Below are positions 1 through 64,000 of a stretch of 64,000 nt of DNA, one piece after another (the stretch's first letter is position 1; every line of letters begins with the position of its first letter). The translations under genes were made by a program, and so were the position numbers. The DNA is from Rhodococcus triatomae (GTDB taxonomy: Bacteria > Actinomycetota > Actinomycetes > Mycobacteriales > Mycobacteriaceae), in assembly GCF_014217785.1 (NCBI RefSeq), contig NZ_CP048814.1:4650001-4714000 (forward strand), read 5' to 3'. The notes beneath the pieces are model-generated. The model ran no database searches, had not been told where the DNA came from, and saw only the letters and a program-made list of their open reading frames with translations.

Positions 1-369
1 GCCTCGGAGTTCCTCGGCGAGTACCACCTCGGCACCCTCACCACCCTGCGCCGCGACGGGACACCCCACGTCGTGGCGGTCGGATTCACCTGGGATGCCG
101 AGCGGGGACTCGCCCGGGTCATCACGAACGGCACCTCGCAGAAGGTCCGCAACGTGGAACGGTCCGGATACGCGTCACTGTGTCAGGTGGATCGCGCCCG
201 GTGGTTGACGCTCGAGGGCCCCGCAAGGGTGCTGCGGGACGCCGATTCGGTCGCGGACGCCGTCGCGCGGTACGCGGCCCGGTATCGAACTCCCCGGGTC
301 AACCCGGCGCGCGTGGTCCTCGAGGTCGCCGTCGCCCGGATGATGGGTTCCGCCGCCGTTCGCGAGTAG
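1..369 (+). CDS. PPOX-class F420-dependent enzyme, 5'-truncated by window edge
   Basis: Frame 1 is open from the first base to a TAG at 367-369, giving the last 122 residues; the real start lies upstream of the window. The text [18 protein letters not shown], then [10 protein letters not shown] and [12 protein letters not shown], matches the split beta-barrel PPOX/pyridoxamine-oxidase-like fold and closely resembles M. tuberculosis Rv2074, an F420-dependent biliverdin reductase. The basic SQK segment is typical of the cofactor phosphate/F420 site of that family. The last 71 bp overlap the 3' end of the convergent pentapeptide gene. The specific substrate is inferred by similarity only. Confidence 0.85.
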
Positions 370-1234
370 CGGCCGTCCGCGGCCTCCACTCATGGGTGTC
401 CGCCCAGTGCGCCGGACGAACGCGACCGTCCGGCAGCCGGGTCCCCGCGTCACCGCGCGCCGCCGACACCTGCGGTCCGGTCAGGAACAGTGCCCCGGTG
501 AGATCCGTTCCGCGCAGATCGATGTCACGCAGGTCCGCACCGCGCAGATCCGCATACGACAGGTTCGCACCTCGCAGATCGGCGGCGATCAGAACGGCGC
601 CGCGCAGATCGGAACCCCGAAGGTCCGCTCCCGGACGGCGCGCAGCGAAAAGGTCCGCACCACTGAGTTCCTTCGGCGCCGAGGTGACGGTCCGGCGCAC
701 GCGTGCACTGACGTGGTCGAGGAGCGGGCCCACCCGCGCGCGAAGTGCCGGCACGTCGGCGCGCACGATCGCCGTGGGCCGGGCGACTGCGAGCACGCGC
801 AACTCGTCGTCGATCGATCGCAGGGCCTGCGCCGACCGCGCGGTCCCGCAGCGGGTGATCGCCTCGTCGAGGTAGACGAGCAGTTCGTGGATGTGGCGCA
901 GCTGCGCGAACGCCGCGAACATCTCCGCCGCGCGCTCGGGTCGCCCGCGCCAGTCGTGATCCGCGAACCCGTTCCTCGACAGATTCTGTCCCGCCCCGAA
1001 ACAGTCGTAGACCGTGCAGCCTCGCAATCCGCTCTCCCGCAGCCGCGCGTGGATTCCGCACCGGAAGTCTTCTCGCAGGTGGGCGCACGCGGCCCCGGCA
1101 GCCTTGCCGACGGCGAAGTCCGACGAGGCGGCGAAAGGCAGGGCGACACAGCACAGTCCGGCGCACTGTGCGCAGTCACCGCTCAGCCCGAGCGGCGCGG
1201 GAGGCAGGCTTCTCGTCATCGTCCTTCTCGTCAT
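299..1234 (-). CDS. Cysteine-cluster plus pentapeptide-repeat protein
   Basis: About 310 residues. The N-terminal third carries a cysteine cluster (CAQCAGLCC, then single Cys, RCGIH, GCTVYDC), reminiscent of YkgJ-type metal or Fe-S binding domains. A middle helical part follows. Near the C-terminus is a run of A(D/N)LRG-type pentapeptides ([35 protein letters not shown]) that should form a short right-handed beta-helix. The last 30 residues are basic and low in complexity, and they overlap the convergent gene by 71 bp. Start choice is uncertain: two ATGs (1234 and 1219) lie in a 15-bp duplication and a further in-frame start lies at 1285. Function is unknown. Confidence 0.72.
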
Positions 1235-1402
1235 CGTCCGCCCACCGTCGCTCTCGGCCGCGTCCGGCGTCAATCGAATTTCCACCCCTCCGGGCTGGCC
1301 GCTCGCGGCGGAAAGCGCGCGGCACGTCCCGCGCCAGCCCTACCATCGAGAGTGACCGCACACGGCACGCTCGGTCCCGACGACGATCCCACCGAGGTGG
1401 AC

Positions 1403-3262
1403 ATGTCCCGAGACGAAAGCTCCCCCGGCACCCCGGCACCGCACGACGTCGCCCCGGCGGACCTGCCCGGATTCGACGCCGCCGGGCACGTGGTGGAAGC
1501 CAGGGCCGAGGACTTCTTCCACGCTCGCCGCCTCGACGGTGACACGGAGTGGTTCAAGACGGCCGTCTTCTACGAGGTGCTGGTACGCGCGTTCTTCGAC
1601 TCGACGGGCGACGGCACCGGCGACCTGCGCGGCCTGACCGCCAAACTCGACTACCTGTCCTGGCTCGGAGTCGACTGCCTGTGGCTGCCGCCGTTCTACG
1701 ACTCCCCGCTCCGCGACGGCGGATACGACATCCGGGACTTCCGTTCCGTCCTGCCCGAGTACGGCACGGTGGACGACTTCGTGCACCTCTTCGACGAGGC
1801 ACACAGCCGTGGAATCCGGGTCATCACCGACCTCGTCATGAACCACACGTCGGACACGCACGCCTGGTTCCAGGCGTCCCGCGCCGATCCCGCCGGCCCG
1901 TACGGCGACTTCTACGTGTGGTCGGACACCGACACCCGATACGCGGACGCGCGCATCATCTTCGTGGACACCGAGAGTTCCAACTGGACGTGGGATCCGG
2001 TGCGTGGCCAGTACTACTGGCATCGCTTCTTCTCCCATCAGCCGGATCTCAACTACGACAACCCCGAAGTCCGGGATGCGATGATCGACGTCCTGCGGTT
2101 CTGGCTCGATCTCGGGATCGACGGATTCCGGCTCGACGCCGTCCCCTACCTCTTCGAACGGGAGGGCACCACGTGCGAGAACCTGCCCGAGACGCATGCG
2201 TTCCTCAGACGGTGCCGTGCCGTCGTCGACGCCGAGTACCCGGGCCGAGTCCTCCTCGCCGAGGCCAACCAGTGGCCGTCCGAGGTGGTCCAGTACTTCG
2301 GTGAACCGACGATCGGCGACGAGTGCCACATGGCGTTCCACTTCCCCCTCATGCCGCGCATCTTCATGGCGGTGCGCAGGCAGAACCGATTTCCGATCTC
2401 CGAGATCCTCGCCGGGACACCACCCATCCCCGCCTCCGCGCAATGGGGCATCTTCCTGCGCAACCACGACGAACTGACCCTCGAGATGGTCAGCGACGAG
2501 GAGCGCGACTACATGTACGCCGAGTACGCCCAGGACCCGAGGATGAAGGCGAACATCGGGATCCGGCGCCGGCTGGCGCCGCTCCTGGAGAACGACCGCA
2601 ACCAACTGGAACTGTTCACCGCTCTCCTCCTGAGCCTGCCCGGCTCGCCCGTCCTCTACTACGGCGACGAGATCGGGATGGGTGACAACATCTGGCTCGG
2701 CGACCGAGACGCCGTGCGGACCCCGATGCAGTGGACCCCGGACCGCAACGCCGGCTTCTCGCGGGCCGACCCGGCCCGGATGTACCTGCCGGTGATCATG
2801 GACCCGACGTACGGGTACCAGTCCGTCAACGTCGAAGCACAGATGAACTCGACGAACACGCTGCTGCACTGGACCCGACGAATGATCCAGGTACGCAAGC
2901 AGCATCCGGCCTTCGGCAAGGCCGAGTTCAAGGAGATCGGTAGCGCCAATCCCGCCGTACTGACCTATCTGCGTCAGATGCCGGTGGGCCCGGACGAGGC
3001 GTTCACCGACGTGATCCTCTGCGTCAACAACCTGTCGCGGTATCCACAGGCGGCGCTCCTCGATCTCACGGAGTTCGCCGGACGGATTCCGGTGGAACTG
3101 ACGGGGTCGATCCCGTTCCCTGCGCTCGGGACCGAGGAGTACATGGTCACGCTTCCCGGGCACGGGTTCTACTGGTTCTCGCTACAGCCGGATCCCACAG
3201 TGGACGGCCCGGGCAGCGGACATCCGATCAGCAGTGAGGCCGAGGGGGCGGTGCAACCGTGA
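1403..3262 (+). CDS. treS: Trehalose synthase / maltose alpha-D-glucosyltransferase TreS
   Basis: Interconverts maltose and trehalose; in the GlgE pathway it supplies maltose from trehalose. 619 residues, close to the usual ~600 of the family. It is a GH13 (alpha/beta)8 enzyme: nucleophile Asp245 in GFRLDAVPY, acid/base Glu287 in LLAEANQWP, and transition-state Asp356 in [11 protein letters not shown] are all present. ATG 1403 follows GAGGTGG. An in-frame GTG at 1352, five bases after a TACCAT, would add 17 residues and cannot be excluded. Stop overlaps the maltokinase start by 4 nt (GTGA), so the two are translationally coupled, as expected for TreS-Pep2, which form a complex in mycobacteria. 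Confidence 0.97.
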
Positions 3263-4698
3263 ACGCACCGGACCCGTTCCCGGGCCTCGACGAAATCGAG
3301 TCCCGGCTGGCACGGTGGCTGCCCTCGCAGCGCTGGTTCGCGGCGAAGACCCAGCCGATCACGAGTGTGCGGATCCTGCTGCGTCACACCCTGGCCGTCA
3401 CCGAGGAGGTCCGGGCCGAGCACCTCGTCGTCGAAGTGGAACTCGGCGACGCCTCCCGCCAGGTGTATCAGGTGCCGCTGGGTTTCCGGGCCACCGTCGG
3501 GCACGCACTCAGCGCGTGGACGCTTCCCGCAGCGTCGGTGGATCGAGAGAGCGGACGGGATCCCGACGTCGCATACGACGGCCTCCACGACCCGGAGGTC
3601 ATCGGACGGTACGCAGCCCTTCTCACCGGGGACATCGCCGCGGGACCGTTCGGCGTCCACCTCGTCGAGGACCCCGTCGAGCCGGTACCGGGCGTCACGG
3701 ACGGCAGTGGCCACGAGGAGTGGCCGACACGCGGACGAGCACTGGGCGCGGAACAGTCCAACACGTCCGTCGTCCTCGGGGAGACACTGCTGCTCAAGAT
3801 GTTCCGGCGGCTCGCTCCGGGCATCAACCCGGATGTCGAGCTGCACCGGGCGCTGGGAGAGGCACACTCCGCCCAGGTGGCCAGGCTCCGCGCCTGGCTC
3901 GACGTCCCACTCCACGGCGCACGCGCCACCGCGGCGATGGCGCAGGATTTCGAGCCCAACGCCGCCGACGGCTGGAGCATGGCGCTCGGCAGTGTCCGGG
4001 ACCTGTTGGTGGAGGCGGATCTGTATGCGGGCGAACTCGGTACCGACTTCGCAGCCGAGTCACGCCGGATCGGAAGTGCGGTCGCCGACGTGCACGCGAG
4101 CCTGGCCGACCGGCTGGGGTCCCGGCGGACTCCGCTGGCCGACACCGTCGCGGCGATGCGGCGGCGACTCGACTCCGCGCTCGGGACCGTTCCCGAACTG
4201 GCGGACCTCGCACCGTCGATCCGATCGGTGTTCGATGCGGCCGCCGAGGGCTCGACGTCGGTGCAGCGGATCCACGGTGACCTGCATCTCGGTCAGGTGC
4301 TCCGGACCCCGGAGCGATGGCTGCTCATCGATTTCGAGGGTGAGCCCGCCAAGACGTTGGAGCAGCGACGGACCCCGGACAGCCCCCTCCGCGACATCGC
4401 GGGAATGATCCGCTCCTTCGACTACGCCGCGCACTATCCGCTCTCGTCCACCGACATGAACGGGACTGCGTCGCAGCGCGAGTTCCGTGCCCGCGAGTGG
4501 GCGCAGCGCAACGCCGACGCGTTCACCGACGGCTACGCCGCCGCGTACGGCCGAGATCCGCGCGATGCTCTCCCGCTGCTACGCGCCTACGAACTGGACA
4601 AGGCGGTGTACGAGGCCGTGTACGAGACGCACCATCGGCCCCGCTGGGTGGCACTACCGCTGGCGGCCATCCGCCGTCTCCTCGACGGAGTCGATTGA
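3259..4698 (+). CDS. pep2: Maltokinase Pep2 (Mak)
   Basis: ATP-dependent phosphorylation of maltose to maltose-1-phosphate, the donor for GlgE alpha-glucan synthesis. 479 residues. N-terminal cap domain begins [16 protein letters not shown], characteristic of actinobacterial maltokinases; the C-terminal lobe is of the aminoglycoside-phosphotransferase type, with catalytic-loop [10 protein letters not shown] (Asp341) and the Mg-binding LLIDFEGEP (Asp358). GTG start shares GTGA with the treS stop. The stop codon lies inside the first copy of a 24-bp tandem repeat (4683-4754). Confidence 0.96.
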
Positions 4699-4754
4699 AG
4701 TGTCACCGACGGAGTCGATTGACGTGTCCTCGACGGAGTCGATTGACGTGTCAC
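4683..4754. repeat. Three-copy 24-bp tandem repeat spanning the pep2 stop codon
   Basis: Copies at 4683-4706, 4707-4730 and 4731-4754 share the core CGACGGAGTCGATTGA and differ at only three positions. The period is 8 codons and the pep2 TGA stop is part of the unit, so each copy re-creates the same in-phase stop. It occupies the gap between convergent pep2 and the PLDc_N gene. Confidence 0.95.
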
Positions 4755-4775
4755 CGGCGAGCAGGAGGACACCCG

Positions 4776-5117
4776 TCAGATGTCGTCGGTCTCGCGACGG
4801 CGCGCCGCTCGGCGCTGTTCCTCGGCGCGCTCGCGACATCTGCGCAGGAACTCCTCGTCCTCCGCGGCGTTCTGCGCGATGTGGCGGCCGGGACGCTCGT
4901 ACTCCGTGAAGCCCGTGCGGCCGTTCGGCAGGCGCAACACCTGTTCCCGGCCCACGAACAGGTAGACCAGGGACCCGACGGTCGGAACCAGGAGCACCAC
5001 CAGGAGCCACCCGCCCTTGGGCAGGTGACGGAACTGTGTTTCCTCGCGTGTGATGACGTCGACCAGGCAGAAGACCCACAAGGCCATCGTCAGTAGTCCG
5101 AACAGCACGTACGGCAC
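4776..5117 (-). CDS. PLDc_N-domain small membrane protein
   Basis: About 113 residues. Two hydrophobic helices (YVLFGLLTMALWVFCLVDVI and WLLVVLLVPTVGSLVYLFVG) flank the signature REETQFRHLPKGGW, the pattern of the phospholipase-D-nuclease N-terminal (PLDc_N) membrane domain with no nuclease domain attached. The C-terminal tail is charged (EEFLRRCRERAEEQRRAARRRE). GTG 5117 follows GGGGGCGGG. An ATG at 5207 is in frame, but a TAACCT -10-like hexamer (5174-5179) lies downstream of it, favouring the shorter form. The role is unknown; members are often envelope or antibiotic-related small proteins. Confidence 0.7.
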   Translation of the reverse strand: MPYVLFGLLTMALWVFCLVDVITREETQFRHLPKGGWLLVVLLVPTVGSLVYLFVGREQVLRLPNGRTGFTEYERPGRHIAQNAAEDEEFLRRCRERAEEQRRAARRRETDDI

Positions 5118-5265
5118 GACCCGCCCCCATCTCGCTCGTCCCCGACGAGGCCGCGCGGCGCGGCCGACGCCGTAGGTTAGCAGGACCGACCGTCCGGTTC
5201 GATGCATGCCACCACCGGAGCCACATGCCGTGTTGAAACCCTCGCCCGCGGGGTAGCCGAGGGGT

Positions 5266-5397
5266 ATGGAAATACTCTTCGTACTCCTCGTGGCGCTCGT
5301 TCTGCTCGCCGTGATACTCGTGCGCCGTCGCCGAACGGGGCAGGACCCCACGCAGCCGCCGGACGACCCCGAGAAGTACCGCAACCCGGACCGCTGA
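5266..5397 (+). CDS. 43-residue single-pass membrane protein
   Basis: ATG 5266 opens a 43-codon frame ending TGA at 5395-5397. Residues 3-19 are almost entirely Leu, Val, Ile and Ala, followed by RRRR and a hydrophilic tail containing TQPPDDPEKY. This is the layout of a bitopic membrane microprotein with the tail in the cytoplasm by the positive-inside rule. GAGGGG lies immediately upstream, and a TAGCCG hexamer six bases before the ATG would allow a leaderless start. It sits alone between two minus-strand genes. No family is recognised; coding status is inferred from composition and context. Confidence 0.55.
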   Translation: MEILFVLLVALVLLAVILVRRRRTGQDPTQPPDDPEKYRNPDR

Positions 5398-5415
5398 CCT
5401 ACACGGAAGCGACGG

Positions 5416-6561
5416 TCAGCCTCCCAGCACCGTCAGCCCGTGCGGCCTGGTGTTCATCGGCTCGCACCCGTCCGCCGTGACCACGACGATGTCCTCGATG
5501 CGGGCACCCCACTGCCCCGGAAAGTAGATTCCCGGTTCGACACTGAAGGCCATCCCCTCGACGAGTTCGATCCCGTTCCCCGCCACGATGTACGGCTCCT
5601 CGTGGACGGACAGCCCGATGCCGTGACCGGTGCGGTGCACGAACGCGTCGCCCAGACCGGCAGCGGCGAGCACCGAACGGGCTGCCTCGTCGACGGATTC
5701 GGCACTCACGCCGGGCCGTACCGCCCGCACCGCCTGCTCCTGGGCTTCCTCCAGGACCGCGTACTGCCTCGCGATCTCCGGATCCGGCTCCCCCATGACG
5801 TAGGTGCGGGTCGAATCGGAGTTGTATCCGGGCTCCACCGGTCCGCCGATGTCCACGACGACGACGTCACCCCGGCCGATCACCCGCTCGGACACCTCGT
5901 GGTGCGGGTCGGCGCCGTGCGGGCCCGAGCCGACGATGACGAACTCGGCGCCGGTATGGCCTTCGGCCACGATCGCTTCTGTGACGGCCGCACCGACCTG
6001 CGCCTCGGTACGACCTACCTGGAGGAACTCGCCCATCCGTGCATGAACCCGGTCGATCGCTGCCCCGGCGCGGCGCAGCGCCTCGATCTCGGCGGCGTCC
6101 TTGACCATGCGCAGTTCCCTCAGCACTCCGGTGGCCAGGACAGGCATCGTCCCCAGCCGCGCCGTCACGGGCACGAGGTGCAACGCCGGCATCGCGTCGG
6201 CCACGGCCGACCGGGCGGGAGCGGAAAGTCCGCGGGCGACCAGCTCGTACGGATCGACACCGTCCACCCAGTCCCGGACGTCGAGGCCGAGTTCACCGAT
6301 CGCGGACTCACCCAGACCGGCGAGTTCGAGTGTCGGCACCACCACGGCGGGCGTGCTCCCGTCCGCGGGGACGACAAGGCACGTGAGCCGTTCGAACGAC
6401 TGCGCCCGCGAGCCGACCAGGTACTGCAGGTCCGGTCCCGGGGTGATGAGGAGAGCGTCGAGACCTGCCGAGCGGGCCAGCTCCGCAGCCCGGGACAGCC
6501 GGGCCGCGTAGACACTCGAGGGAAATCGGGACGACGGCCCGGATGTTGCGGAGGAACCCAT
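5416..6561 (-). CDS. pepE: M24 Xaa-Pro dipeptidase (PepE/PepQ-like)
   Basis: 381-residue metallopeptidase with the creatinase-like N-terminal domain followed by the pita-bread M24 domain. Dinuclear metal ligands are visible in order: VVVDIGG, the distal Asp in [33 protein letters not shown] and [10 protein letters not shown]. Expected to cleave Xaa-Pro dipeptides or imido bonds in the cytosol. Gene position next to the exonuclease matches M. tuberculosis Rv2089c (pepE)-Rv2090. ATG 6561 lies six bases after a TACGCT hexamer, so translation is probably leaderless. Confidence 0.92.
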
Positions 6562-6567
6562 GGGAAC

Positions 6568-6573
6568 AGCGTA
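6568..6573 (-). promoter_or_regulatory. -10 hexamer TACGCT of pepE, leaderless spacing
   Basis: TACGCT on the minus strand ends six bases before the pepE ATG (6561). It is part of a 15-bp direct duplication that also contains a second copy one repeat further upstream (TACGCC). Confidence 0.55.
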
Positions 6574-6598
6574 GTGGTGTTCGGCGTAGTGGTGTTTG
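6569..6598. repeat. Tandem 15-bp duplication between divergent pepE and exonuclease genes
   Basis: Copies 6569-6583 and 6584-6598 share GCGTAGTGGTGTT and differ at one base (C/T at position 14). The duplication doubles the pepE -10 region and fills most of the 51-bp divergent gap. Confidence 0.85.
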
Positions 6599-6599
6599 G

Positions 6600-6605
6600 C
6601 AGGAT
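6600..6605 (+). promoter_or_regulatory. -10-like CAGGAT of the exonuclease gene
   Basis: CAGGAT, preceded by TTGG, lies seven bases before ATG 6613. The same GGCAGGAT motif stands six bases before the NUDIX start at 21658, which supports both as leaderless promoters. Confidence 0.4.
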
Positions 6606-6612
6606 GAAGCCC

Positions 6613-7572
6613 ATGACCGGTCCCCTCCTGCTGCTCGACGGCGCCAGCCTGTGGTTCCGTGCCTACTACGCACTGCCCGAGTCGATGACCGCGCCGGACG
6701 GCCGGCCCGTCAACGCGGTTCGCGGGTTCACCGACATGGTCGCCTCGCTGATCACTCGCACCCGTCCGAGCCGCGTGGTGGTGTGCCTCGACCTCGACTG
6801 GCGACCGCAGTTCCGGGTCGACGCGGTCCCCAGCTACAAGGCACATCGGGTCGCGGACGACAGCGACGGCACCGTCGAGGAGGTGCCCGACACCCTCACT
6901 CCGCAGGTCGACATGATCCTGGACGTGTTGGCCGGCGCGGGAATCGCCACCGCCGGTGCCGTCGGCTTCGAGGCGGACGACGTCCTCGGCACCCTGGCCG
7001 CTCGGGAGCGGACGGACACCGTCGTCGTGGTGAGCGGGGACCGCGACCTGATCCAGGTCGTCGGGGACGACCCGGTGCCCGTGCGGGTGCTGTACGTGGG
7101 CCGGGGGCTGGCGAAGGCAGAGCTGCTCGGCCCGGTCGAGGTCGCGGAGAAGTACGGCGTCCCGCTCGATCGCGCCGGCGCCGCCTACGCCGAGCTCGCG
7201 CTCCTGCGCGGTGACCCGTCCGACGGCCTTCCCGGAGTCAAGGGCGTCGGCGAGAAGACCGCGTCCGGCCTCCTGGTCCGCTACGGCTCGCTGGCGGGCC
7301 TGCGGGCCGCGGCCCTCGACGACTCCTCCGACATGGCGAAGGGCATCCGCGCCAAACTTGCTGCCGCCGAACAGTATCTGGACGTGGCGCTACCGGTGGT
7401 CCGAGTAGCTCGGGACGCACCCGTGGAGGTGTCCGGCCCGGATGCGTTGCCCTCCGCACCGGTCGATCCCCGGCGACTCGACGAGGTCGCCGCGGAGCTG
7501 GGGATCGGGGCGTCCGTCGGCCGACTCGTCACCGCTCTCGCGGCGGCGTCGGCCGACGGCGTGGTCGCCTAG
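6613..7572 (+). CDS. 5'-3' exonuclease, DNA polymerase I N-terminal-type
   Basis: 319-residue stand-alone FEN/5'-3' exonuclease like Rv2090. The N-terminal [18 protein letters not shown] carries the first catalytic Asp and the arch entry; [12 protein letters not shown] and [12 protein letters not shown] supply the metal-binding acidic residues; [20 protein letters not shown] is the H3TH DNA-binding loop. Expected role is removal of 5' flaps or RNA primers. A start at 6604 is also in frame, but 6613 is better spaced from CAGGAT. Its stop shares a 4-bp CTAG with the stop of the convergent DUF4333 gene. Confidence 0.92.
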
Positions 7573-8429
7573 CTCGGGCGACTCACCTCGTACGTCCCGG
7601 AATCGTCGGTGAACGTCACCGTCACCGAGCGGGACTCGCCGTCGATCTGCGCATCGCACGTGAAGCTGTTGCCGGACTTGACTTCCTGTCCCGACGGGCA
7701 GGACACGCCGGACACGTCGGTGGCACCGTAGGACTCGGTGAGGATCTTCTCGACCCCGGCAGCGGCCGCATCCGAGTCGAGTGTCGTCGTCCCGCCGAGC
7801 GCGGAGAAGGCCGCGATCGCGATTCCGGCCACCACGACAACAGCGAGTACCGCGCCACCGATGATCCACGGCAGCTTCGAGTTTCCGGATCCGGGGCCCT
7901 GCTCGGGACTTCCCTGTCCCGGACCGCCCTGACCCCACTGCTGTGCGCCCGGCTGCCCCCAGCCGGGCTGGCCGCCCCAGCCGGGAGCCGTCGGCTGGCC
8001 GAGCTGCCCCGGCTGTGTCGGCTGGCCGAGCTGCCCCGGCTGTGTCGGCTGGCCGAGCTGCCCCGGCTGTGTCGGCTGGCCGAGCTGCCCCGGCTGTGTC
8101 GGCTGGCCGAGCTGCCCCGGCTGCGGCTGCCCGGGCGCGGCACCCCATCCCGGCTGTCCGTACGGGGGCGCGGGGGGCTGTTGCCCCCACTGCTGACCGT
8201 ACGGGGGCTGACCGTACGGCGGCTGGCCCTGCGGGGGCTGGCCCTGTTGCGGTGGGGCACCCCACTGGGGCTGGCCCTCCGGTTGCTGACCGGGGCCGTA
8301 CCCACCCGCGCCGGGGTAACCGCCATACGGTGCCTGGTCACCCTGGGCGGGCTGACCTCCCTGCTCCGGCTGTCGGTCGGCAGCCCACTGCTGATTCGGA
8401 TCGTTCGGACCGTATGGGCCGCTCATCAT
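7569..8429 (-). CDS. DUF4333 membrane protein with Pro/Gln/Gly-rich repeat region
   Basis: 286 residues in three parts. Residues 1-180 are a cytoplasmic Pro/Gln/Gly-rich region with five tandem GQLGQPTQP nonapeptides (about 104-148). Residues 187-211 are one transmembrane helix. The last 70 residues are an extracytoplasmic DUF4333 domain with a Cys pair (SGVSCPSGQ and FTCDAQI), probably a disulfide. Position between helY and the exonuclease matches Rv2091c. A GGGAGG ribosome site precedes ATG ATG. Tail-to-tail stops overlap the exonuclease gene by 4 nt. Function is unknown; many mycobacterial PGQ-rich membrane proteins act at the cell envelope. Confidence 0.85.
7989..8117. repeat. 27-bp in-frame minisatellite encoding GQLGQPTQP
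   Basis: Almost perfect tandem copies of a 27-bp unit containing GGCTGGCCGAGCTGCCCCGG, about five units with the last one diverging. The period is nine codons, so copy-number change keeps the reading frame. Confidence 0.92.
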
Positions 8430-8504
8430 CGCCTCCCGCTCGCTACTTCGAATTGGTGCCTACCGTAGCCGCCGGAGGCGGCCGACGCGCACATCGGCCG
8501 GGCT

Positions 8505-11279
8505 TCAGGCCGCGTCGAGCGCCACGACACCGCGCCGGATCGCCGCGACCGCCCTGCGCGCCGACTGCGCCAGTTCCGCATCCCCCGCCGTCGACCGCAC
8601 CTGCTCGAGCAGATCGATGACCTGGCGGCACCAGCGCACGAAATCTCCCGCGGAGAGCGCTCGTCCGCCGCCGTCGTCCGCGGCCAGGAGGGTATCGAGC
8701 AGCGTCCCCTCGCCGGCCCACGTGAACACCGCGGCCGCGAATCCGGCATCCGGCTCCCGCGTCGGCGGCAGCTTGTGCCGGATCTCGTCCGCGCGCAACT
8801 CCCGCCACACCTGCACGGTCTCGTCGAGCGCGTGCCGCAGCACGCCGGTGCCCACCGGTGCCGGCGAGTCCCCGTCCCGGCGCGATTCGTACACGACCGT
8901 GGAGACCACGGCGGCGAGTTCGGCGGGGCCGAGCCCTTCCCAGACCCCGCGCCGCAGGCATTCCGCGACCAGGAGATCGCTCTCGGAGTAGATGCGGGCC
9001 AGGCGAGCCCCGTCGTCGGTGGCTTCGGGATGCTCGCCCGCCGTGACGTATCCGCGTTCGGTGAGCAACGCGACGATCCGATCGAAGGTACGGGCGAGCG
9101 AGTTCGTGGTGGCCGCCGCCTTCTGCCGCATGGTCTCGGTCTCGCGCGCCAGGCGGTGGTACCGCTCGGCGACCCGGCCCAACTGCTCGCGATCGGGACG
9201 CTCGTGGCAGGGGTGACGACGGATCTCCTTGCGCAGGCGAGTGATCTCCGGGTCCTTCGCCGCCGACACCTTCCTGCTCCTGCGTCCCGGAGCCGTGATT
9301 CCGGTCGAACGCAGGGCGGAGGCCAGATCACGCCGGCCACGCCCCGTCCGATGGTCCACGTGTTTCGGCAGACGCATGCTGCCGAGCGGCCTCGCGGGTT
9401 CCGGGAAGTCACCTGCCGACACCCGCCCCGACCACTTGCCCTCGGTCAGTACCAGCGGCCTCGGGTCCGTCTCGTCCCGGTCCGGTTCCAGGACCACTGC
9501 GATTCCACGGTGCCGACCAACCGGTATCGCCACCACATCACCGCGCCGCAGCCGCGACAGCGCGGTGACCGAGGCTTCCCGGCGGGTCTGCTTGCCATGC
9601 CGTTCCAGCGCGCGTTCACGCCGGTTCGCCTCCTCCCGCAGGGCCGCATACTCGAAGAACTCGCTGTCCGCGCCCCCCAGCTGGTTGCGTAACTTCGCCA
9701 TTGCCTCCTCGTTGCGCTCGATGCCGCGCGTGAGACCGACGACCGACCGATCCGCCTGGAACTGTGCGAACGAGCGCTCCAGCAGCGCGCGGGACCGGTC
9801 GGCGCCCATCCGGCCGACGAGATTGATCGACATGTTGTAGCCGGGCCGGAAGGAACTGCGCAGCGGAAAGGTGCGAGTCGATGCCAACCCCGCCACGTCC
9901 GCGGGCTCCACTCCGGGTTGCCACAGCACGACGGCGTGCCCCTCGACGTCGATCCCGCGGCGGCCCGCCCGCCCCGTCAGCTGGGTGTACTCCCCCGGCG
10001 TCAGTTCGGCATGGGTCTCGCCGTTGTACTTCACCAACCGTTCGAGCACCACGGTGCGGGCCGGCATGTTGATTCCCAGAGCGAGCGTTTCCGTCGCGAA
10101 CACGACGCGGACGAGCCCGTGGACGAACAACTCCTCGACCGCCTGCCGGAACGCGGGCAGCATCCCCGCGTGGTGGGCGGCCAGACCACGTTCGAGCGCG
10201 TGCCGCCAGTCCCGGTACCCGAGCACCTCGAGGTCCGCCCGCGGGAGCCCGGCGGTGTGCTTGTCGATGATCTCGCGGATACGGGGCAGGTCCTCCTGCC
10301 GAGTCAGTTCCAGCCGTGACCGCAGGCACTGGGCCAGTGCCGCATCGCACCCCGCTCGGCTGAAGATGAACGTGATCGCGGGGAGCAGGCCCTCCTCGTC
10401 GAGCCGGGCGATCACATCGGGCCGCGGCAACGGTCGGAAGCCGCCGAACCCCCGCGGACCCCGACCCCGCGGCGCGGAGTCACGATCGAGTGCCTGCCGC
10501 TGGCGGACGTACCGGGCCAGATCGGCGTCGACGACCAGATCCCGTCCGTTCGGTGCGGAACCCGATCGGGAGTCGAACAAGTCGAACAGCCGACGGCCGA
10601 CCATGATGTGCTGGGACAGCGGGATCGGCCGCACGTCGTCGAGCACCACCGTGGTGTCTCCGCGTACCGTTTCCATCCAGGACCCGAACTCCTCGGCGTT
10701 GCTCACCGTTGCGGACAGGCTCACCAGCCGCACGTCCTCGGGCAGGTGCAGGATCACCTCCTCCCACACGGCTCCCCGGAATCGGTCCGCCAGATAGTGC
10801 ACCTCGTCCATGACGACATGGGACAGCCCCCACAGCGCGGGCGAATCCGCGTAGATCATGTTGCGGAGCACCTCTGTCGTCATGACCACGACCGGAGCAT
10901 CCGAGTTCACCGAGGTGTCGCCGGTGAGCAGGCCGACCTGTGTCTTGCCGTATCGCTCGACCAGTTCCGCGTACTTCTGGTTGCTCAGTGCCTTGATGGG
11001 GGTGGTGTAGAAGCATTTGCGACCGGCCGCGAGAGCGAGGTGGACCGCGAACTCGCCCACCACCGTCTTGCCGGCTCCCGTGGGCGCGCAGACGAGGACG
11101 CCGTGGCCGTTCTCGAGAGCCCGGCACGCCTCGATCTGGAAGGGGTCGAGCTCGAACCCGAGTTGCTTCGCGAAGCCGTCGAGGCCCCTGTTCGCAGACC
11201 CAGTGTTCGCAGACTCACTACTCGCCGGACCGGCGTCGGTGTGCTGTTCCGCGTTCGCCGCCGGCCGCTCATTCATCAC
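8505..11279 (-). CDS. helY: HelY, Ski2/Mtr4-like DEAD/DExH helicase
   Basis: About 924 residues. RecA1 carries Walker A (APTGAGKTVVGEF), DEVH box (VVMDEVHYLAD) and motif III (LSATVSN); RecA2 carries AHHAGMLPAFRQ, FATETLALGINMPAR and QLTGRAGRRG. A winged-helix/arch region and a C-terminal helical bundle follow, the layout of Ski2/Mtr4 RNA helicases. Likely ATP-dependent RNA unwinding. Located upstream of the DUF4333 gene and downstream of tatC as in M. tuberculosis Rv2092c. GTG 11279 directly precedes an ATG at 11276; a CAGGCT seven bases before the GTG favours the GTG. Confidence 0.95.
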   Translation of the reverse strand: MMNERPAANAEQHTDAGPASSESANTGSANRGLDGFAKQLGFELDPFQIEACRALENGHGVLVCAPTGAGKTVVGEFAVHLALAAGRKCFYTTPIKALSNQKYAELVERYGKTQVGLLTGDTSVNSDAPVVVMTTEVLRNMIYADSPALWGLSHVVMDEVHYLADRFRGAVWEEVILHLPEDVRLVSLSATVSNAEEFGSWMETVRGDTTVVLDDVRPIPLSQHIMVGRRLFDLFDSRSGSAPNGRDLVVDADLARYVRQRQALDRDSAPRGRGPRGFGGFRPLPRPDVIARLDEEGLLPAITFIFSRAGCDAALAQCLRSRLELTRQEDLPRIREIIDKHTAGLPRADLEVLGYRDWRHALERGLAAHHAGMLPAFRQAVEELFVHGLVRVVFATETLALGINMPARTVVLERLVKYNGETHAELTPGEYTQLTGRAGRRGIDVEGHAVVLWQPGVEPADVAGLASTRTFPLRSSFRPGYNMSINLVGRMGADRSRALLERSFAQFQADRSVVGLTRGIERNEEAMAKLRNQLGGADSEFFEYAALREEANRRERALERHGKQTRREASVTALSRLRRGDVVAIPVGRHRGIAVVLEPDRDETDPRPLVLTEGKWSGRVSAGDFPEPARPLGSMRLPKHVDHRTGRGRRDLASALRSTGITAPGRRSRKVSAAKDPEITRLRKEIRRHPCHERPDREQLGRVAERYHRLARETETMRQKAAATTNSLARTFDRIVALLTERGYVTAGEHPEATDDGARLARIYSESDLLVAECLRRGVWEGLGPAELAAVVSTVVYESRRDGDSPAPVGTGVLRHALDETVQVWRELRADEIRHKLPPTREPDAGFAAAVFTWAGEGTLLDTLLAADDGGGRALSAGDFVRWCRQVIDLLEQVRSTAGDAELAQSARRAVAAIRRGVVALDAA

Positions 11280-11286
11280 GTGTACC

Positions 11287-11292
11287 AGCCTG
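11287..11292 (-). promoter_or_regulatory. -10-like CAGGCT of helY
   Basis: Minus-strand CAGGCT ends seven bases before the GTG at 11279. It is a near-match to the TANNNT rule seen at many starts here; the first T is replaced by C. Confidence 0.35.
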
Positions 11293-11367
11293 CCACGAAC
11301 GTCACCGACCGGCGCACGGGCGCCGGGTCCTGGCGCGATCGTGTCTGGGGCTCGAGGGTGTCTGGGG

Positions 11368-12429
11368 CTAGAGGGTGTCGGAGAAATCCTGGCCGGCCGA
11401 CATCGAACCGCCGCCGGAGTCGTCACCGTCGTTCGACTGTGTGGCTCCGTTGCGCTTCTTCAGCCGGGCGCGTCTGGTCGCGGAGACCTTGTCCTTCTCG
11501 CGCTGCACTCCGCCCCGCGGGCCGCCGACGAGGTCGTACTCCTCGTCCAGTGCGGACGGCGCGGACAGGGAGGACGCCTCGTCGTCGTCGAGTTCCCCCC
11601 AGGCCTCGGACCGGCGACGTGCCTTGCGGCGATCGTTGATCCGGGCGATCTGGATCGCCACCTCGAGCAGGATCGTCAGTGCCAGGGCCAACGCGGTCAT
11701 GGTGAACGGGTCCTGGCCGGGGGTGACGATGGCCGCGAACACGAACAGCGCGAAGATCAGTCCGCGGCGCCAGGCCTTGAGCCGCTCGTAGCTGAGGATT
11801 CCGACCAGGTTGAGCGCCACGATGAGAAGCGGTAGCTCGAAACTGACGCCGAAGATGATCAGGACGTTGATGATGAAGCCGAAGTACTCGGTACCGCTCA
11901 GTGCCGTGACCTGCACCTCGTTGCCGATGGTGAGCAGGAAGTGCAAGGCCTTCGCCACGATGAAGTAGGCCAGGACGGCTCCCCCGACGAACAGCGTGGC
12001 TGCGGACGTGACGAAGGCGATCGCGTAGCGCCGCTCCTTCGAGTACAGCCCCGGGGTGATGAAGGCCCACAGCTGGTAGAGCCAGACCGGGCACGCGAGC
12101 ACGATTCCTGCGGTCAGCGCGACCTTCAGGCGGAGCATGAACTGTTCGAAGGGGCCCGTGGCGAGCAGGCGGCAGGAACCGTCCGAGCTGAGCTCGGCCC
12201 GGCTCTCCGGCGGGAGTTCACAGTACGGGCCGCGCAGGATCTCGCCGAGACTCTCGATACCCAGGATCTGGTGGGTGTACCAGAAGAAACCGAATGCCGT
12301 TGTGAGGAGGACGGCGAGGACCGACAGGAGGAGTCGGGTCCGCAGCTCGTACAGGTGATCGACCAACGACATCGTGCCGTCGGGATTGGTCCTGCGCTTG
12401 CTGGTACGCGGATCGAACGGAATTCGCAC
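11368..12429 (-). CDS. tatC: Sec-independent translocase subunit TatC
   Basis: 353 residues. The N-terminal signature [15 protein letters not shown] and six membrane helices mark TatC, the twin-arginine signal receptor in the plasma membrane. The FxF(A/S)PG-type site is represented here by the [12 protein letters not shown] region. Compared with proteobacterial TatC the C-terminus carries an extra charged cytoplasmic tail of about 90 residues ([24 protein letters not shown]), common in actinobacteria. GTG 12429 is the probable start; the frame stays open upstream through two 21-bp repeats, and a longer N-terminus is possible but less conserved. Confidence 0.95.
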
Positions 12430-12435
12430 AGTCAG

Positions 12436-12477
12436 CCCTGGTTCTCGGAAAGGACGCCCTGGTTCTGGGAAAGGACG
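12436..12477. repeat. Two 21-bp direct repeats upstream of tatC
   Basis: Copies 12436-12456 and 12457-12477 share CCCTGGTTCT and GGAAAGGACG with one mismatch (C/G). The period is seven codons in the tatC frame. They lie between the tatA-tatC hairpin and the tatC start. Confidence 0.9.
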
Positions 12478-12491
12478 ACGGAAACGCCCAG

Positions 12492-12526
12492 CGCGCAACC
12501 GGGGTGATCGTCACCCCGGTTGCGCG
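12492..12526 (-). terminator. 16-bp perfect hairpin between tatA and tatC
   Basis: Arms 12492-12507 and 12511-12526 are exact inverse complements with a 3-nt loop (TCG). No T-run follows on the minus strand, so it may be an intrinsic attenuator of the actinobacterial U-less kind, or an RNA-stability stem lowering tatC relative to tatA. Confidence 0.6.
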
Positions 12527-12552
12527 AACTGGCGGTACCGGCCCGGCGCGGG

Positions 12553-12810
12553 CTAGGCCGACTTGGGCTCGGTCTGCTGCTGCGGCGGAGCGGGCGTCGT
12601 GGGCTCCGGCGCCGGCAGCTCCGAGGGCGCCACCGGTGCCTTCGGAGCAGGGGCCGGGGTGTCGTCGTTCGCCATCTCCTTGACTTCGCTCTTGAAGATG
12701 CGCAGCGAGCGGCCCAGGCCCCGAGCAGCGTCCGGCAGCTTCTTCGAGCCGAACAGGATGACCAGGACGAGGGCGACGACCGCCCAGTGCCAGGGGCTCA
12801 TGGCTCCCAT
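12553..12810 (-). CDS. tatA: Sec-independent translocase subunit TatA
   Basis: 85 residues. One N-terminal membrane helix ([15 protein letters not shown]) is followed by [25 protein letters not shown], the hinge and amphipathic helix of TatA, then a Pro/Ala/Gln-rich acidic tail. TatA polymerises to form the twin-arginine export pore with TatC. Start ATG 12810 is set by GGAGG seven bases upstream; ATG 12801 is a weaker alternative. The upstream gap 12811-12934 contains an unusually AT-rich patch (about 12896-12922), a likely promoter region between pafC and tatA. Confidence 0.96.
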
Positions 12811-12934
12811 GATGAAACCTCCGTAAGATCAGGTGCGCCCGATGTTACCGGACGAAACGATCCGGGGAGCGCCGAGAGCCCGCCTTCGAGCTGTGGTTTT
12901 TCTATCGTTTACCTGGATTTTTCCTGCGTCGGCC

Positions 12935-13915
12935 TCACTCGTCGAGCTGCCCGTACGCCGCGAGAGCGTCGGCGGCTCGGCCGCGCACCGCCCGGGCCAG
13001 CGATTCCGGCCCGAGAACAGTGATTCCCGCACCGAACCCGACGACAGTCCGGGCCATCCACTCCGGTGCCGCGTACCGCATCCGGGCCACCACCGATCGA
13101 TCCGGATCCACCCGCTCGATGTCCATCGGGTAGTAGTCGAGCACCCAGACGTAGTCGGGAGCGATCCGCAGCGTCGCCTCCGGGAGCCCGGCGTCCTCAC
13201 CGAACAGTTCGAGGTATTCGTCCGGCTCCGAATCCTGCACCGGTGGCGCCGCGGCCTCGTCCAGTTCCTGCGCGGCGTCGATCCGGTCGAAGCGGAACAG
13301 CCGGACCCCTTCCGCTTCGCGGCACCAGGCTTGCAGATAGCTGTGGTTGTCGAGAACGACCGTGCGCATCGGATCGACGGTCCGATCGGACACCGTGTCC
13401 CGGGATGCCGTGTAGTACGTGATCCGCAACGCGCGCCGACGAGTCAGGGCCGAGCGCACCGTGGCCGACACGGGGTCCTCGGAGACATCCGACGTGCCGG
13501 CGGCGGCAGCCGCCTCGTCCCCGCGGCCGGACGCCGCGGCTCCGGCTGCTGCCTCGATCTTCGCTATCGCGCCGTGCGCCGCGGTGGGATCGACGGTCCC
13601 CGGGAGCTCGGCGAGCGACCGCAGTGCCACCAGCAGCGCCGTGGCCTCGGTCGACGTCAGTCGCAGCGGCCGGTCGATGCCGGCCGAGAAGGTGACCTCG
13701 ACACTCTCCTCCGAGAACGACAGATCGATCAGGTCACCGGGACCGTACCCGGGCAGCCCACACACCCACAGCTGGTTGAGGTCGGTCATCAGCTGAGGCG
13801 TGCTGACACCGAGTTCCGCGGCCGCTTCCGCGGCACTGATCCCGGGATTGGCGATGAAGTAGGGCACGAGGTTGAGCAACCTCGACAACCGGGACGTCAA
13901 TCTGTTGCTGCTCAC
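12935..13915 (-). CDS. pafC: WYL-domain transcriptional activator subunit PafC
   Basis: 326 residues. N-terminal winged helix (SRLLNLVPYFIANPGISAAEAAAELG) and C-terminal WYL/WCX domains, with RALRITYYTASRDTVSDRTVDP covering the WYL core and YLQAWCREAEGVRLFRFDRI its second strand. With PafB it forms the activator of the RecA-independent mycobacterial DNA-damage response. A 25-residue Ala/Gly-rich insertion (about residues 125-150) separates the domains. GTG 13915 overlaps the pafB stop by 4 nt (GTGA), so equimolar coupled synthesis is expected. Confidence 0.94.
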   Translation of the reverse strand: MSSNRLTSRLSRLLNLVPYFIANPGISAAEAAAELGVSTPQLMTDLNQLWVCGLPGYGPGDLIDLSFSEESVEVTFSAGIDRPLRLTSTEATALLVALRSLAELPGTVDPTAAHGAIAKIEAAAGAAASGRGDEAAAAAGTSDVSEDPVSATVRSALTRRRALRITYYTASRDTVSDRTVDPMRTVVLDNHSYLQAWCREAEGVRLFRFDRIDAAQELDEAAAPPVQDSEPDEYLELFGEDAGLPEATLRIAPDYVWVLDYYPMDIERVDPDRSVVARMRYAAPEWMARTVVGFGAGITVLGPESLARAVRGRAADALAAYGQLDE

Positions 13916-14907
13916 GAGCCCACTCCGTTCCCGACACTCGACCGAAGGATCGCGATCACCTGGTTCCGCAGTTCCTCCGGACCGAGAACCACCGCATCCG
14001 CGCCGTGGCCGGCGATCACCCGCGCCACCCACTCCCAGGACCGGACCGGGACGTCGAGGACGTCACCCGGACGTCCGGCAAGATCCCGTGCTTCCGTGAC
14101 CGTCCCGAGCCGACGCACCTCCTGGGCACGGTCGGTCGCCACCCACACCGTCGCCCGGCCGGCGAGCGTGTCCGATTCGTCCCCCGTGACCTGCTCCACC
14201 ACCGTCCGCAGATCCACGTGGTCCGGCTTGCGTACCGCACCCTCCGGCCCGATCGGCGTCACGTCGTCGCCGATACGCGAGAGCCGGAAGGTACGGACGG
14301 CGTCACGATCCTCGTCGTGCCCGACGAGATACCAGCGTCCCCGCCGGGTGACCACTCCCCAGGGCTGCACCGTCCGGGAGGTGAACTCCGCGTTCGGTGC
14401 GCCCCGATGCCGGAACCGGACGGCCCGACCGGCATCGATCGCGGCGAGCAGGCTCTTCAGTGCGGGTTCCGAACCGCGCGTGCGTGCAGGCATCGCGGTC
14501 ACCGGCGCGTCGGTGTCGGGGTCGAGTTGGATGCCCGCCGCCCGCAGCTTGAGCATCGCGTTCTGCGCGGCGGAGGCAAGCTCCGGCGACTGCCACAGGG
14601 CCGCGGCGATCGCCACCGCCGCCGATTCGGCACTGGTGAGGTCGATGTCGGGCAGCTCGTAGGCATCCCGGTCGATGCGGTACCCCTCGACCGTCGAGAA
14701 CCGCGCCGCCGGGCCCGTTTCCAACGGCACACCCAGGTCGCGCAACTCGTTCTTGTCTCGTTCGAACATCCGGCTGAAGGCCTCGTCACTCGGCGAGTCC
14801 TGGTATCCCGCAACACTCTCCCGGATCTTCTCGGCCGTGAGGAACTGCCTGGTCGACAACAGACAGATGACCAGGTTCACCAGACGCTCGATCTTGGATG
14901 TCGCCAC
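13912..14907 (-). CDS. pafB: WYL-domain transcriptional activator subunit PafB
   Basis: 331 residues. N-terminal winged helix (KIERLVNLVICLLSTRQFLTAEKIRE), WYL domain with AVRFRHRGAPNAEFTSRTVQPWGVVTRRGRWYLVGHD read in pieces, and a C-terminal WCX extension. Partner of PafC in the DNA-damage regulon; the name comes from its linkage to pafA, not from a role in pupylation. GTG 14907 lies six bases downstream of TAGGCT, so it probably has its own leaderless promoter besides readthrough from pafA, 59 bp upstream. Confidence 0.95.
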   Translation of the reverse strand: MATSKIERLVNLVICLLSTRQFLTAEKIRESVAGYQDSPSDEAFSRMFERDKNELRDLGVPLETGPAARFSTVEGYRIDRDAYELPDIDLTSAESAAVAIAAALWQSPELASAAQNAMLKLRAAGIQLDPDTDAPVTAMPARTRGSEPALKSLLAAIDAGRAVRFRHRGAPNAEFTSRTVQPWGVVTRRGRWYLVGHDEDRDAVRTFRLSRIGDDVTPIGPEGAVRKPDHVDLRTVVEQVTGDESDTLAGRATVWVATDRAQEVRRLGTVTEARDLAGRPGDVLDVPVRSWEWVARVIAGHGADAVVLGPEELRNQVIAILRSSVGNGVGS

Positions 14908-14913
14908 CAGCGC

Positions 14914-14919
14914 AGCCTA
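14914..14919 (-). promoter_or_regulatory. -10 hexamer TAGGCT of pafB
   Basis: TAGGCT on the minus strand, six bases before GTG 14907; the same hexamer precedes dop, mshC and the PAC2 gene at 6-7 nt. Confidence 0.5.
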
Positions 14920-14966
14920 ATGCGTCGGCCGCGCCCCACCACGACAGGACACCACCGCGAGCGTCC

Positions 14967-16325
14967 TCACATGGAGGCGATCAGACGTTCGACCCGCTCG
15001 TCCACGGATCGGAACGGGTCCTTGCACAGCACGGTGCGCTGCGCCTGATCGTTGAGCTTGAGATGCACCCAGTCCACGGTGAAGTCGCGCCCGGCGGCCT
15101 GCGCTGCCGCGATGAACTCGCCCCGGAGTTTCGCCCGGGTGGTCTGCGGCGGATTCTCCACCGCCTCGTCGATGGTCTCGTCCTCGGTGATCCGCTTGAC
15201 CAGGCCCTTGCGCTGCAGGACGTCGAAGACGCCGCGGCCCCGCTTGATGTCGTGATACGCCAGATCCAGTTGCGCGATCTTGGGATCGGACAGCTCGAGG
15301 TCGTATCGGTCCTGGTACCGCTGGAAGAGCTTGCGCTTGATCACCCAGTCGACCTCGGTGTCGACCTTCGCGAAATCCTGGGCCTCCACGGCGTCGAGCA
15401 TCCGTCCCCACAGGTCCACCACCTGCTCGACCTGTGCGTCCGGTTCCCGATTGCGCAGGTGCTCCACGGCGCGGGCGTGATACTCCCGCTGGATGTCGAG
15501 GGCACTCGCCTGACGACCCCCGGCGAGCCGCACCGGCCGGGCGCCCGTGGTGTCGTGGCTGACCTCGCGGATCGCCCGGATCGGGTTGTCGAGCGCGAAG
15601 TCGCGGAACGACACGCCCGCCTCGATCATCTCGAGGACCAGTGCCGCCGTCCCCACCTTGAGCATCGTGGTGGGCTCGGCCATGTTCGAATCGCCCACGA
15701 TGACGTGCAGCCTGCGGTACTTCTCGGCATCCGCGTGCGGTTCGTCGCGGGTGTTGATGATGGGCCTCGACCGGGTCGTCGCGGACGAGACACCCTCCCA
15801 GATGTGCTCGGCACGCTGGGACAGGCAGAACATCGCCGCCTTCGGCGTCTGCAGCACCTTCCCGGCACCGCAGATGAGCTGGCGGGTGACCAGGAACGGC
15901 AGCAGCACGTCCGAGATCCGGGAGAACTCTCCCGCGCGTGCCACCAGGTAGTTCTCGTGGCAGCCGTACGAATTGCCGGCCGAGTCGGTGTTGTTCTTGA
16001 ACAGATAGATGTCGCCGCCGATACCTTCCTCAGCGAGCCGCTGCTCGGCGTCGACGAGGAGTTCCTCCAGGACCCGCTCGCCCGCGCGGTCGTGATTGAC
16101 CAGCTGCACGAGGCTGTCGCACTCGGCAGTCGCATACTCCGGGTGCGAGCCGACGTCGAGATACAGCCGGGCCCCGTTGCGGAGGAAGACGTTGGAACTG
16201 CGGCCCCAGGACACCACACGGCGGAACAGATACCGTGCGACCTCGTCCGGACTGAGCCGACGGTGACCGTGAAAGGTGCAGGTCACACCGAACTCGGTCT
16301 CGATACCCATGATTCGTCGCTGCAC
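14967..16325 (-). CDS. pafA: Pup-protein ligase PafA
   Basis: 452 residues, full length. Forms an isopeptide bond between the deamidated Pup C-terminal Glu and substrate lysines using ATP. Glutamine-synthetase-like fold: N-terminal [11 protein letters not shown] (Mg-binding Glu), conserved Asp57 in [32 protein letters not shown] and [18 protein letters not shown] nucleotide/metal segments, and the C-terminal [16 protein letters not shown]. Near-identical over long stretches to the M. tuberculosis protein as I recall it. GTG start at 16325 is six bases after TAGTGT; an in-frame ATG lies five codons in. Confidence 0.98.
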
Positions 16326-16331
16326 ACCTCG

Positions 16332-16337
16332 ACACTA
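16332..16337 (-). promoter_or_regulatory. -10 hexamer TAGTGT of pafA
   Basis: TAGTGT on the minus strand six bases before the pafA GTG. It faces the divergent TACGCT at 16390-16395 of the PAP2-kinase gene. Confidence 0.5.
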
Positions 16338-16389
16338 CAACGATGCGCCCACCGCGACCGCTGATAGCCGCGCGCGGCGGGCCGGTGCC

Positions 16390-16395
16390 TACGCT
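16390..16395 (+). promoter_or_regulatory. -10 hexamer TACGCT of the PAP2-kinase gene
   Basis: TACGCT seven bases before GTG 16403, which has no recognisable ribosome-binding site. Confidence 0.5.
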
Positions 16396-16402
16396 GACAT
16401 CC

Positions 16403-17872
16403 GTGAACCGACACACCGCCCGCCTCCGTACCGCAGATCACGCACTCGCCGAACGGATCGCGGGTGTCGAACGGCCCACGGTGGACGCCGTGATGCGGCG
16501 GGCGAGCCGTCTCGCCGATCACGGGGCGCTGTGGTGGATCGTCGCCCTCCTGCTCGCCGCCACGGGCGGTCGGGCGCGGCGCGGCGCGGTCCGGGGACTG
16601 TTGTCCCTCGTCTTCGCGAGCGGGCTGACCAACGCGGTCCTCAAGCCCCTGCTCCCGCGTCGCCGGCCACCCGCCCGCCAGTGGAGCAATGTCCGGCGAG
16701 GGGTGCGGACGCCCCGTTCGTCCGCGTTCCCGTCCGGGCACAGTGCGTCCGCGTTCGCCTTCGCTACCGGAGTCGCCCTCGAGTCGCCCCTGGCAGGAGC
16801 CGCGGTGACGCCGCTCGCCGCGGCGGTCACCTACTCGCGGGTCCACAACGGCGTGCACTGGCCGAGCGACGTCGTCGCCGGCGCCGCGATCGGCACCGCG
16901 GTCGCGGCCGGAACCCGGCGGTGGTGGGCAGTCCGGTCGGACGAGCCTGCCGACGTCGGCCGGGACCGTCCGGCACCGGCCCTCGACCGCGGATCCGGAG
17001 TCGTGGTCTTCACCAATCGGGAATCCGGTACCGACGGCGCCGACATCGTCGCCGCGGTGACCGAGGCCCTGCCCGACGCGCGAATCGTCGAGTTCGACCC
17101 GGATCGCGATTTCGCGGCGCAGATCGACGAGGACGTGCGGCGCCACACACCCGCGGCGCTGGGCGTTGCCGGTGGCGACGGCACCGTCGTCGTCGTGGCC
17201 GCCGCGGCCGAACGGCACCGGCTGCCGTTGGCGGTCTTTCCCGGCGGGACGTTCAATCACTTCGCGCGGGACGTGGGTGCTGCGGAGGTGTCCGACACGG
17301 CGAGCGCGATCGAATCGGGCAGCACGGTGGCGGTGGATCGCGCGGAGGTCGTCACCGACGACGGCACCGCACACCCGTTCCTCAACACGGCAAGTCTCGG
17401 CGGCTACCCGGACGCGGTACGACTGCGGGAGAGATGGCAGCCGCGCCTGGGGAAATGGGTGGCCGCGGCGGCCGCGATGATCCGGGTGCTCGCCGCCGCG
17501 GAACCGCTGTCGGTGGCGATCGACGGCCGCCCGTTGCAAGTGTGGATGCTCTTCATCGGCAACGGCCGCTACTCCCCCGGCGACCAGGTTCCGATGTCGC
17601 GCCCCGCGATCACGGGCGGGCAACTCGACATACGTTGTCTGCGTGCCGACCGGCGCTGGTCCCGCCTGCGGCTGCTGTTCGCCGCGGCGACCGGCACCCT
17701 CGGCGAATCACGGGTCTACTCGCGGCAACTCGCGGAGACGGTGACCGTCCGGATCACCGGCCGGCACGTCGCGCTCGCCACGGACGGCGAGGTCGTCGAC
17801 GACGCCCGCCACTTCGTGTTTCGCGCCTGCCCCGAAGCACTCACCGTGTACCGCCGCCCCACCCCCGGCTGA
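16403..17872 (+). CDS. PAP2 phosphatase - diacylglycerol kinase fusion protein
   Basis: 489 residues combining two lipid enzymes. Residues 1-190 form a PAP2 membrane phosphatase with all three signature motifs: KPLLPRRRP, PSGHS and SRVHNGVHWPSDVVAG. Residues from about 200 form a DAGK/sphingosine-kinase catalytic domain, with nucleotide loop GVAGGDGTV and FPGGTFNHFARD. Expected to work on membrane phospholipid intermediates (phosphatidate, diacylglycerol or polyprenyl phosphates) at the inner membrane. It interrupts the proteasome cluster between prcA and pafA. Start: GTG 16403 fits a leaderless promoter; ATG 16343 is open in frame but overlaps the pafA promoter. Confidence 0.88.
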   Translation: MNRHTARLRTADHALAERIAGVERPTVDAVMRRASRLADHGALWWIVALLLAATGGRARRGAVRGLLSLVFASGLTNAVLKPLLPRRRPPARQWSNVRRGVRTPRSSAFPSGHSASAFAFATGVALESPLAGAAVTPLAAAVTYSRVHNGVHWPSDVVAGAAIGTAVAAGTRRWWAVRSDEPADVGRDRPAPALDRGSGVVVFTNRESGTDGADIVAAVTEALPDARIVEFDPDRDFAAQIDEDVRRHTPAALGVAGGDGTVVVVAAAAERHRLPLAVFPGGTFNHFARDVGAAEVSDTASAIESGSTVAVDRAEVVTDDGTAHPFLNTASLGGYPDAVRLRERWQPRLGKWVAAAAAMIRVLAAAEPLSVAIDGRPLQVWMLFIGNGRYSPGDQVPMSRPAITGGQLDIRCLRADRRWSRLRLLFAAATGTLGESRVYSRQLAETVTVRITGRHVALATDGEVVDDARHFVFRACPEALTVYRRPTPG

Positions 17873-17894
17873 TCCCCGCGCCCACCCCCATTGA

Positions 17895-17947
17895 CGGATG
17901 AATGGCACGTTCATCGCCGCTGAGGCGATGAACGTGCCATTCATCCG
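17895..17947. repeat. Perfect 24-bp palindromic element, convergent gap
   Basis: Arms 17895-17918 and 17924-17947 are exact inverse complements around a 5-nt loop. It sits between the converging PAP2-kinase and prcA genes, so can act as a bidirectional terminator. It shares its outer CGGATGAATGGCAC and architecture with the element at 26834-26886. Confidence 0.93.
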
Positions 17948-17964
17948 GTGGAGATCAGGGTCGG

Positions 17965-18765
17965 TCAGCTGGTGGAATCAGGGGCCTCGGGGGCTCCGGG
18001 GGCCGAGTCGGAGTCACCGTTGCCGGCGGCACCGTCACCCTGCGCATCCGGATTCTTCGAGGCGGCCAGTTCCGGCAGCAGTTCCGAGAGCGCGACACCG
18101 GAGATCCGGCGGAACGCCCGCCGCGGACGGGACTGGTCGAGGACGGCTACTTCGAGAGCCCCGATCGGGCGACGCTCGGCGTCACCCGTACCCGCGTTCT
18201 GCAACGCGCCCACCGCGGTGGAGAGCGCCTCCTCGAGATCACGGCCGGGTCGGAACGTCTCCCGCATCGCGGTGGCGATGGGTTCCGTCGTCCCACCCAT
18301 CACCACGAAGCTGGGCTCGTCGGTGATGGAACCGTCGTAGGAGATGCGGTACAGCTGGGTGTGCGGGGCGGAACCGAACCGACCCACCTCGGCGACACAG
18401 ATCTCCACCTCGTACGGCTTGGGCTGCTCGGTGAAGATCGTGCCGAGCGTCTGCGCGTAGGCATTCGCGAGCGACCGCCCCGTCACGTCCCGCCGGTCGT
18501 AGGAGTAGCCACGCATGTCGGCGTGCACGATCCCGGCCCGGCGCAGGTTCTCGAACTCGTTGTACTTGCCGACCGCGGCGAAGCCGAGCCGGTCGTAGAG
18601 TTCGCTGACCTTGTGCAGCGCCGTCGACGGGTTCTCCGCGACGAACAACACCCCGTCCCGGTACGTGAGCACGATGACGCTGCGTCCGCGAGCGATGCCC
18701 TTGCGCGCCAACTCCGAGCGATCCCGCATGATCTGCTCGGCGGACGCGTAGTACGGCATGGTCAT
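17965..18765 (-). CDS. prcA: 20S proteasome alpha subunit PrcA
   Basis: 266 residues. Non-catalytic alpha-ring subunit: N-terminal gate segment [25 protein letters not shown] followed by the proteasome fold ([32 protein letters not shown]). The last 35 residues are an acidic/Ala-Pro-Ser tail variable among actinobacteria. Together with PrcB it forms the core particle fed by Arc/Mpa. ATG 18765 overlaps the prcB stop by 4 nt, last gene of pup-prcB-prcA. Confidence 0.97.
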
Positions 18766-19643
18766 GCGTCGGTACCCCCTTCCTCGGAACGGTCCTCGAT
18801 CACCGCGCGGGCGATTCGGGAGATCTCCTCGGCCGGCACGTGCGCCGCACCCTCGGCGGTGATGGTGACTGCGGTCGGGTAGATGCCCCGCCCGACGTCC
18901 GGCCCGCCCGTCGCGGAGTCGTCGTCCGCGGCGTCGTACAGCGATTCGACCGCCGCGCGCAGCGCGTCGTCCTGCTCTCCGTCCGGCGCGTAGAGCTTCT
19001 TGAGCGCGGACTTCGCGAACAGCGATCCGGAGCCGACGGCGTGGTATCCCGCCCGCTCCTCGTACCGTCCACCGACCACGTCGTAGGACACGATGCGTCC
19101 GGCCCGTGCGGCCTCCCGCGCGTCGACGTCGTAGCCGACGAGCAACGGCACGACCGCGAGGCCCTGCATGGCGGCAGCGAGGTTGCCACGCACCATCGAG
19201 GCCAGCCGGTTCGCCTTGCCGTCGAACGTGAGCTGGACGCCCTCGATCTTCTCGTAGTGTTCGAGCTCGACCGCGAACAGGCGCACCAACTCGATCGCCA
19301 CTCCGGCGGTACCGGCGATGCCGGCGGCCGAGTAGTCGTCGGTGACGTACACCTTCTCCATATCGCGATTGGCGATCAGGTTGCCCTGGGTGGCCCGCCG
19401 GTCCCCGGCGATGAGGACGCCGCCGCGATAGGTGAGCGCGACGATGGTGGTCCCGTGCGGCGCCATGTCGGACGAGTCCATGAACTCACCCCTTCCCGAC
19501 CCCGCATGCGAGGCGCCGTCGCGGCGACCCGGCAGCAGTTCCGGCGCGTGCCCCCGCAGGAATTCGGTGAACGACGACAGCGTGGACCCCAGGCCCCGAA
19601 GCATGTCCCCGTCGGTGATCCGCAGTCCCGGTTCCGCCGTCAC
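18762..19643 (-). CDS. prcB: 20S proteasome beta subunit PrcB
   Basis: 293 residues. A propeptide of about 64 residues ends at PHG and the mature subunit begins with the catalytic Thr65 in [12 protein letters not shown], followed by [10 protein letters not shown] (Asp and Lys region of the Thr protease), [13 protein letters not shown] and [16 protein letters not shown]-terminal nucleophile peptidase of the core chamber. GTG 19643 overlaps the pup stop by 4 nt. Confidence 0.97.
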
Positions 19644-19834
19644 TGGCCACCTTTCTGAACGTAGGCGCGCACGAAGTCCTCCGCGTTCTCCTCGAGAACG
19701 TCGTCGATCTCGTCGAGCAGGTCATCGGTGTCCTCGGCCAGCTTCTCGCGACGTTCCTGACCCGCGGCACCGTCGGCACCGGGGGTGTCGTCGTCCTCGC
19801 CGCCACCCGTGCGTGTGGTGTGCTCCTGCGCCAT
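19640..19834 (-). CDS. pup: Prokaryotic ubiquitin-like protein Pup
   Basis: 64 residues, disordered and very acidic; ends VQKGGQ. The terminal Gln must be deamidated by Dop before PafA can attach it, consistent with dop lying just upstream. The central [22 protein letters not shown] segment is the coiled-coil partner of the Arc/Mpa N-terminus. ATG 19834 is set by GGAGG seven bases upstream. The 193-bp gap to dop (19835-20027) holds no ORF of note but includes a minus-strand TAGGGT (19955-19960), a candidate pup-prcBA promoter. Confidence 0.98.
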
Positions 19835-20027
19835 CGCCGACCTCCTTCTCCGAGGTGCCCGGTACGGGCTACCCGTCCTACCGAACGTCCTGCGCCACTC
19901 CGCGCTGCCGGACCTACCCCGGCCCGCCCGAAATGCCGTGCCGCTCGGACCTTCACCCTACCGAGAGGTGCCACCCCGTGTGTCGCGACGCGTCGGCGTG
20001 TTCGCCCACGGCAGAGCGAGGGAGCGT

Positions 20028-21527
20028 TCAGTTGGTGAGCTGCTCGACCAGTTCCGTCGCACTCTGCGCCGTCTCGAGGAGCTCACCGACGTGTGCCTTG
20101 CTGCCGCGCAGAGGCTCGAGGGTCGGGATGCGCACCAGTGAGTCCCCGCCGAGGTCGAAGATCACCGAATCCCAGCTGGCTGCGGCGATGTCGGCACCGA
20201 ACTTCCGCAGGCACTCACCCCGGAAGTAGGCCCGGGTATCGGTCGGAGGGTTGCTCACCGCGTCGAGAACCTGCTGCTCGGTGACCAGACGCTGCATGGA
20301 TCCGCGCGCGACGAGCCGGTTGTACAGGCCCTTGTCGAGTCGCACGTCCGAATACTGCAGATCCACCAGATGCAGCCGCGGCGCCGACCAGCCGAGGCCC
20401 TCGCGGTTGCGGAATCCCTCGAGAATCCGCAGCTTGGCGGGCCAGTCGAGGAGGTCGGAGCACTCCATCGGATCGCGTTCGAGCAGGTCCAGCACCATCG
20501 CCCACTTCTCCAGCACGTCGGTGACCCGCGGATCGTCGTCGCCCTGCGCCGAGACGAACTTCGCGACTCGATCGTGATAGATCCGCTGCAGCGCCAGTCC
20601 GGTCAGCTCCCGTCCGTCCGACAGCGCCACGGTCGCCCGCAGGGTCGGGTCGTGGCTGATGTGGTGCACGGCGGTGACCGGGCGTGCCAGCTGCAGATCG
20701 GTGAGGTCGACGCCCGCCTCGATCAGGTCGAGGACGAGCGCGGTGGTACCGACCTTGAGATAGGTCGCCATCTCGGCCAGGTTCGCATCACCGACGATCA
20801 CGTGGAGGCGCCGGTACTTGTCGGCGTCCGCGTGCGGCTCGTCGCGAGTGTTGATGATCCCCCGCTTGAGAGTCGTCTCGAGGCCCACCTCGACCTCGAT
20901 GTAGTCGGCGCGCTGAGACAGCTGGAAGCCCGCCTCGTCGCCGGACTGGCCGATCCCCACCCGACCGGACCCGCAGATGACCTGGCGGGACGCGAAGAAC
21001 GGCGTCAACCCCGCGATGACGTCCGAGAAGGGGGTGTCCCGGCTCATCAGGTAGTTCTCGTGGGTGCCGTAGGACGCGCCCTTGCCGTCGACGTTGTTCT
21101 TGTAGAGCTGCAGCCGCGGGGCGCCGGGCACGCTGGACGCGTGCCGCGCCGCGGACTCCATGACCCGCTCGCCGGCCTTGTCCCAGATCACCGCGTCGAG
21201 CGGGTCGGTCACCTCGGGGGCGGAGTACTCCGGGTGCGCGTGGTCGACGTAGAGCCGCGCCCCGTTGGTGAGGATCATGTTCGCCGCACCGACCTCGTCG
21301 GCATCGATGACCGGCGCCGGTCCGCTCAGGCGCCCGAGATCGAAGCCGCGCGCATCGCGCAGCGGCGATTCCACCTCGTAGTCCCAGCGGGTTCGCTTGG
21401 CCCGCGGCACCCCCGCGGCCGCGGCGTAGGCGAGAACCGCCTGGGTGGACGTGAGAATCGGGTTCGCCGAGGGCTCGCTGGGCGAGGAGATCCCGTACTC
21501 GACCTCGATACCGATGATCCGCTGCAT
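20028..21527 (-). CDS. dop: Pup deamidase/depupylase Dop
   Basis: 499 residues. Paralogue of Paf[31 protein letters not shown] with the catalytic Asp, [18 protein letters not shown] and [18 protein letters not shown]. The Dop-specific insertion after EYGI (the Dop-loop region, [11 protein letters not shown] onward) is present, separating it from PafA. Deamidates Pup-Gln and removes Pup from substrates. ATG 21527 is seven bases from TAGGCT. Confidence 0.97.
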
Positions 21528-21534
21528 GACTGCG

Positions 21535-21540
21535 AGCCTA
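21535..21540 (-). promoter_or_regulatory. -10 hexamer TAGGCT of dop
   Basis: Minus-strand TAGGCT seven bases before the dop ATG; it is inside the palindromic AGCCTAGGC. Confidence 0.5.
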
Positions 21541-21645
21541 GGCGATCTCCCCCGCGGGCACGGTTCCGGCAGGTCCCCCGCACGCGCCACCGCCCGCCCC
21601 CACGGGACCGAATCTGCGGGCACGATCGCCGGGGCCCGCCTCTGG

Positions 21646-21651
21646 CAGGAT
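21646..21651 (+). promoter_or_regulatory. -10-like CAGGAT of the NUDIX gene
   Basis: CAGGAT, in the context TGGCAGGAT, lies six bases before ATG 21658; the context repeats that of the exonuclease gene at 6600. Confidence 0.4.
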
Positions 21652-21657
21652 CGAACG

Positions 21658-22185
21658 ATGACGAGCGCCGCCCAGCCCGACGACGAGATCGTTGCGGTCT
21701 TCGACCAGGCGGGGAACCCGACCGGCGTCGCCGCCCGGTCCCGGGTGTACGCCGAGGGGCTCTGGCACGCGAGCGCCGGAGTTCTGCTCCGCTCGCCCGA
21801 CGAGCGGATCTACGTGCATCGCCGCACCGACACCAAGGCCGTCTTCGCGGGGCATCACGACTGTCTCGCCGGTGGCGTCGTCGATCCGGGCGAGAGCCCG
21901 GAGGCCACGGCTCTTCGGGAGGTCGCCGAGGAACTCGGCGTCACCGGGGTCTCGCTCGCGGCGATCGCCCGGATCTCCTGGGACGGCAGCTGGAACGGTC
22001 GCCCGCTCCGCTGCCATCTCCATGCCTTCGAGACCAGGTGGGCGGGCCCACTCGTACACCAGCCCACCGAGATCGCCGACGGCTGGTGGTGGACCGAGCA
22101 GCAACTGCGCGATCATCTCGCCGATCCCGAGTGGCCGTTCGTGCCCGACAGTCGCATCCTCCTCGGCCACTATCTGCGCCTGTGA
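21658..22185 (+). CDS. NUDIX hydrolase
   Basis: 175 residues. A complete NUDIX box is visible, [23 protein letters not shown], in two overlapping pieces ([13 protein letters not shown] and REVAEELG), giving a Mg-dependent nucleoside-diphosphate-linked hydrolase. The preceding [20 protein letters not shown] and the YVHRR segment resemble the YfcD/isopentenyl-isomerase-like subgroup; substrate cannot be told. It is a single gene between dop and arc, transcribed against both. Confidence 0.88.
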
Positions 22186-22201
22186 CATCGGTCGTGGACG
22201 G

Positions 22202-22240
22202 CGGAAGGCCACGCTCCCCACACGGGAACGTGGCCTTCCG
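22202..22240. terminator. Hairpin between convergent NUDIX gene and arc
   Basis: Outer arms 22202-22213 and 22229-22240 (12 bp, perfect) enclose a mismatch and an inner TCCC/GGGA stem. It lies 17 bp past the NUDIX stop and 43 bp past the arc stop, so it can end both transcripts. CGGAAGGCCACG resembles the inner part of the 58905-58961 element. Confidence 0.7.
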
Positions 22241-22282
22241 ACCCGCTGTCGCCCACCGGAGTGGCGCGACGGCAGGTACCGA

Positions 22283-24055
22283 CTACAGGTACTGACCGGT
22301 GTTGGACTCGGTGTCGATCGCTCGGCTGGCGCTGGCGTTCTTGCCGGTTACCAGCGTGCGGATGTAGACGATGCGTTCGCCCTTCTTCCCCGAGATCCGC
22401 GCCCAGTCGTCCGGGTTGGTGGTGTTGGGCAGGTCCTCGTTCTCGGAGAACTCGTCGACGATCGAGTCGAACAGGTGCTGGACCCGCAGGCCCGGGGCCC
22501 CGGTGTCGAGCACCGACTTGATCGCGTACTTCTTCGCCCGGTCCACGATGTTCTGGATCATCGCGCCGGAGTTGAAGTCCTTGAAGTACAGGACCTCCTT
22601 GTCGCCGTTCGCGTAGGTGACCTCCAGGAAGCGGTTGTCCTCGCTCTCGGCGTACATCCGGTCGACCACCCGCTCGATCATCGCCCGCACGCACAGCGTC
22701 CGGTCGCCGCCGAACTCCGCGAGGTCGTCGGCGTGGACCGGCAACGACTCGGTGAGGTACTTGGAGAAGATGTCCTGTGCCGATTCGGCGTCGGGCCGCT
22801 CGATCTTGATCTTCACGTCCAGGCGGCCGGGGCGCAGGATCGCGGGATCGATCATGTCCTCCCGGTTCGACGCGCCGATGACGATGACGTTCTCGAGACC
22901 CTCGACACCGTCGATCTCACTGAGCAGCTGCGGCACGACGGTGGTCTCCACGTCCGACGAGACCCCGGAACCGCGGGTGCGGAAGATCGAGTCCATCTCG
23001 TCGAAGAACACGATCACCGGCGTGCCCTCGGACGCCTTCTCCCGGGCCCGCTGGAAGATCAGCCGGATGTGCCGCTCCGTCTCGCCGACGAACTTGTTGA
23101 GCAGCTCGGGACCCTTGATGTTGAGGAAGTAGGACTTCGCTTCCTTGCTGTCCTGCCCGCGAACCTCGGCGATCTTCTTGGCCAGCGAGTTCGCCACCGC
23201 CTTCGCGATCAGCGTCTTGCCGCACCCCGGTGGCCCGTAGAGCAGCACGCCCTTCGGCGGCCGCAGCGAGTACTCGCGGAACAAGTCCTTGTGCAGGAAC
23301 GGCAACTCGACGGCATCACGGATCTGTTCGATCTGACGTCCCAGACCACCGATGTCGTAGTAGTGGACGTCCGGAACCTCTTCGAGCACCAGGTCCTCGA
23401 CCTCGGCCTTGGGGATACGTTCGAACGCGTATCCGGCCTTCGTGTCGACCAGCAGGGAGTCACCGGGACGCAGCTTGCGGGGCGCGTCCTCGTCGAGATC
23501 GAGCACCTTCTCGCTGCCGTCGCGGTGAGCGGCCGCGAGTGGCTCGGCGAGCCACACGATCCGCTCCTCGTCCGCATGACCGACGACGAGGGCGCGGTGA
23601 CCGTCGTCGAGGACCTCGCGCAGACTGCTGATCTCGCCGACCCGCTCGAAACCGCCCGCCTCGACCACCGTCAACGCCTCGTTGAGCCGCACCGTCTGGC
23701 CCTGCTCGAGCGATTCGGACTCGATGTTCGGCGAGCAGGCGAGACGCATCTTGCGGCCCGAGGTGAAGACGTCGACCGTCTCGTCCTCGTGCACGGCCAG
23801 CAGCACCCCGTAACCGCTCGGAGGCTGACCGAGCCGGTCGACCTCCTCGCGCAACGCGAGCAACTGCTGGCGAGCTTCCTTCAGAGTGTCCATCAGCTTG
23901 GCGTTGCGAATGGACAGCGAGTCCACCCGCGATTCCAGCTCACGGACCTGCTCGGGTGATTCGGCGAGCTGCCGGCGCAGGGCCAGTGCCTCCGCTCGCA
24001 ACGCCTCGAGCTCACGTGCTGCCGCAACCGGATCCGGGTTCTCTGTCGAGCTCAT
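22283..24055 (-). CDS. arc: Proteasome-associated AAA+ ATPase Arc (Mpa)
   Basis: 590 residues. N-terminal coiled coil (residues ~10-60) binds Pup; two OB domains follow; the AAA+ module has Walker A GPPGCGKT (274-281), Walker [13 protein letters not shown] and an arginine-finger/sensor region [18 protein letters not shown]. The C-terminus is QYL, the gating motif that docks in the PrcA ring. Unfolds pupylated proteins. ATG 24055 follows GGAGGAG. An in-frame earlier start (24085) lacks a ribosome site. Confidence 0.97.
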
Positions 24056-24141
24056 TGCGTCTCCTCCCAGTGAAGATCTATCCACGCTACCGGGAGGAAC
24101 TCAAATGTGCTCGGGTGACACGAATTACCGTTCGCTGCTGC

Positions 24142-25056
<915 letters not shown>

Positions 25057-25057
25057 C

Positions 25058-25063
25058 TACCCT
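25058..25063 (+). promoter_or_regulatory. -10 hexamer TACCCT of the RecB-type nuclease gene
   Basis: TACCCT seven bases before GTG 25071; the surrounding GCCTACCCTG is repeated six bases before jetA. Confidence 0.5.
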
Positions 25064-25070
25064 GCCAGGT

Positions 25071-25976
25071 GTGAGCATCGCCGAGTCGCATACCCCCGCG
25101 GAAACGGGGTCCCCGTCACACGCGCCCGGTGCCGCTGCGCCGTCCCGGCCTCTCGCGCTCTCGCCCTCGCGGGCCGAGGACTTCAAGCGCTGCCCCCTGC
25201 TGTATCGGCTGCGGGCCATCGACCGGATCCCCGAGGTGCCCACCCGCGCCCAGGTCCGGGGCACGTTGGTGCACGCCGTCCTGGAGGAACTGTTCGCGCT
25301 TCCGGCGCCCGACCGTCTCCTCTCGGCAGCGGAGGACCTCGTCCGCCCGGTGTGGGAGCGCATGGTCGCCGAGCGGCCCGAGTCGGCGGACCCGATCGGC
25401 GAGGACACCGAGTCGTTTCTCGGGGAGGCCCGCACACTGGTCGCGCGGTACTACACGCTGGAGGACCCGACGCGATTCGATGCCGACGTCTGCGAGGAAC
25501 GCCTGGAGCTCGAGCTCGACGGCGGGCTTCGGCTACGCGGAGTCGCCGACCGCATCGACGTCGCGACCACCGGGGAGGTACGCGTCGTCGACTACAAGAC
25601 CGGACGGGTCCCCGGCGAGAAGTCGGAGGCGACGGCGCTCTTCCAGATGAAGTTCTACGCACTCATGCTGTTGCATCTGCGCGGGCGGGTGCCGGAGCAG
25701 CTGCGGCTCCTCTACCTCGCCTCGGGGGCCGTCCTCACGTACACGCCGGATGCGGCGGAGCTGCACCGCTTCCAGCGCACGCTCGCGGCGATGTGGGACG
25801 CGATCACCACCGCGGGGGCCACGGGAGACTTCCCGGCACGGCCGGGCAGACTGTGCTCGTGGTGCGACCACCGCGCGCTGTGTCCGGCGTTCGGTGGCAC
25901 CGTCCCGCCGTATCCGGGCTGGCCGGTCGTACCCACCGAGAACGCAGCACCGAACGGGTCGAACGAGGAGAGATGA
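25071..25976 (+). CDS. RecB-family PD-(D/E)XK nuclease with Fe-S cysteines
   Basis: 301 residues, like Rv2119. LSPSRAEDFKRCPLLYRLR opens the domain; RGTLVHAVLEELF gives the RecB-family His; LRGVADRIDV and VRVVDYKTGR supply the D and (D/E)XK catalytic residues. One N-terminal Cys (KRCP) and three C-terminal Cys (LCSWCDHRALCPAF) are placed as in Cas4/AddB nucleases, suggesting a 4Fe-4S cluster. Probable single-strand DNA exonuclease in repair. A GTG at 25038 is also open. Stop is immediately followed by the ATG of the thioesterase gene. Confidence 0.88.
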   Translation: MSIAESHTPAETGSPSHAPGAAAPSRPLALSPSRAEDFKRCPLLYRLRAIDRIPEVPTRAQVRGTLVHAVLEELFALPAPDRLLSAAEDLVRPVWERMVAERPESADPIGEDTESFLGEARTLVARYYTLEDPTRFDADVCEERLELELDGGLRLRGVADRIDVATTGEVRVVDYKTGRVPGEKSEATALFQMKFYALMLLHLRGRVPEQLRLLYLASGAVLTYTPDAAELHRFQRTLAAMWDAITTAGATGDFPARPGRLCSWCDHRALCPAFGGTVPPYPGWPVVPTENAAPNGSNEER

Positions 25977-26798
25977 ATGAGTGACGGGTCCCCGCACACG
26001 CCGGACGCGTACTACCTGCCGGTTCCGGGTGGCGAACCCGGTGTCGAGCGGTTCGCCGGCACGTCCGCCACCGTGAGCGTCTGGGCCGACACCATGCAGC
26101 ACGGTGCACCGCCGTCGGGCCTGCTGGTACGGGCACTCGAACGGCTCGGCGCTCGTCCCGACGCCAGGCTCACCCGGGTCGCCATCGACATCCTCGGCCC
26201 CATCCCCGTCGCCGAACTCGACGTCCGCACTCGCGTCGAACGACCCGGACGCAACGTCGAGCTGGTCGTCGCCGAACTCTGGACGACCGGCGACGACGCG
26301 CGCGCGGTCGCCCGTGCCTCGGGGTGGCGAATGACGACGGTGGACACCGCGTCGGCCGAGCACACCGTCGATCCCCCGCTCGAGCCTGTCGCCGACGCGC
26401 ACGTCGCCGAGTCGATGGACGAGTTCTGGCAGGTCGGCTACCTCCAGAGCCTGGACTGGCGCTGGCTGGCCGAGATCGGCTGTACCGGACCCGGGAAGGT
26501 GTGGGCCCGGCCGCTGCCGGCACTGGTCGCGGGCGAGGACATGTCGCCGCTCCAACGGTTGTTCTCCGTCGCCGACATCGCCAACGGTGTCGGAGCGAAG
26601 CTTCACCCGTCCGAATGGACGTTCCTCAACACCGACCTGACCGTGCACGTGTTCCGGGTCCCGGAAGGCGAGTGGATCGGTGTCAGCGCCGAGACGTCCA
26701 CGGGCACGGACGGGGTCGGCATGTGTGCGGGGGTGCTGTACGACGAGAAGGGCGCCGTCGGCCGCATCGCCCAGACCGTCCAGATCCGCCGCCGCTAG
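25977..26798 (+). CDS. TesB-like thioesterase family protein
   Basis: 273 residues, double hot-dog arrangement. WADTMQHGAPPSGLLVRALERLGA and RVAIDILGPIPVAELDVRTRVERPGRNVEL are typical of the N-terminal hot dog of acyl-CoA thioesterase (TesB/4HBT_3) proteins, and ADIANGVGAKL with WTFLNTDLTVHVFR forms the second. Expected acyl-CoA hydrolase; the catalytic residue cannot be assigned with certainty. Directly follows the nuclease stop (TGAATG), with GAGGAGAG as ribosome site, so co-transcribed. Confidence 0.82.
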   Translation: MSDGSPHTPDAYYLPVPGGEPGVERFAGTSATVSVWADTMQHGAPPSGLLVRALERLGARPDARLTRVAIDILGPIPVAELDVRTRVERPGRNVELVVAELWTTGDDARAVARASGWRMTTVDTASAEHTVDPPLEPVADAHVAESMDEFWQVGYLQSLDWRWLAEIGCTGPGKVWARPLPALVAGEDMSPLQRLFSVADIANGVGAKLHPSEWTFLNTDLTVHVFRVPEGEWIGVSAETSTGTDGVGMCAGVLYDEKGAVGRIAQTVQIRRR

Positions 26799-26833
26799 GG
26801 GTCAGCTCGCGCGCTCCGCTCCCCCCACTCCAT

Positions 26834-26886
26834 CGGATGAATGGCACTGTCCTCGCCTCGAGGGCGATGACAGTGCCATTCATCCG
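26834..26886. repeat. 24-bp palindromic element, second copy
   Basis: Arms 26834-26857 and 26863-26886 pair at 23 of 24 positions around a 5-nt loop. It lies between the convergent thioesterase and hisG genes. Relative to the 17895 copy, bases at two adjacent stem positions change on both arms so pairing is kept. Confidence 0.92.
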
Positions 26887-26953
26887 GCCGGGCCCAGTCG
26901 GTACCCGGGGGGCGGCGGGCGTCAGAGCGCGCCGGTGTCAGAGCGAGCCGGTG

Positions 26954-27802
26954 TCAGAGAGCGCGACAGGACCTGATGTTGGACGCCAGGATGGCCTTCG
27001 CGCCCAGCGTCGCGAGGGCGTCCATCACGTCGTTGTGCCCCTTCAGCGGGACCATCGCGCGCACCGCGACCCAGTTCTCGTCGGCCAGCGGCGAGAGCGT
27101 CGGCGACTCGATGCCCGGCGTGACGGTGATGGCCTGGTCCAGAATCGCCTTCGGGCAGTCGTAGTCGAGCATGACGTTCTGCTGGGCGAACACGATGCCC
27201 CGCACCCGCTCGACCAGCTGGTTGCGCGCCGCGTCCTCGGGCGCTCCTGCCTGCTCGATGAGCACACCCTCCGAATCGCACAGCACGTCGCCGAACGGCA
27301 CCAGGTCGTGCTGGCGCAGGGTGCGCCCGGAACCGACGACATCGGCGATCGCATCGGCGACTCCGAGCTGGATCGAGATCTCGACGGCACCGTCCAGCCG
27401 GATCACCGAGGCCTCGATACCGCGTGCGGCGAGGTCGTCACGGACCAGATTCGGGTAGGACGTGGCGATGCGCAGGCCGGCGAGGTCCTCGACGGACCAG
27501 TCGCGACCGGCGGGCGCCGCATAGCGGAAGGTGGAGCGGCCGAAACCGAGCGAGAGCCGCTCGTCGACCGGGGCCTGTGAGTCACGGGCGAGGTCGCGGC
27601 CGGTGATGCCGAGGTCGAGTTCGCCGGACCCGACGTAGATCGCGATGTCCTTGGGACGCAGGAAGAAGAACTCCACCTGGTTCGACGGGTCGAGAACGGT
27701 GAGGTCACGGGAATCGGTGCGGCGGCGGTATCCGGCCTCGCTGAGGATCTCGGCGGCCGAGGTGGAGAGGGCACCTTTGTTGGGGACTGCAACGCGCAGC
27801 AT
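26954..27802 (-). CDS. hisG: ATP phosphoribosyltransferase HisG (long form)
   Basis: 282 residues. First step of histidine synthesis, joining ATP and PRPP. Signature [39 protein letters not shown] read in segments, the PRPP loop [14 protein letters not shown], and the C-terminal ACT-like regulatory domain ([27 protein letters not shown]) for histidine feedback inhibition. ATG 27802 matches the family N-terminus; a GTG at 27850 would add 16 unlikely residues. Downstream partner of hisE. Confidence 0.97.
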
Positions 27803-27856
27803 GGGGGTGGGTCCTTTCGGGAGCGGGGGATCGTCGATGTCTGTGGTCACTCGGGA

Positions 27857-28138
27857 TCACAGATGTCGGTAGACGTCCTGGAGAGTCAGTCCCCTACCCA
27901 CCATCAGCACCTGCACCCAGTACAGGAGCTGGGAGATCTCCTCGGCGAGCGCGTCGTCGGTCTCGTGTTCGGCGGCGATCCATACCTCGCCGGCCTCCTC
28001 GAGGACCTTCTTGCCCTGTGCGTGGACGCCGGAGTCCAACGCGGCAACAGTGCCGGAACCCTCGGGACGGGTGGCAGCACGTTCGGTCAGCTCGGCGAAC
28101 AGCGATTCGAAGGTCTTCACGGGGCACCATTGTTTCAC
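27857..28138 (-). CDS. hisE: Phosphoribosyl-ATP diphosphatase HisE
   Basis: 93 residues. All-alpha MazG-like fold with the metal-binding [17 protein letters not shown] and [14 protein letters not shown] helices. Second step of histidine synthesis. GTG 28138 corresponds to the usual N-terminal extension before [10 protein letters not shown]. Co-transcribed with hisG, 54 bp downstream to its ATG. Confidence 0.95.
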
Positions 28139-28294
28139 GACGTCCCGCCGCCGGGGTAATCAGTATCTCCGTACCCGGCCGCGCCCTACCGAGCCACCGG
28201 ATCTGCCTGATTCCCTCCGTCGGTTCCCTCGTCGTCCGATACTGGACCTCACGGATCCGCACAGCCGGATCCTCGGCTGCCCGGGAGCCCTGGC

Positions 28295-28855
28295 ATGAGT
28301 GTCTTCGTCGCTGTCCTCGCGATCATCGGCGCGCTGGTCCACACCGTGCGGAGCCGGTCACGACCGCGCTCCCCAGCAACGGTGGTGGACATCTTCCTCG
28401 CCTGGTGGCTCGTCGTCGCGGTGGGTGCCGGCGGCATCATCGGCGCCGCCTACCACGTGTTCGACGGCCCGGCGATCGCCGAGTCGATCGGCTACACCCG
28501 CGGCGACGGCGGGTTCCAGTTCGAGAACGCGATGGGCGATCTGGCCCTCGGAGTGCTCGGCGTCCTGTGTGTGCGATTCCGTGGGTATTTCTGGCTCGCG
28601 ACGATCATCGCCCTGACCATCCAGTACTGGGGTGACGCCGGCGGTCACCTCTACTTCTGGATCGCGCAGGACAACACCAAGCCGGACAACATCGGCGCCC
28701 CACTCGTCGCGGACATCCTGCTGCCGATCGTCGCCTGGGCGTTGTATCTGATATCGGTGCGCCGCGGCGGAGCCGCAAGACAACCGAGCGGCGGAGCCGC
28801 TCAGCAGCCCAGCGGCGGGGCCGGACAGCCGGACTCACCAGTTCAGGGTCCGTGA
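28295..28855 (+). CDS. DUF6790-type membrane protein
   Basis: 186 residues with four predicted membrane helices (FVAVLAIIGALVHTV, IFLAWWLVVAVGAGGIIGAA, ALGVLGVLCVRF..WLATIIALTIQY, and VADILLPIVAWALYLI). WGDAGGHLYFW between helices 3 and 4 is the most distinctive loop. The last 30 residues contain duplicated GGAA(R/Q)QPSGG units. The final 21 bp overlap the end of the convergent pseudouridine-synthase gene. Function unknown. Confidence 0.75.
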   Translation: MSVFVAVLAIIGALVHTVRSRSRPRSPATVVDIFLAWWLVVAVGAGGIIGAAYHVFDGPAIAESIGYTRGDGGFQFENAMGDLALGVLGVLCVRFRGYFWLATIIALTIQYWGDAGGHLYFWIAQDNTKPDNIGAPLVADILLPIVAWALYLISVRRGGAARQPSGGAAQQPSGGAGQPDSPVQGP

Positions 28856-29740
28856 GGACCGGAAGTCCCGCTCCCGCCCGGTCACCGGGTCGGTGAAGGC
28901 CAGCCGGCGTGCCAGCAATTGCAGCGGGTCCGTGAACTCGTTCCCGGGAACGCGCCGGAACCGCGGGTAGAAGTTGTCTCCCTCGATCGGGAGCCCCAGC
29001 GAGCACAGGTGCAACCGCAGCTGGTGTGTGCGGCCGGTTTCGGGGATCAGTCGGTAGCGTCCGCGGCCGGCGCGATGCTCGACGAGTTCGATCCGTGTCT
29101 CGCTGTTGGGCTCTCCGGGTTCCTCGCGGCCCGTGAGCACCCCGTGTTCCTTGACGATGCGGCTGCGCACCGTGCGGGGGAACGCGACCGACGGGTCGTG
29201 GGGCGCGATCGCCTCGTACTCCTTGTGCACCTGACGGGACGCGAACAGTTCCTGATACGGACGCCGGTGTTCGGGGCGGACCACGAAGACGATCACCCCG
29301 GCGGTCATCCGGTCGAGTCGGTGCGCGGGTACGAGGTCGGGCAGGTCGAGATCCCGGCGCAGCCGCACCAAGGCTGTCTCCAGCACGTGCGCACCGCGCG
29401 GGATGGTGGCGAGGAAGTGCGGCTTGTCGGCCACCACGAGGGTCTCGTCGCGGTGGATCACCCCGACGGGGAACGGAACCGGCACCTCCGGCGGAGGCTG
29501 CCGGTAGAAGTACACGAACCGGGTCGGCATGTACCGGGTGTCGCGGTCCACGGCACGTCCGTGCTCGTCCACGATCTCGCCGTTGTCGATCCGGGCGAGC
29601 CACTCGTCCCGGGCGTCCGGGAACGTGGCGAGCAGGAACTCGGTGACGGTGTCGGGGACGCCGGCCTCCTGCCCGGCCGCGGGCATCCGGATCCGGTCCG
29701 GTCCGAGCCCACCGCGAACCGGTAGCGGCGCACGCCCCAC
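28835..29740 (-). CDS. RluA-family pseudouridine synthase
   Basis: 301 residues. The active-site HRLDRMTAGVIVFV with the catalytic Asp, PHFLATIPRGAHV, and the GRTHQLRLHLCSLGLPIEGDNFYP motif identify the RluA family acting on rRNA or tRNA uridines. It begins one base after the trhO stop, so is the second gene of that operon. The DNA end overlaps DUF6790 by 21 bp. Confidence 0.92.
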   Translation of the reverse strand: MGRAPLPVRGGLGPDRIRMPAAGQEAGVPDTVTEFLLATFPDARDEWLARIDNGEIVDEHGRAVDRDTRYMPTRFVYFYRQPPPEVPVPFPVGVIHRDETLVVADKPHFLATIPRGAHVLETALVRLRRDLDLPDLVPAHRLDRMTAGVIVFVVRPEHRRPYQELFASRQVHKEYEAIAPHDPSVAFPRTVRSRIVKEHGVLTGREEPGEPNSETRIELVEHRAGRGRYRLIPETGRTHQLRLHLCSLGLPIEGDNFYPRFRRVPGNEFTDPLQLLARRLAFTDPVTGRERDFRSSRTLNW

Positions 29741-29741
29741 G

Positions 29742-30584
29742 TCAGCCGTCGCAGGACGCGCAGGTCAGGACCAGGCGCCGGTCGTCGTCGGGGTCGTTGC
29801 GGTAGGTCGAGGTCGGGGCGCCGCAGTGCGCGCATGCACCGAGCGTCACCGCGTCGGGCGAGAACTCGACGTGCATCCTCCGGTCGAACACGTAGAGGGA
29901 CCCTTCCCAGAGCCCGCGGTCCCCGAAGGTCTCCCCGTAGCGCACGATTCCACCGTCGAGCTGGTACACCTCACCGAACCCCCGCGACCGCATCAGTGCC
30001 GAGAGCACCTCGCAGCGCACACCCCCCGTGCAGTAGGTGACCACCGCCTTGTCCTTGAGGTGGTCGTATCGGCCGCTGTCCAGTTCGTCCACGAAGTCCC
30101 TCGTGGTCCGCACGTCCGGCACCACGGCGCCACGGAAGCGGCCGATCTCCGCCTCGAAGGCATTGCGGCCGTCGAAGAACACCACGTCGTCACCGCGCTC
30201 GTCGACCAACTCGTGAACCTGTGCCGGAGCGAGCGGGACTCCCCCGCCGACGACGCCCGACTCGTCCACCTTCAGTTCGTCCGAGGCACCGAACGTGACG
30301 ATCTCGGGCCGCACCTTCACGCTCAGTCGAGGAAAGTCGTCGCGGCCGCCGTCCGACCACTTGACGTCGGCCCCCGTGAACGCCGGGTAGCTGCGGGTAC
30401 CGCGCACGTATCGTTTGACCGCCCCGATCTCACCGCCGACCGTGGCATTGATCCCGTGCTCGGACACGAGGATGCGTCCGCGCAGGCCGTTCGCCTCGGC
30501 CAGGGTCTGCTGCCAGAGACGGATCGCCTCCGGGTCCGCGAGCGGGGTGAACACGTAGAACAACACGATCTTCGAGACGGCCAC
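29742..30584 (-). CDS. trhO: tRNA uridine(34) hydroxylase TrhO (rhodanese-like)
   Basis: 280 residues. N-terminal acylphosphatase-like domain ([25 protein letters not shown]) and a rhodanese domain with active-site loop [11 protein letters not shown]-terminal CAHCG..CASC cysteines form a probable zinc site. Catalyses oxygen-dependent 5-hydroxylation of U34 in tRNA. Followed after one base by a pseudouridine synthase, giving an RNA-modification pair. Start GTG 30584 is eight bases after TAGCCT. Confidence 0.93.
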
Positions 30585-30592
30585 GACGGAAC

Positions 30593-30598
30593 AGGCTA
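30593..30598 (-). promoter_or_regulatory. -10 hexamer TAGCCT of trhO
   Basis: Minus-strand TAGCCT eight bases before the trhO GTG, in the 28-bp gap after the HAD gene. Confidence 0.4.
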
Positions 30599-30612
30599 CC
30601 GAGATCGCGCCG

Positions 30613-31357
30613 TCAGACCCGGGTGTACCCCCAGGCGGCCTCGAGATCGCTCACGGTGACCCCCTCCAGGGACGCACGGAACACCCGTCCGGCGCCTTCC
30701 GGGACCTCGATCTCGCTCGGCACCACGAGGACGGTGCATCCGGCCGCGACGGCCGCTTTCGTCCCGGTCGGAGAATCCTCCACGGCCAGGCACCGGCGCG
30801 GATCGACACCCAGCAACTCCGCTCCCCGCAGGTACGGGTCGGGGGCCGGCTTGCCACTGGGAACCTCGTCGCCGCACACCGAGACGTCGAAGAAGTCGCG
30901 GCCGAGGACGTCGAGTGCGGGTTCGGTGAGCCGACGTTCGGTATTGGTCACCAGTGCTGCGGCCAGCCCGGCGTCGCGCACCACCTGGAGCGTCTCTCGC
31001 GCTCCCGGCCTCCACTCCAGACCGTCACCGAACAGTTCCTCGACGCGGACGTACATCCACTCCTTCGCCTCGGCCAGTGCCTCCGGCTCGTGGGCGAGGC
31101 CCAACGAGTCGAAGATCACCTGCAGCGCGCCGTCGCTGGAAGCGCCGATCGTCGCCCGCCTGGTCTGTTCGCTCATCGGGCCGCCGAGACGGAGCGAGAG
31201 CTCCCGGACGGCCACGTCCCAGTGCTTCTCCGAATCGAGCAGGGTCCCGTCCATGTCCCAGAGGACGGCACGCAACCCGGAATCGGGCAGTGCGGAATCG
31301 AGCGATGCGGAATCGAGCGATGCGGAATCGAGCGATGCGGAATCGGGCAGTGCGGAA

Positions 31358-31365
<8 letters not shown>
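30613..31365 (-). CDS. HAD-superfamily phosphatase with N-terminal pentapeptide repeat
   Basis: 250 residues. HAD motifs in order: [13 protein letters not shown] (nucleophile and acid Asp), [31 protein letters not shown] (Lys) and [14 protein letters not shown]. Beta-phosphoglucomutase-like subclass with helical cap; substrate unknown. Before the fold, residues 1-29 are repeats of SASLD-type pentapeptides encoded by a 15-bp DNA repeat. ATG 31365 lies inside the end of metH (8-nt overlap). Confidence 0.88.

Positions 31366-31366
<1 letters not shown>
31277..31366. repeat. 15-bp minisatellite at the HAD 5' end and metH 3' end
   Basis: Six units in register: 31277, 31292, 31307, 31322, 31337 and 31352, based on GCGGAATCGAGCGAT, with three central copies identical. 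In frame for the HAD gene (five codons per unit); the last unit runs into the metH stop. Confidence 0.93.
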
Positions 31367-34927
<3,561 letters not shown>

Positions 34928-34934
34928 GCACACC

Positions 34935-34940
34935 AGAGTA
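34935..34940 (-). promoter_or_regulatory. -10 hexamer TACTCT of metH
   Basis: Minus-strand TACTCT seven bases before ATG 34927; back-to-back with the plus-strand TAGGCT at 34967 in a 51-bp divergent gap. Confidence 0.5.
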
Positions 34941-34966
34941 GTGGGCGCTCCGACAACACCTGGCCG

Positions 34967-34972
34967 TAGGCT
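34967..34972 (+). promoter_or_regulatory. -10 hexamer TAGGCT of the PAC2 gene
   Basis: TAGGCT six bases before GTG 34979. Confidence 0.5.
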
Positions 34973-34978
34973 GGGCGG

Positions 34979-35929
34979 GTGAGTTCCTCAGAGTTTCCGA
35001 CGTCGTCCCCGCCGGGTGGTGACAGCACCTCGGTGCCTGCTGCCGGCGTCACCGAGTCCGGCACCGAGGACGAGTTCCCGACGTTGCGCCGCCCGGTGCT
35101 CGTCGCCGCGTTCGAGGGCTGGAACGACGCGGGCGACGCCGCGAGCGGCGCGGTCGAACATCTCGAGCTGACTTGGGACGCACAGCCGTTGGCCGAACTG
35201 GACTCCGAGGACTACTACGACTACCAGGTCAATCGGCCGACCGTCCGCCAGGTGAAGGGTGTCACCCGGGAGATCGTCTGGCCCACCACCCGCCTGTCGG
35301 TTTGCTCACCCCCCGCCGCAACTCGTGACATCGTCCTGCTGCGCGGCATCGAACCGAACATGCGCTGGCGCAGATTCTGCGCAGATGTGATCGAACTCAT
35401 CGAGCAGCTGGAGATCGAGACGGTCGTGATCCTGGGCGCACTCCTCGCCGACACCCCACACACACGACCGGTCCCGGTGACGGGCTCCGCGTACAGCAGT
35501 GAGGCCGCCGAGCAGTTCCACCTCGAGCAGAGCCGGTACGAGGGCCCCACCGGAATCACCGGAGTCCTCCAGGACGAGCTGGTCCGTGCCGGGATACCGT
35601 CGATCTCCTTCTGGGCGGCGGTCCCGCACTACATCGCGCAACCGCCCAACCCCAAAGCGACCATGGCACTTCTCCAGCGCGTCGAGGACGTGCTCGATCT
35701 CGAGGTCCCACTGGGCGAGCTTCCCGCGCAGTCGGAGGACTGGGAGGAGGCAGTGACGGAGATGACGTCCGAGGACGAGGACATCGGCGACTACGTCCGG
35801 TCCCTCGAGGAACGTGGGGACGCGGAGGCGGACATCTCCGATGTCATCGCCAAGATCGACGGCGACGCCATTGCAGCCGAGTTCGAGAAGTACCTGCGCC
35901 GCCGCGGCCCGGGCAGTTTCGGCGCCTGA
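34979..35929 (+). CDS. PAC2-family protein
   Basis: 316 residues. RPVLVAAFEGWNDAGDAASGAVEHL and VVILGALLADTPHTRPVPVTG, then GPTGITGVLQDELVRAGIPSISFWAAVPHY read in pieces, are hallmarks of the PAC2 fold related to proteasome assembly chaperones; the M. tuberculosis counterpart is Rv2125, also divergent from metH. An acidic C-terminal helical region (DWEEAVTEMTSEDEDIGDYV) follows. Its role in bacteria is not established. The following gap (35930-36151, 222 bp) shows no ORF or strong structure. Confidence 0.9.
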   Translation: MSSSEFPTSSPPGGDSTSVPAAGVTESGTEDEFPTLRRPVLVAAFEGWNDAGDAASGAVEHLELTWDAQPLAELDSEDYYDYQVNRPTVRQVKGVTREIVWPTTRLSVCSPPAATRDIVLLRGIEPNMRWRRFCADVIELIEQLEIETVVILGALLADTPHTRPVPVTGSAYSSEAAEQFHLEQSRYEGPTGITGVLQDELVRAGIPSISFWAAVPHYIAQPPNPKATMALLQRVEDVLDLEVPLGELPAQSEDWEEAVTEMTSEDEDIGDYVRSLEERGDAEADISDVIAKIDGDAIAAEFEKYLRRRGPGSFGA

Positions 35930-36139
35930 CCGGGGGCGCCCGCGTCCCCGCGCCGACACGCCCGGACCGACACCCGAATACTCACGCGTCACACAGGTCG
36001 CGGAGAGCCTCTTTCGGCCCGCTCGTCACACGCGTCCCACCAGGTCGGCGCGACCTTCTCGGCAATGTGGTCGTGCCGTCCGGGTGTCGATGAGCGCGCG
36101 CTCGGGAAATTCCGGCATTCCGTAGGAGACCGACTCGAA

Positions 36140-36145
36140 TAGCCT
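36140..36145 (+). promoter_or_regulatory. -10 hexamer TAGCCT of the winged-helix gene
   Basis: TAGCCT six bases before GTG 36152. Confidence 0.5.
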
Positions 36146-36151
36146 GCGATC

Positions 36152-37258
36152 GTGGCCGAGAACTCCCCCACCGACATTCCCGCGGCGGCGCTGCCGCCGA
36201 AGCCCGAACGCGACGTGGACCTCTACCGCAGGGCGGTGGCAACACTGCGCAGCGCGCTCCCCGCCGGGTGGAGCATCGCCTCCGCCAAGTCCGCGTCGCT
36301 GGCCGCCGCACCGGAACGCATGCTGGTCACGGCACCGACCGGCGAGGTCGCCTCCTTCCACGTCATCACCGCACGCGGCGTCCTCGCCGGTGATGCCGCG
36401 AAGTTCGCCGACGCACTGTCGGATTCGGACCGTGGCTTCGTCTGCGCGCGCTATCTGTCGGATCCGGTACGCCGACAACTGGACGGGCGCGGCCTGTCCT
36501 ACGCCGATGCCACCGGCAACGTCTCCGTCCACGCGGACCGGCCGGCGATCTGGGTCCGCGACCGAGGAGCGGACGCAGATCCGTGGCGCGGGCCCGGGCG
36601 GCCTCCCGCCCAGCTCACCGGGGATCCCGCTGCCCGGGTGGTACGCGCCCTCGCCGACCACGCCGGCGCGGTCACCGTGCCCGAACTCATCGCCCTCGCC
36701 GGGGCATCGACCGGCGCGACCTACCGCGTCGTCGAGACGCTGGCCGAACGGGAACTGATCGAGAGACTCCCCCGCGGGCCCATCACCCGCGTGCGCTGGG
36801 TCCCGATGCTGCGCGCGTGGAGTTCCGACTCGAGTTTCCAGGATTGCCAGTCCCTCGGATACGTTGCGCCCGGGGGTGTCTCGGCGGTGCTCGCGCGGTT
36901 GGCCGGCCTGCCCGACGCCCTGTACGCGGTGACCGGCTCACACGCCGCCGCGACGTTCACCGAGTACGGGACGCTGCAACTACTCCAGGTCTACGCCGAC
37001 GACCCGGACGCGCTGGCCCGCTCCCTCGGCCTGCGTGCCGTCGAGGACGGAGCGACCGTCGTGATCGCCACACCCCGCTCCCCCGCCGTCTTCGACCGCA
37101 CGCTGCTCCGGTCCGGCGTCCGGATGGTGGCCCCGACACAGGCTTTCGCCGACCTGCTCGCCGGGCGGGGACGGCACCCGGAGGAAGCGGAACGTCTGCT
37201 CGACTGGATGACCGCCCACGAGAGCGAGTGGCGACTGCCGGTCGGCGGACCCGCGTGA
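36152..37258 (+). CDS. Winged-helix protein, AbiEi-like layout, function unknown
   Basis: 368 residues. Residues ~1-140 form an alpha/beta domain ending GLSYADATGNVSVHADRPAIWV. Residues ~150-215 form a winged helix (ARVVRALADHAGAVTVPELIALAGASTGATYRVVETLAERELIER in pieces). The last third (APGGVSAVLARLAGLPDALYAVTGSHAA, VRMVAPTQAFADLLAG, EEAERLLDWM) resembles the C-terminal region of AbiEi-type antitoxins. No AbiEii nucleotidyltransferase lies beside it, so a toxin-antitoxin role is not supported. It is the first gene of an accessory segment between the PAC2 gene and mshC and may be a DNA-binding regulator. Confidence 0.6.
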   Translation: MAENSPTDIPAAALPPKPERDVDLYRRAVATLRSALPAGWSIASAKSASLAAAPERMLVTAPTGEVASFHVITARGVLAGDAAKFADALSDSDRGFVCARYLSDPVRRQLDGRGLSYADATGNVSVHADRPAIWVRDRGADADPWRGPGRPPAQLTGDPAARVVRALADHAGAVTVPELIALAGASTGATYRVVETLAERELIERLPRGPITRVRWVPMLRAWSSDSSFQDCQSLGYVAPGGVSAVLARLAGLPDALYAVTGSHAAATFTEYGTLQLLQVYADDPDALARSLGLRAVEDGATVVIATPRSPAVFDRTLLRSGVRMVAPTQAFADLLAGRGRHPEEAERLLDWMTAHESEWRLPVGGPA

Positions 37259-37406
37259 GCGTGCCCGCGAAATCCAGCGACACACGGCCCGGGAACGCAG
37301 GCGCGTACCCGGCGGCGTAGCAGGATGTACACCTGTCGCACGGATCGGGTGGGATCCGGCGGCGGACCGCAATTCCACACGTGAGACGAGTAGTCGAGGT
37401 GTCAGC

Positions 37407-38552
37407 ATGACCATGGGAGTCGGGCTCAGGATCGGAGACGTCGTATCGACAGCGGTGGTGGCCTCGAACGACCCGGGGTCGCCGGACCCGGTCGTCATCG
37501 TCCGGGACACCGTGCTGCACATGCTGCCCGGCGGGACCGCGGTGTTCGGCGGAGGCACGCCGAGTGACCCCGGCGTGCACTCGATCTCGGGATTCCTCTC
37601 CCGCGTCGGGCACACCGAGGGCGTCGAGGTCGGCGGCGGAATGCTCTACCGTGCGGAGGATCTCGTCGCCGGGGCGATCCGGTGTCTGTTGCGCGACTGC
37701 GAGCCGCTCCCCCGTCACGGCGGCCGCCACGGAGGGGCGCCCGACATCATGGCGTCGTATCCCACGCGTTGGGACGCGTCCGCGGTCGCCGCGCTGAACG
37801 ACGCGCTCCAGTTCGCCGGGCTCTCCCACATCTCGCTCGTGTCGGACGCGGAGGCAACCTCCGCGTGGTTCGAGTCCGAGATCGCCGAACAGCCGGGGCA
37901 ACTGGTCGGGATCTATCACGTCGACGACACCGGCACCACGGTCGCACTGATCCGTTCGGGCGTGGCCGCGGGGAAAGCCTTCCGCTACGCCAGGGGCGGA
38001 TCACCGGCTTCGCAGCTCGCGACGGCACTCGGAGCGTTCGGATGGCTTCCGGAGAACCTCGACGCCGTCGTGGTCACCGGCGACGGCCTCATCGCCCGGG
38101 ACGCACCGGCGATCCGGGCCGTCGCGGAGTCGGTCAGCGCCAAACTCGCGGTGCACTGCGTGATCGGGCCGGGCCCCGAGCAGACTGCCGCACTGGGTGC
38201 TGCCATCCGTGCCACGGGCTTCAATCCGACCACCCACCGCGTGTCACCGATCGGGCTGCCACCGTCCTACGACATCACCGAGGTGATCGACGCGATCGCC
38301 ACCGAGGAGCCCGAACGCCTCGTCCCGTCCGCGCGTCCTTCCGTGCAGTACGCGGCCGAGTCGGCGCCGGTCGACGCCCCGGTGCACGAGACCCGGGCAC
38401 CGGCGACCACCGCCGTGGCCACCCGGGCCCGACGCGAGGAACCCGAGGCCTCGAGCAGCGGTTCGGCGGCGTTCCGGTTCGTCCCCGCGATGATCGGGGC
38501 GATCGTGCTCGTCGGGCTGGTGATCGCCGCGTTCGTCCTCCTCTGGGGCTGA
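37407..38552 (+). CDS. Hsp70/actin-fold protein with C-terminal membrane anchor
   Basis: 381 residues. VGLRIGDVVSTAVVASND resembles a phosphate-1 loop; IMASYPTRWDASAVAALNDALQFAGL and SLVSDAEATSAWF match the nucleotide-binding-domain pattern of actinobacterial Hsp70-like proteins; GIYHVDDTGTTVALI is a phosphate-2-like loop and LDAVVVTGDGLIARDAP an adenosine-like motif. There is no substrate-binding domain; instead a Pro/Ala/Arg linker leads to one helix at residues ~360-380 (MIGAIVLVGLVIAAFVLLWG). ATG 37407 follows GAGGTG. A predicted membrane-tethered ATPase-fold protein of unknown role, 124 bp upstream of jetA. Confidence 0.6.
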   Translation: MTMGVGLRIGDVVSTAVVASNDPGSPDPVVIVRDTVLHMLPGGTAVFGGGTPSDPGVHSISGFLSRVGHTEGVEVGGGMLYRAEDLVAGAIRCLLRDCEPLPRHGGRHGGAPDIMASYPTRWDASAVAALNDALQFAGLSHISLVSDAEATSAWFESEIAEQPGQLVGIYHVDDTGTTVALIRSGVAAGKAFRYARGGSPASQLATALGAFGWLPENLDAVVVTGDGLIARDAPAIRAVAESVSAKLAVHCVIGPGPEQTAALGAAIRATGFNPTTHRVSPIGLPPSYDITEVIDAIATEEPERLVPSARPSVQYAAESAPVDAPVHETRAPATTAVATRARREEPEASSSGSAAFRFVPAMIGAIVLVGLVIAAFVLLWG

Positions 38553-38664
38553 TCATCCGGCACCGACCTCGAGACGCCGTTCGGCCTTTCCTGATCTTCC
38601 GTCCCAGCCGGACGAATGAACCCGACACGGCACCCGGCAACGTGGTTCGCCCGGCGCGGGCGCC

Positions 38665-38670
38665 TACCCT
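38665..38670 (+). promoter_or_regulatory. -10 hexamer TACCCT of the jetABC operon
   Basis: TACCCT six bases before GTG 38677, in the same GCCTACCCTG context as at 25058. Confidence 0.5.
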
Positions 38671-38676
38671 GTCACG

Positions 38677-40251
38677 GTGAGTGAAATCCCGGCCGGGCCG
38701 CCCGTGCACGAAGCCGACCCGGTCGGCGCAGGAGGGCACCCGGGTATCCGGGACACCGGTGGCCGCCTGAGAGTGTTCTCGTTCGCGACGGCCGAGAAGC
38801 GGGTCGAGTACCTGTGGGTATTGCGCGCATTCGAGCAGGCCCGCTCGCGATACGTCGTCCTCCTCCACGCGGCCGACGTCTCCCGCATCCTCGGAGAGAT
38901 CGGCGACGGTGTATCGGGGGAATCGGGGGTGTCAGGGGAGCCGCTCCCCTCCCCCGACGTCGCCGCACTCCTCGATCAACTCCATCAGTGGGGTGTCCTC
39001 GAGCGCACGCACGACGGAAGCCGAGCAGCCACACTCGCCGAGTACCGCAACCGGCATTTCGTCTATCAGTTCACCGATCTGGGCTTCGAGGCATTCCGAG
39101 CGGTCGAGGGCGTGCTCGCGGCCGGGCCGGACGAGGTGTCCCTGTCCCGGGCCGCGCTCCCCGACCTCCTCGCCGACCTGACCGACCTGGCCGACGCGAA
39201 CCGGGACGGTGATGCCGAGAGAGTGGCCCGCAAGCTCGGCCGACTCGACGCCACGCTGTCGGACATGGCCGACCGGGCGGCACGCTTCTACCTCTCCCTC
39301 GGCACGATGGTCCGCACCACCGACGTCACGCCCGAGACGTTCCTCGCGCACAAGGACGCACTGCTCACGCACATGCGTGAGTTCAGCTCGGATCTGGCCC
39401 GGTACGCGCCGCGGCTGGCCACGGCGATCCGCGAGGTCGAGGAGTCGGATATCGACCTGATGGTCGCCCGGGCGGTAGCGCACGACGGCCGGATTCTGCG
39501 CCCCCTGAACGAACGCGAGGCGGACTGGCGGCAGCGGTGGGCCGGTCTCGCGCAATGGTTCGTCGCCGCCGACGGAGCGCTGAGCGAGGCCGACCGGCTC
39601 CGAGACGGCACGATGAGCGCAATCGCGGCCGTGCTGGCCCTGCTCCGTCGGGTGACCGAGAACCGCAAGGGCGGAGTCAGCCGGGACAGCCAGCTCCGGC
39701 ACGTGGCCGGCTGGTTCGCCGCCGCTCCCACCGAGGACGCCGCGCACGCACTGTTCCAGGCGGTGTTCGATCTCGATCGTCCGCGTCATCTCTCCGGAGT
39801 CCATCCGCGCGCCGAAGAGACCCACGCCGGCGAGATCACGGAGGAGCAGTCCTGGTGGGAGGCACCACCGGTCGAGATCTCCCGCACGCTCGCCGAGACC
39901 GGCCGCGCGCCCGCCGCGGGTGTTCCGCATCGCGTCCATCGCGACGGGCCGGGGGTACGGCGGCTGCGGGACGCGCAGCTCGCGGCGCAGCGGTCCCGCG
40001 CGGGTGCCGCGGCGTCGCTCGCCGAGGCCGGGGCCTACACGCGCCCGCTCACCGAGCCGGAGACGGACGTGCTGCTCAGGCTCCTCGACACGGCGCTCTC
40101 CTCCCGCGCGACGGTGAGCGGCAGTGTGCACTGGGGTGACGCCCGAGACGGGGGCGCCGTCCTCACCGTTCGCCCCGGGGAGGGGGCCACCGTCGTCGAC
40201 ACGGCCCGCGGTCGGCTGTACCTCGACGGAATCGAGGTCGACGTCCGATGA
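38677..40251 (+). CDS. jetA: Wadjet type II JetA (DUF2397/TIGR02677 family)
   Basis: 524 residues. The N-terminus RVFSFATAEKRVEYLWVLRAFEQARSRY (in pieces) and LLDQLHQWGVLERTHDG followed by EYRNRHFVYQFTDLGFEAFRAVE are the defining pattern of DUF2397, the kleisin-like subunit of type II Wadjet SMC complexes. The complex recognises and disables circular plasmid DNA. First gene of the operon; its stop overlaps the jetB start by 4 nt (ATGA). Leaderless start with no ribosome-binding site. Confidence 0.85.
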   Translation: MSEIPAGPPVHEADPVGAGGHPGIRDTGGRLRVFSFATAEKRVEYLWVLRAFEQARSRYVVLLHAADVSRILGEIGDGVSGESGVSGEPLPSPDVAALLDQLHQWGVLERTHDGSRAATLAEYRNRHFVYQFTDLGFEAFRAVEGVLAAGPDEVSLSRAALPDLLADLTDLADANRDGDAERVARKLGRLDATLSDMADRAARFYLSLGTMVRTTDVTPETFLAHKDALLTHMREFSSDLARYAPRLATAIREVEESDIDLMVARAVAHDGRILRPLNEREADWRQRWAGLAQWFVAADGALSEADRLRDGTMSAIAAVLALLRRVTENRKGGVSRDSQLRHVAGWFAAAPTEDAAHALFQAVFDLDRPRHLSGVHPRAEETHAGEITEEQSWWEAPPVEISRTLAETGRAPAAGVPHRVHRDGPGVRRLRDAQLAAQRSRAGAAASLAEAGAYTRPLTEPETDVLLRLLDTALSSRATVSGSVHWGDARDGGAVLTVRPGEGATVVDTARGRLYLDGIEVDVR

Positions 40252-41726
40252 GAGCGCGCACGATCGGTTCCCTCGATCTCGATTCCTATCAGCGAGCCGC
40301 CCGCACGGTGCTCGCCAACCATCTCGTCACCACCCGCTATCCCGATCGGAACGCCCTGCCGCTGATTCGGGCGTGGGCCCCGGAGTTGCGTGAGGATCTG
40401 GCGGAGACCTTCGGCTACCGGCTGGAGGTGACCGAGACGACGGCCCGGCTGCACACCGTGCGCGACGCGCTACACCCCGCCGCACCGGCGGTGACCTCCA
40501 CCGACCGGCCGTTCGACCGGCGACGGTACGCGCTGCTCGCCCTCGCGATCGCGGTACTCGGCCGCTCCGGTGGCCAGGTCACGCTGTCCGAGCTCGCCGA
40601 ACGAGTCGCGGCCGACGCGGCCGGGGTCGACGGCATCGATCTGGACACGGATCTGGCGGCCGACCGGGACGCCTTCGCCGACGCGGTGGGATGGCTGGCC
40701 CACCGCGGCGCGCTGGCCCTCGCCGACGGGGACGCCGGCGGGTGGACGGCGGATCCGGAGGCAGGCGAGGCGCTGTACGACATCGACCGCGGCGTCGTCG
40801 CGGCGCTGTTCCGGCCGCGGAAGGCGGTCCAGCATCTCCGATCGGTCGCCGAGCTGACGGGCGAACCCGAACACCTCGACGACCACCACGACGGTTCGGG
40901 CTCGGACACCGGCGCCGCCGGGCGGCGGGTGCGACGTGCTCTCGTGGAGCGTCCGGTCGTCTACGCCGACGAGCTCACCGACACCGAGCTCGTGCATCTC
41001 GCGTCGCCGCGCTCGGTCGAGGAAGTCCGGCTGCTGACCGGGCTCGTTCCGGAACGGCGGCGGGAGGGCATCGCGATGATCGACCCTTCGGGCCGCCTGT
41101 CGTCGATTCGGTTTCCCGGCAACGGCACGGTCGCCCAGGTCGCGCTTCTCCTCGCGGGTGAGATCTGCGACCGCGTCCTCGCCGAGCAGCCGAGTGCCGA
41201 TACGGGCACCGACACCGGCCCGGACACCGAGGGCACGGCCACGCCGGAGCGACGTGCGTGGCACGACGACCGCTCCGCGGTCCTCACGGCGCAACTGGAC
41301 GGCGCGATGCCGCGGAACGGGGTGTTCGACGCGCTCGCCACCGACACCGACACCACCGACACCGGCCGCCATCCTGGAGCCGACCACCACGAACGGGCGT
41401 CGGCACACCCCTTCCTCGGAGACGACTGGCTCACCGCCACGGTCGACGCGCTCTCCGTGCGCTACGGCCGGACCTTCGCCGCCCAGTGGCAGGCCGACCC
41501 CCGCGGGCTGGCGCGCCGGGCCGTGGACGTCCTGGACCGGCTGCGTCTCGTGCATCCGGTTCCCGGTGGCCTCCTCGCGCTTCCCGCGCTCGCCCGATAC
41601 CGGGGTGTCGTGGTCGGTATCCGTTCGCGGACGGCCGATCCCGCGCTCTTCGAGCCGCCCCCACCCGAACCGATCCCGCCGATCACGGACACGACCACAG
41701 ACCAGACGAACGACGAGGCGTCATGA
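40248..41726 (+). CDS. jetB: Wadjet type II JetB (DUF2398/TIGR02678 family)
   Basis: 492 residues. YQRAARTVLANHLVTTRYPDRNALPLIRAW and LREDLAETFGYRLEVTETTARL, with DRPFDRRRYALLALAIAVLGR, match DUF2398, the KITE-type winged-helix partner of the JetA/JetC complex. Regions rich in Asp/Thr (about residues 320-385) look like flexible linkers. Start and stop overlap neighbours by 4 nt on both sides, so jetA, jetB and jetC are one coupled unit. Confidence 0.85.
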   Translation: MRARTIGSLDLDSYQRAARTVLANHLVTTRYPDRNALPLIRAWAPELREDLAETFGYRLEVTETTARLHTVRDALHPAAPAVTSTDRPFDRRRYALLALAIAVLGRSGGQVTLSELAERVAADAAGVDGIDLDTDLAADRDAFADAVGWLAHRGALALADGDAGGWTADPEAGEALYDIDRGVVAALFRPRKAVQHLRSVAELTGEPEHLDDHHDGSGSDTGAAGRRVRRALVERPVVYADELTDTELVHLASPRSVEEVRLLTGLVPERRREGIAMIDPSGRLSSIRFPGNGTVAQVALLLAGEICDRVLAEQPSADTGTDTGPDTEGTATPERRAWHDDRSAVLTAQLDGAMPRNGVFDALATDTDTTDTGRHPGADHHERASAHPFLGDDWLTATVDALSVRYGRTFAAQWQADPRGLARRAVDVLDRLRLVHPVPGGLLALPALARYRGVVVGIRSRTADPALFEPPPPEPIPPITDTTTDQTNDEAS

Positions 41727-44700
41727 CGAACAGTGCCCGCTTCCGCCCCACCCGGGCGGGGATCATCAACCTCTGGGACTACGAGGACCAGGAGTTCTGC
41801 TTCGCCGACGGTCGCCTGGTGCTGCGCGGCCCCAACGGATCCGGGAAGACCAAGGCGCTCGAGGTGTTGTTCCCGTTCGTCCTCGACGGCCGGATCGAAC
41901 CGCGTCGGCTCAACCCCTTCGCCGGCGAGGAACGCACGATGAAGTCCAATCTGCTCTACCGCGGACAGGACAGCGCGTACTCGTACGTGTGGATGGAGTT
42001 CTGCCGAGGCCCGGAGGACGACCCCGAGGCCGTGACGGTGGGGATCGGAATGCGGGCGGCGCGCACCGCCGACAAGGTCACCCGCTGGTACTTCGTGGCG
42101 GACGGACGTGTCGGCGTGGACTTCTCGCTGCTGGCCGACGACGACCGGCCCCTCACGAGGAGGCAACTCGCGGAAGCCCTCGGCAGCGACAGCATCACCG
42201 ATCGCCCCGTCGACTACCGCGCGTCGATCGATGCACGCATGTTCGGTCTCGGTCGGCAACGCTACGATCAGCTGATCAATCTGGTTCTCACACTGCGCCG
42301 TCCGCAGCTGGCGAAGAACCTGGACCCGAAGGGGCTGTCCCGGGCGCTCACCGACGGCCTCCGGCCACTCGACGAGAACCTCGTCATGGAGGCCGCGCGG
42401 TCGTTCACGGACATGGAGGACGTCGCGCGGGCACTCGAGGGTCTCGCGGCGGCGGACAGTGCGACGACGGCATTTCTCGACGTCTACACGAACTATCTCC
42501 GGAGACAGGTTCGCGCCGACGTCGAACAACTCACCACCCGGCTGGAGGCGGTCGATGCCGCGACCCGGGATCTGGCGTCCGCGGCCGCCGAACGCGATGC
42601 CGGCCACCGCGAACGCGACGTCGCCGCAGGGGACGTCGAGGCCGCCGAGCACGCGGTCGAGCAGGCCCGCGCCCAGCTCGAGGCGCTCCAGCAGTCCAGC
42701 GCGTACAAGGGCAAGGAGCAACTCGACGATCTCGCCCAGTACGTCGAGTCCTTGCAGGAACGACAGGTCGATCACGAGCGGCGCGCAGAACGTCTGCAGG
42801 CGGCGACCGATGCCCGGGCCGCCGAGGCGGAGGAGTCGCGGCTGCGCAGTGAACAGGCACGCGCCGCGCTCACCCGGGCCGAGTCCGACCTGTCCGCTGC
42901 TGCCGTCGACGCCGGTATCGAGTGGATACCCCGCGCCGAGGCCGGGGCGGTTTCCGACGCCGTCCGCGCCCACGCCGCCGAGCGCGACGACGACATCCGG
43001 GCCGTTCGCGACGCTCTCACCGACGTGGGCCGGGCCACCGCCGTCCGGGACCGCGCGCAGGAGGCCGCCCACCGTTCCCAGGCGCGGCTCGCGGACGCCT
43101 CCGCCGAGGTCGCGGGGGCGGAGGCCGCGGTCGACGATGCCCGCTCACAGGCACGTGCCGCGCTCCGGCGCTGGTGGGTCGACCACAGTTCCCTCTACGA
43201 GTCCCCCTCTCTCGACCACTCGCCCGGATCGGCTGCTCCCCTGGTGCAGGCCCTCGAGGAGACCCTGGACCGGATCGGCGACGCCGACGCCCCGACGTCG
43301 GCGGGAGTCCTCGGCGAATACACCGCCGGGCCGCTCGAGCAGATCCGGACGCAGCGACAGCAGGCGCGCCTCGACGCGGTGGAGGCCAGGCGCACACGCG
43401 ACGAACTGGCCGCCGAGCGGGAGCACGTGGCGGCCGAGCACGACGACGCGCCGTCCACCTCCCCGGCCTCACCCACCGGTGACGCCGGTACCGCGCTGTG
43501 GCGGCTGGTCCGCTTCCGGGACGACGTACCCGAGCGTGACGCGGCCCGGATCGAAGCCGCTCTCCGCGCGGCGAACCTGCTGGACGCCCGGGTGCTCCCC
43601 GACCACGAGCCGCGGCCGGGCGGGGACGGCTCGACCGAGCTCGGCCGGGTGCTGACTCCCCTGCCCGCGTCCGCCCGCCCGAACGGGCGCACCCTGTCCG
43701 CCGTGCTCGAGGTGGAGGATCCCACGGGACCCGAAACGGACTCGCTGCGGGCAATTCTCGACTCCGTGGCGCTCGACGACATGTCGGCACAGGTCGCCGT
43801 CGACACGAGGGGGCGGTTCCGCCTGGGGATCCAGGCCGGTGCCCACGTGAAGGACCACGCCGAGTACATCGGGGCCACCGCACGCGCGCGCCGCCGGGCA
43901 GCGCGGATCGCCGAGATCGACGCCGCACTCGCCGGGGCCGAGGAAGCCCTGGCCGTCGCCGAGAGCGCCGAGACCGCGGCCGCGGCGCGTATCGCCGAGT
44001 TCGCGGCCGCCGCGAAGGCGCTCCCGCGCACCGGTGAGATCGTCGCCGCGCGACGCCGCGTGGCCGAGTCGGCGGGTGCGCTACGGACGCAGACCGAACT
44101 CGCGGAGTCGGCCCGCAGCGACCTCGATCGGGCAGTGGTCGAGGTGTCCGGGCGCGATCGCGAGCTCGCGTCGACCGGAGCCTCACGCACCGTCCCCACC
44201 ACACCGCGGGCGCTCGACTCGCTGTCCGCAGCGGTGCGGCATTTCGAGGACCGGGGCGCCGCGGTCGTGCGCCTGCACCGGGAGTGCGCGGTGGCCGACG
44301 ACGCCGCGGCCCGGGCACGGGAACGATGGGAGGAGGCCCGGACCGACGCGGCCGATCACGCCGAGACCGCCGCGGCCGACCGGGAACGCCACGACACCCA
44401 GGCTCGCCGGCTCGCGACACTGCGGGACTCGCTCGGCGCGGACGCCGAGCAGATCGACGCCGAGATCGCGTCCACCCGCGCCCGGGTGGAGTCAGGCAAG
44501 ACCGACGAACGCCGCGCCCGCGCCGTGTTGCAGGCCACCCTGGAACGGATCTCGGCGGCCGATGCCGCCCACACGTCGGCCGCCGCGACGCTGCTGCACA
44601 CCGTCGGCGAGGCGCAGTCCGATGCACACCGGCTCGCTCCGTGCGCCCGTCCGGACGTCCTGGCACTGCTCGGGGTTCCCGCGGCCGACACGGAGGTCGC

Positions 44701-45910
44701 CTGGCCCGCGAGCGAGGGGGCGTGGTCCACCCCCGAGCAGGTCACCTACCGTCTCACCACGGGCGCCACCGGTCCCGGGGACGCGGCGATCCTGCCGGAC
44801 GAGGTCACCGCCCTGTACCGCGCGCTCGACACGGCCACCGCGGCGGTCTCCGGCGGGGAGTCCGCGCGCAAGTCCAGCCGAACCGCGCTGTCCGCGGCGT
44901 TGCAACGCTTCGAGTCCCAGCTCACCGCCGCCCAGCGGGACTATCGGCTGCGCTGGGACGCACCGGATCATCTCACCGTGGTCGAGGTCCAGGACGAACA
45001 CGGCGCGTCGTCGATCACCGACTTCGCGGCGCGGATCGCGGCCGCACGTGCGGACCAGGAACTCCTCCTCACCGATTCCGAACGGCGGATCCTCGAGGAT
45101 GCTCTGCTCGGGGGTCTCGCCCAGCAGATTCACGAGCGGACCGTGGAGGCCCGGGCCCTGATCTCGCGGATGGGTGCCGAGATGCGGGAGCGGAAGATGT
45201 CCTCCGGCAACACGATCGGCATCCACTGGGGTCTCGCCGACTCGCTCGACGACGACGCCCGTGCCGTCGCGAAGCTGCTGGATCGCGACGCGACCACCCT
45301 GGGCGCGGAGGAACTGGCCGCGATGCGCGCCCATTTCGCCGCCCGGATCCGCACCGCGCGGGCGGCGCATCCGGAGCGTTCGTACCCCGAGATCCTCTCG
45401 GAGGCACTCGACTACCGTCGCTGGCGCTCGTTCACCTTCACCCTGCTCGGTGCCGACGGCAGCGAGGATCGGCTCACCGTGGCCCGGCACAGTGCGCTCT
45501 CCGGCGGCGAGCAGTCCGTCTCGCTGCATCTGCCGCTGTTCGCCGCCGCGCACGTGATGCTCGACTCGGCCGACCCTCAGGCGCCCCGGCTGCTCGCCCT
45601 CGACGAGGCCTTCGCCGGTGTCGACGAGAACGGGCGCCGGGAGCTGCTGGGGCTCACGGTCCAGTTCGATCTGGACCTGTTCATGACCGGCTACGACCTG
45701 TGGGTCACCCACGCCGAGGTGCCGGCGTGCGCGCACTACGACCTCTCGCACTCGGCGGCCGCCCACGCGGTGAGCGCCGTCCTCATGGTGTGGTCTTCGG
45801 GCGAGTTGCTCGCCGAACACGACGGCTCCGGGCTCGAACGGGCACTGGGCTCGCCGCTGCGGCGGCGGGTACTCCCCGCCGGGGACGCGCTCGAGTTCGT
45901 CGAGGTGTGA
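41723..45910 (+). CDS. jetC: Wadjet type II JetC, SMC/MukB-like ATPase (TIGR02680 family)
   Basis: 1395 residues. RAGIINLWDYEDQEFCFADGRLVLRG precedes Walker A GPNGSGKT (36-43). A long Ala/Arg/Glu-rich coiled coil spans roughly residues 260-1150 with a probable hinge near 570-720. The ABC signature LSGGEQ is at 1259-1264 and Walker B LLALDEAFAG has Asp1294 and Glu1295, so the ATPase looks intact. It is the DNA-extruding motor of a Wadjet complex. Its stop is 22 bp from the convergent mshC stop; no jetD (DUF2399 TOPRIM nuclease) gene follows. Confidence 0.9.
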   Translation: MTNSARFRPTRAGIINLWDYEDQEFCFADGRLVLRGPNGSGKTKALEVLFPFVLDGRIEPRRLNPFAGEERTMKSNLLYRGQDSAYSYVWMEFCRGPEDDPEAVTVGIGMRAARTADKVTRWYFVADGRVGVDFSLLADDDRPLTRRQLAEALGSDSITDRPVDYRASIDARMFGLGRQRYDQLINLVLTLRRPQLAKNLDPKGLSRALTDGLRPLDENLVMEAARSFTDMEDVARALEGLAAADSATTAFLDVYTNYLRRQVRADVEQLTTRLEAVDAATRDLASAAAERDAGHRERDVAAGDVEAAEHAVEQARAQLEALQQSSAYKGKEQLDDLAQYVESLQERQVDHERRAERLQAATDARAAEAEESRLRSEQARAALTRAESDLSAAAVDAGIEWIPRAEAGAVSDAVRAHAAERDDDIRAVRDALTDVGRATAVRDRAQEAAHRSQARLADASAEVAGAEAAVDDARSQARAALRRWWVDHSSLYESPSLDHSPGSAAPLVQALEETLDRIGDADAPTSAGVLGEYTAGPLEQIRTQRQQARLDAVEARRTRDELAAEREHVAAEHDDAPSTSPASPTGDAGTALWRLVRFRDDVPERDAARIEAALRAANLLDARVLPDHEPRPGGDGSTELGRVLTPLPASARPNGRTLSAVLEVEDPTGPETDSLRAILDSVALDDMSAQVAVDTRGRFRLGIQAGAHVKDHAEYIGATARARRRAARIAEIDAALAGAEEALAVAESAETAAAARIAEFAAAAKALPRTGEIVAARRRVAESAGALRTQTELAESARSDLDRAVVEVSGRDRELASTGASRTVPTTPRALDSLSAAVRHFEDRGAAVVRLHRECAVADDAAARARERWEEARTDAADHAETAAADRERHDTQARRLATLRDSLGADAEQIDAEIASTRARVESGKTDERRARAVLQATLERISAADAAHTSAAATLLHTVGEAQSDAHRLAPCARPDVLALLGVPAADTEVAWPASEGAWSTPEQVTYRLTTGATGPGDAAILPDEVTALYRALDTATAAVSGGESARKSSRTALSAALQRFESQLTAAQRDYRLRWDAPDHLTVVEVQDEHGASSITDFAARIAAARADQELLLTDSERRILEDALLGGLAQQIHERTVEARALISRMGAEMRERKMSSGNTIGIHWGLADSLDDDARAVAKLLDRDATTLGAEELAAMRAHFAARIRTARAAHPERSYPEILSEALDYRRWRSFTFTLLGADGSEDRLTVARHSALSGGEQSVSLHLPLFAAAHVMLDSADPQAPRLLALDEAFAGVDENGRRELLGLTVQFDLDLFMTGYDLWVTHAEVPACAHYDLSHSAAAHAVSAVLMVWSSGELLAEHDGSGLERALGSPLRRRVLPAGDALEFVEV

Positions 45911-45932
45911 GGCGCGCGTCCACCGGAGCCGG

Positions 45933-47174
45933 TCAGCGCAGCGGCACTCCCAGGAGAGCGTCGACCGCGTCGGCCACCAGTGCGGGGGCGTCCGCGTCCG
46001 TGCCGCGGTGGTCGAGTGCGCGCCGCGCCCACCCGTCGAGCGCCGCGAAGGCCTTCGGGGTGTCGAGATCGTCGGCCAGATGCTGGCGGACCCGCGCGAT
46101 CGTGTCCTGCGCCGACTGGGCCGCGGGCAGGGCCGCGGCGCGGCGCCAGGTGTCCAGGCGCTGGTGCGCCTCGCTCAGCACCTCGTCCGTCCAGGCCCGG
46201 TCGCCGCGATAGTGCCCGGCGAGCAGACCGAGCCGGATCGCGGCCGGGTCCACTCCCTCACCCCGCAACTTGGAGACGAACACCAGATTGCCGCGGCTCT
46301 TCGACATCTTCTCACCGTCGAGCCCGATCATCCCGGTGTGTACGTAGTGGCGAGCGAAACGCCGCTCCCCCGTGACGGATTCGGCGTGGGCTGCGGAGTA
46401 CTCGTGGTGCGGGAAGATCAGGTCGCTGCCCCCGCCCTGGATGTCGAAGCCGGAGCCGATCCGGTTGAGGGCGATGGCCGAGCACTCCACGTGCCAGCCG
46501 GGCCTGCCGGGGCCGAACGGCGACGGCCAGGACGGCTCGCCGGGCCGCGCCGCCCGCCACACCAGCGCATCGAGCGGATTCTCCTTGCCGGGCCGCTCGG
46601 GATCGCCGCCCCGCTCGGCGAACAACGTGTCCATGGTCTCGCGGTCGTAGCCCGACTCGTACCCGAACTGTTCGGTCGCATCGGCCCGGAAGTAGACATC
46701 GGGGTACTGCTCGTCGTCGACGACGTATGCCGCGCCGGAGGCGACGAACTTCTCCACCATCTCGATGACCTCGCCGATGGATTCGACGGCGCCGACGTAG
46801 TCGCGCGGTGGCAGGACGCGCAGCGCCTCCATGTCCTCCCGGAACAGCGCCGTCTCCCGCATGCCGAGGACGAGCCAGTCCTCGCCGTCGCGTTCGGCCC
46901 GCTCGAACAGTGGATCATCGACGTCGGTGACGTTCTGCACGTAGTGGACGTCGTGTCCGGCGTCCAGCCAGATCCGGTTGACCAGGTCGAACGTGATGTA
47001 CGTGGCGGCATGCCCGAGATGGGTGGCGTCGTAGGGCGTGATCCCGCACACGTACATCGTCGCGGTGCGCCCCGGCGTCACCGGCCGAACCTGGCGGTCC
47101 GCCGTGTCGTACAACCGGAGTGGTGGTCCCTGGCCGGGGACGGACGGGATCGCGGTGGCGGACCAAGACTGCAT
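45933..47174 (-). CDS. mshC: Mycothiol ligase MshC
   Basis: 413 residues. ATP-dependent ligation of cysteine to GlcN-Ins in mycothiol synthesis. Class-I cysteinyl-tRNA-synthetase fold: zinc-ligand Cys in [15 protein letters not shown]-like [20 protein letters not shown], and KMSKSRGNL. Length and the absence of an anticodon-binding domain distinguish it from CysS. ATG 47174 is seven bases from TAGGCT. In M. tuberculosis cysQ lies beside mshC; here the neighbour is the SCO1664-type gene. Confidence 0.96.
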
Positions 47175-47181
47175 GCCCTCG

Positions 47182-47187
47182 AGCCTA
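47182..47187 (-). promoter_or_regulatory. -10 hexamer TAGGCT of mshC
   Basis: Minus-strand TAGGCT seven bases before the mshC ATG, inside the 51-bp gap after the upstream gene. Confidence 0.5.
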
Positions 47188-47225
47188 GTGGAGCCCCCTC
47201 ACGGGGCGACCGGCGAGCCGTCCCG

Positions 47226-48023
47226 TCAGAACGGAGGCCACGGGATGTGGCGGGGACCGGCCGGCGTCGGCATCCTCGCGACGGAGGCCAGTGCGCGGGC
47301 CCGTTCGGCGAGTGCATCGACCTCGTCGACGGTCACGTGCTCGGACAGTTGTTTGCCCAGATCTCCGTCGAGTTGCTGCACCAGCTCGGTCACGTCGACG
47401 ACGAGCGGGCCGGGAACCTCGCGCCCGGCCCAGCCCCACAGCACGGTCCGCAACTTGTTCTCGGCGTGCAGGCAGATGCCGTGATCCACGCCGTACACCT
47501 CGCCGTCGAGGCCCTCGAGCGCATGCCCGCCCTTGCGGTCCGCGTTGTTGAGGAGCACGTCGAGGACGGCCATCCGCTGCAGGCGCGGATCGTCGGCGTG
47601 GATCAGCGCCACCGGCTCGCCGTCCCCGCCGATCGCCTGCAGGATCTCGAACCAGCCCGGCGGAACCGAGTCCGGCTCACAGAGGTCGACGAGATCGAGG
47701 CCACCCGGTTCGGCATGCCGGTCCGGAGTGTCGATCCAGCGCTGCACCATCCCGGGGCCGAACGGGCCTTCCCGGAGCAGTGTCCGGGGGATCACGCCCC
47801 ACCCGAGCGCCTCGGACACCAGGTAGGACGCGAATTCGCGGCCGGCCAGGGTCCCGTCGGGGAAATCCCAGAGCGGCCGCTCGCCGCGCACCGGCTTGTA
47901 CACGCAGCGCACGGTGTTCTCGCCGAGGGAGGCATCACACACCAGCGTCGCGTTGCTGGCGTGGGCGACCTGGCCGATCACGGTGAGCTCGCCGGTGGCG
48001 AGTGGATCGGCGGGCACCGGCAC
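47226..48023 (-). CDS. SCO1664-family protein (PI3/PI4-kinase-like fold)
   Basis: 265 residues, counterpart of Rv2133c in the mshC neighbourhood. YKPVRGERPLWDFPDGTLAGREFASYLVSEALGW gives a Lys and acidic residues reminiscent of lipid-kinase-like folds; LDVLLNNADRKGGHALEG and VYGVDHGICLHAENKLRTVLWGWAG resemble their catalytic DxxxxN and metal-binding DHG motifs. Enzymatic activity is not established. It directly follows the DUF3090 stop (TGAGTG), so the two are coupled. Confidence 0.85.
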   Translation of the reverse strand: MPVPADPLATGELTVIGQVAHASNATLVCDASLGENTVRCVYKPVRGERPLWDFPDGTLAGREFASYLVSEALGWGVIPRTLLREGPFGPGMVQRWIDTPDRHAEPGGLDLVDLCEPDSVPPGWFEILQAIGGDGEPVALIHADDPRLQRMAVLDVLLNNADRKGGHALEGLDGEVYGVDHGICLHAENKLRTVLWGWAGREVPGPLVVDVTELVQQLDGDLGKQLSEHVTVDEVDALAERARALASVARMPTPAGPRHIPWPPF

Positions 48024-48620
48024 TCAGTCCTCCTCGTCGACGTCCGCGGCGGTCAGCCCGAACATCTGCCCGCGCCGGTAGCCGTTGGTACGAATGCACA
48101 CGTGCCCCTCGGGGGCCAGCGGTTCCCCGCACAGGGGGCACGGGGCGCGCCCGGCCGCGATCACGCGTTCCGAGCGCAGCGAGAACTCACGCGCCTGGAT
48201 CGGAGTGAGGAAGACACGCACCGCGTCGGGGCCCTCCTCCGAGTCGTCGAGCACGACCGATTCGTCGAAGTCGGTCTCGCTGACGGCGAGCAACTCCACC
48301 ACCACGGCCTCGGCATCGGCGTCCCAGCCCAGCCCCATGGTGCCCACCCGGAACTCGGCGTCGATCGGCGTGACCAGCGGTTTGACGTCCTCCGGTTCGG
48401 CCGGCTGCAGTGGCACCTCGGTACCGAACCTCCGGTGCACCTCGTCGAGGAGCAGTCCCATCCGGTCGGCGAGCACCTGTACCTGCTGCTTCTCCAGCAG
48501 GACACTCACCACCCGCGCATCGTGCACGGCCTGGAGATAGAACGCCCGGTCACCCGGCTCTCCGACGGTTCCCGCGACGAATCGGTCAGGGGTGCGGAAA
48601 ACGTGTATCGCGCGTGACAT
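48024..48620 (-). CDS. DUF3090 protein
   Basis: 198 residues, counterpart of Rv2134c. Starts SRAIHVFRTPDRFVAGTVG; the C-terminal CPLCGEPLAPEGHVC holds three Cys and one His in a zinc-ribbon-like arrangement. No known activity. Conserved with the SCO1664-family gene and the phosphomutase next door in most mycothiol producers. ATG 48620 follows GAGGGAGG. Confidence 0.88.
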   Translation of the reverse strand: MSRAIHVFRTPDRFVAGTVGEPGDRAFYLQAVHDARVVSVLLEKQQVQVLADRMGLLLDEVHRRFGTEVPLQPAEPEDVKPLVTPIDAEFRVGTMGLGWDADAEAVVVELLAVSETDFDESVVLDDSEEGPDAVRVFLTPIQAREFSLRSERVIAAGRAPCPLCGEPLAPEGHVCIRTNGYRRGQMFGLTAADVDEED

Positions 48621-48749
48621 TGCACCTCCCTCAGCTCAGCTCGAGCAGTCTCGCGGGCATCGCCCACGACCGAGACCGCTCGCCCGGAATGCTCACTCCA
48701 TTATCCGCCATCCGGCCCGCGGCGGCTCGTCGCGTGATCCGGAGCCGCC

Positions 48750-49463
48750 TCAAACCTCCCCTCCCGGAACGGAGCCGGTCAGATCCCGCTCCCGAGTGTC
48801 GTCCTGTGCACGGCTCTCCTGCCGTGGTCTGGTCACCGAGGCTATGCCGGACAGATCTCCGCCCGTGTCGTTGACCCGCAGCACGAACGGGCGGGTCTCG
48901 GTGTAGCGGACCACGCTGATCGAGGCAGGCTCGGCGACGATCCGCTGGAAGCCGTCCAGGTGGGAGCCCAGTGCATCCGCGAGGATCGACTTGATGACGT
49001 CGCCGTGCGTACACGCGACCCACACCACGTCGCGCCCGTGGGTCTCGGTGAGACGCGCGTCGTGTTCGCGGACCGCGGCCACCGCCCGCGCCTGCACCTG
49101 GGCGAGACCCTCCCCTCCGGGGAACACCGCGGCCGAGGCGTGTTGCTGAACCACCTTCCACAGTGGCTCCTCGAGCAGTGCCTTCAGCTCGCGGCCCGTC
49201 CAGTCCCCGTAGTCGACCTCGAGCAGCCGTTCCTCCACCACCGGATCCAGGCCACGCGCCCGGGCGAGCGGATCGACCGTCTGGGCACAGCGCAGCAACG
49301 GTGAGCGCACGATCTCCTCCACCGGCACGCCGACGAGCCGGTCGACCACTGCCCGGGCCTGGTCGTGCCCGTGGTCGTCGAGCTCGACTCCCGGAGATCT
49401 CCCGGCAAGGGTGTGCGCGGTGTTCGAGGTCGACCGACCGTGCCGCAGCAGAACGACTGTCAT
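48750..49463 (-). CDS. MSMEG_4193-type phosphomutase (histidine phosphatase superfamily)
   Basis: 237 residues. Phospho-acceptor motif LLRHGRSTSN, second-site Glu/Arg region LLEVDYGDWTGRELK and the late His in WVACTHGDVIKSIL define a branch-1 histidine phosphatase. Substrate unknown; often annotated phosphoglycerate mutase-like (Rv2135c position). The last 40 residues are a hydrophilic tail. ATG 49463 is seven bases after TAGAGT; GTG 49472 is an alternative. Confidence 0.9.
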   Translation of the reverse strand: MTVVLLRHGRSTSNTAHTLAGRSPGVELDDHGHDQARAVVDRLVGVPVEEIVRSPLLRCAQTVDPLARARGLDPVVEERLLEVDYGDWTGRELKALLEEPLWKVVQQHASAAVFPGGEGLAQVQARAVAAVREHDARLTETHGRDVVWVACTHGDVIKSILADALGSHLDGFQRIVAEPASISVVRYTETRPFVLRVNDTGGDLSGIASVTRPRQESRAQDDTRERDLTGSVPGGEV

Positions 49464-49470
49464 TCGACTC

Positions 49471-49476
49471 ACTCTA
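49471..49476 (-). promoter_or_regulatory. -10 hexamer TAGAGT of the phosphomutase gene
   Basis: Minus-strand TAGAGT seven bases before ATG 49463. Confidence 0.45.
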
Positions 49477-49581
49477 GTTGCGTGCGCCGACCCGCGCGGG
49501 CGGTCACGGGCGGGTCGGGCGCGAAGGGTGGCACGGCGACGACGCAGGACACCACGACGGCAGCGGAGGGCACCGCCCGAA

Positions 49582-50427
49582 TCAGGTCGCCGCGACGACC
49601 CCGGTGGCGAGCAGGATCATCACGATCACGCCGAGAATGATCCGGTAGCCGACGAACCAGTACATCGAGTGATTCGCCACGAACCGCAGCAACCAGGCGA
49701 TGGACGCATAGCCGATGACGAAGGCGATCACCGTCGCGACGATCAGCTGCGCGCCACTCGCGGTCAGCCCAGCGCCCGCCGGCTCGAACGCGTCGGGGAG
49801 GCTGAACAGTCCCGACGCCACGACCGCGGGGATCGCGAGCAGGAACGAGTACCGGGCCGCCGCCTCACGGGTGAGGCCGAGGAACAGGCCCGCGCTGATG
49901 GTGCCACCCGAACGGGACACACCCGGGATGAGTGCCAGTGCCTGGGCCGAGCCCATCACGATGCCGTCCTTGAGGGTGAGTTCCTCGATCGGGCGGCGCT
50001 TGCGCCCGTAGTACTCCGCCGCCGCGATGACGAGCGCGAAGATGATGAGCATGCTCGAGATCAACCAGAGATTGCGTGCGCCCGTGCGGATCTGGTCCTT
50101 GAACAGGAACCCGAGTACGCCCACCGGAATGGTGCCGATGATGACGTACCAGCCCATACGGTAGTCGAGATCGCCCCGGTGCTCGGGTCGGAACAGGCCG
50201 CGGAACCATGCCGTGACGATCCGCGCGATGTCCCGGGCGAAGTACACGAGAACCGCGGCCTCCGTACCGAGCTGGGTCACCGCGGTGAACGACGCACCCG
50301 CGTCGTCACCGAAGAAGATTCCCGACACGATCCGCAGGTGCCCCGACGACGAGATCGGGAGGAATTCCGTCAACCCTTGTACGGCGCCCAGCACGATCGT
50401 CTGGAGCCAGGTCATCGCCTCGCCCAT
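49582..50427 (-). CDS. uppP: Undecaprenyl-diphosphatase UppP (BacA)
   Basis: 281 residues, eight predicted membrane helices. Signature [16 protein letters not shown] near the N-terminus and [20 protein letters not shown] in the second repeat hold the catalytic Glu, Ser and Arg residues. Recycles undecaprenyl pyrophosphate, the lipid carrier of peptidoglycan, and confers bacitracin resistance. ATG 50415 (four codons in) has a better GGCGAGG ribosome site than ATG 50427. Confidence 0.96.
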
Positions 50428-50573
50428 CAGCCACGGATCCCGTAGCTGCCGGGAATGCCCGGTTCAGGCCACATCGCCGTCTCACGTTCACAATTCACCG
50501 GCGCCACGGTACCGGCACCGGTGTGCCGGTGTGGAATCCGGCGTGGCTGGCCGTCGCGGCGGCGGGCGCCCAT

Positions 50574-50579
50574 TACGCT
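50574..50579 (+). promoter_or_regulatory. -10 hexamer TACGCT upstream of the aldo/keto reductase gene
   Basis: TACGCT lies eight bases before GTG 50588, which is in frame 19 codons ahead of the conserved ATG 50645. It may therefore drive a leaderless, longer product or a 58-nt leader. Confidence 0.4.
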
Positions 50580-50644
50580 TCCGGGTGGTGACTATCCCGG
50601 GGCCGGTGGGCCCGCCCCGGTTCGAACGCGAGACGCAGGCGGTT

Positions 50645-51577
50645 ATGGAACAGAGAACGGTGGGAGCGAGCGGGCTACGAGTGTCGAGGCTCGGGCTCGG
50701 CACCCTCGCGTGGGGACGGGACACCGACGGCGACGAAGCCGCCGCCCAGCTGGCCGCCTTCGCCGACGCGGGTGGCACGCTCGTCGACACGTCCCCCGCC
50801 TACGGCGACGGGGTGGCGCAGCGAATCCTCGCCGAGCTCGTCGACGACGTCGTGCCACGGGCGAACCTGGTGATCAGCTCGAGCGCGGGAATCGCCTCCA
50901 CGGCGGGAGCTTCCCGCGTCGACTGCTCACGGCGGGCGCTGCTGGGCCAACTCGACGGCACGCTCCGTGAGCTGGGCACCGACTACCTGGATGTCTGGCA
51001 GGTGGCGACCTGGGATGCCAGGACGCCGGTCGACGAGGTTGCTCAGACCTTGGAGTACGCGGTGACCAGCGGAAAGGTTCGCTATGTGGGCGCCCGCGGC
51101 TACCTCGGGTGGCAGCTGGCGACCGCAGCGGGCGCCGGCCACCGCACCCGGCTCACCGCCACCCAGGCCGAATACTCGCTCCTCGCCCGTGGGGTCGAGG
51201 AGGAACTGATCCCGGCCGCAACCCACCACGGCCTGGGACTGTTCGCCGCCGTCCCCCTCGCGGGCGGGGTCCTCACCGGCAAGTACCGGGACGGTGTTCC
51301 GGTGGATTCGCGCGGGGCCGACGAGTCCCACGCGCAGGATGTCCGCGGCTACCTCACCGACAGCGCGGTCCGTGTCGTCGATGCGGTGGTCACCGCGGCC
51401 GACGGGCTCGGCACGTCACCTCTGGCGGTCGCGCTGGCGTGGATCAGGGACCGGCCGGCCGTCGCCAGCGCCGTGGTGGGAGCCCGTGACCTCGCCCAGC
51501 TGACCGGGGTGCTGGTGGCCGAGGAGCTCGAGCTGCCGTCCGCGATCTCGGCGGCCCTCGACGACGTGAGCGCCTGA
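50645..51577 (+). CDS. Aldo/keto reductase
   Basis: 310 residues. TIM-barrel AKR pattern: LGLGTLAWG, then GGTLVDTSPAYGDGVAQ with catalytic Asp and Tyr; the usual Lys and His positions are replaced (NLVISSSAGIAS and DVWQVATWD in place of KxG and H), so typical AKR catalysis is doubtful. NADPH-binding segment AVASAVVGARDLAQL is present. A GTG at 50588 would extend the N-terminus by 19 residues. Confidence 0.82.
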   Translation: MEQRTVGASGLRVSRLGLGTLAWGRDTDGDEAAAQLAAFADAGGTLVDTSPAYGDGVAQRILAELVDDVVPRANLVISSSAGIASTAGASRVDCSRRALLGQLDGTLRELGTDYLDVWQVATWDARTPVDEVAQTLEYAVTSGKVRYVGARGYLGWQLATAAGAGHRTRLTATQAEYSLLARGVEEELIPAATHHGLGLFAAVPLAGGVLTGKYRDGVPVDSRGADESHAQDVRGYLTDSAVRVVDAVVTAADGLGTSPLAVALAWIRDRPAVASAVVGARDLAQLTGVLVAEELELPSAISAALDDVSA

Positions 51578-51593
51578 CCGCACCGGGCGGTCA
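51575..51593. terminator. Short hairpin containing both convergent stop codons
   Basis: TGACCGC (51575-51581) pairs with GCGGTCA (51587-51593) over a 5-nt loop. The left arm starts with the AKR stop and the right arm is the complement of the opposite gene's stop. Confidence 0.5.
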
Positions 51594-51929
51594 CATCCCG
51601 AATCGACCGAGAATCGCGCGCAGCGTCTCCTCCCCCGGCGGTTTCCGCACCACCGGGTCGCGATCCGCGACGGCGTCCCGAACGGCGGCGACGATGCTTC
51701 GTTCGTCGGTGAGATCGATCTCGGTGATCGGCCACTCCGCCGTCGCGACGACGTCGCCCGCGTTCGGCACCTCGGTGTCCAGATCCGCTCGATAGATCTC
51801 GAGATACAGCACCCGTCCGCGCACGCGAAAGGCGTACGGCTCCCCGTCTGCGGTGGTGCCGAATCCGTGCGCGTGCGCCCCGGCCGTGACGTCCTCGACC
51901 GTGAACTCCGACGATCCGGGAATGTCCAC
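51591..51929 (-). CDS. Small conserved protein, Rv2137c position
   Basis: 112 residues, no membrane segment or known motif. Predicted alpha/beta: YAFRVRGRVLYLEIYRADLDTEVP, EWPITEIDLTDERSIVAAVRDAVADRDPVVR and a short C-terminal helix. GTG 51929 has a clear GAGGAGGG ribosome site eight bases upstream. Next to uppP and the lipoprotein gene as in M. tuberculosis. Function unknown. Confidence 0.75.
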   Translation of the reverse strand: MDIPGSSEFTVEDVTAGAHAHGFGTTADGEPYAFRVRGRVLYLEIYRADLDTEVPNAGDVVATAEWPITEIDLTDERSIVAAVRDAVADRDPVVRKPPGEETLRAILGRFGM

Positions 51930-52060
51930 GACAAATCCCTCCTCACGGCCGCTCCGGTACCCCGCTACCGACGCGGCTTCGTCCGTCTCCCAGCGATCAG
52001 GAATGCTAGTGGTCAGCTCTACAGATGTTGATCGACGACGGAACCGAGGAGATTACGCAC

Positions 52061-53089
52061 ATGACCGGATCGAGATCTCGTGTGGTCGTCGCTGCCGTTG
52101 CCGGAGCATCGATTCTCGGTGCGCTGGTCACCGGCTGCTCGTCGAACGACCACGACGAGGACGTCTCGTCCCTCGCACCGGCCACCGTGCCTCAGTCTCC
52201 GCCTGCGGCGTCGACACCGGCCGGAAGCCTGTACATCGTCGGTCGGATGATCGATTCCACCACATTCGACCCGGTGACGCGCTCCGTCGTCGTGGTCACC
52301 GACGAACGCCGCACCGTGCTGCTGCTTCCCACCGACGACCTCGATGCTCCGGCCCGCGAGATCACACTCGACGACGCCGTCGCGAGCGCGTCCGACGCGG
52401 GCGACGGCACGATGCTCCTGGCGATGAACGGGCAGGTCGCGCGGCTGGACGTCGCCACCGGCCGGGTGGATGCCGTCCCGGTGGACGGGCAGGTGCTCGC
52501 GGCGGCGCAGCTCAGCGACGGCCGGGTGGCCGCGGGTCTGGACAATGGTGAGATTCACATCCTCGACCAGGAGTCCGATTCGCCACAGGGGGAAGCGGAA
52601 CGCATCACCGGGTTGTCCGGGGTCGACGGGCTCGCGGTGGCCGGTGACACGCTGACCGCGCTGGACCGCAGTCAGACGTCCGTCACCGCGGTGACGGTCG
52701 CGGACGGATCGCTCGGGCTCGCGCTGCGCGCCGGGGACGGCGCCTCCGCGCTCACCAGCGATCACTTCGATCGGGTTCTCGTCACCGACACCCTCGGTGA
52801 CGAACTGCTCGTCTACTCCACCGACGAACTGATGCTGCGCCAGCGTTTCCCCACCGGAGGACAGCCGTACGCCGTCGCCTACGACGACTCGGCCGATCGG
52901 GTCTGGGTCACTCTGCCGACCACGAACGAGGTGGTCGGTTACGATCTCTCGACCGGTGTGGGAGTCGAGACGGCGCGATTCCCCACCGTGCGGCAACCGA
53001 ACTCCCTCGCGGTGGATGCCGACGGAGACCTGCTGATCGGCTCGGCCACGGGCGACGGACTGCAGCGGATACCGACTGGGAGGTCGTGA
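52061..53089 (+). CDS. Beta-propeller-like lipoprotein (LppL-type)
   Basis: 342 residues. Signal peptide with RSR, hydrophobic VVVAAVAGASILGAL and lipobox LVTGC with the lipidated Cys26. The mature part has repeated ~45-residue strands (SLYIVGRMIDSTTFDP, GTMLLAMNGQVARLDVATG, DGRVAAGLDNGEIHIL, DELLVYSTDELML, NEVVGYDLSTGVGV) consistent with a seven-bladed propeller. Cell-surface anchored; function unknown. ATG 52061 follows GAGGAG; an earlier in-frame ATG (52025) would spoil the signal peptide. Same position as Rv2138 (lppL), upstream of pyrD. Confidence 0.88.
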   Translation: MTGSRSRVVVAAVAGASILGALVTGCSSNDHDEDVSSLAPATVPQSPPAASTPAGSLYIVGRMIDSTTFDPVTRSVVVVTDERRTVLLLPTDDLDAPAREITLDDAVASASDAGDGTMLLAMNGQVARLDVATGRVDAVPVDGQVLAAAQLSDGRVAAGLDNGEIHILDQESDSPQGEAERITGLSGVDGLAVAGDTLTALDRSQTSVTAVTVADGSLGLALRAGDGASALTSDHFDRVLVTDTLGDELLVYSTDELMLRQRFPTGGQPYAVAYDDSADRVWVTLPTTNEVVGYDLSTGVGVETARFPTVRQPNSLAVDADGDLLIGSATGDGLQRIPTGRS

Positions 53090-53322
53090 TGGCGGGACGC
53101 GCACTACCCGCGGGGTGGGAGAGCGACTCGGAGGACTTCGAGTACATCCCACTCCGATTGCCTCCCGACGTCACCCGCGTGAGCGCGGCGATGCGCCTGG
53201 CGATCCAGGCCGAGTTCGGCGGGTGGGAGCTCTCCCGCGTGCGCCTCTACACCGACGGCAGCCGAAGGGTCCTGCTCAAACGCCGCAAGACCACCCATCA
53301 CGTTCCCGATCCGGCCCTCTAG
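53089..53322 (+). CDS. DUF5703-type small protein
   Basis: 77 residues. [49 protein letters not shown] (in pieces) is the whole domain: a short alpha/beta with a conserved FGGWEL. Found next to pyrD in many actinobacteria. The TGATG at 53087 overlaps the lipoprotein stop by one base, with GGGAGG four bases upstream of ATG. Function unknown. Confidence 0.82.
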
Positions 53323-53332
53323 GAAGACCTCC

Positions 53333-54409
53333 GTGTATCAGACCCTGCTCCTGCGCCTGTTTTTCCTCGTCTCCCCGGAACGGATCCATCATCTGGCGTT
53401 CACCGCGATGCGATGGGTCACCCGGATCCGGCCGACGCGCTGGCTCGCGTCCCGCATTCTCGTCGTCGACGACCCGGTCCTGCACAGTTCCGTGTTCGGG
53501 GTCGACTTCCGGGCGCCGCTGGGACTGGCGGCGGGGTTCGACAAGAACGGGGACGGCGTCGATGCCTGGGGCCCGCTCGGCTGGGGCTTCGCCGAGATCG
53601 GCACCGTCACCGCCCAGGCGCAGCCCGGCAACCCCGCTCCCCGGCTCTTCCGTCTGCCCGCCGACCGCGCGCTCGTCAACCGGATGGGCTTCAACAATCA
53701 CGGGGCGGGCAGCGCCGCGAACAATCTCCGTCGCCGACGTGGCGACATCCCGATCGGCGCGAACATCGGCAAGACCAAGATCGTGGCGGCCGAGGACGCC
53801 GCCGCCGACTACACCGCCGGAGCCCGCCTGCTCGGCCCGCTCGCCGATTTCGTCGTGGTCAACGTCAGCTCTCCCAACACCCCGGGCCTGCGTGATCTGC
53901 AGGCCGTGTCGTCGCTGCGCCCACTGCTGCGTGCGGTACTCGACACCGTCACGGTCCCGGTGCTCGTGAAGATCGCGCCGGATCTGTCCGACGAGGACAT
54001 CGACGCGGTCGCCGATCTCGCCGTCGAACTGGGTCTCGCGGGGATCGTGGCGACGAACACCACGATCAGCCGGGACGGCCTGCGCACGTCCGCCGCCGAC
54101 GTCGCGGCGATGGGGCCGGGTGGGCTGTCCGGACCTCCGGTCGCGGCCCGCTCGATCGAGGTCCTGCGTCGCCTGCACGCCAGGGTCGGCGACCGGCTCG
54201 TCCTGATCTCCGTCGGCGGGATCGAGACGGCAGATCAGGCCTTCGAGCGGATCCTGGCCGGCGCATCGCTGGTGCAGGGCTACACAGGATTCATCTACGG
54301 CGGTCCCTTCTGGGCCCGCCGCATCCACAAGGACCTCGCCCGGCGCGTGCGCGAGGCGGGTTTCACCTCGATTCGCGACGCCGTGGGCGCGGGAGCCGGA
54401 GCCCGCTGA
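53333..54409 (+). CDS. pyrD: Dihydroorotate dehydrogenase, class 2 (quinone-dependent)
   Basis: 358 residues. N-terminal membrane-associating helices ([19 protein letters not shown]) and the barrel with [35 protein letters not shown] (class 2 catalytic Ser) and [30 protein letters not shown] for FMN. Oxidises dihydroorotate to orotate in pyrimidine synthesis, passing electrons to the quinone pool. Third gene of the lppL-DUF5703-pyrD run; GTG start. Confidence 0.97.
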
Positions 54410-54415
54410 CACGAA

Positions 54416-54445
54416 CCGGGCCGGAAGCATGTGCTCCCGGCCCGG
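54416..54445. terminator. Hairpin terminator between pyrD and the PEBP gene
   Basis: CCGGGCCGG (54416-54424) pairs with CCGGCCCGG (54437-54445), followed inward by one mismatch and AGCA/TGCT with a 2-nt loop. It lies in a 59-bp convergent gap and can serve both genes. Confidence 0.7.
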
Positions 54446-54468
54446 CCTTCGGTGGACGACTGTCGCGG

Positions 54469-54999
54469 CTACTGCTCGAAGGTGCCGTGGATGGTCGCGC
54501 GCGCGATGGCGTGCGAGAACAGGTTGAATCCGAGGAACGCCGGCGTGGAATCCGCCGTGACACCTTCCAGGGTGTCCACGTCGACCGCGTGCACGGCGAC
54601 GATGTAGCGATGCGGGCCGTGCCCGGCGGGCGGGGCGGCGCCGAGGAACCGGTGCAGGCCGGCATCGTTGCGGAGGGTGATCGCGGAGGCGGGGAGCCCG
54701 GTGCCGTGATCGTCGCCCGCCGCGGTCACGAGCGAGGTGGTCGCGACCGGGATGTTCGCCACCGCCCAGTGCCAGAAGCCCGACGCCGTCGGAGCATCCG
54801 GGTCGTACACGGTGACCGCGAAGCTCCGGGTCTCCTCGGGAAACCCGGACCACGACAGTTGCGGCGACTCGTCGTATCCGCCCGCACCGAAGATTCCGCT
54901 GACCTGCTCGGTCTTCAGCGGGGCCCCGTCGGTGATGTCCTGGGAGGTGAGCTCGAACGTCGGCAGTGCGGGAAGCGCTGCATAGGGGTCGTACGCCAT
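54469..54999 (-). CDS. YbhB/YbcL (PEBP) family protein
   Basis: 176 residues, like Rv2140c (TB18.6). [48 protein letters not shown] read in segments, and HWAVANIP and [13 protein letters not shown], are the phosphatidylethanolamine-binding-protein motifs with the DPD and H pocket residues. Cytosolic; ligand unknown. AAAGGA precedes ATG 54999. Upstream of nothing on its strand except the M20 peptidase gene, 51 bp away. Confidence 0.93.
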
Positions 55000-55050
55000 C
55001 CGTGGTTCCTTTCTCGTGGGGGGAACTGCTGGTCTCGTCGGGAGGGCCGG

Positions 55051-56403
55051 TCAGCTGTGGCTGAGGAAGTGTTCGAGGACGCGTGTCCCGAACAGTAGCG
55101 AGTCGACGGGGACTCGCTCGTCCACTCCGTGGAAGAGTGCGCTGAAGTCCAGGTCGGGAGGCAGACGCAGCGGCGCGAAGCCGAAGCACCGGATGCCGAG
55201 CTTCGCGAACGCCTTCGCGTCGGTTCCGCCGGACAACATGTACGGCACCGTCCTGGCCCCGGGATCGTGCTCGAGGATCGCGCCGTTCATCGCATCCACG
55301 AGATCACCGTCGAAGGTCGTCTCGTACGAGTCCAGGCTGGTGATCCATTCACGTTCGACGTCCGGGCCGATCAGCTCGTCCACTGTCTTCTCGAACTCCG
55401 CCCGCCGGCCGGGAAGGATGCGGCAGTCGACCACGGCCTCCGCGGTCTGCGGGATCACGTTGGCCTTGTATCCGGCGGCGAGCATCGTGGGGTTGGCGGT
55501 GTCCCTCAGCGTGGCGCCGATGATGTTCGCGATACTGCCCAGCTTGGCGAGGGTGCCGTCCAGATCGGGCGAGGCCGGGTCGAAATCGAGTCCGGTTTCC
55601 TCCGCCGCGGCAGCGAGGAACTCGGCTACCGCGTCCGTCATCACCAGGGGGAACTGGTGCGTGCCCAACCTCGCCACCGCCTGCGCAAGCGTGGTGACCG
55701 CGTTGTCGGTGTGCAGGAAGGATCCGTGTCCGGCCCGGCCCCGGGCTGTCAGACGCATCCAGCCGAGGCCCTTCTCCGCTGTCTCGACGAGGTAGAGCCG
55801 CCGCTCGGAGCCGTCCGGGCGGGGCACCGTCAGCGAGAATCCTCCGACCTCACCGACGGCCTCGGTGACACCCTCGAACAGGTCCGGCCGGTGCTCGACC
55901 AGCCACTGGCACCCGTACCGTCCCCCGGCCTCCTCGTCGGCGACGAAGGCGAACACGAGATCGCGAGGGGGTACCACCCCTTCCGCCTTGAACGAGCGGG
56001 CCACGGCCAGGATCATCCCGACCATGTCCTTCATGTCCACGGCCCCGCGGCCCCAGACGTAGCCGTCCTCGACCGCGCCGGAGAACGGGTGCACCTGCCA
56101 GTCCGCGGGCTCCGCGGGTACGACGTCGAGGTGACCGTGCAGCATCAGCGCACCCCTGTTCGGGTCCGCACCCTTCAGCCGCGCGAAGACATTGCCCCGA
56201 CCCGGTGCGCCGGACTCGACGTATTCGGTCTCGTAGCCGACCTCCTCGAGCTGGCCGGCGACCCACTCGGCACACTCCCGCTCGCCCTTCGTCGTGGCGA
56301 GATCGCCCGTGTTCGACGTGTCGAACCGGATCAGCGAGCTGACCAGCTCGACGACCTCCGATTCGGCACGGCTCCGGCCTGGGACTTCGTTGTCAGTGGA
56401 CAC
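55051..56403 (-). CDS. M20 metallopeptidase (Rv2141c type)
   Basis: 450 residues. Metal ligands LMLHGHLDVVPAE and GRGAVDMKDMVG, catalytic Glu in FVADEEAGG, AGHGSF in the lid and GGTDAKAF at the end give a di-zinc ArgE/DapE-like amidohydrolase. Specific amide substrate unknown. GTG 56403 is six bases after TAGGAA, an imperfect TANNNT. Shares its strand and short gap with the downstream PEBP gene. Confidence 0.93.
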   Translation of the reverse strand: MSTDNEVPGRSRAESEVVELVSSLIRFDTSNTGDLATTKGERECAEWVAGQLEEVGYETEYVESGAPGRGNVFARLKGADPNRGALMLHGHLDVVPAEPADWQVHPFSGAVEDGYVWGRGAVDMKDMVGMILAVARSFKAEGVVPPRDLVFAFVADEEAGGRYGCQWLVEHRPDLFEGVTEAVGEVGGFSLTVPRPDGSERRLYLVETAEKGLGWMRLTARGRAGHGSFLHTDNAVTTLAQAVARLGTHQFPLVMTDAVAEFLAAAAEETGLDFDPASPDLDGTLAKLGSIANIIGATLRDTANPTMLAAGYKANVIPQTAEAVVDCRILPGRRAEFEKTVDELIGPDVEREWITSLDSYETTFDGDLVDAMNGAILEHDPGARTVPYMLSGGTDAKAFAKLGIRCFGFAPLRLPPDLDFSALFHGVDERVPVDSLLFGTRVLEHFLSHS

Positions 56404-56487
56404 ACCACTTTCCTACCATCGACGGTGCGGGAACTCAGTGCGGAACGCGCCTGAACGGCGACACGGAACCTGCCTCGACGGGGCGAT

Positions 56488-56516
56488 TTGGGCGCTGAGC
56501 CGACATCGGTTAATCT
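56488..56516 (+). promoter_or_regulatory. Promoter of tRNA-Leu (TTGGGC-17-TAATCT)
   Basis: TTGGGC (56488-56493), 17-bp spacer, TAATCT (56511-56516); the tRNA begins 28 bp downstream. This is the clearest two-box promoter in the window. Confidence 0.65.
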
Positions 56517-56543
56517 TTCGAGGCGCCAGCAACCAGGGCGCCG

Positions 56544-56629
56544 GTCCGAGTGGCGGAATGGCAGACGCGCTAGCTTGAGGTGCTAGTGTCCTATTAACGG
56601 ACGTGGGGGTTCAAGTCCCCCCTCGGACA
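56544..56629 (+). tRNA. tRNA-Leu, anticodon GAG
   Basis: Cloverleaf of 86 nt: acceptor GTCCGAG pairs with CTCGGAC; the anticodon loop CTTGAGG holds GAG, decoding CUC and CUU; the long variable arm (GTCC...GGAC) is class II, typical for Leu; T arm GGGGG-TTCAAGT-CCCCC. Discriminator A at 56629; the CCA end is not encoded (ACCG follows). Confidence 0.97.
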
Positions 56630-56719
56630 CCGAAGCAGTACCGAATCGAATGGTATCCAGATCGTCGGATGCGGTTCGGTCGGGCACCGGCTTCAACTTT
56701 CTGAGTTGAGACAGACGAA

Positions 56720-56751
56720 AAGGCCCCGGTTCTCACGAGAACCGGGGCCTT
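56720..56751 (+). terminator. Strong intrinsic terminator after tRNA-Leu
   Basis: Arms 56720-56734 and 56737-56751 are perfect 15-bp complements (effectively 14 bp with a 4-nt loop), followed by CTTCTTCG. It closes the tRNA transcript 90 bp downstream of the gene. Confidence 0.85.
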
Positions 56752-56772
56752 CTTCGTGAGAGGGCATTTTCG

Positions 56773-58272
56773 ATGACCGACGCAGCGACCGACACCGAGG
56801 ACGCAACTCCCCGAGCCACCACTGCCGGGGACACGACCGCGTTCGCCGCGAACGACTTCGAGGCGTTCCTCCGTGTCCTCGACGCCGCCGCGGAACTCGA
56901 CGCCGAGCATCCCGATGCCGTCGCCGTCCAGCGTGCCGTCGGGCACATGTTCAAGAAGTTCAAGCGGGCCCGGCGGGCCGCCACCCGCAAGGCGGTGTCC
57001 GAGGCGGACCGTCAGGTGGTCGCCGCCACCGCCACCGGATCTCCGGAACGGATCGACGACGAGACCGCGGGTATCCCGCTCAGCTCGACTGCCGAGGGCG
57101 CGAGCGCGGGCACGCTGATCCGGCCCCGCCCCTGCTACATCTGCAAGGAGCGCTACACCCGGGTCGACGCCTTCTACCATCAGCTGTGCCCGGAGTGCGC
57201 GGCGACGAGCCACACGAAACGGGACGCTCGGACGGATCTGACCGGACGCCGCGCACTCCTCACCGGTGGCCGCGCGAAGATCGGGATGTACATCGCGCTG
57301 CGGCTGCTCCGGGACGGAGCACATACGACGATCACCACACGCTTCCCCAACGACGCCGTCCGGCGCTTCCGTGCCCTGCCGGACAGCTCCGAATGGATCC
57401 ACCGGCTGCGCATCGTGGGTATCGATCTGCGCGATCCCGCCCAGGTGGTCGCGCTCGCGGATTCCGTTGCCGCACAGGGGCCTCTGGACATCCTTGTCAA
57501 CAACGCCGCCCAGACGGTACGCCGCTCCCCCGGCGCCTACAGCGCTCTGGCCGAGGCGGAGGCGGCCCCGCTGCCCGCCGGGGATCTTCCCGAGGTACTC
57601 GCGTTCGGCAAGCCGAGCGACGCACACCCGGCCGCGCTGGCGGGCTCGCTCGCACCGGCGACCACCGAGGGTTCTCTCCTCACTCCGGAGGCCGTCGCCT
57701 CGCTCGCCGTGGTCGCCGGATCGGCGACGGTCGATCGGATCGAGGCCGGCCTGGCAATCGACGCCGGCGGCCTCGTCCCGGATCTCGCGCACACCAACAG
57801 CTGGGTGCAGACGGTCGAGGAAGTCGACCCGATCGAATTGCTCGAGGTGCAGCTGTGCAACTCGGTGGCACCGTTCATCCTGGTGTCCAAGCTGCGGCCG
57901 GCGATGGCCGCGTCCGCCGCGCGGCGCAAGTACGTCGTCAACGTCTCGGCGATGGAAGGGCAGTTCGGCCGCGCCTACAAGGGGCCGGGCCATCCGCACA
58001 CGAACATGGCGAAGGCCGCGCTCAACATGCTCACCCGCACCAGCGCCAAGGAGATGCTCGACGACGGCATCCTCATGACGGCCGTCGACACCGGGTGGAT
58101 CACCGACGAGCGCCCGCACTACACCAAGCTCAGGCTGGCGGACGAGGGCTTCCATGCTCCTCTCGATCTGGTGGACGGGGCAGCCCGCGTCTACGACCCG
58201 ATCGTCCAGGGCGAGAACGGGGTCGATCTGCACGGTTGCTTCCTCAAGGATTACCGGCCCTCACCCTGGTGA
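56773..58272 (+). CDS. SDR-family oxidoreductase with N-terminal zinc knuckle, catalytic Tyr absent
   Basis: 499 residues. Residues 25-80 form a helical region; CYIC (121-124) and CPEC (139-142) form a C-x2-C-x14-C-x2-C zinc knuckle. The Rossmann SDR domain begins ALLTGGRAKIGMYIALRLL, with NILVNNAAQT-like LVNNAAQT and the helix ending HTNMAKAALNML. The Tyr of the YxxxK motif is replaced by Thr (T-N-M-A-K), and a ~90-residue insertion lies between NNA and the active site. NAD(P) binding seems kept, but reductase chemistry is doubtful. Encoded downstream of the tRNA terminator. Confidence 0.82.
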   Translation: MTDAATDTEDATPRATTAGDTTAFAANDFEAFLRVLDAAAELDAEHPDAVAVQRAVGHMFKKFKRARRAATRKAVSEADRQVVAATATGSPERIDDETAGIPLSSTAEGASAGTLIRPRPCYICKERYTRVDAFYHQLCPECAATSHTKRDARTDLTGRRALLTGGRAKIGMYIALRLLRDGAHTTITTRFPNDAVRRFRALPDSSEWIHRLRIVGIDLRDPAQVVALADSVAAQGPLDILVNNAAQTVRRSPGAYSALAEAEAAPLPAGDLPEVLAFGKPSDAHPAALAGSLAPATTEGSLLTPEAVASLAVVAGSATVDRIEAGLAIDAGGLVPDLAHTNSWVQTVEEVDPIELLEVQLCNSVAPFILVSKLRPAMAASAARRKYVVNVSAMEGQFGRAYKGPGHPHTNMAKAALNMLTRTSAKEMLDDGILMTAVDTGWITDERPHYTKLRLADEGFHAPLDLVDGAARVYDPIVQGENGVDLHGCFLKDYRPSPW

Positions 58273-58434
58273 CCGGAGTCTGCCGGGTGTGACCGATCGG
58301 CGGCGCCCGCACCCGTAGTGGGCACTCTCATCCCGTGTGCCGGCCGCCGAGGCGACGGGCACCTGGGATACTCGGGGACAACCCGCCGGGACACAGCTAC
58401 AGCTCGTCGGGGACGAAGCTACGAGGAGGCGTTC

Positions 58435-58857
58435 ATGTCCGTTGCCGTGGTCCACCGCGACAGCCCGGAGGGCCGGGCCGCGATCGTGATCGCCGCGCAC
58501 GAGGCGCTGCAGCGGCGGCACCAGCTCACCGTGCTCCACGTGCCGGACGAGATCGTGGGCGGTGTCGTCGACGGCGCACCCGAGCCGGACGAGGATCTCA
58601 CCGCGGTCCGCTCGGCGATCCAGGCCGCCCTCGACGCGGGCGACGTCGGTGAGACGTCGTGGACACTCCGCGCCGCCGAGCCGTCGGAGGACCCGGTGAC
58701 GGCCCTCGTCGATCTCGTCGACGACGAGTCTCCCGACTTCCTCGTCGTCGGCACCCGCCGCAAGTCGGCCGTCGGCAAGTTCCTCCTCGAACGCTGGCTC
58801 CAGCGTGTCCTGCTCGAGGTGGACGTCCCCGTCCTGGTGGTCAAGGACCCCGCCTGA
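58435..58857 (+). CDS. Universal-stress-protein-like protein
   Basis: 140 residues, one UspA-like alpha/beta domain. LTVLHVPDEIV and DFLVVGTRRKSAVGKFLLERWLQRVLLEVDVPVLVV (in pieces) match the second half of Usp. The family ATP-binding G-x2-G-x9-GS loop keeps GTRRKSAVG but lacks the Ser-Ser/Gly-Ser pair (ERW instead), so ATP binding is unlikely. ATG 58435 follows CGAGGAGGC. Unlinked to obvious partners. Confidence 0.82.
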   Translation: MSVAVVHRDSPEGRAAIVIAAHEALQRRHQLTVLHVPDEIVGGVVDGAPEPDEDLTAVRSAIQAALDAGDVGETSWTLRAAEPSEDPVTALVDLVDDESPDFLVVGTRRKSAVGKFLLERWLQRVLLEVDVPVLVVKDPA

Positions 58858-58863
58858 CGGACT

Positions 58864-58895
58864 CCCCTCCCCTCCATCCCCTCCCTCCCCTCCCC
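58864..58895. other. Polypyrimidine tract, G-quadruplex motif on the minus strand
   Basis: Six C-runs of 3-4 bases separated by single T residues or CTCCAT-type linkers. The minus strand therefore reads GGGG-A-GGGG-A-GGG-A-GGGG-N5-GGGG-A-GGGG. It lies 7 bp past the Usp-like stop and before a long hairpin. Confidence 0.75.
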
Positions 58896-58904
58896 GCGCC
58901 ACCC

Positions 58905-58961
58905 CCTGGGTGAAGGTGGCCTTCGACCGGTCTGACGAGGCCAACGGTCCCTTCACCCAGG
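58905..58961. repeat. Intergenic palindromic element with nested stem
   Basis: Outer arms CCTGGGTGAAGG (58905-58916) and CCTTCACCCAGG (58950-58961) are perfect; directly inside, TGGCCT (58917-58922) pairs with AGGCCA (58938-58943), leaving a 6-nt bulge. Together with the preceding G-rich tract it probably ends transcription of the Usp-like gene. Confidence 0.8.
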
Positions 58962-59034
58962 TGGGGAGGGGCCGCATCGTTCTAGACTGGGTGACACATC
59001 GACCGGTGAACGTGGGAAGTGTCAGGTGGCCGTC

Positions 59035-59448
59035 ATGGTCTATCACGCGTTGGCGCTCACCGTCGCGATCGTGCACCTGCTGTTCGTGGCCTACGTGGTG
59101 GTCGGCGGGTTCCTGGCCTGGCGGGTGCCGTGGACCATCGTGATCCACGTGCCCGCGGTCCTGTGGGGATTCGGCGGGGTGATCTTCGGATACGAATGCC
59201 CACTGACACACCTCGAATCCTGGGCTCGGGAAAAGGCCGGCGAGAGCCGGCTCCCGCAGAGCGGATTCATCGACCACTACCTCACCGGCGTGCTCTACCC
59301 GGAGGACGCCCTCGGCCTGGTCCGCTCGCTGGTCGCGGCCGCGGTGATCGCGTCGTGGATCGGGTTCGTCGCCCTCCTGGTCTCCCGCCGGCGCCGTCGG
59401 TCCACACCCCCTCGTCCGCTCGTGAGCGGCACCACACCCGAGCTGTAG
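59035..59448 (+). CDS. DUF2784 membrane protein
   Basis: 137 residues, four membrane helices (ALALTVAIVHLLFVAYVVVGGF, WTIVIHVPAVLWGFGGVIF, VRSLVAAAVIASWIGFVALLV plus a short one). YECPLTHLESWAREKAG with GFIDHYLTGVLYP is the family signature; function unknown. ATG 59035 follows AGGTGG by five bases; GTG 59026 is an alternative. A TAGACT (58983-58988) about 45 bp upstream is a candidate promoter. Confidence 0.82.
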   Translation: MVYHALALTVAIVHLLFVAYVVVGGFLAWRVPWTIVIHVPAVLWGFGGVIFGYECPLTHLESWAREKAGESRLPQSGFIDHYLTGVLYPEDALGLVRSLVAAAVIASWIGFVALLVSRRRRRSTPPRPLVSGTTPEL

Positions 59449-59451
59449 TCT
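59446..59451 (+). promoter_or_regulatory. -10 hexamer TAGTCT of the saccharopine-dehydrogenase-like gene
   Basis: TAGTCT six bases before ATG 59458; its TAG is the stop codon of the preceding DUF2784 gene. Confidence 0.5.
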
Positions 59452-59457
59452 CGGGCC

Positions 59458-60708
59458 ATGACCGAACCCACACCCGCTCGTGACCTCGATATCGTCCTGT
59501 TCGGCGCCACCGGCTTCGTCGGTCGCCTCGTCGCCGACTACCTGGCCCGCTCGGCTCCGGCGGACACCAGGATCGGACTCGCGGGGCGTTCCCTGGCGAA
59601 ACTGGAATCGGTTCGTTCCACTCTCGGCCCCGCTGCCGAGGACTGGCCGCTGATCGTCGCGGACTCCACGGATCCGGACTCGATCGCGGGCCTCGTCGCG
59701 CGCGCCGCGGTGGTCGCCACCACTGTCGGCCCGTACGCCAAGTACGGGCGCACTCTCGTCGACGCCTGCGCCGACTCCGGAACGCACTACGTCGACCTCA
59801 CGGGCGAGTCCCTCTTCGCCCGCGAGAGCATCGATGCCAACCACGAACGCGCCGTCGCGACCGGCGCGAAGATCGTCCACTCCTGCGGATTCGACTCGAT
59901 CCCGTCCGATCTGGGTGTGCACGTACTGCACGGCGCCGTGACCGCCGACGGAGCAGGGGACCTCACCGACACCACGCTCGTCGTCACCGACCTCCGCGGC
60001 GGCGTCAGTGGTGGCACCATCGACTCCCTGCGCACCCAGGTCGAGGTGTCGGTCAAGGACGCCGGCCTACGCCGGCTCGCCGCATCCCCCTACACCCTCA
60101 GCCCGGACCGGACGGCCGAGCCGGACCTCGGCCGCCAGTCCGACGTCTCCGTCGTCAAGGGCGCCGACATCGCGCCCGGAATCCGCGGGTGGAAGGCCCC
60201 GTTCGTCATGGCGTCCTACAACACCCGGGTGGTCCGACGCTCGAACGCGCTCACCGGCTGGTTCTACGGGCGCGACTTCCGGTACCGCGAGGTGATGAAC
60301 GTCGGGTCCTCCGTGCTCTCGCTGCCCGTAGCGGCCGCAGTCGCCGCCGGCACGGGCGCGCTGGTCGCGGGCCTGGCGTTCCGACCCACCCGCGCACTGC
60401 TCGACAGGATCCTCCCGAAGCCCGGCGAGGGACCGAGCGAGAAGACCCGCCGGACGGGACGGTTCACGATGGACCTGTACACGACGACCTCCACCGGTGC
60501 GCGCTACACCGCCCGGGTCAAGGCGCAGGGCGATCCCGGCTACCAGGCGACGGCGGTGATGCTGGGCGAGTCCGCCCTCGGCCTCGCACTCGGCGGCGCC
60601 GAGCTGCCCGACACGGCAGGCGTCCTCACCCCGGCCACGGCGTTCGGCGACGTGCTCGTCGACCGTCTCCGCGACGCCGGTGTCGAGTTCTCGGCGCGGC
60701 GCCTCTGA
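59458..60708 (+). CDS. Saccharopine-dehydrogenase-family enoyl reductase-like protein
   Basis: 416 residues. N-terminal Rossmann DIVLFGATGFVGRLVADYLAR and GLAGRSLAKLESVRS, then ADSTDPDSIAGLVARAAVVATTVGPYAKYGRTLVDACADSGTHYVDLTGE in pieces, and SCGFDSIPSDLGVH. Closest recalled relatives are the mycobacterial Rv2449c/Rv2953 proteins, of which Rv2953 is a trans-acting enoyl reductase in lipid synthesis. A hydrophobic segment near residues 285-310 suggests membrane contact. Here the substrate is unknown; the neighbour is glcB. Confidence 0.88.
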   Translation: MTEPTPARDLDIVLFGATGFVGRLVADYLARSAPADTRIGLAGRSLAKLESVRSTLGPAAEDWPLIVADSTDPDSIAGLVARAAVVATTVGPYAKYGRTLVDACADSGTHYVDLTGESLFARESIDANHERAVATGAKIVHSCGFDSIPSDLGVHVLHGAVTADGAGDLTDTTLVVTDLRGGVSGGTIDSLRTQVEVSVKDAGLRRLAASPYTLSPDRTAEPDLGRQSDVSVVKGADIAPGIRGWKAPFVMASYNTRVVRRSNALTGWFYGRDFRYREVMNVGSSVLSLPVAAAVAAGTGALVAGLAFRPTRALLDRILPKPGEGPSEKTRRTGRFTMDLYTTTSTGARYTARVKAQGDPGYQATAVMLGESALGLALGGAELPDTAGVLTPATAFGDVLVDRLRDAGVEFSARRL

Positions 60709-60843
60709 CCGGCCGGAAGGTCGTCCACCAGCGCCGTGCGGCCGGTCGGATCCCCCGGCAGTTCGGGAATACTCCCAGGTAACATGGACAGGGATCCAGG
60801 CACCCGTCGCGGTGCTCCGAGAGCGGAAAAGTGAGGCTTTTTC

Positions 60844-63027
60844 ATGACTGAGCGTGTTCAGGTCGGCGGTCTGCAGATCGCCAAGGTGCTCTACGACTTC
60901 GTCGAGAAGGAGGCCCTTCCCGGGACCGGTGTCGACGTCGACACCTTCTGGACCGGCGCCGACAAGGTCTTCGCCGATCTCGCACCGAAGAACCGTGACC
61001 TGCTCGCCAAGCGTGACGACCTGCAGGCCCGCATCGACGCGTGGCACCGGGAGAACCCGGGCACCCCGGATCCCGCGACCTATCGCGCCTTCCTCGAGGA
61101 GATCGGCTACCTGGTCCCTCAGCCCGACGCCTTCGAGGTGGGTACCGCCGGCGTCGACACCGAGATCACCTCGACCGCCGGCCCGCAGCTCGTCGTCCCG
61201 GTGCTCAATGCCCGGTTCGCTCTCAACGCATCCAACGCGCGCTGGGGATCGCTGTACGACGCCCTGTACGGCACCAATGCGATCTCCGAGGAGGGTGGAG
61301 CCGAGAAGGGCAAGGGCTACAACAAGGTTCGTGGCGACAAGGTCATCGCGTGGGCCCGCGACTTCCTCGACACCGCGGTGCCGCTGGCGACCGGCTCGCA
61401 CAAGGACTCCACTGCCTACGCCATCGACGGCTCCGAGCTGAAGGTCACTCTCGCGGACGGCACCGTCACCACTCTCGCCCAGCCGGAGAAGCTCGTCGGC
61501 TTCCTCGGCGAGAAGGATGCACCCGCCGCGGTGCTGCTGCGCAACAACGGCCTGCACCTCGAGATCCAGATCGATCCGGCCTCGCCGATCGGCTCGACCG
61601 ACGCCGCGGGCGTGAAGGACGTGGTGCTCGAGTCCGCGATCACCACGATCATGGACTTCGAGGACTCGGTCGCGGCCGTCGACGCCGACGACAAGGTCGT
61701 CGGCTACCGCAACTGGCTGGGCCTCAACCGGGGTGATCTGTCCGAGGAGATCGCCAAGGACGGCAAGTCCTTCACCCGCAGCCTCAACGCGGACCGCGTG
61801 TACCGGACCCTGGACGGTGGAGAGCTCGCCCTGCACGGTCGTTCGCTGCTGTTCGTCCGCAACGTCGGGCACCTCATGACGAACCCCGCCATCCTCGACG
61901 CCGACGGCAACGAACTGCCGGAAGGCATCCTCGATGCCCTGATCACGAGCCTCGCGGCCATCCACGGCCTGCGGCGCAGCGACGAGAACGGACCGCTCGA
62001 CAACAGCCGGACGGGTTCGATCTACATCGTCAAGCCCAAGCAGCACGGCCCGGAAGAGGTCGCGTTCACCACGGAACTGTTCGCCCGCGTCGAGCAGGTC
62101 CTCGGACTGCCCGAGAACACCCTCAAGGTCGGCATCATGGACGAGGAGCGGCGCACCACCGTCAACCTCGCCGCCTGCATCAAGGAGGCGAGCGACCGGG
62201 TGGTGTTCATCAACACCGGCTTCCTGGACCGCACCGGCGACGAGATCCACACCTCGATGGAGGCCGGGCCGATGGTCCGCAAGGCCGACATGAAGAAGCA
62301 GAAGTGGATCGCCGCGTACGAGGACTGGAACGTCGACACCGGGCTGGCCACCGGTCTGCAGGGCAAGGCGCAGATCGGCAAGGGTATGTGGGCGATGACG
62401 GACCTCATGGCCGAGATGCTGGAGCAGAAGATCGGCCATCCCAAGGCGGGCGCGAACACCGCCTGGGTGCCGTCGCCCACCGGCGCCACCCTGCACGCCA
62501 CGCACTACCACGAGGTCGACGTCTTCGCGGTCCAGGACGAGTTGAAGGGCCACCCGCGCGCGAGCCTGGACGACATCCTCACCATCCCGCTGGCACCGAG
62601 CACCGACTGGAGCGACGCCGAGAAGCAGGAGGAACTCGACAACAACAGCCAGTCGATCCTCGGCTACGTGGTCCGCTGGATCAGCCAGGGAGTCGGCTGC
62701 TCGAAGGTGCCCGACATCCACGACGTCGCGCTCATGGAGGACCGGGCCACGCTGCGGATCTCCAGCCAGCTCCTGGCGAACTGGCTGCGCCACGGCATCG
62801 TGTCCGAGGCCGATGTCGTCGCCTCGCTCGAGCGCATGGCACCGGTCGTCGACCGGCAGAACGCGGGAGATTCCGCGTACCGTCCGATGTCGCCGGCTTT
62901 CGACGACAACATCGCGTTCCAGGCGGCGAAGGAGCTGATCCTCGAGGGCGCGAAGCAGCCGAGCGGCTACACCGAGCCGATCCTGCACCGCCGTCGCCGC
63001 GAGTACAAGAAGGCGTTCGGCTGGTGA
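60844..63027 (+). CDS. glcB: Malate synthase G
   Basis: 727 residues, usual length for form G. Condenses glyoxylate and acetyl-CoA to malate in the glyoxylate shunt. Mg and glyoxylate site in [18 protein letters not shown] and [18 protein letters not shown]; catalytic-base region near the C-terminus in [16 protein letters not shown]. The ribosome site is weak (GTGAGGC, about nine bases upstream); a TAACAT at 60780-60785 gives a leader of roughly 50 nt, so unlike many neighbours it is leadered. Followed by a strong terminator. Rv1837c in M. tuberculosis is likewise adjacent to Rv1836c. Confidence 0.97.
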
Positions 63028-63035
63028 TCTGAACC

Positions 63036-63082
63036 GACGCGATCCCCCCCGCCGTCGACCACGACGGCGGGGGGATCGCGTC
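63036..63082 (+). terminator. GC-rich terminator of glcB
   Basis: GACGCGAT, six C and GCCGTCG pair with CGACGGC, six G and ATCGCGTC, giving 21 bp with one bulged C and a 4-nt loop (63058-63061). It starts 9 bp past the glcB stop. Confidence 0.85.
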
Positions 63083-63132
63083 CCGCACCGACTCGAAAGT
63101 CGAGACAATCCCGAACGGATACAGGGGGCCAC

Positions 63133-64000
63133 GTGGGCCGGCATCGCGACGACAGGCGCTTCAGGGGCGTGAGCACCGGGCTCGTCGTCGCCGTGCTCGC
63201 GTGCGCGGTGGTGGCGGCCGCGGTGTTCGGATGGCTCCAGTTGCGCGACCGGATCCAGGACCAGGGAACCGCCGCGGCCGAGGCATGTGTCGAGGGCGAG
63301 TCGATCCTGCACGTGGCCGCGGATCCGGCGATCGCACCCCGACTCGCCGAGATCGCCCGGGAGTTCTCCGCCACCACCCCGGTGATCCGGGACCGATGCG
63401 TCACCGCCGAGGTCACCCCCGTCGCTTCCGACTCGGCCCGCGACGCACTGACGACCGAATCCGGCTGGAACGACGACCTCGGGCCGCGTCCGGCGCTGTG
63501 GGTACCGTCCAGCACCCACGATGCCCGCCGGGTCGCACCGACTGCCGTGGCGAACGGTGAGCCGCGCTCCCTCGCCACGAGCCCGATCGTCCTGGCCGCC
63601 CCCACCGTGCTCGCCGAGGCGATGACCGAGGCCGGGACGGGCTGGCGGGATCTGCCGTGGATGCAGAACGACCCGGCCGCGCTGGCACCGTGGGGCCTAC
63701 CCGAGTGGGGCAGCCTCGGACTCGCGCTTCCGATGGGACCCGAGTCACCCGGGACGGAGATGGCACTCGAGGCCGTCGCGGCCGCCGTCGCCGACGAGGG
63801 GGCGGGCCCGGTCACCGAGGAGGTCGCGCAGTCCGACCCCGTCCGGTCCGCGATCGTGGCGCTCGGTTCCGGCTACCAGGCCGCGGGCGGACAGCCCGAG
63901 GCCACCGCTCCTGCCCTCCTCGAATCTCTCGCCGGCGACCCCGATCCGGCCGACGCCGCCGTCCACGCGGTCCCCACCACCGAGCAGTCGATCCTCACCC
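63133..64000 (+). CDS. Membrane-anchored binding-protein/VWA-type gene, 3'-truncated by window edge
   Basis: GTG 63133 (after CAGGGGG) opens a frame still running at base 64000, 289 codons. A basic N-terminus (GRHRDDRRFRG) precedes one membrane helix, VSTGLVVAVLACAVVAAAVFGWLQL, then a periplasmic solute-binding-like domain: SILHVAADPAIAPRLAEIAREFS, ALWVPSSTHDARRV, LATSPIVLAAPTVLAEAM, WGSLGLALPMGPESPGTEMALEAV. This matches the first half of Rv1836c-type proteins, which end in a von Willebrand A domain; that part is outside the window. Likely a cell-wall surface protein. Confidence 0.8.
   Translation, partial: MGRHRDDRRFRGVSTGLVVAVLACAVVAAAVFGWLQLRDRIQDQGTAAAEACVEGESILHVAADPAIAPRLAEIAREFSATTPVIRDRCVTAEVTPVASDSARDALTTESGWNDDLGPRPALWVPSSTHDARRVAPTAVANGEPRSLATSPIVLAAPTVLAEAMTEAGTGWRDLPWMQNDPAALAPWGLPEWGSLGLALPMGPESPGTEMALEAVAAAVADEGAGPVTEEVAQSDPVRSAIVALGSGYQAAGGQPEATAPALLESLAGDPDPADAAVHAVPTTEQSILT

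Follow-up and report, generated by a model that had tools for sequence, protein, structure and literature searches.

A type II Wadjet operon without its jetD nuclease gene in Rhodococcus triatomae and related bacteria, probably encoding a nuclease-free SMC complex

The chromosome of Rhodococcus triatomae carries a type II Wadjet jetABC operon from which jetD, the gene for the nuclease, is absent. This absence is no local accident, as it is found in many related soil bacteria. In the JetD-less clades, JetABC is intact and under purifying selection, and its maintenance without the cutter points to a present role in which DNA is not cut. The preferred explanation, to which a probability of roughly 60% is assigned, is that type II Wadjet has repeatedly been stripped to a nuclease-free SMC complex, which would most likely act as an accessory condensin. 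JetD is the TOPRIM nuclease of type II Wadjet, and in its absence plasmids cannot be cleaved in the way described for this system. If the explanation is true, many Rhodococcus and Nocardia loci counted as Wadjet defence cannot cut plasmids.

Architecture of the locus

Judged by its protein families, the locus appears to be what is left of a type II Wadjet operon when only the motor is kept, with a JetA kleisin, a JetB KITE protein and a JetC SMC ATPase. Table 1 lists its features within the window, the 64,000-nucleotide stretch of DNA that was analysed. The first-pass annotation had described an intact jetABC operon joined by 4-nt overlaps. This is borne out by profile matches above cut-off and by an ATGA overlap at both the jetA/jetB and jetB/jetC junctions. 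JetA scores 237.6 bits against TIGR02677 (cut-off 165.85), with an E-value of 2e-134 against DUF2397. JetB reaches 144.2 bits against TIGR02678 (cut-off 124.65) and E 6e-69 against DUF2398, while JetC reaches 756 bits against TIGR02680 (cut-off 462.85). The type II components found here are thus JetA with DUF2397, JetB with DUF2398, and a TIGR02680 SMC protein with ATPase motifs. The PADLOC models JetA2, JetB2 and JetC2 match with E-values of 3.9e-168, 7.2e-186 and 0, respectively. Walker A, LSGGEQ and Walker B, which JetC was said to retain, are all present in the sequence. An mshC gene had also been placed on the other strand 22 bp past jetC, and a convergent ORF does lie there. Its CysRS-type catalytic domain is as expected of MshC, and it is called mshC-like here. 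The gene directly upstream of jetA has no match to Pfam, NCBIfam or PADLOC models.

Table 1. Features of the jetABC locus and its flanks (window coordinates)
Feature	Position	Strand	Description
HTH (IclR/MarR-like) gene	36152..37258	+	upstream of jetABC
Gene directly upstream of jetA	37407..38552	+	relatives in only a few Rhodococcus loci
jetA	38677..40251	+	DUF2397/TIGR02677; kleisin-like; 524 aa; GTG start; Pfam domain from residue 34
jetB	40248..41726	+	DUF2398/TIGR02678; KITE-like; 492 aa
jetC	41723..45910	+	TIGR02680, SbcC_Walker_B; SMC-like ATPase; 1395 aa
JetC Walker A GPNGSGKT	41828..41851	+	residues 36-43; identical in 81/81 aligned rows
JetC signature LSGGEQ	45497..45514	+	residues 1259-1264; identical in 81/81 aligned rows
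JetC Walker B LLALDEAF	45590..45613	+	residues 1290-1297; LL[AG]LDEAF in 81/81 aligned rows
22-bp gap	45911..45932		between stops of jetC and mshC-like gene; jetD slot in JetD-bearing relatives
mshC-like gene	45933..47174	-	CysRS-type catalytic domain; convergent to jetC

A nuclease fused to one of the Jet proteins was considered and rejected for the window. The lengths in the window are near those of the longest JetD-bearing counterparts (522, 477 and 1398 aa for JetA, JetB and JetC), and no extra domain was found in the three proteins. Some Nocardia rows are longer, with JetA of up to 610 and JetC of up to 1465 residues.

Search for JetD

By profile search, the nuclease component of type II Wadjet, JetD (DUF2399/TIGR02679), is found neither with jetABC nor anywhere else in R. 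triatomae. Across the whole 4.77 Mb single-contig genome, TIGR02679 and DUF2399 give no match above cut-off. A profile built from the JetD of 13 relatives finds nothing at E<=1 in R. triatomae. This profile recovers JetD in two other genomes (G110 and G145) and gives weak matches in two JetD-less ones (G255, E 0.0023; G049, E 0.051). DUF2399 has a single match below its cut-off of 23.4, at 18.7 bits; it lies about 0.38 Mb away and is a type I JetD (DUF3322 and JetD_C). The reported lack of jetD therefore stands, and as far as profile searches reach, the genome has no type II jetD at another site.

No remnant of a decayed jetD was read by tblastn 3′ of jetC in the JetD-less loci. The matches obtained are mostly short and lie at the jetC 3′ end because the JetD query frames extend back into jetC. 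Weak matches farther downstream, both on the opposite strand, occur in L072 (28% over 131 residues, E 0.002) and L108 (45% over 49, E 0.034).

The jetD slot in related genomes

The chromosomal surroundings of jetABC are retained from genus to genus. Of 89 loci, 40 have the mshC-like gene downstream on the opposite strand, and 57, Nocardia included, have a PAC2 gene upstream. Relatives of the HTH gene are not universal, being found upstream in 17 JetD-less and two JetD-bearing loci of the 89. In JetD-bearing relatives, jetD sits exactly between jetC and the mshC-like gene, which makes the three-gene form look like a product of loss rather than an original design. An 11-nt sequence at the jetC stop, GAGGTGTGAGG, is common to R. 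triatomae and R. tibetensis, in which jetD begins next; by itself the match says little, because most of its nucleotides are jetC codons. Strain FXJ9.536 of R. tibetensis (L089) is JetD-bearing, and R. erythropolis NBRC 15567 (L147) has no jetD at the corresponding locus.

Relatives with jetD at this position, which the first-pass annotation had raised against a distinct three-gene form, do therefore exist. The recent local deletion that it coupled with them is not supported, since the two nearest rows of the JetABC tree, HNM0569 and R. rhodnii, are also without JetD, a lack that extends to their whole genomes (G066 and G049); these rows and the window have long branches and an unsure placement.

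Distribution of the JetD-less form

Within the genus, JetC occurs in 26 of 28 genomes and DUF2399 in two. A draw of 251 genomes from the family contained 106 with JetA above cut-off, 27 with DUF2399 and 79 without. Elsewhere in the class, DUF2399 is absent from 15 of 81 JetA-bearing genomes. Of the class genomes, 91 exceed the DUF2397 cut-off, and five of these, with only short or partial matches (G361, G424, G451, G517 and G535), did not count as JetA-bearing. A plasmid-borne origin of jetABC was rejected: the 25 plasmid records that match JetC are all below 60% identity, and none is from Nocardiaceae by organism name.

Number and direction of the changes

On the JetABC tree, the JetD state changes at least seven times, seven changes being forced by starred branches. 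Under a loss-only model there are 12 losses, one of which (Millisia, L143) depends on a contig stopping some 0.6 kb past jetC. The tree was built with FastTree and has several long branches, including that of the window. Of the 99 loci plus the window, 100 rows in all, 19 do not enter the tree: duplicates of a named genome, four divergent loci (L070, L073, L074 and L081), and loci with jetA missing or lying on short contigs. In gathering relatives, the best 80 of 265 were retained. Twenty-seven JetD-less rows, comprising Nocardia and one further genome, form a clade.

We infer that these changes are losses. The reverse, in which originally nuclease-free JetABC operons gained JetD several times at one site, is considered highly improbable. 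The tree alone gives no polarity to the changes, and the JetD of Antrihabitans stalactiti, on a long branch with 43.5% identity to the JetD of G110, would suit a gain. However, JetD-bearing outgroups (Streptosporangiaceae and Micromonospora) have jetD at the same position after jetC. The main groups of the JetD tree match those of the JetC tree, the unsure A. stalactiti row apart, and each independent gain would require the identical slot.

Integrity of JetABC and selection

JetA, JetB and JetC are full length, and Walker A, signature and Walker B are kept, in 61 of 61 JetD-less rows; as the rows were found through JetC, the intactness of jetC is partly ascertained. Over the three genes, dN/dS is 0.009-0.196 in 15 JetD-less pairs and 0.019-0.119 in eight JetD-bearing pairs, where several pairs have dS >1.5, pairs share rows and the L083-L069 path need not be wholly JetD-less. 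Values far below 1 are also seen for pairs inside the 27-row JetD-less clade. In the window lineage dS is saturated, and constraint there rests on codon positions: against L141 and L144 the divergence is 0.25-0.32 at first, 0.23-0.33 at second and 0.48-0.54 at third positions, so that first and second positions are themselves highly diverged.

These observations bear on the possibility that the locus is a decaying defence remnant, in which the costly jetD (self-cleavage, plasmid conflict) goes first and jetABC later. The JetD state does change frequently, with a recent loss in one pair (G230 vs R. tibetensis). JetC is missing altogether from one genus member (G134, completeness 100), and in a JetD-less one (G245) jetC is split over two overlapping frames. 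The open frames, the conserved motifs and the low dN/dS nonetheless speak against decay, which is regarded as improbable.

Loss of the JetD docking site was also tried as an account and rejected. Among columns conserved in 14 JetD-bearing representatives, those falling below 60% in JetD-less rows number 6 of 192 in JetA, 3 of 146 in JetB and 11 of 448 in JetC, and this comparison found no decay of a JetD-docking surface in any of the three. With no surface relaxed, JetABC could still work with some other nuclease.

Candidate partner nucleases

Plasmid restriction by JetABC could continue if a nuclease acts with it in trans, which would be the open type I JetD in R. triatomae and an unrelated nuclease in other genomes. 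The genome does encode a type I locus, A1-B1-C1-D1, in which an IS3-like transposase gene splits the SMC gene jetC1 but jetD1 is open over 400 aa; the unrelaxed JetABC surfaces fit this idea as well. Against it, type I JetD_C occurs at similar frequency in JetD-less (13/79) and JetD-bearing (3/27) family genomes (Fisher p 0.76; G110 was omitted from this set because its JetD_C match is its own type II JetD), so that type I JetD does not track the loss of jetD. Neither DUF2399 nor type I JetD_C is found in 66 of the 106 JetA-bearing family genomes.

A replacement partner next door was likewise rejected, as the identified flanking-gene families that recur beside JetD-less loci contain no nuclease. 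Of the clusters seen only in JetD-less loci, five with at least six loci each occur both in Nocardia and outside it; inspected by eye, they comprise among others an adenylating enzyme, an oxidoreductase and ORFs that are probably in the wrong frame. A Pfam scan of five further representatives gave a chitinase-like protein, MMPL, GNAT with AAA, VanY and an FMN reductase. A nuclease in trans is accordingly rated unlikely, though less so than decay or repeated gain. Of the three options first offered, a type II jetD elsewhere is thus set aside, another nuclease finds no candidate beside the locus, and repeated loss together with purifying selection favours the nuclease-free SMC complex.

Relation to known systems and proposed function

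The locus shares with type II Wadjet (JetABCD) the JetA, JetB and JetC families, gene order and overlaps, and same-site relatives carry jetD; it differs in the missing JetD. Type I Wadjet, or MksBEFG of Corynebacterium glutamicum, has the same kleisin-KITE-SMC core but is built from other protein families (DUF3375, DUF4194 and JetC1) and keeps its nuclease, MksG/JetD1. The nearest solved relatives by sequence are the JetABC structures PDB 9qe0/9qe1, which are remote (JetC E 5.7e-70, JetA E 1.5e-14, JetB E 0.011); no convincing match in the PDB was obtained with the profile of type II JetD from relatives.

Type I JetABC is an ATP-driven, DNA-loop-extruding dimer. By analogy, JetABC without JetD would still form such a dimer, and the step that follows loop closure would be something other than cleavage. 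The complex would most likely serve as an accessory condensin, either on the chromosome beside canonical Smc, which is encoded elsewhere in the genome (1002 bits), or on small circular DNA, which it would compact or destabilise but not cut. JetC itself scores 22.3 bits against the Smc-ScpAB equivalog SMC_prok_B, far below the cut-off of 567.35.

In gene content the locus would resemble MukBEF/MksBEF, a kleisin-KITE-SMC trio without a nuclease for which a chromosome function is described. That trio is a separate sequence lineage, and JetC falls outside it: its best models are JetC2 and, weakly, JetC1 (E 2.1e-12), with no Muk-named family among the matches. It is tentatively proposed, at a little under even odds, that type II JetABC of Nocardiaceae has been domesticated repeatedly as a core chromosomal SMC complex with a dispensable nuclease. 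This would be a conversion from defence to housekeeping in progress, as proposed for the origin of MukBEF/MksBEF, which one review speculates arose from Wadjet (PMC10586767). Close pairs with and without JetD make such conversion of a nuclease-armed SMC complex directly testable.

No description of a JetD-less Wadjet was found in the literature searched. Table 4 of one report lists a three-protein 'Wadjet_II' in R. erythropolis NI86/21 without comment at that point, and three circular plasmids are reported for this strain (PMC12915292). Wadjet, along with other systems, is given for 73% of 97 Rhodococcus genomes (PMC10482375), and this figure may include JetD-less loci.

The JetD-less locus

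The JetABC-only state of this type II locus is confirmed, and it is widespread and selected. The first-pass annotation had described a jetABC operon with overlapping genes, intact JetC motifs and 22 bp to mshC, and all of this is borne out by the gene coordinates and family matches. The jetA/jetB and jetB/jetC junctions are ATGA overlaps, and all three ATPase motifs are present in JetC. The end of the opposite-strand gene lies 22 bp after jetC and its product carries a cysteinyl-tRNA-synthetase-type domain; we take this converging gene to be mshC, MshC having a domain of that type.

Wadjet genes of the Rhodococcus triatomae genome
Feature	Position	Strand	Match
jetA	38677-40251		passes the NCBIfam threshold for type II Wadjet JetA; PADLOC JetA2 match nearly end to end
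jetB	40248-41726		passes the NCBIfam threshold for type II Wadjet JetB; PADLOC JetB2 match nearly end to end
jetC	41723-45910		passes the NCBIfam threshold for type II Wadjet JetC; PADLOC JetC2 match nearly end to end
Type I Wadjet A1-B1-C1-D1	G000:C1 (own genome), about 4298120-4306064 (extracted locus L184, 3121-11065)	minus	

The whole-genome search proposed at first pass returned no type II jetD: neither TIGR02679 nor DUF2399 matched over cut-off in the 4.77-Mb genome (one contig, completeness 100). A JetD profile from 13 relatives gave zero matches at E<=1 among the 42 candidates scored there. Weak matches to this profile occur in two JetD-less members of the genus, at G255:C258:35381-35656 (E 0.0023) and G049:C14:114835-115056 (E 0.051). 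Since the test of Wadjet membership turned on JetD and found none, the locus is not to be called a complete Wadjet. PADLOC calls Wadjet only with all four Jet proteins and places the rest in “other” (PMC9252829). A “Wadjet_II” of three proteins is listed in Rhodococcus erythropolis in one report (PMC12915292), and another gives 73% of 97 Rhodococcus genomes as carrying both Wadjet and RM, together with Eleos or PD-T4-3 (PMC10482375). In the literature searched, mostly outside subscription journals, no description of recurrent JetD loss was found.

The sole weak DUF2399 signal in the genome is the type I JetD (DUF3322 and JetD_C) of the separate A1-B1-C1-D1 locus. An IS3-like transposase gene separates its jetC1 into two parts, which match model positions 11-804 and 807-1105, and jetD1 is an open frame across 400 aa. 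In the family, type I JetD_C occurs in 13/79 JetD-less, 3/27 JetD-bearing and 32/145 JetA-less genomes; there is thus no sign of it standing in for JetD. Among the gene families recurring beside JetD-less loci there was no nuclease, as far as the families were identified. The genome also encodes a canonical Smc (1002 bits).

Distribution

The absence of JetD is not a local accident. Of the 28 genomes of the genus, 26 carry JetC but two carry DUF2399. A family draw of 251 genomes held 106 with DUF2397 over cut-off, DUF2399 being present in 27 and absent in 79 of them. In a class draw of 394 genomes, 81 outside the family carried a near-full JetA, with DUF2399 present in 66 and absent in 15. The difference in DUF2399 absence between the family and the rest of the class (Fisher p 1.1e-14) is descriptive only, as the genomes are not independent. 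JetD lies 3′ of jetC in 20 of 80 named loci (the best 80 of 265 relatives). Four of the other loci (L118, L141, L143, L157) sit on contigs that stop at most about 0.75 kb from jetC; L141 was also covered by a whole-genome search (G066).

Beyond the family, JetABC without JetD is likewise present in Frankia nepalensis (L161) and a Streptosporangiaceae MAG (L163). In group f19 of the class draw, many genomes of one family have an open frame whose match to DUF2397 is confined to the C-terminal part (model about 300-482; e.g., G517:C13:319755-320282). It stands apart from any full JetA and is possibly a separate protein family.

History of the JetD state

A FastTree phylogeny was built from concatenated JetA, JetB and JetC, with 81 rows out of the 100 available. 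It calls for at least seven changes in the state of JetD, and starred branches force seven. The window joins HNM0569 and R. rhodnii (98); all three lack JetD and sit on long branches whose join may be false. If JetD is ancestral, which the gene order of outgroups suggests, 12 losses are required; for one of these, in Millisia, the contig stops shortly after jetC. Quick searches with 19 JetD-bearing rows gave JetD and JetC trees that share their main groups, the exception being the long and unsure Antrihabitans stalactiti row.

As to the same locus in relatives, a comparison suggested at first pass, jetD does lie 3′ of jetC and before the mshC-like gene in R. tibetensis, genome G110 and 11 JetD-bearing rows grouping with Rhodococcoides kyotonense. 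R. kyotonense itself is without jetD, with about 68 bp in this gap. Genome G230, a close relative of R. tibetensis (dN 0.017-0.070), also lacks jetD and has a gap of about 77 bp; the two sequences are alike across the jetC end as far as the jetD start. The JetABC-only state is most likely derived by loss.

Constraint and possible function

Pairwise dN/dS over the three genes was 0.009-0.196 in 15 JetD-less and 0.019-0.119 in eight JetD-bearing pairs, several with dS above 1.5 and some rows used repeatedly; along part of the path of the top pair (L083/L069), JetD may have been present. The window's own dS is saturated; when it is compared with L141 and L144, and these with each other, third codon positions differ about 1.5-2.3x as often as first or second. 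All three proteins are full length in 61/61 JetD-less rows, neither Walker A nor LSGGEQ varies among the 81 rows and Walker B reads LL[AG]LDEAF in 81/81, the intactness of jetC being partly ascertained since rows were found through JetC. Two JetD-bearing rows, Rhodococcus sp. AW25M09 (L100) and Sphaerisporangium perillae (L149), have jetA in two frames. In the JetD-less genus member G245, jetC lies in two overlapping frames (G245:C30:85034-89181), through frameshift or assembly error.

JetD-less rows keep nearly all of the columns that 14 JetD-bearing representatives conserve. Those conserved in JetD-less but not JetD-bearing rows, the latter including distant outgroups, number 14/217 (JetA), 16/171 (JetB) and 55/540 (JetC). 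No decay of a docking surface is visible in this comparison. This tells in two directions: the motor is constrained, and its capacity to dock JetD, or some other partner, may persist.

Type I JetABC is described as a motor that works as a dimer and is believed to sense small circles through the extrusion of DNA loops, with JetD cutting upon complete extrusion of the circle (PMC10586767, PMC12287153). A motor without JetD would presumably still extrude loops with no cut following, which would leave chromosome folding, or the handling of circular DNA without cutting, as its roles. The window locus and its relatives would then be independent replicates of a proposed Wadjet-to-MukBEF/MksBEF-like conversion step.

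Chromosomal context

Because its mshC-like and PAC2 neighbours recur across genera, the locus seems to have long resided on the chromosome rather than to be a mobile island. An mshC-like gene lies downstream on the opposite strand in 40/89 loci (27 JetD-less, 13 JetD-bearing; 9 kb examined), in Rhodococcus, Rhodococcoides and Antrihabitans stalagmiti, and more distantly in Prescottella. The 25 matching plasmid records include none from Nocardiaceae. A PAC2-family gene lies upstream in 57/89 loci, including those of Nocardia. In the Nocardia clade, and there only, 23 JetD-less loci (e.g., L107, L120) also have a gene of roughly 430 aa upstream of jetA, with an N-terminal segment that appears HTH-like by eye.
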